From Candidatus Sumerlaeota bacterium (GTDB lineage Bacteria; Sumerlaeota; Sumerlaeia; JAFGJS01): a stretch of DNA of 17,209 bases. This document shows, in pieces, positions 1 through 17,209 of this stretch. The translations under genes were made by a program, and so were the position numbers. The stretch's first letter is position 1; each line of letters opens with the position of its first letter. The notes beneath the pieces were generated by a model that was given only the letters and a program-made list of their open reading frames with translations, did not search any database and had not been told where the DNA came from. The stretch lies in the NCBI GenBank assembly GCA_016928995.1, contig JAFGJS010000130.1:1-17209 (forward strand), given 5' to 3'.

Positions 1-1
1 C

Positions 2-178
2 GACGTCCGGCCGCATGTGTTCCAGGTTCCGGAGCTGATCACGGGCCCGATCCGCGTAAAAGGCAAGCAATTCAGCGCCGCGATCAAGTCCCACGTCAAG
101 CAAGCGGCCGGTGGCGCCTCAACCTGGCAGCCCTCCGCTCCGGACAACACCCCCACTGGCTTGAATTACGAACGCTAA
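2..178 (+). CDS. C-terminal end of an unidentified protein (5' end outside window)
   Basis: Frame 2 is open from the window edge to a TAA at 176-178 and encodes the last 58 residues of a protein. The visible part has a mixed hydrophobic/basic stretch (key residues RPHVFQVPELITGP, then GKQFSAAIKSHVKQ) and ends in a Pro/Ser/Thr-rich tail closing with GLNYER. GC-rich codon use matches the later genes rather than the AT-rich DNA that follows, which supports real coding. I do not recognise the family and assign no function. No intrinsic terminator follows directly. The nearest structured element is the inverted repeat at 234-320. Confidence 0.55.
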   Translation, partial: DVRPHVFQVPELITGPIRVKGKQFSAAIKSHVKQAAGGASTWQPSAPDNTPTGLNYER

Positions 179-233
179 GCCGTATCTTATACCGATCTGC
201 ACAATTAATGCTGTTTTCTTCGAGAATCATCGT

Positions 234-320
234 AATCAGAACCGCGACTGTGAAGGAGCGGCCCGTAATGCATTGCCGTAGCGCCATCGGGGCCGCTCCT
301 TCACAGTCGCGGTACTGATT
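234..320. repeat. Near-perfect 30-bp inverted repeat (extragenic palindrome)
   Basis: Arms 234-263 and 291-320 are reverse complements over 30 positions with one mismatch (240 versus 314). The inner 23 bp (241-263 with 291-313) are perfect, and the C264/G290 pair adds one more. The apex is about 25 nt. The arms contain the GC-rich core GAAGGAGCGGCC and its complement. No T-run follows on either strand, so this is not a standard intrinsic terminator. It looks like a REP/MITE-type extragenic repeat or a strong RNA hairpin. No second copy was found in this window. Confidence 0.8.
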
Positions 321-357
321 GAAAATTGCGATAATAATGCGGAACAGTCTCAATAGC

Positions 358-389
358 AAAAAAAAGCCGTCCCGGTTTGACGGGACGGC
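358..389 (-). terminator. Intrinsic terminator reading leftward (- strand)
   Basis: Stem arms 366-374 (GCCGTCCCG) and 381-389 (CGGGACGGC) are perfectly complementary, with a 6-nt loop. On the - strand the hairpin is followed at once by eight T residues (A-run 358-365 on +). This is a textbook Rho-independent terminator for leftward transcription. The + strand has no T-run after the stem. No protein gene ends into it, which points to a non-coding transcript from the promoter at 544-572. Confidence 0.8.
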
Positions 390-491
390 ATCCATGCTTA
401 CAGCGGTCTCACAGAAGGAAAGTCGTTTATTTTATTGATTTTATTTCGTTTTTGAATGGCATTATGTTGCCGTTTTTTTCTTGCTTTTTTG

Positions 492-524
492 TTTCTCTCT
501 TTCCTCTTCCTTCCTCTTTCCTTT
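492..524. repeat. Homopyrimidine tract A (33 nt; purine on - strand)
   Basis: All 33 bases are C or T on the + strand, a mix of TCTCTTTCC-like units with no strict period. It lies just downstream of the predicted - strand start at about 537, so in RNA it would be an all-purine run near the 5' end of the candidate small RNA. It shares the core CTCTTTCC with tracts at 661-688 and 12261-12289. Confidence 0.75.
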
Positions 525-543
525 GGATGGAAACAACAATATG

Positions 544-572
544 ATTATCGGCAAAGATTGAGAGAAAGTCAA
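544..572 (-). promoter_or_regulatory. Sigma70-type promoter, leftward
   Basis: Read on the - strand: -35 TTGACT (567-572; 5 of 6 consensus), a 17-nt spacer and -10 GATAAT (544-549; 5 of 6). This is one of the best promoter matches in the window. It points toward the terminator at 389-358. It lies back to back with the + strand promoter at 607-636, the two -35 boxes being 34 bp apart. Confidence 0.6.
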
Positions 573-606
573 GTAATATTAAAAAAAATTTTAGATATTA
601 GGCGTA

Positions 607-636
607 TTGATGTAAATTCTAAAAATTCAGTATAAT
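607..636 (+). promoter_or_regulatory. Sigma70-type promoter for the gene at 917
   Basis: -35 TTGATG (607-612; 4 of 6), an 18-nt spacer and a perfect -10 TATAAT (631-636). The predicted start near 643 would give a leader of about 270 nt before the ATG at 917. That leader would contain homopyrimidine tract B and would be antisense to transcripts from the - strand promoter at 709-737. Confidence 0.5.
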
Positions 637-660
637 ATGAGTACAATGGAAAATTTTTTA

Positions 661-688
661 TTCCTCTCTTTCCCTCCTCCTTCTTTCT
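661..688. repeat. Homopyrimidine tract B (28 nt; purine on - strand)
   Basis: All 28 bases are pyrimidines on +. On - the tract reads as a purine run containing AAGGAGGAGGGAAAGAG, which includes a perfect Shine-Dalgarno core, but no start codon follows at a useful distance. It lies about 15 nt downstream of the predicted start of the - strand promoter at 709-737. Tract A has the same arrangement relative to its own promoter. Confidence 0.75.
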
Positions 689-708
689 GGCGATGTTAAT
701 TTACAATC

Positions 709-737
709 ATTATTGTACAATCCGGCGCGGGTGTCAA
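709..737 (-). promoter_or_regulatory. Second leftward sigma70-type promoter
   Basis: On the - strand: perfect -35 TTGACA (732-737), a 17-nt spacer and -10 AATAAT (709-714; 5 of 6). The predicted start is near 702. The transcript would run through tract B and across the + strand promoter region. I see no GC-rich terminator before the one at 389-358, so it could yield a longer form (about 345 nt) of the candidate small RNA or act antisense to the leader of the 917 gene. Confidence 0.45.
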
Positions 738-916
738 CCGATTATATGATTCGTACGATAGCCCCCCGACAATGTCTCAGAAATGGTTGTTTATTCCGTG
801 ACAACATTGACATTTCAGTGGATTTTGAAGAATTTATGAGTATAATAATAAAGCATTGTATATGCTTGGCCGAGGTGAAGAGAAAGATGTTTTGTCTTTC
901 TTTTGAAGGATTTGCT

Positions 917-2359
917 ATGCTTTGGCGACTGCGTGTCTCCGAATTAGGATCGAATTGTATCGACCGATGCAAAATCACTGCATCGATCGTGCTTTTTTTC
1001 CTTTGCGGGGCTTTCGTGGTCCAGGCTGGAATTGGCGGAAAAACCGCCGAGGACGGACCTTTTCTTTTGGATGACGCGGAAGACCTGGATCTGAATGCTG
1101 TAGGAGTGGCTCGCGATTGGATTTCCGATTATGTTCCATCACATGGAGATGTGCTGGATGTCCTTGTCTTGCCGGAATCGGGTTTGACGCTCATGCCGGC
1201 TCAGACGCCTATCGGAGCATTGCGTGCGAGTGTTCCCGAAGAGGATGCCGTTGGCACAACGCCGGGATGGATGGGGAAGGGCTTTGGCGTTCCAGTTCCG
1301 AGTCTGCCGGGGCAATCAACGGCGGATTATCCTGGAGATTTCACATCGTATAACTTTCTGAATTTCAAGGCATGCTATGATCCGGATATGGCCAATGCTG
1401 AATTCCTGGTAGTGTTGGAAGCTTATCCCAAAATGGAAATTGAGCCTCGTGTGCTGGATTATCCCAAAGTTTATTGGAAAGTCTATCCGCCCCTTGGCAG
1501 TTCATTCATGGATGTCTGGATGGATTTATGGGATCCGATTGAAATAGCTCCCCCAGATTCGGTGGAATTGAGCGCTTTGCTGTCGCAAACGCGTTTTTTT
1601 TATTTTTATGCGGGCGCTTATCCGGTCGAGAAAAACAGCCTTATGTTGTATGATATAGACGACATCCGTTTGGTTCATGCGGAGGTCGGCGGTAAGAGCG
1701 CCTATGAGGGAACCATGATTATCGACGACGCCGAGGATCTGGACCTGACGGCTGATGGGGTGGAACGAGACTGGATTCCAGACAACATTGCGCCAGTTGG
1801 AGCTGTTTTAACCACATTTTCACTGACGTCATCGGGAATGACTCTCGCCGTTGGACAGAGCGCTATTGGCGCGTTGCTGGCGACGGTTCCTGAGACGCAC
1901 ACAGGCGGAAAGCCCGATGGCGACATTGACGGAGGATTCAGCCTGCCATTGCCGTTGATTCCCGGTGCGTCCGAAGAGGATTATCCGGCGGATCTGAGCG
2001 GCTTTCGCGCTTTGGCGTTCGAAGCGTGCAGCGGAACACAATATTCGGGACAGGAATTCAGCGTCACACTATTGGCCGGTCAAGGGCCTGTATATGCGGA
2101 GTTGCTGTGGGAATTGACACCTCTTGAGGGCGATGTTTTTGCGACGGTGGAAATCGATTTACGCCATCCGGATGAGGTTAAAAAGACTGGCGGCTTGTCT
2201 GTGGACGAAATGCTGAGCCAGGTCCGGCAGCTTGAGTTTAAGATTTCAGCAATGTCGGTTCCTCATGGTTCAACCGCGGAGTTGTATCTTGATGATGTCC
2301 GGTTGCTGGCGAGAGACAGGATGCAAAGCGCGCGAGTCAAGCAGTGGATGCTTTATTAA
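917..2359 (+). CDS. Secreted protein with two tandem beta-sandwich-like modules
   Basis: Start 917 is preceded by GAAGGA at 905-910 with 6-nt spacing and places a signal peptide at the N-terminus: a basic stretch, then a hydrophobic core at about residues 22-36, with a likely cleavage after V-Q-A37. An ATG at 887 is an alternative. The mature 440-residue protein is an internal duplication: the motif GGKxAxxG...DDAEDLDL...GVxRDWI at residues 40-70 recurs at 258-288, an offset of 218. Both copies also share S/GxT L-x(6)-IGAL-A-VPE further on and end in LYxxDDxRL. That ending and the alternating beta-type pattern resemble jelly-roll carbohydrate-binding modules (CBM11/CIA30-like), an inference from pattern only. 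No catalytic motif, membrane anchor or sorting signal is visible at the C-terminus. A role in binding envelope or extracellular glycans would fit the polysaccharide operon downstream. Function is not established. Confidence 0.75.
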   Translation: MLWRLRVSELGSNCIDRCKITASIVLFFLCGAFVVQAGIGGKTAEDGPFLLDDAEDLDLNAVGVARDWISDYVPSHGDVLDVLVLPESGLTLMPAQTPIGALRASVPEEDAVGTTPGWMGKGFGVPVPSLPGQSTADYPGDFTSYNFLNFKACYDPDMANAEFLVVLEAYPKMEIEPRVLDYPKVYWKVYPPLGSSFMDVWMDLWDPIEIAPPDSVELSALLSQTRFFYFYAGAYPVEKNSLMLYDIDDIRLVHAEVGGKSAYEGTMIIDDAEDLDLTADGVERDWIPDNIAPVGAVLTTFSLTSSGMTLAVGQSAIGALLATVPETHTGGKPDGDIDGGFSLPLPLIPGASEEDYPADLSGFRALAFEACSGTQYSGQEFSVTLLAGQGPVYAELLWELTPLEGDVFATVEIDLRHPDEVKKTGGLSVDEMLSQVRQLEFKISAMSVPHGSTAELYLDDVRLLARDRMQSARVKQWMLY

Positions 2360-2360
2360 A

Positions 2361-2389
2361 TTGAATCTCATCTCATGATATAGTATAAC
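2361..2389 (+). promoter_or_regulatory. Sigma70-type promoter of the polysaccharide operon
   Basis: -35 TTGAAT (2361-2366; 4 of 6), a 17-nt spacer and -10 TATAAC (2384-2389; 5 of 6), starting directly after the stop codon of the upstream gene. The predicted start near 2396 gives a leader of roughly 70-130 nt, depending on the start codon of the GH::GT2 gene. A 7-bp hairpin (2408-2414 with 2425-2431, loop 10) lies in this leader. It has no T-run. Confidence 0.55.
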
Positions 2390-2468
2390 ATCAATCAATG
2401 CCGCAAAGCGGAATGCCGGGGGAAATTCCGCTCTTCATCAAATCAGGCGATAGAATTCGCGCGAAAGG

Positions 2469-5057
2469 ATGATTCCGGTTTCGGCGCAGGTTATCCGTTG
2501 GAATTTTGCGAATCACGCACAGGCGATTATGCGCAATCTGATCTGTCAAGGGCATCATTTTTATCAGGACGGCCAGAAATGGCTGGTGAAAGGAGTAACC
2601 TACGGGCCCTTTCGGCCGAACAAGAACCAGCAGCCATATCCGGAAATAAAGCGACTGGAAGAGGATTTCGCCGCGATCGTGCGGATGGGCGCGAATGCCA
2701 TTCGCCTGTACACCGTGCCGGATGAGCAAGTGGCCGAGGCGGCGATGCGGCATGGGCTGATGTTGTTGGTGGACATTCCATGGCCCAAGCATTTGGATGT
2801 GTATGGCGATCCCGGCGTGCAAGAACTCTGCCTTCGGATGCTCGATGAAGGGCTTCAGCAATGCAAGGATTGGCCGAATTTGCTTGGACTTTGTCTGGGC
2901 AACGAGATTCCCGCGGATTTGGCGCGCTGGGTCGGAGCGCGACGAGTGGAGTCGTTCTTGCGGCGGCTGTATGACCGGGTGAAAGATCAGGATGCGAAGC
3001 TATTGGCCGGATACGCCAATTATCCCTCCACGGAATACCTCAGGCTCAACTTCTTCGATTTTATCGGCTTCAATGTGTATATGCACGACGCCCAGTCCAT
3101 GCGGAATTATTTATTGCGTTTGCGCCATCTCTATCCAGAGACGCCGTTGATCCTGAGTGAGTTTGGCCTGGACAGCGAAAGCAATGATCTCAAGGCGCAG
3201 GCGGATATCATCTATGACGGACTGAAGGCGGCGTTTGAGGTGGGGCTGGCCGGCGGCTTTGTTTTCTCGTGGACCGATGAGTGGCATACCGGCGGTTATG
3301 ATATGACGGAGTGGGCATTTGGATTGGTGGACACGGAGCGGCGCATCAAACCGGCGTTGCATGCCGCGTCCCGGATTTATCTCTCCGCGCCGCATTTTGA
3401 GAAGATCGAGCCGTTGAAGTTTTCCGTTGTCGTAGCCACGTACAACGGCGGCCGCACACTCCGGCAGTGCCTTGAGTCGCTCGAACAGCTCGACTACCCG
3501 GATTATGAAGTGATCGTGGTGGACGACGGCTCGACGGATGACACGCAGGAAATACTCAAGGATTTTCCCAAACTCCGAGTCGTCACTCAAACCAACCAGG
3601 GGCTATCCCTGGCGCGCAACAGCGGCATCGAAGCCGCCACTGGCGATATCGTCGCGTTCACGGATTCCGATTGTTTTGTCGATCGCGACTGGCTGTATCA
3701 TCTGGCGCTGATTTTTCAGCGAAAGGATATCGCCGGAGCAGGTGGCCCCAATCTGACGCCCCCCGAAGATCGTCTGGCTGCGCGCGCCGTTGCGCTGGCG
3801 CCGGGCCACGCGACGCACGTGCTGATTGATTACGACGAGGTTGAGCATGTCCCCGGCTGCAACATGGCGTTTCGCCGGGAGGTTCTGCTGGAAGCCGGGG
3901 GATTCGATCCTGTTTTTCGCAAAGCAGGCGACGACGTGGACATCATCTGGCGTCTGCGCGACATGGGCCACCGCATGGCGTTCGCTCCGGGCGCATTCGT
4001 GTGGCATTACCGGCGTCCCACGCTGAAATCCTACTGCAAGCAACAACTTGGCTATGGAGAAGCGGAAGCGCTGTTGATCAATAAACACCCACACCGCTTC
4101 AATGATCTTGGGCAATCGATCTGGAGCGGCTTCATCTATGGCTCCGTGGAAAACCAGGCCCTGATGCGCAAACCGAACGTTCGCTACGGCGTTTTTTGCT
4201 CCAGCGGATATCAGTGCATTTATCACCGGCCTTCGCGCGCGTTTTCGCATTTACTGACATCCTTCGAATGGTGGTTCATCTGCCTTGGTCTGCTGTTGGC
4301 TGGTTTCTTCGCCAAGCCCGTCCTGTTTACGGGGCTGGCTGGCATCGCCGCATCAATCGGAATGAATCTTGGATACACCTGGCGGCGCATGATCGGACAG
4401 CGCGACTTTTCGACTCGGCTTTTTTTCAACGTCTTGCTGCTTTGGATTTTGCAGCCGGTTTTGAGGGGAGGGATGCGCTACTGGCGCCGTTTGCGTACGA
4501 TTCAACCCTCAACGCCGCCGCAGGCGCTCAAAGACGATGAGCCGAGGGTGGCGGATCCATTTCTTAACGCGAAAATTCTTCGATACTGGGGCGAGGAAAC
4601 GCTGCCGCGTTTGGATGTCGTGCGGAAATTCGCCGGAAAAATGGCGCGACGGCATTGGATCTTCACGCCAAACACCGAGTGGGAGCCGTGGGATTTGTCG
4701 GTGGTGGTTTCCTGGTGGTTCAAGGTGCGCCTGACAACCTCCGAGGAGAATCACGGCGCGGGCAAACGGCTTTTGCGCATCCGTTTGCGTCTCGTGCCGA
4801 CCACGCTGCTGCGCATCCTCAGCGGCGGCAGTTGCGCATTGGTTGCGGCGCTGTTTTTTCATAACACGATCTGGGCGCGCGGAATCGCCATTGGCCTGCT
4901 GCTGCTTTACTGGCTGCTTTACCGTCAGGGGCGGAGGCTCCGGCTGATCGTCGAACGGCAGATCGACGTTGCGGCGCGCGAAATGGGATACGACCGCATG
5001 CCGTCGCAGGCCGAGGAGATCGAAGTCCGGCGGGATGTGCTGGCGAAACAAAGTTGA
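2469..5057 (+). CDS. Fusion: GH2-type TIM-barrel glycoside hydrolase + GT2 glycosyltransferase, membrane anchored
   Basis: 862 residues from ATG 2469. AAAGG touches that ATG, so ATG 2529 (21 residues in, AGGCG upstream) may be the true start; it begins just before the conserved fold. Residues about 30-305 form a GH2-C/GH5-like (clan A) TIM barrel: FYxxGxKWLVKGVTYGPF, LGNEIP with E146 as likely acid/base, and LILSEFG with E231 as likely nucleophile. Both catalytic carboxylates look intact. Residues about 317-540 are a GT2 (GT-A) domain: SVVVATYN, VDDGSTDDT (D352, D353), TDSD (D399, D401), GCNMAFRR, and the DDVD acidic motif (488-491). Hydrophobic helices follow at about 601-636 and 650-667, and again at about 786-818 before a cytosolic basic tail. 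It likely adds sugars to a glycan or lipid-linked acceptor at the inner membrane, while the barrel may trim, transfer or edit. Which side of the membrane the barrel faces is unclear: no signal peptide is visible. First gene of a six-gene operon; 38 bp to the next. Confidence 0.85.
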   Translation: MIPVSAQVIRWNFANHAQAIMRNLICQGHHFYQDGQKWLVKGVTYGPFRPNKNQQPYPEIKRLEEDFAAIVRMGANAIRLYTVPDEQVAEAAMRHGLMLLVDIPWPKHLDVYGDPGVQELCLRMLDEGLQQCKDWPNLLGLCLGNEIPADLARWVGARRVESFLRRLYDRVKDQDAKLLAGYANYPSTEYLRLNFFDFIGFNVYMHDAQSMRNYLLRLRHLYPETPLILSEFGLDSESNDLKAQADIIYDGLKAAFEVGLAGGFVFSWTDEWHTGGYDMTEWAFGLVDTERRIKPALHAASRIYLSAPHFEKIEPLKFSVVVATYNGGRTLRQCLESLEQLDYPDYEVIVVDDGSTDDTQEILKDFPKLRVVTQTNQGLSLARNSGIEAATGDIVAFTDSDCFVDRDWLYHLALIFQRKDIAGAGGPNLTPPEDRLAARAVALAPGHATHVLIDYDEVEHVPGCNMAFRREVLLEAGGFDPVFRKAGDDVDIIWRLRDMGHRMAFAPGAFVWHYRRPTLKSYCKQQLGYGEAEALLINKHPHRFNDLGQSIWSGFIYGSVENQALMRKPNVRYGVFCSSGYQCIYHRPSRAFSHLLTSFEWWFICLGLLLAGFFAKPVLFTGLAGIAASIGMNLGYTWRRMIGQRDFSTRLFFNVLLLWILQPVLRGGMRYWRRLRTIQPSTPPQALKDDEPRVADPFLNAKILRYWGEETLPRLDVVRKFAGKMARRHWIFTPNTEWEPWDLSVVVSWWFKVRLTTSEENHGAGKRLLRIRLRLVPTTLLRILSGGSCALVAALFFHNTIWARGIAIGLLLLYWLLYRQGRRLRLIVERQIDVAAREMGYDRMPSQAEEIEVRRDVLAKQS

Positions 5058-5095
5058 ACGATGCTTGATTTGAACCTTCGACATTTTGAGAGATC

Positions 5096-5665
5096 ATGGA
5101 TTTCATGAAGCCGCTTCGCCATCATATTGCGTCAACGTCAGGTTTCACCTTGGTGGAACTGCTGATTGTGGTGTTGATCCTGGCGATTCTGGCTTCGATT
5201 GTCGTGCCCAATCTCATGGAGTTTGCCACGCGCTCAAAAGTCGCCCGCGCGCAAGCGGAGCTGCGCACTCTGGCGACCGCGCTGGAGGCGTATCACGTGG
5301 AATGGAATTCCTATCCGCCGACGCCGCTGTCATCCCTGTCGGATCGCGCCAGCCGCTTGCGTTTCCTGACGACGCCCATCGCGTACTTAACGTCGTTGCC
5401 CAATGAAGTGTTCGACTTGAAGGAAGGCGAGCAGGAGCCATATGCGTTTTGGAGCGCGAATTTAAATGACGCCATGAAATATTCGCCGATGTATTTTTAT
5501 TTGCCCGATGAGCAGGCGCGGAGCGGACGATGGGTGTTGTTCAGCCGTGGACCGGACATCGACTATGAAGCGGCCGTGGAGGAAGGCGGCGGCGGATTGT
5601 TGATGTATTACGATCCGACGAACGGATCCGCCAGCAATGGCGACTTGATGCGATTCGGGCCGTAA
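5096..5665 (+). CDS. Type II secretion/type IV pilin-like pseudopilin (GspG-like)
   Basis: 189 residues. A short basic leader ends in G16, followed by F17-T-L-V-E-L with E21 at mature position +5. This is the classic prepilin peptidase (class III) site. A hydrophobic helix runs from about 17 to 40, then an amphipathic alpha-1 helix (KVARAQAELRTLATALEAYH) typical of GspG-type pseudopilins. The C-terminal half is globular, with GRWVLFSRGPD and a closing DPTNG...NGDLMRFGP, seen in many pseudopilin-like proteins of environmental bacteria. A second in-frame ATG lies three codons in (5105). GAGAG at 5087-5091 gives a modest ribosome site. No secretion ATPase, secretin or prepilin peptidase gene is nearby, so this is an orphan pseudopilin placed inside a glycan operon. 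Its role there is unknown. A periplasmic or surface fibre or scaffold component is one inference. Confidence 0.85.
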   Translation: MDFMKPLRHHIASTSGFTLVELLIVVLILAILASIVVPNLMEFATRSKVARAQAELRTLATALEAYHVEWNSYPPTPLSSLSDRASRLRFLTTPIAYLTSLPNEVFDLKEGEQEPYAFWSANLNDAMKYSPMYFYLPDEQARSGRWVLFSRGPDIDYEAAVEEGGGGLLMYYDPTNGSASNGDLMRFGP

Positions 5666-5701
5666 TTTTCGAGCATTCTATGTTCGGCAAGTGGGATATT
5701 G

Positions 5702-7525
5702 ATGTATAGAAAAGACTGTATCATGTCGCGTTCGAACTGGAAAAATTATCTGCCGTTGCTGTGTTACGTGCGCCCTTACTGGAAACTGGCGCTGGCGCAG
5801 GTCGTGTTCATGGTTTTCGCGACGGGGCTGGGATTGCTCAAACCCTGGCCGTTCGCCGTGTTGATCGACAATGTCGCAGCGGACCTGCCGTTGCATCTCG
5901 GCGAGCGCTTGATCGCTGAAAATCCAATGACGATTCTGGCGCTGGTTTGCATCGCCGCGCTGGCGCTGCACCTTGGCGATTCACTGGTCAGCCTCGGCGC
6001 GACGTACGTCTCGACGCTCAGCTGCAGCCGCATGATTCGCGACTTGCGCGGCGACCTGTTGCGACACCTGCACCGGTTGTCGCTTCGTTTTCACGACCAG
6101 CATCGGGTCGGCGATCTGGTCCATCGCATCTGCTTCAACACTCCCGCGGTGGAGACGGCGTTCCAAAGCGGTCTGATGGGCGGAACCAAGAGCCTGTTGA
6201 TGCTGAGCGGCATGTTGTGCGTGATGTTCATCATGAATCCGATGTTGACCCTGATTGCGGCGGGCGTGTCGCCCTTTCTGGTGATTTGCATCCGGATGTA
6301 CACGAAACGAATCTATCGCTACTCCCGCAAGCACCAGGACCAGGAAGGCTCGATTTCTTCCATCGCCGATGAGATTTTATCTTCGATCCGCCTGATTCGC
6401 GCCTTCAATAGAGAGGCATGGGAGCAGCAGCGGTTCGAGGAAGCCTGCGACGGCAGCATCCAGACGCGCCTGAATTCCATGCTGGCGCAAAAACTGTTCG
6501 GCGTCGCCACTGCGTTTATCCTGGTGGCCGGCACGGTGCTGTTTTATTGGATCGGCATTCAGGAGGTGCGCGCGGGCAATCTGACCATTGGCGAATTCAC
6601 CGTGTTCAATGCATATATCGGGATGCTCTATACTCCGCTTTCCGTGTTGAGTTCGACGGCATCCAGTTTGCAGGCGGCGATGGGGGGCGGGAGCCGCGTG
6701 CTGGAAATTCTGGATAGCGACGTGGACGTCGAAGACAAACCAGACGGAAAGACGCTGGATGCGCCGCGCGGCGAGTTGAAACTTGAGAATGTCAGTTTCC
6801 GTTACGATTCCGAGAATCCCGTGCTGGAGAAGATCAATCTCTCGATTGAGCCAGGGGCGCATATCGGCATCGTGGGTCCGACCGGCGCGGGCAAGAGCAC
6901 CCTGTTGAATTTAATGCTGCGCTTTTATGATCCGGACGATGGGCGCATCTTGATGGATGGATGCGATTTGCGCGAATTGGCTTTATCGTCGCTTCGCAGC
7001 CAGATCGGACTTGTGCCGCAGGAATGCACGGCGCTTTCCGGCAGCATTCGCGATAACATTGCTTTCGGCAAGCTGGATGCGAGCGACGAGGAAATTCAGG
7101 CGGCGGCGGAGATCGCCGACGCTTGCGCTTTCATCAACAAGTTTCCCGAGCGTTTCGGCACGCCGGTCGGGGAGCGCGGCGTGCGCCTCTCCGTCGGGCA
7201 ACGGCAACGTATCGCGCTGGCGCGGGCGCTGCTCAAGGGTGCTCAGGTTTTGCTGCTGGATGAGCCGACATCGGCGCTGGACGCGGGGACCGAAACGAGA
7301 GTCATGGAATGCCTGCTGCAGCATTGCGAGGGAAAAACCATGGTGATCGTCGCCCACCGTCTGTCTACCATTCGGCGCGTGGACTGTATTTATGTGCTGG
7401 AGAACGGCCAGATTATAGAAAGCGGCGGTCATCAGGAATTGCTTGCCTCTCAAGGCGTTTATGCTAAAATGTGGAATGCACAAATGGATGGGCATTCTAT
7501 TCCGATTACGAGCCAATTCGAATGA
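5702..7525 (+). CDS. MsbA-type ABC exporter (fused permease and ATPase)
   Basis: 607 residues from ATG 5702, chosen because GGGA lies 5 nt upstream. A TTG at 5699 and an ATG at 5723 are alternatives. The N-terminal half (about 20-310) has the six-helix exporter membrane domain. The ATPase half carries Walker A GPTGAGKST (392-400), the Q-loop region VPQECTALSG, the signature LSVGQRQRI (496-504), Walker B VLLLDEPTSALD (D520, E521) and the H-loop IVAHRLST (H552). The signature has V in place of the first G of LSGGQ. The substitution is not expected to inactivate, since catalytic residues are complete. This architecture (MsbA/PglK-like) forms homodimers that flip lipid-linked glycans, lipids or peptides across the inner membrane. 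The 36-bp gap upstream and the 4-bp ATGA overlap with the following GT4 gene indicate co-translation, so the cargo is probably the operon's glycan or glycolipid. Confidence 0.92.
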   Translation: MYRKDCIMSRSNWKNYLPLLCYVRPYWKLALAQVVFMVFATGLGLLKPWPFAVLIDNVAADLPLHLGERLIAENPMTILALVCIAALALHLGDSLVSLGATYVSTLSCSRMIRDLRGDLLRHLHRLSLRFHDQHRVGDLVHRICFNTPAVETAFQSGLMGGTKSLLMLSGMLCVMFIMNPMLTLIAAGVSPFLVICIRMYTKRIYRYSRKHQDQEGSISSIADEILSSIRLIRAFNREAWEQQRFEEACDGSIQTRLNSMLAQKLFGVATAFILVAGTVLFYWIGIQEVRAGNLTIGEFTVFNAYIGMLYTPLSVLSSTASSLQAAMGGGSRVLEILDSDVDVEDKPDGKTLDAPRGELKLENVSFRYDSENPVLEKINLSIEPGAHIGIVGPTGAGKSTLLNLMLRFYDPDDGRILMDGCDLRELALSSLRSQIGLVPQECTALSGSIRDNIAFGKLDASDEEIQAAAEIADACAFINKFPERFGTPVGERGVRLSVGQRQRIALARALLKGAQVLLLDEPTSALDAGTETRVMECLLQHCEGKTMVIVAHRLSTIRRVDCIYVLENGQIIESGGHQELLASQGVYAKMWNAQMDGHSIPITSQFE

Positions 7526-8559
7526 GAATTGCTGAGATATCCACTCTACAGAGACCCGTGAAGCCGGATTCGACGGCTTCCGTGGAATCCCTGGTGTATA
7601 CGATCACAGAGGGCTTGGTTGAGCGAGGCCATGACGTGACGCTGTTCGCGTTAGCGGGATCGCGCACGTCCGCCCGATTGCAAAGCCCGGTTGAAACCAG
7701 TTACAGCGTGGATGGTTCAAAATGGGACTGGCAGCTCTATGAGGCTTATCAAGTGCGCGAGGCTTTTCGCCGCTGGAAGGACTTCGACATTATCCACTGC
7801 CATTCGTATCACCATGGCCTGCTCTGCTGCGATTTCGTCTCGATTCCGTCGCTGCATTCAATCCACATCGACCCCGGACCGGACTACGTGTTTCTTGGGC
7901 AGCTCGTAAAGAAACGGCATCTGGTGTTTTGCTCCAAATATCAGGCGCGCGACTTCGCGGGAATGCGCGATGTGTATATCATCCCCCATGGTCTTGATAT
8001 GCAACAATACTACCTGTGCGATGAGGAGCGCAGGGAGCCGTATCTGGCTTTCCTCGGGCGTTTCATGCCGGATAAAGGGCCGCTTGAGGCGATTCAGTTT
8101 GCGCGCAAGGTTGGACTGCCAATCAAATTGGCTGGCGAAGAGAACGAGTACTTTCAAGAATACATCGCGCCGGAAATCCAAAAAGGCGGAGTGGAATATG
8201 CCGGTGAATTGCGAGGATCGCAAAAAATCGATTTTCTGGCTCGCGCCAAGGCGTTGCTCTATCCCTTGCAGCGCGGCGAACCGTTCGGTCTGGTGCTCAT
8301 CGAGGCGATGGCATGCGGTCTGCCTGTGCTGGCGTTAAACAAAGGCGCTTCGCCTGAGATCATCGAGCATGGGCAAACGGGATGGTTGGGCTGGACGATG
8401 AAAGACCTGGAGGATGGATTCAAGCATTTGGAGGAGTTTGACCCGGTGTTGATCCGTAAACGAGCGGAGGAACGGTATTCCGTGGACATTATGATCGACC
8501 GCTTGGAACAGCTCATGCAGCAAATCATCGAGGAGCGCAATAATGCATCGCGCCGTTAG
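7522..8559 (+). CDS. GT4 family glycosyltransferase
   Basis: 345 residues. The start ATG at 7522 overlaps the TGA of the ABC gene (ATGA), and residue 1 begins the expected Rossmann strand MRIAEIST. A longer frame start at 7471 would lie inside the ABC gene and adds no conserved sequence. The N-terminal GT-B domain shows the GLVERGHDVTLFA and DIIHCHSYHHG motifs. The C-terminal nucleotide-sugar domain shows FLGRFMPDKGP and the retaining E-x7-E motif EPFGLVLIEAMACGLPVLA (E253, E261), followed by GASPEIIEHGQTGWL. It probably transfers a hexose or similar sugar from a nucleotide donor to a lipid-linked glycan on the cytosolic face of the membrane. The sugar cannot be read from sequence. Its 3' end carries the ribosome site of the next gene (AGGAG at 8531-8535). 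Confidence 0.9.
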   Translation: MRIAEISTLQRPVKPDSTASVESLVYTITEGLVERGHDVTLFALAGSRTSARLQSPVETSYSVDGSKWDWQLYEAYQVREAFRRWKDFDIIHCHSYHHGLLCCDFVSIPSLHSIHIDPGPDYVFLGQLVKKRHLVFCSKYQARDFAGMRDVYIIPHGLDMQQYYLCDEERREPYLAFLGRFMPDKGPLEAIQFARKVGLPIKLAGEENEYFQEYIAPEIQKGGVEYAGELRGSQKIDFLARAKALLYPLQRGEPFGLVLIEAMACGLPVLALNKGASPEIIEHGQTGWLGWTMKDLEDGFKHLEEFDPVLIRKRAEERYSVDIMIDRLEQLMQQIIEERNNASRR

Positions 8560-9529
8560 GCCGTTGCGGGCGCGCTATATCGGTTATACGAAAGGAACGA
8601 TGAATCACGGCGACGAGGCTCTGATTTGGATCATCCGCGAGTTGCTGGCGCCGGAAATCGAGGTTCTCACCGAAGGGGATGAATACGATCTCGCGCTGCT
8701 GGGCGGCGGCACGCTGATCAATCAGTCGCCTTGGCTCATTGATGCGTTTGAAGCCGCGCTGAATAAGGCAAAAGGCGGCATGACGCTGGGAACCGGCGTC
8801 GGCGATCCGGCGTTCTGGGGCGATCATTTTGAGCGCTGGAGCGCGCTGCTCAATCGTTGCGACTTCGTCGGGGTGCGTGGGCCGCGTTCCGTGCAACTGC
8901 TCCATCAGCGCCAGATTGAAAAGGCCATTTGCGTCGGCGATCCTTATCTTTGGCTGCGATCTCCAGTTGAGCGGGATCCAATTCCCCGGCGCCTTGGAGT
9001 CAACCTGGGCGGCACAAATAATTCACTCTGGGGCGGAGGGAAGGATCAGGAGTATCTGGAATATGCCGCTGGCGAACTCAGCGCACTGCGCCGGAAGGAC
9101 TGGTCGTTCATCTGGCTGTCCGTTTGGGAACAGGATTTACCGTTGCTGGAGCGAGTGCGAGCGCGCGTAGATTCCTTATCGCCCGGCGTGATCGACGTCA
9201 GGACACAACCGTTGGAGGCTTACGCGGCGCTGGCTGGATGCGATGTTTTCCTGGGGGAGAAGTTGCACGCGAGTGCGATGGCCGCGGTGGCGGGGATTCC
9301 CTTTATCGCATTGGAATATCAACCCAAGGTCGTGGATTTCGCCGCTTCGATTGAGATGGCGGATTGCTGCCTTTCCACCGCGATACGCGAGCCGGGTGCG
9401 CTAACGGATAAAATCGAGGAACTCCACGGCCGGCGCGACGTTGCACAAATGAAAATGATCGAGGCGCGCGACCGGCTGCGCCTGGAATTGATCGAATTCA
9501 CCCGTGCAATCGAAAAGCGATTCTGCTAA
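8543..9529 (+). CDS. Polysaccharide pyruvyl transferase family protein
   Basis: 328 residues. The start at 8543 overlaps the GT4 gene by 17 bp and has AGGAG 7 nt upstream. Family signs: the N-terminal YIGYTKGTMNHGDEALI motif (GxxNxGDEA-type), a glycine-rich LLGGGTLIN loop (residues about 52-60), VGVRGPRS, and C-terminal GEKLHASAMAAVAGIPFIALEY with H242, matching the R/K-x-H-A motif of the CsaB/WcaK/AmsJ-type pyruvyl transferase family (PF04230). Characterised members transfer pyruvate from phosphoenolpyruvate to form ketal groups on cell-wall or capsular sugars. The family also includes proteins of unknown reaction, so substrate is an inference. In this operon it most likely adds an acidic decoration to the exported glycan, which in other bacteria can anchor SLH-type proteins. 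None is seen here. Confidence 0.85.
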   Translation: MHRAVRPLRARYIGYTKGTMNHGDEALIWIIRELLAPEIEVLTEGDEYDLALLGGGTLINQSPWLIDAFEAALNKAKGGMTLGTGVGDPAFWGDHFERWSALLNRCDFVGVRGPRSVQLLHQRQIEKAICVGDPYLWLRSPVERDPIPRRLGVNLGGTNNSLWGGGKDQEYLEYAAGELSALRRKDWSFIWLSVWEQDLPLLERVRARVDSLSPGVIDVRTQPLEAYAALAGCDVFLGEKLHASAMAAVAGIPFIALEYQPKVVDFAASIEMADCCLSTAIREPGALTDKIEELHGRRDVAQMKMIEARDRLRLELIEFTRAIEKRFC

Positions 9530-9553
9530 AGTACAATTTGTTTGGAGTTGATG

Positions 9554-10717
9554 ATGCGCATCATCCTTGCGGGGATCATCGGACGTTATCCTTGGGGCGG
9601 AGTGACGTGGTGCAGTTTGATGTACCTGCTAGGGCTGCGCAAACTGGGTCACGATGTTTATTATATCGAAGACACCTGCGAATGCAATTACGACCCCGAG
9701 ATCAACGCCATCGCCGTCGATCCGAAATACGCCCTGAATTACATTCATCAGAGTCTTTCGCCGTTCGGTTTCGGCGATCGCTGGTGTTATATCGACTACA
9801 AGGGCGGCCATCATGGCATGACGCGCGAAGCCTGCGAGGAAATCTGCGAATCGGCCGATCTGTTCCTTGTCTTGTCCGGCGGTTGCTGGATCTGGCGCGA
9901 TCATTATCTCGAAATTCCCGTCAAGGTTTTCATCGACAGCGATCCCGCTTTCACTCAACGCGCCCTTGAGCAGGCCCGGCAAGCCGATGCTCAGCAAGAA
10001 AAAAAGCAATGGTATGTCGATTTTTTCCGGACCTATGACCGGCTTTTCACCATGGGCGGCAATATCGGTTTCGATGAATGCGACACGCCGGTGGCTGGCT
10101 TCGATTGGTTTCACATCTTGCAGCCGGTGGACACGGAGATTTGGACGCCGAATCAATCCGCGCTTCCTTCGCGCGAGGAGTGGACGACCGTCATGAGCTG
10201 GTCCATTCACAGTTTCAAGGACATCGGCGGCTATAAGGATCAGGAGTTTTTAAAGGTTCTCGACCTGTCCCGGCGCTGCGCCGAACGAGGCGGACCTGCG
10301 CTTGAACTGGCGATCAACGGTCCGATGGAGTTATTGCGCGAGCATGGATGGCGCTGCGTGGACGCCAACGGCGTCTCTTCGGATCTTTGGCGCTATCATG
10401 GCTATCTTTCCACCAGCCGGGGAGAGTTCGGCGTGGCCAAGCACACTTATGTCGAGAGTCAATGCGGATGGTTCAGCGACCGGACGGAGTGCTACATGGC
10501 GGCCGGACGGCCTGCCGTGGTTCAGGACACGAATTTCGCGACTAGAATTCCCGCCGGAGAGGGGCTGTTCGCCTGGAAGACCGCCGATGACGCCATCGAG
10601 GCGCTGTTGGCCGTTGAAGCGGACTATGACCGCCATAGCCGGGCCGCGCGCGAGCTGGCGATGGAATACTTTGACAGCCGACGGGTTCTTTGCGCTCTGC
10701 TCGATCGCTGTTCATGA
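9554..10717 (+). CDS. GT-B fold glycosyltransferase-like protein
   Basis: 387 residues from ATG 9554 (GGAG at 9544-9547, 6-nt spacing); ATG 9551 is directly adjacent and TTG 9542 is also in frame. The protein opens with RIILAGIIGRYPWGGVTWCSLMYLLGLRKLGHDVYY, a glycosyltransferase-type Rossmann start with a glycine-rich loop. The middle has an FTMGGNIG segment and a linker to the second domain. The C-terminal part shows ESQCGWFSDRTECYMAAGRP (301-320) followed by AVVQDTNF and GEGLFAW, the sugar-nucleotide side signature of an uncharacterised GT-B family related to GT1/GT4. No E-x7-E motif is obvious, and the mechanism is not predictable. It is the last gene of the operon (24 bp after the pyruvyl transferase gene). 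Its TGA at 10715-10717 abuts the stop of the convergent gene. Confidence 0.8.
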   Translation: MRIILAGIIGRYPWGGVTWCSLMYLLGLRKLGHDVYYIEDTCECNYDPEINAIAVDPKYALNYIHQSLSPFGFGDRWCYIDYKGGHHGMTREACEEICESADLFLVLSGGCWIWRDHYLEIPVKVFIDSDPAFTQRALEQARQADAQQEKKQWYVDFFRTYDRLFTMGGNIGFDECDTPVAGFDWFHILQPVDTEIWTPNQSALPSREEWTTVMSWSIHSFKDIGGYKDQEFLKVLDLSRRCAERGGPALELAINGPMELLREHGWRCVDANGVSSDLWRYHGYLSTSRGEFGVAKHTYVESQCGWFSDRTECYMAAGRPAVVQDTNFATRIPAGEGLFAWKTADDAIEALLAVEADYDRHSRAARELAMEYFDSRRVLCALLDRCS

Positions 10718-12106
10718 AAGCCCGGCAGCGCCGCCGCTTGTTTCCGCGGCATCGGTTGTTTCATCGGCGTTCGAGAGAGCAGGGGAGACATTTTCTTCAT
10801 TCTTTCGCCGGTTGTTCGACAGCGCGCCTGCCAATAATACCATCTGTGCAATCAACAAGCCCTCAAACGGTTTTCGGTATCTTCCTTCATTGACTGAAAT
10901 CGGCAGCAGGCCCTGAACGATAAACCAGCTCAGGATGATGGCCGGCAATAACAGGCGCTTCTTGAGCGCGCGCCAGGAAAGGATGCTGCAAATCAGCACG
11001 TAAACGCCCAGCGGCGCCCAAATCCACCGCAGGTGATAATTGAGAGCGCTCAGCACATCAGCATCATTGGAGTCCGGCCAGGATGCGCTGAAGAATAGAA
11101 AGATCAGATTTTCCTTGGTGATCCAACGGTATTTTTCCAGCGTCAATTTGTTTTCTTCGAGACTCTTCTTCCAGCCCTCTTTGCCTTTGTCGATGTCGAT
11201 GTCGACGACAACTTTGTCTTTTCGCTGAGTATGCCAATCGATCAGGGGCTCCAGCGGATCGATCAGCAAAACAGGGGACATGAATCCGAAATACCAGACT
11301 TGATTTCCCTGATGGCGCTTGTAGTTGATTTTAACCTCTTTCTTGCCGGACATGGCATAGATCATGTTCAACTGGCCCACGCCATGCGGCGACACAAGGC
11401 CGATTTGCTGATAGCTGCGGATGCTCAGCGGAATCAAAATCGATCCCAGCAGCAAAATCGAGTAGGCGGCTTTCTTCCATTTCTCCGGTTGCGCAAGCCA
11501 AAGCCCGATCGCCGCCGTCGCCGCCATCGGGATGCAGGCGCCTCGCGTGAGTCCGGCGATGGCCCATAATGCAACCATCGTGACGAACGACTCCACCGTT
11601 TGTTTGCGCTTGCAGCGCCAGGTCATCCATAGCGCAACGCCCAGCAACGGCAACATCAAGGTTTCCTGCATGTAGTAGGAATAGATGCACAGCCATGATG
11701 GCAGCCAGATGATGACGGCCGCACCGGCGAGCGCCGCCGGTTTCGACGTTTGTAATTCCCGGAAGAATTTATACCATGCCCAGGGCATCAGCAGGCAGAG
11801 AATAATGGTGTAAAAGATGATTAATTTGGCGTCTCCCGCGGCCAATTTCGCGATCGCGCCGATGTAAAGCTGATACATGATTGGATCCGTCATCGTCATC
11901 GGATCGGTGCGCAAGGGTTCGATACCCTGCTCCCAGTGGCGTTGCGGATCGCTCCATACATGCATGGGTGGATTGAAATCGGATATGTAGCCCACGCGAT
12001 GAATAGCGCCGGCGATGATAAAAAAATACAAAATGCACAACAATAATGAGCGCTTGGAAAAGATTTTCCAACATCTGCCCCTTAGTGTCTGCATTGCATT
12101 CGACAT
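10712..12106 (-). CDS. Multi-membrane GT-C-like (ArnT/PMT-type) glycosyltransferase
   Basis: 464 residues. I chose ATG 12106 (MSNAMQTL...) because AAAAGG precedes it with a good spacing and the first membrane helix follows at about residue 20. The frame also opens upstream at 12151 but without a ribosome site. About nine to eleven hydrophobic helices alternate with loops. The first outside loop carries an acidic motif, DFNPPMHVWSDPQRHW (43-58), the position of the catalytic acidic residue in GT-C enzymes. Further marks are SYYMQETLMLPLL, an LTRGA motif, NYHLRWIWAP and the late EGRYRKPFEGLL. This order matches lipid-phosphate-sugar-dependent glycosyltransferases (GT39/GT83-like) acting on the outside of the inner membrane. 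Donor and acceptor are unknown. The C-terminal tail is Ser/Ala/Glu-rich and hydrophilic. Its stop codon is flush with that of the convergent GT-B gene. Confidence 0.75.
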   Translation of the reverse strand: MSNAMQTLRGRCWKIFSKRSLLLCILYFFIIAGAIHRVGYISDFNPPMHVWSDPQRHWEQGIEPLRTDPMTMTDPIMYQLYIGAIAKLAAGDAKLIIFYTIILCLLMPWAWYKFFRELQTSKPAALAGAAVIIWLPSWLCIYSYYMQETLMLPLLGVALWMTWRCKRKQTVESFVTMVALWAIAGLTRGACIPMAATAAIGLWLAQPEKWKKAAYSILLLGSILIPLSIRSYQQIGLVSPHGVGQLNMIYAMSGKKEVKINYKRHQGNQVWYFGFMSPVLLIDPLEPLIDWHTQRKDKVVVDIDIDKGKEGWKKSLEENKLTLEKYRWITKENLIFLFFSASWPDSNDADVLSALNYHLRWIWAPLGVYVLICSILSWRALKKRLLLPAIILSWFIVQGLLPISVNEGRYRKPFEGLLIAQMVLLAGALSNNRRKNEENVSPALSNADETTDAAETSGGAAGLS

Positions 12107-12417
12107 ATCACGCCTTTTGATCAGCAGAGCAAAGCGATGCGCCATCCGCAAAATTCATTGCGTCAGTGCTGAAGCTTAAGATCGATCGTGGAAATGCGTT
12201 TTGAAATATTCAAATTTTCAATCGAGAAGAAAGGATGATACAGATGGCGGCGGCATGTCGTCTCCTCCCTCTTTCCCTTCCTTCTTCTCACCATACCAGC
12301 ATGCATCCATGCTATTTCTTTCACTGCGGCACGAAAGTCAAGTTGATTAATTTGAGAATCATCGGAGAGACTGCCGAAGTTGGGATTTATCTCAAGATAA
12401 ATGCGCCTTTGGCGCAT
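12107..12417. other. Intergenic leader of the GT-C gene, with tract C and hairpins
   Basis: This gap of about 310 bp between two - strand genes holds no supported protein gene. It contains a homopyrimidine tract (12261-12289), a small palindrome TTTGAA-ATA-TTCAAA (12200-12214), a 6-bp hairpin AGCATG/CATGCT (12298-12313) and, at its right edge, two overlapping hairpins (12385-12420). A - strand TTGACT lies at 12336-12341, but at 17 nt it meets only a poor -10 (GAAATA), so I call no promoter. Confidence 0.55.
12261..12289. repeat. Homopyrimidine tract C (29 nt; purine on - strand)
   Basis: All 29 bases are pyrimidines on +. On the - strand it is a purine run in the leader of the GT-C gene, roughly 155 nt before its ATG. 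It aligns with tract B through the shared purine core AGAAGGA...GGGAAAGAG, despite being 11.6 kb away. It is too far from the ATG to be a ribosome site. Confidence 0.75.
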
Positions 12418-12420
12418 TTA
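12385..12420 (-). promoter_or_regulatory. Two overlapping, mutually exclusive hairpins after the kinase gene
   Basis: Hairpin 1 is a perfect 10-bp stem (12398-12407 with 12411-12420) with a 3-nt loop. It includes the TAA of the kinase gene (12418-12420). Hairpin 2 is a perfect 7-bp stem (12385-12391 with 12396-12402) with a 4-nt loop. The two share 12398-12402, so they cannot form at once. No T-run follows on the - strand. Hairpin 1 probably stabilises or ends the kinase message. An attenuator role is possible but unproven. Confidence 0.5.
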
Positions 12421-13161
12421 TTGGCGGCGATTTGATTTTCGTTTGCGGATGCCCAGGCGTTCTTCCCAGCGGCGCTGTTTGATGTGGCGATAAATACTTT
12501 TTTTAAACCAATGCGCGGCGCGCAATAAGAATGGCAGGTTTTCCACTTGCCGCTGTTCTTCGTCCGTCAGCAAATCAGGACGGTGTCTCGCTTTTAACCG
12601 GGTGACTTTCAATCGATCGATGGCGGTCAGGCGTTTGTACATGAAAGCGCCGAGCAAGGTGTCACGGTGCCACGCGGTGGCGAAATCGATCAGGTATGGC
12701 TTGCCGTCCTCGTCCATCATGATATTTTTCCGGCGGATATCGCCGTGCACGACGCCCCTTTGATGCATGGCGTCCACCAGGATGGCCAGCTGTTCGAAGA
12801 ATTCACCGGGAAATTGTTTCGTATAGCGATGGCCGGGCATATCCCGGGCGTCCAGGCGTTCCATCACAAAGCCGTCCGCGTCGATCCATCCATATGCGCG
12901 TGGAACGCCTTCCAGCCCATCCAGCAAGCGGAGGAACCGGTGCTCCCGCCGCAAGATGCGCCGGGTGAACAGCACGCGATAAATCCACCAGCGGCGCGAG
13001 GCGTCTTTCAGGATCAGGCGGTGTCCGTCTTTTTCCAGCGCCAGGACGTCGCATTGCACCATCGACTGCGCTTTATGGAAATGCTCTGGCGACCACTGCT
13101 CCAGCGTCGCGCGAGTCGGCAGGTCAAAATCCGGTGTCGCGGTGTGATTGCTCGAATTCAT
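12418..13161 (-). CDS. WaaP/RIO-like protein or sugar kinase
   Basis: 247 residues from ATG 13161; a GTG at 13188 is in frame but adds only nine residues, and neither has a clear ribosome site. The kinase fold is visible: LILKDAS with K52 as ATP-binding lysine, E73 in RREHRFL as its probable salt-bridge partner, catalytic loop VVHGDIRRKNIMMD (H139-G140-D141, N146), and metal-binding YLIDFATA (D159) in place of DFG. HGD and DFA/DFG variants are typical of WaaP/KdkA/InaA-type lipopolysaccharide kinases, RIO kinases and aminoglycoside phosphotransferases. The very basic C-terminus would suit a membrane-surface role. With glycan genes on both sides I favour phosphorylation of an LPS-core-like sugar, but a protein substrate cannot be excluded. 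Downstream of bshA on the same strand with a 143-bp gap, so it may or may not share its message. Confidence 0.8.
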   Translation of the reverse strand: MNSSNHTATPDFDLPTRATLEQWSPEHFHKAQSMVQCDVLALEKDGHRLILKDASRRWWIYRVLFTRRILRREHRFLRLLDGLEGVPRAYGWIDADGFVMERLDARDMPGHRYTKQFPGEFFEQLAILVDAMHQRGVVHGDIRRKNIMMDEDGKPYLIDFATAWHRDTLLGAFMYKRLTAIDRLKVTRLKARHRPDLLTDEEQRQVENLPFLLRAAHWFKKSIYRHIKQRRWEERLGIRKRKSNRRQ

Positions 13162-13304
13162 GGGTAATGCATAGCAGTCTGAAATCACGCGCGCCAGTCA
13201 AAATCGAGATATTAACGCTGTGTCAATAGGTCCGGATAGACCGTTGCAGCGCAATGAGTTACGCTCAAAGATATCATGCGGAGCATTAAGCGCGAGCGTT
13301 TTTT

Positions 13305-14468
13305 TTATTCTTTCTGCGCCGCCGGACTATGCACCGCTTCGATGGTGCGCAGGTAAAGCTGCTCATATTGATCGACGATCGGTTTCGGCGCAAATCGCTC
13401 TAATGCGGTTTTGCGCGCGTGATCGCTCATTTGCTGATAAAGCGCTTCATCGCGCAGCAGTTTCAACGCCAGGTCGCCCATCTGTGCGCAGTCTCCCACA
13501 TCAGCCAGGAAGCCGTCCTGCCCGTCGGTGATGACTTCCGGCAAGGCGCCGCTGCGCGATGCCACTACCGGCGTGCCGAACGCCAGCGCCTCCAGCGCCG
13601 CCAAGCCAAAGGATTCATGATCGCTCGGGAAGAGGAACAAGTCCGCGATGCAGAAAAACGGCTCCACCACATCCTGTTTGCCGACGTACCAGACCCGGTC
13701 CATCACGCCCAGCTCGCGCGCCAGGGCCAGCGTCTTGCCGCTTTCGGGGCCGTCGCCCACCAACAAGAGTTTCGCCGGCAGTTCTTTCGCGATCCGGGCG
13801 AATGTGCGCACTACGTCCGGCGTGCGTTTCACTTCGCGGAAATTGGAAACATGCAGGATGATTTTTTCGCCGGGAGCGGCGTAATGATCCCGATGGCAGC
13901 CCCCCTCGCCCCACTTGCAGTAGCGTTCCGTGTCGAAGTCGAAGAAGTTATAGATCACCTGGATTGGCCGTTTCACTTCGAATTCCCGGATTGTTTCGCG
14001 TTGCAGCCAATGCGACACCGCGGTCACGGCGTCGCTACGCTCGATGCCGCATCGAACTACTGACTTAAACGCCGGTTCTTTGCCCACCAGCGTGATGTCC
14101 GTGCCGTGCAGCGTGACGATCGTGGGGATGCGCCGCGGATGGGCCATCTCCTTCGCCAGACACGCGCTCACCGCATGCGGAATCGCATAGTGTGAATGGA
14201 TGATGTCCAGATTTTCCCGCTCGATCAGTTCCAGCAATTTTGCCGCGAGAGACAATGTGTATAGGCTTTCATTGCCAAACAAGGGATAGTTGGTTTTATC
14301 CACTTCATGGAAAAAGATATTTTCATGGTAGCGATGTTGCAGGCGGAAGGGCATGGATAGACTGACGAAATGAACCTTGTGGCCGCGTTGCGCTAATTGC
14401 CGGCCGAGTTCGGTCGCCACGACTCCGCTGCCGCCATATGTCGGGTAACATACGATTGCTATGTGCAT
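13305..14468 (-). CDS. bshA: GT4 glycosyltransferase, N-acetyl-alpha-D-glucosaminyl L-malate synthase (BshA)
   Basis: 387 residues, the usual BshA length. The frame is open far upstream, but ATG 14468 gives the exact family start, MHIAIVCYPTYGGSGVVATELG. Motifs in order: the glycine-rich loop (11-15), VDKTNYPLF, DIIHSHYAIPHAVSACLA, IPTIVTLHGTDITLVG, SDAVTAVSHWL, QVIYNFFD, HVSNFREVKR, LLVGDGPE, and the retaining E-x7-E motif HESFGLAALEALAFGTPVVAS (E285, E293). BshA joins N-acetylglucosamine from UDP-GlcNAc to L-malate, the first step of bacillithiol synthesis. The cytosolic thiol product protects against oxidants and electrophiles. The deacetylase (BshB) and cysteine ligase (BshC) genes are not in the window. 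The gene is divergent from thyA. A weak - strand promoter candidate lies at 14485-14515. It could be a related GT4 of the glycan cluster, but the HGTDITLVG and VSNFREVKR motifs favour BshA. Confidence 0.88.
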   Translation of the reverse strand: MHIAIVCYPTYGGSGVVATELGRQLAQRGHKVHFVSLSMPFRLQHRYHENIFFHEVDKTNYPLFGNESLYTLSLAAKLLELIERENLDIIHSHYAIPHAVSACLAKEMAHPRRIPTIVTLHGTDITLVGKEPAFKSVVRCGIERSDAVTAVSHWLQRETIREFEVKRPIQVIYNFFDFDTERYCKWGEGGCHRDHYAAPGEKIILHVSNFREVKRTPDVVRTFARIAKELPAKLLLVGDGPESGKTLALARELGVMDRVWYVGKQDVVEPFFCIADLFLFPSDHESFGLAALEALAFGTPVVASRSGALPEVITDGQDGFLADVGDCAQMGDLALKLLRDEALYQQMSDHARKTALERFAPKPIVDQYEQLYLRTIEAVHSPAAQKE

Positions 14469-14484
14469 GATCGATCCATATACG

Positions 14485-14515
14485 GTTATAGAATGAATGG
14501 CGATTTTGCCCTCAA
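14485..14515 (-). promoter_or_regulatory. Weak promoter candidate for bshA
   Basis: On the - strand: -10 TATAAC (14485-14490; 5 of 6) with -35 TTGAGG (14510-14515; 4 of 6) at a 19-nt spacer, longer than ideal. Placed close before the bshA ATG at 14468, it would give a leader of only about 10-15 nt. Confidence 0.3.
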
Positions 14516-14607
14516 ACGAGCTTGGGATGCAAGCAGTTAGTCGCGTCATATGGCTGTGGATTTCATTGCAGGATTGAAATTTGCCTTTTTTACGCGCCGG
14601 TTTTCCA

Positions 14608-14636
14608 TTGTCAGAAGGGAAAGGAGGCTGTAGATT
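14608..14636 (+). promoter_or_regulatory. Promoter candidate for thyA
   Basis: -35 TTGTCA (14608-14613; 5 of 6), a 17-nt spacer and -10 TAGATT (14631-14636; 4 of 6). The predicted start near 14643 leaves a leader of about 40 nt before the thyA ATG at 14682. Confidence 0.4.
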
Positions 14637-14681
14637 GCTGCGAAAATCATGCGCCGAGAGGTGGCGTAAAAGCGAGAAGGC

Positions 14682-15491
14682 ATGTTTGACGAGACGATTT
14701 ATCTGGAGCAATTGCAACGGATTCTGGAGGCGGGAACGGAGCGTGAGGATCGCACCGGCGTGGGGACGATCGGGCTTTTCGGCATGATGGCGGAATACGA
14801 CATCGGCGAGTATTTCCCGCTGTTGACGACGAAGAGGATGTTCTGGCGCGGCATCGCGCATGAGCTGATCTGGTTCCTCTCCGGCGATACGAGCATCAAG
14901 TATCTCCAGGACAACGACGTGCATATCTGGGACGGCAACGCCGAGGCGTTCGGCAAGGGCGGCGATTTAGGGCCGGTGTACGGCTATCAGTGGCGTAATT
15001 TCAACAGCCAGGGAGTCGATCAGATCGCTCAAACCGTGGAGCGGATCAAGACCGATCCGCAGTCTCGCCGCCATATCGTCACAGCGTGGAATCCGGCGCA
15101 GCTGCCGGAGATGGCGCTGCCGCCATGCCATATGCTGTTTCAATTTTACGTGGAGCCTTCGCAGGGGACGCTGAGCTGCATGATGACGCAGCGCAGCGCG
15201 GACATGTTTCTCGGCGTGCCGTTCAACATCGCGTCATACTCGCTGCTGACGTATATGGTCGCGCAAGTGTGCGGGTTGAAGCCCGGCAAGTTCATCCACT
15301 CCATCGGCGATGCGCACATCTACTCGAATCATGTCGAGCAGGTTCGCGAACAGCTCTCACGCGCTCCGATGCGTCCGCCGCGTCTGCGCTTGAATCCCGC
15401 AGTGAAGGATCTCTTCGCCTTTCGCTTTGATGATTTTGAGTTGCTCGATTATCAGAGTCACCCCGCGATCAAGGCGCCCATGGCCGTTTGA
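14682..15491 (+). CDS. thyA: Thymidylate synthase (ThyA)
   Basis: 269 residues, close to the 264 of the E. coli enzyme. It makes dTMP from dUMP, using 5,10-methylene-tetrahydrofolate as both carbon donor and reductant, and acts as a cytosolic homodimer. All main features are visible: EDRTGVGT with the phosphate-binding R24, the [10 protein letters not shown] motif with E61, [22 protein letters not shown] (phosphate-binding arginines 129-130), the catalytic cysteine C149 in [32 protein letters not shown] (R171, D174, N182), GDAHIYSNH with D210 and Y214, and the C-terminal IKAPMAV closing loop. GAGAAGG lies 1 nt before the ATG, a tight ribosome site. The dihydrofolate reductase gene that often follows thyA is absent. 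Instead a convergent membrane-protein gene begins 50 bp on. Confidence 0.97.
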
Positions 15492-15541
15492 ACGGAATGG
15501 ATTCGCGGTGTCGAGCGGCTCTCAAAAACTCTTTGTCATTT

Positions 15542-17125
15542 TCAGCGCTGTTTCAAGCGCCATTGCAATGCGCAATAGGCGGAGGGGAAGTTGTCGGGAG
15601 TGAAAAAGCCTCTGATGCGCAGCTGATACTCTCCCGGCGGCAATTTCAGTTCCCAATGAATCGGATCGGATGACGTGGTTCGCGAAGCTTCAGCCGATGC
15701 GCTTTGTGAACATCGTGAATCGTTCGCAATGCCCCAGCCACGGACTGGCGTTGTATTGCGATTTAGCGTTGAATTTGATTGGTCCGCGTATGCTTGGGCG
15801 ATTTGCTCCGCTTCGGCGCCGGCTGCAATCTCTCCGGTGCGCACATTGATGATCTCCAGCCTGTCGAGGATCAGGTTGTAAAATTGCCAGGCGTTCAGCG
15901 AAATTCGCTGTCGTTCGCCAGACTTCGTCACGATAATTTTTTGCGGCAATGTTCGCACGTTCCATCCAAGTTTGTCTTCGATCAATAATTCCGCATGAAA
16001 TACGCGGCCTGATGTCGCGCTCCATTGAGAGACGTCCGGCTGCCATGCCTTAAGGCCGTTTAGATGATTATTCACGGTAAACAACACTCCCGTTGCGGCC
16101 AGACTTATTGCTAGTAGAGCGATTGCGCCGATGGGAACGGAACGGAGCTGCTCACGAGCCAGGGCGCATGCGGCGATCGAGGATGCCACGAGCCATGGCA
16201 ATGCAAGGTTCCAGTCGTGAAACATCCCCCAGTCGTAATTCCAGGCGAACTCAAACGCCAACATGGACAGCAGAGCGATCGATAACGGCGGACATCTGCG
16301 CCATTGATCTCTTTTCAACGTCATGCTCAGCGCCAGCAACGCCGTCATGGCCGCTCCAGCGATTCCCCAAAGATTGCTGAAGTCCCAAAGATGCGCCACG
16401 CTGAACATGGTGTATCGTGAAAAAGGTTCAACCTTATAATGCAAGCCAGCTCGTGTCAACGGCGTCAGGGATTTTCCGATAGCTTCCGGTCCTCCGCTGA
16501 TTGGATATACCGTTGCGCTTAAGCCATTTCCCAACATCCACAGCAAAATACGGGATAATAAAAATGCGATGAACAATCCAGCGATCAAGACCGCGCAGCG
16601 TTGAATCCAGAGTCTTTTCCGGTTGATCGCATCATAATTTTCCGGCGCCGACGCCAAGGCCAGGGCGGGCGCAAGGCAAAACGAGGATCCATGAAAGGCC
16701 CCTGCGATCCCAATGATACTGGAATAAAGCGCCAAGCGTCGCAATCCGCTGCTCCAGCCTGGATCTGTCAGCGCCAGAAGCAGCCAAGGGATGAATGCGG
16801 TTATCATGCCGCTGGTCTCCATGTATCCGGCAAATTGCGCTGAGATGATGCAGAATGTCATCCCCGCCGCCAGCAATGTTCCGCGTAGAGGATCCAATAA
16901 GCGGCGGAAATAAAGCAGGCATCCCGCGCTCCAAGCCAGTCCTAAAACAGCCAGCCAAAGACGCAAGGTCCATTCGGGATAGCCCAAAATGATTTCTCCC
17001 AGGCGGCCTAGGAAATACACCGCGGCACATGCCCCCGGCGATGAATCCGCATGGTTGGGAAATTTCAGCGGTAATATCGGATCGCCGACCATGTCTTTCG
17101 ACGGCAGAAGAAAACAATATAACAC
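15542..17125 (-). CDS. Multi-membrane GT-C-like protein, apparently 5'-truncated
   Basis: 527 residues if read from GTG 17125; an ATG at 17092 is the first methionine codon. An in-frame stop lies at 17132-17134, so the frame cannot extend. About ten hydrophobic helices span residues 30-350, followed by a soluble C-terminal region (about 355-527) ending in a beta-type segment PIHWELKLPPGEYQLRIRG. Residues 27-75 (DSSPGACAAVYFL...YPEWTLRLWLAVLGL) match the second-helix region of GT39/ArnT-like proteins, which normally follows an N-terminal helix and a loop with catalytic acidic residues. Those are missing here. An NYDWGMFHDWN motif (296-306) recalls DWD motifs in uncharacterised membrane proteins of glycan clusters. 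No good ribosome site precedes either start. I infer loss, a frameshift or an assembly break at the 5' end near 17126-17153. It may be non-functional. Convergent with thyA. Confidence 0.6.
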   Translation of the reverse strand: MLYCFLLPSKDMVGDPILPLKFPNHADSSPGACAAVYFLGRLGEIILGYPEWTLRLWLAVLGLAWSAGCLLYFRRLLDPLRGTLLAAGMTFCIISAQFAGYMETSGMITAFIPWLLLALTDPGWSSGLRRLALYSSIIGIAGAFHGSSFCLAPALALASAPENYDAINRKRLWIQRCAVLIAGLFIAFLLSRILLWMLGNGLSATVYPISGGPEAIGKSLTPLTRAGLHYKVEPFSRYTMFSVAHLWDFSNLWGIAGAAMTALLALSMTLKRDQWRRCPPLSIALLSMLAFEFAWNYDWGMFHDWNLALPWLVASSIAACALAREQLRSVPIGAIALLAISLAATGVLFTVNNHLNGLKAWQPDVSQWSATSGRVFHAELLIEDKLGWNVRTLPQKIIVTKSGERQRISLNAWQFYNLILDRLEIINVRTGEIAAGAEAEQIAQAYADQSNSTLNRNTTPVRGWGIANDSRCSQSASAEASRTTSSDPIHWELKLPPGEYQLRIRGFFTPDNFPSAYCALQWRLKQR

Positions 17126-17209
17126 CCGGATTCAACTTCCAAGTGCCCCCCCCACGGGGTGGTCACGTGTTCTTTGAGAATACAACTGCTGGCGTGGCGA
17201 AGCCAAGCG
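17126..17209. other. Unexplained sequence at window end with C8 homopolymer
   Basis: A run of eight C (17146-17153) is followed by ACGGGGTGGTCACGTG and a GC-rich segment with no gene that I can support on either strand. It lies exactly where the N-terminus of the - strand membrane protein should be. All three - strand frames lack a plausible membrane helix here. It may be the edge of a repeat or mobile element, or an assembly junction. Confidence 0.4.

Follow-up and report, generated by a model that had tools for sequence, protein, structure and literature searches.

Organization of the locus

Six genes of a Sumerlaeota genome, closely spaced on one strand of the 17,209-nucleotide stretch analysed here (the window), code for a GH::GT2 fusion protein, a pseudopilin, an MsbA-type ABC exporter, a GT4 glycosyltransferase, a pyruvyl transferase homologue and a GT-B-like enzyme, and raise the question of what such a set makes and exports. 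The reading that we prefer, with a probability of about 0.72, is that they belong to a conserved cassette for the assembly and export of a decorated hetero-oligosaccharide.

Table 1. Features of the locus (positions in the window)
Feature	Position	Strand	Remarks
Secreted-protein gene, two CBM11/CIA30-like modules	917..2359	+	Probable seventh operon member
Candidate promoter TTGAAT-N17-TATAAC	2361..2389	+	Weak, 9/12 by eye
GH::GT2 fusion gene	2469..5057	+	Pfam GT2 and Glyco_hydro_72-like
GspG-like pseudopilin gene	5096..5665	+	Pfam N_methyl/T2SSG
MsbA-type ABC half-transporter gene	5699..7525	+	Pfam ABC_membrane and ABC_tran
GT4 glycosyltransferase gene	7522..8559	+	ATG at 7522; Pfam GT4
Polysaccharide pyruvyl transferase family gene	8543..9529	+	PF04230 (PS_pyruv_trans)
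Probable GT-B glycosyltransferase gene	9542..10717	+	No Pfam/NCBIfam match of its own

The six ORFs (2469–10717) are co-directional, with successive gaps of +38, +33, -4, -17 and +12 bp, in agreement with the gap range of -17 to +38 bp given in the initial annotation. Since their order is kept in two other genera, a chance arrangement is excluded, and, judged from the sequence, the six genes are a single operon. The promoter that had been claimed along with them fared less well: the candidate is absent from the stricter promoter list in a motif scan of the window, where promoter-like matches were hardly commoner than in shuffled sequence (16 observed versus 11.4 ± 3.8 expected). The gene for a secreted protein lies upstream, 109 bp from the next gene. 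Since the motif scan detected no terminator-like site between its end (2359) and 2469, the transcription unit may consist of seven genes, this one included.

Pfam and NCBIfam scans of ten ORFs, including the six operon genes, detected no Wzx, Wzy, Wzm or Wzt domain, as the initial annotation had maintained, and the exporter is a single fused MsbA-type ABC protein, as opposed to a separate ABC-2 permease and ATPase. Genes for an initiating transferase or a lipid carrier are absent from the operon; Wzx-type flippase genes are present elsewhere in the source genome, and other glycan pathways of this genome could supply or share steps.

The GH::GT2 fusion protein

The GH::GT2 protein is composed of a clan GH-A TIM barrel (residues ~21–310) and a GT2 domain (317–560), followed by predicted membrane helices (~595–676), a conserved C-terminal alpha/beta domain (~700–777) and further helices. 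The catalytic pair of the barrel is E146/E231, with the acid/base Glu after Asn on strand 4 and the nucleophile Glu on strand 7, as is characteristic of clan GH-A; N145-E146 and E231 are invariant in an alignment of 30 relatives. The domain is nearest to the beta-1,3-glucan-active families GH157 and GH72: a fold search with the modelled barrel gave Z 32.4 at ~21% identity for GH157, E231 corresponds in the alignment to LaGH157 E224, which is the position altered in 9g4n, and Pfam matched Glyco_hydro_72 at 1.7e-9. Pfam gave no GH17 match at E≤0.01, and GH17 was not among the fold-search rows, which alone exclude nothing.

The GT2 motifs are D353, D399xD401, D488-D489-x-D491 and QQxGYG, the last replacing the processivity motif Q(Q/R)xRW, with Q525, Q526, Y529 and G530 found in 30 of 30 relatives. 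The model for the mycofactocin glycosyltransferase MftF (TIGR03965) matched at 182 bits, under its cut-off of 280. No signal peptide was seen, and neither the sequence nor the predicted model has a hydrophobic segment before residue 595. With neither a signal peptide in front of it nor a membrane segment separating it from the GT2 domain, the GH domain should be cytoplasmic.

The exporter and the remaining enzymes

The ABC protein is a fused half-transporter (PF00664, 8e-48; PF00005, 6e-32) whose best exporter models are MsbA-related (461 and 426 bits). The score of 426 bits against the MsbA equivalog TIGR02203 does not reach the cut-off of 602, nor are the cut-offs of the NdvA/ChvA equivalogs reached (PRK13657, 337 bits versus 733; TIGR01192, 251 bits versus 585). 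In a tree, the cassette ABC proteins formed no single clade apart from the other ABC exporters of the source genome, so either exporters would have been recruited repeatedly or the tree lacks resolving power. The GT4 enzyme represents a distinct subfamily, found also in cassettes of Acidobacteriota, Cyanobacteriota, Tectomicrobia and genome G176. The pyruvyl transferase homologue falls within the PF04230 superfamily (3.8e-24), scoring 72 bits against the CsaB equivalog TIGR03609, below 213. No Pfam or NCBIfam match was obtained for the last ORF; 7 of 24 relatives match Glyco_trans_1_2, there is a weak PDB match to Gtf3, and we regard the protein as a probable GT-B glycosyltransferase.

Several of these properties would also suit a periplasmic beta-glucan system resembling NdvB/NdvA, in which GH::GT2 alone would make, close or branch a glucan by means of a transglycosylase-type GH domain and the ABC protein would export it in free form, as ChvA/NdvA do, for osmotic or surface use, with the GT4, the GT-B-like enzyme and the pyruvyl transferase homologue serving only for decoration. 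The nearest GH relatives are endo-beta-1,3-glucanases (GH157) and beta-1,3-glucanosyltransferases (GH72), an N-terminal GH joined to GT2 recalls the pseudomonad NdvB-type proteins (PMC10237404), the ABC protein gives a match to the NdvA model PRK13657, some genomes have GH::GT2 by itself, and the secreted modules (see below) resemble CBM11, a binder of mixed-linkage beta-glucan. However, the signal peptide, periplasmic GH17 and inter-domain helices of the NdvB-type proteins are not seen here, QQxGYG stands where Q(Q/R)xRW would be expected, the ABC protein scores under both the NdvA and ChvA cut-offs, and two or more additional glycosyltransferases point to a heteroglycan. We consider such a system unlikely.

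The operon might instead glycosylate a membrane lipid, which the MsbA-type protein would flip to the outer leaflet, as MsbA does with lipid A-core. The top exporter scores come from MsbA-related models, GH::GT2 is predicted to be membrane-anchored, and the GT4 family has many lipid glycosyltransferases among its members. A glycolipid pathway is nevertheless rather unlikely, since the MsbA equivalog cut-off is missed, the operon has no lipid-synthesis or acyltransferase gene, and the GH domain would be left unexplained.

Conservation across genera and phyla

The gene order is identical in another Sumerlaeota genus (G025; L022/L023), and the fragments from a third (G037; L020/L021/L144) agree with it; GH::GT2, the GT-B-like family and the secreted module are found in the same 3 of 40 Sumerlaeota genomes. 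The initial annotation had proposed a comparison of gene neighbourhoods anchored on GH::GT2, and this comparison found the set conserved far beyond the source genome, GH::GT2 being detected in at least 14 further phyla in a collection scan that used an alignment of full-length rows. An MsbA-type ABC gene lies downstream on the same strand, within 6 kb, in 35 of the 53 GH::GT2 loci with room for one, and a member of the last gene's GT-B-like family within 10 kb in 29 of 49. When all loci are counted, ABC genes within 6 kb are downstream on the same strand in 45 cases and upstream on the opposite strand in 1, with none upstream on the same or downstream on the opposite strand, while the GT-B-like family, over the same distance, is downstream on the same strand in 37 and upstream on the opposite strand in 2. 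Among 386 whole genomes, 8 contain GH::GT2 and 7 the GT-B-like family, every one of the latter among the former; the naive chance of this co-occurrence is 3e-14, or 9e-9 for the ~346 non-Sumerlaeota genomes. On this comparative evidence, a core of GH::GT2, the MsbA-type ABC protein and the signature GT-B-like enzyme is recurring together across phyla. The other 18 of the 53 loci lack an ABC gene in the 6 kb downstream, and GH::GT2 is by itself in those that were inspected, so it can work without the exporter.

Cassettes of other phyla contain various decoration genes, namely those for PS_pyruv_trans, hexapeptide transferases, PIG-L, YdjC, ATP-grasp and an APH-type kinase. Outside Sumerlaeota, PS_pyruv_trans was found by Pfam in two Bacteroidota cassettes and by profile in a third, and given these later matches the count of 0/53 by window-based phmmer represents a sensitivity limit. 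Neighbour clustering, based on six-frame ORFs, was overrun by shadow frames in high-GC DNA and served only for picking candidates. No relatives were found in viral contigs, and tblastn of plasmids gave nothing beyond generic GT2 matches, all of which fell short of 80% coverage.

The position of the ABC gene, on the same strand after GH::GT2 and almost never upstream, together with the order common to three genera, argues against an ordinary capsule/EPS or O-antigen region with Wzx/Wzy elsewhere and an incidental ABC gene. This alternative, to which the Wzx-type genes of the source genome, the shortness of the contig (17 kb) and the generic nature of all the enzyme families lend some credit, appears improbable.

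The pseudopilin and the secreted protein

The pseudopilin is orthologous to pilins at the same position in the two sister genera (65–67% identity, whereas the next most similar pilin copies do not exceed 51%). Its family has 12–56 copies in each of the 40 Sumerlaeota genomes, and no relative lies inside the cassettes of other phyla, where the sole pilin matches (L076 and L084) are weak and upstream; a specific role in surface display, as first suggested for it, is therefore not supported. A pilin-centred secretion system was set aside on account of the same copy numbers. The pseudopilin is a local, lineage-specific addition to the Sumerlaeota cassette.

The secreted protein consists of a signal peptide and two repeated modules (~1019–1681 and 1682–2317). 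Its ORF, from 713, is over-extended, and a start at ATG 917 puts the hydrophobic signal segment at the N-terminus. The predicted model of a module (pLDDT 72) has a CBM11/CIA30-like beta-sandwich fold (Z 13.0 to CBM11 and 13.7 to NDUFAF1, within a range of ~12–14). In the 40 Sumerlaeota genomes the module is always at the cassette, all six modules being adjacent, which places the protein with the cassette, as had been supposed. The chances that the modules bind the glycan of the pathway are about even. Glycan-assisted secretion or pilus glycosylation centred on these two proteins, both kept in all three Sumerlaeota cassettes, is very improbable, since the pilin copies inspected sit in unrelated contexts, pilin and module are both missing from the cassettes of other phyla, and the operon has no oligosaccharyltransferase.

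Proposed pathway

That the cassette serves glycan assembly and export is probable, and the reading of the initial annotation as an ABC-flippase pathway is supported for the gene set, the exporter and the secreted protein but not for the display role of the pseudopilin. In the hetero-oligosaccharide pathway that we favour, the GT2 domain, the GT4 and the GT-B-like enzyme would together assemble an oligosaccharide at the cytoplasmic face, with a lipid as its probable carrier, and the helices after the GT2 domain would anchor this domain in the membrane; we lean towards such a lipid-linked hetero-oligosaccharide over a free cytosolic glucan. The GH domain probably acts on the pathway's own glycan and, from its predicted place in the cytoplasm, could trim, branch or transglycosylate the same chain. 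The PS_pyruv_trans homologue would decorate the product with a pyruvate ketal or a different group, the MsbA-type protein would carry the product over the inner membrane, and in Sumerlaeota the secreted protein would probably bind or hold it outside.

An open-access literature search yielded no description of the cassette, the only close analogue being in the paper on NdvB-type GH17::GT2 proteins (PMC10237404), and the cassette is apparently an undescribed sugar-assembly-and-export system. More tentatively, the cassette may represent a previously undescribed glycan pathway present in a large share of the bacterial phyla. Sugar addition by the GT2 domain and cutting or rearrangement of the chain by the clan GH-A domain would there take place on the cytoplasmic side in a single protein, and transport by a dedicated MsbA-type exporter would follow. 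Such a cytoplasmic edit-then-export route would differ from the Wzx/Wzy, Wzm/Wzt and synthase-dependent modes of secretion. If the proposed pathway is right, i) many phyla, cultured bacteria (Calothrix PCC 7716, Singulisphaera acidiphila, Segetibacter and Pleomorphovibrio) among them, have related machinery for a so far unnamed glycan of the envelope or for export, and ii) the enzyme making this glycan couples synthesis with cleavage. The cassette can be recognised in any genome by its two signature genes, and the pathway is directly testable in the cultured carriers.

Comparison with known systems

The NdvB/NdvA (ChvB/ChvA) system for cyclic beta-1,2-glucan combines, like the cassette, a large synthase containing a carbohydrate-active domain with an MsbA-type ABC exporter. 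The synthase domains of the cassette differ, its exporter is under the NdvA/ChvA cut-offs, and it has additional GT4, GT-B-like and pyruvyl transferase genes. The flippases PglK and MsbA, acting on lipid-linked glycan and lipid A, are likewise fused ABC_membrane and ABC_tran half-transporters beside glycosyltransferases, whereas the cassette misses the equivalog cut-offs and has no oligosaccharyltransferase or lipid A genes. The GH157 endo-beta-1,3-glucanase LaGH157 (PDB 9g4n/9fz9) and GH72 beta-1,3-glucanosyltransferases resemble the cassette GH domain in barrel fold and in the catalytic glutamates, but are free-standing, not fused to GT2, and share only ~21% identity with it. CBM11/CBM30 modules and CIA30 share the predicted fold of each secreted module, with only 10–16% identity.

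The pseudomonad NdvB-type GH17::GT2 cyclic beta-glucan synthases are similar in having an N-terminal GH barrel, a GT2 domain and membrane helices in one protein (PMC10237404). In those proteins the GH17 domain is periplasmic, behind a signal peptide and membrane helices, the GT2 domain has Q(Q/R)xRW, and the paper on these orphan proteins does not mention an ABC transporter (PMC10237404). In contrast, the cassette protein has a GH157/GH72-like domain, no membrane segment ahead of GT2 and the motif QQxGYG, and is usually followed by an ABC exporter and further glycosyltransferases.

Organization of the operon

The window is one complete contig of a 4.5-Mb genome in 161 contigs. The six ORFs and gaps described in the initial annotation match the ORF listing, and the operon proposed there is real, as judged from the ORFs, the gaps and the gene order in two other Sumerlaeota genera. 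In one (G025), the full order GH::GT2, pilin, ABC, GT4, PS_pyruv_trans and last gene was found, with the GH::GT2 gene itself divided between two contig ends; in the other (G037), the same order was seen on contig fragments. The most likely GT4 start codon is an ATG that gives a 4-bp overlap with the end of the ABC gene. The suggested promoter site is present (9/12 match), but such a match alone is no evidence. A BshA homologue elsewhere in the window scored 503 bits against an equivalog cut-off of 273.7, making bacillithiol synthesis in Sumerlaeota possible.

Coordinates of features in the window and at related loci
Feature	Location	Strand	Remark
Secreted two-module gene	917-2359		upstream of cassette
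Promoter site	2361-2389		
Six-gene cassette	2469-10717	plus	
Pseudopilin gene	5096-5665	plus	
GT4 gene start	7522	plus	ATG
Last gene	9542-10717	plus	GT-B-like
Convergent gene	10712-12151	minus	borders 3' end of six-gene unit
BshA homologue	about 13305-14470	minus	
Secreted modules, G025	L023:7633-8451; L022:8326-9000		both cassette flanks
Multiple GT-B-like genes	L061:17476-22321; L098:14233-22241		four to five copies in one cassette
Cassette, uncultured Acidobacteria RBC084	L081:14690-16833		GT-B-like gene 446 bits vs window's

Family assignments and probable role

Pfam and NCBIfam matches comprised GT2 with a GH72-like domain, a GspG-like pseudopilin, an MsbA-type ABC protein, GT4 and PS_pyruv_trans, with none for the last ORF. 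Since no cassette protein of the window reached the curated equivalog cut-offs for MsbA, NdvA/ChvA, CsaB and MftF, these names are unusable as assignments. Glyco_trans_1_2 was matched by 7 of 24 last-gene family members, and a profile gave a weak C-terminal match to Gtf3, a GT-B enzyme; the last protein is likely of the GT-B type as well. From the enzyme families, the cassette is likely to function in glycan assembly and export. Candidate products, which the sequence does not separate, are a lipid-linked heteroglycan, a glycolipid and a beta-glucan of cyclic or branched form.

Distribution among phyla

Scanning named genomes gave about 70 GH::GT2 loci, carried by Alpha-, Beta- and Gammaproteobacteria, Desulfobacterota-type genomes, Verrucomicrobiota, Planctomycetota, Omnitrophota, Cyanobacteriota, Chloroflexota, Bacteroidota, Acidobacteriota, Gemmatimonadota, Latescibacterota, Nitrospirota, Actinomycetota, Armatimonadota, Tectomicrobia and Binatota. 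ABC genes within 6 kb of GH::GT2 lay downstream on the same strand in 45 cases and upstream in none; on the other strand the counts were 0 and 1, respectively. Last-gene family members within 6 kb were downstream on the same strand (37) or upstream on the other (2). Per locus, an ABC gene was present in 35 of the 53 loci with room, and the last-gene family within 10 kb in 29/49. The gene set recurs outside this genome, and the operon belongs to a wide and apparently undescribed cassette.

The GT-B-like gene of RBC084 is much more similar to the window's than is any other from beyond Sumerlaeota, where scores reach about 260 bits at most; this hints at horizontal transfer. Repeated GT-B-like copies at two other loci suggest lineage-variable glycan structure. 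In the ABC tree, cassette proteins of different phyla were intermixed, with more than one label change between cassette proteins and the window genome's own paralogs. This suggests that the exporter moved horizontally and was recruited repeatedly, or that a long-branch tree lacks resolution.

Among 386 whole genomes, 8 carried GH::GT2 and 7 the last-gene family, all 7 among the 8 (chance 3e-14; 9e-9 for the approximately 346 non-Sumerlaeota genomes; these values ignore relatedness, but the five non-Sumerlaeota carriers come from five families). The profile was made from cassette neighbours and describes that subfamily only. On intact contigs the last gene lies beside GH::GT2; for G025 and G037 the link rests on fragmented contigs. 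In G210, the eighth genome, the contig stops shortly after the ABC gene. The coupling is one-way: GH::GT2 can occur without the last gene, which was not seen without GH::GT2. GH::GT2 stands alone, with neither ABC nor GT-B-like partner, at L056, L075, L083 and L119 (Verrucomicrobia, Nitrospirae, Desulforhabdus), and its product there would reveal the minimal activity.

Secreted protein and pseudopilin

The initial annotation had tentatively proposed surface display aided by the pseudopilin and the upstream secreted protein. The secreted partner gained support: the same 3 of 40 Sumerlaeota genomes, and no others, carry GH::GT2 (at this similarity level), the last gene and the secreted module, and in them 6/6 modules adjoin the cassette. 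Each module is a predicted beta-sandwich closest to NDUFAF1/CIA30 (Z 13.7) and CBM11 (Z 13.0). The underlying alignment is shallow and the model moderately confident (pLDDT 72); sugar binding is plausible. The modules lie on both sides of the cassette in G025, form two separate tandem genes in G037 (L021) and share a single gene in the window; these arrangements point to duplication or fusion of genes at the cassette.

The pseudopilin proposal was weakened, since all 40 Sumerlaeota genomes (G000-G039) contain GspG-like relatives (12-56 each) and the non-cassette copies in the stretches inspected are scattered single genes in unrelated contexts. The cassette pilins of the three genomes are mutual orthologs (65-67%). 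The expansion is phylum-wide, with no obvious function.

The GH::GT2 fusion enzyme

N145-E146, E231 and the GT2 aspartates were invariant among 30 relatives. E231 pairs in an alignment (position counted by eye) with E224 of LaGH157, the residue mutated in 9g4n. GT2 enzymes use cytoplasmic nucleotide sugars; since in the model (mean pLDDT 80.7) the barrel immediately precedes the GT2 domain and membrane helices follow only after it, the GH domain should be cytoplasmic too. This expectation contrasts clearly with the pseudomonad GH17::GT2 proteins, in which the GH17 domain is predicted to be periplasmic (PMC10237404).
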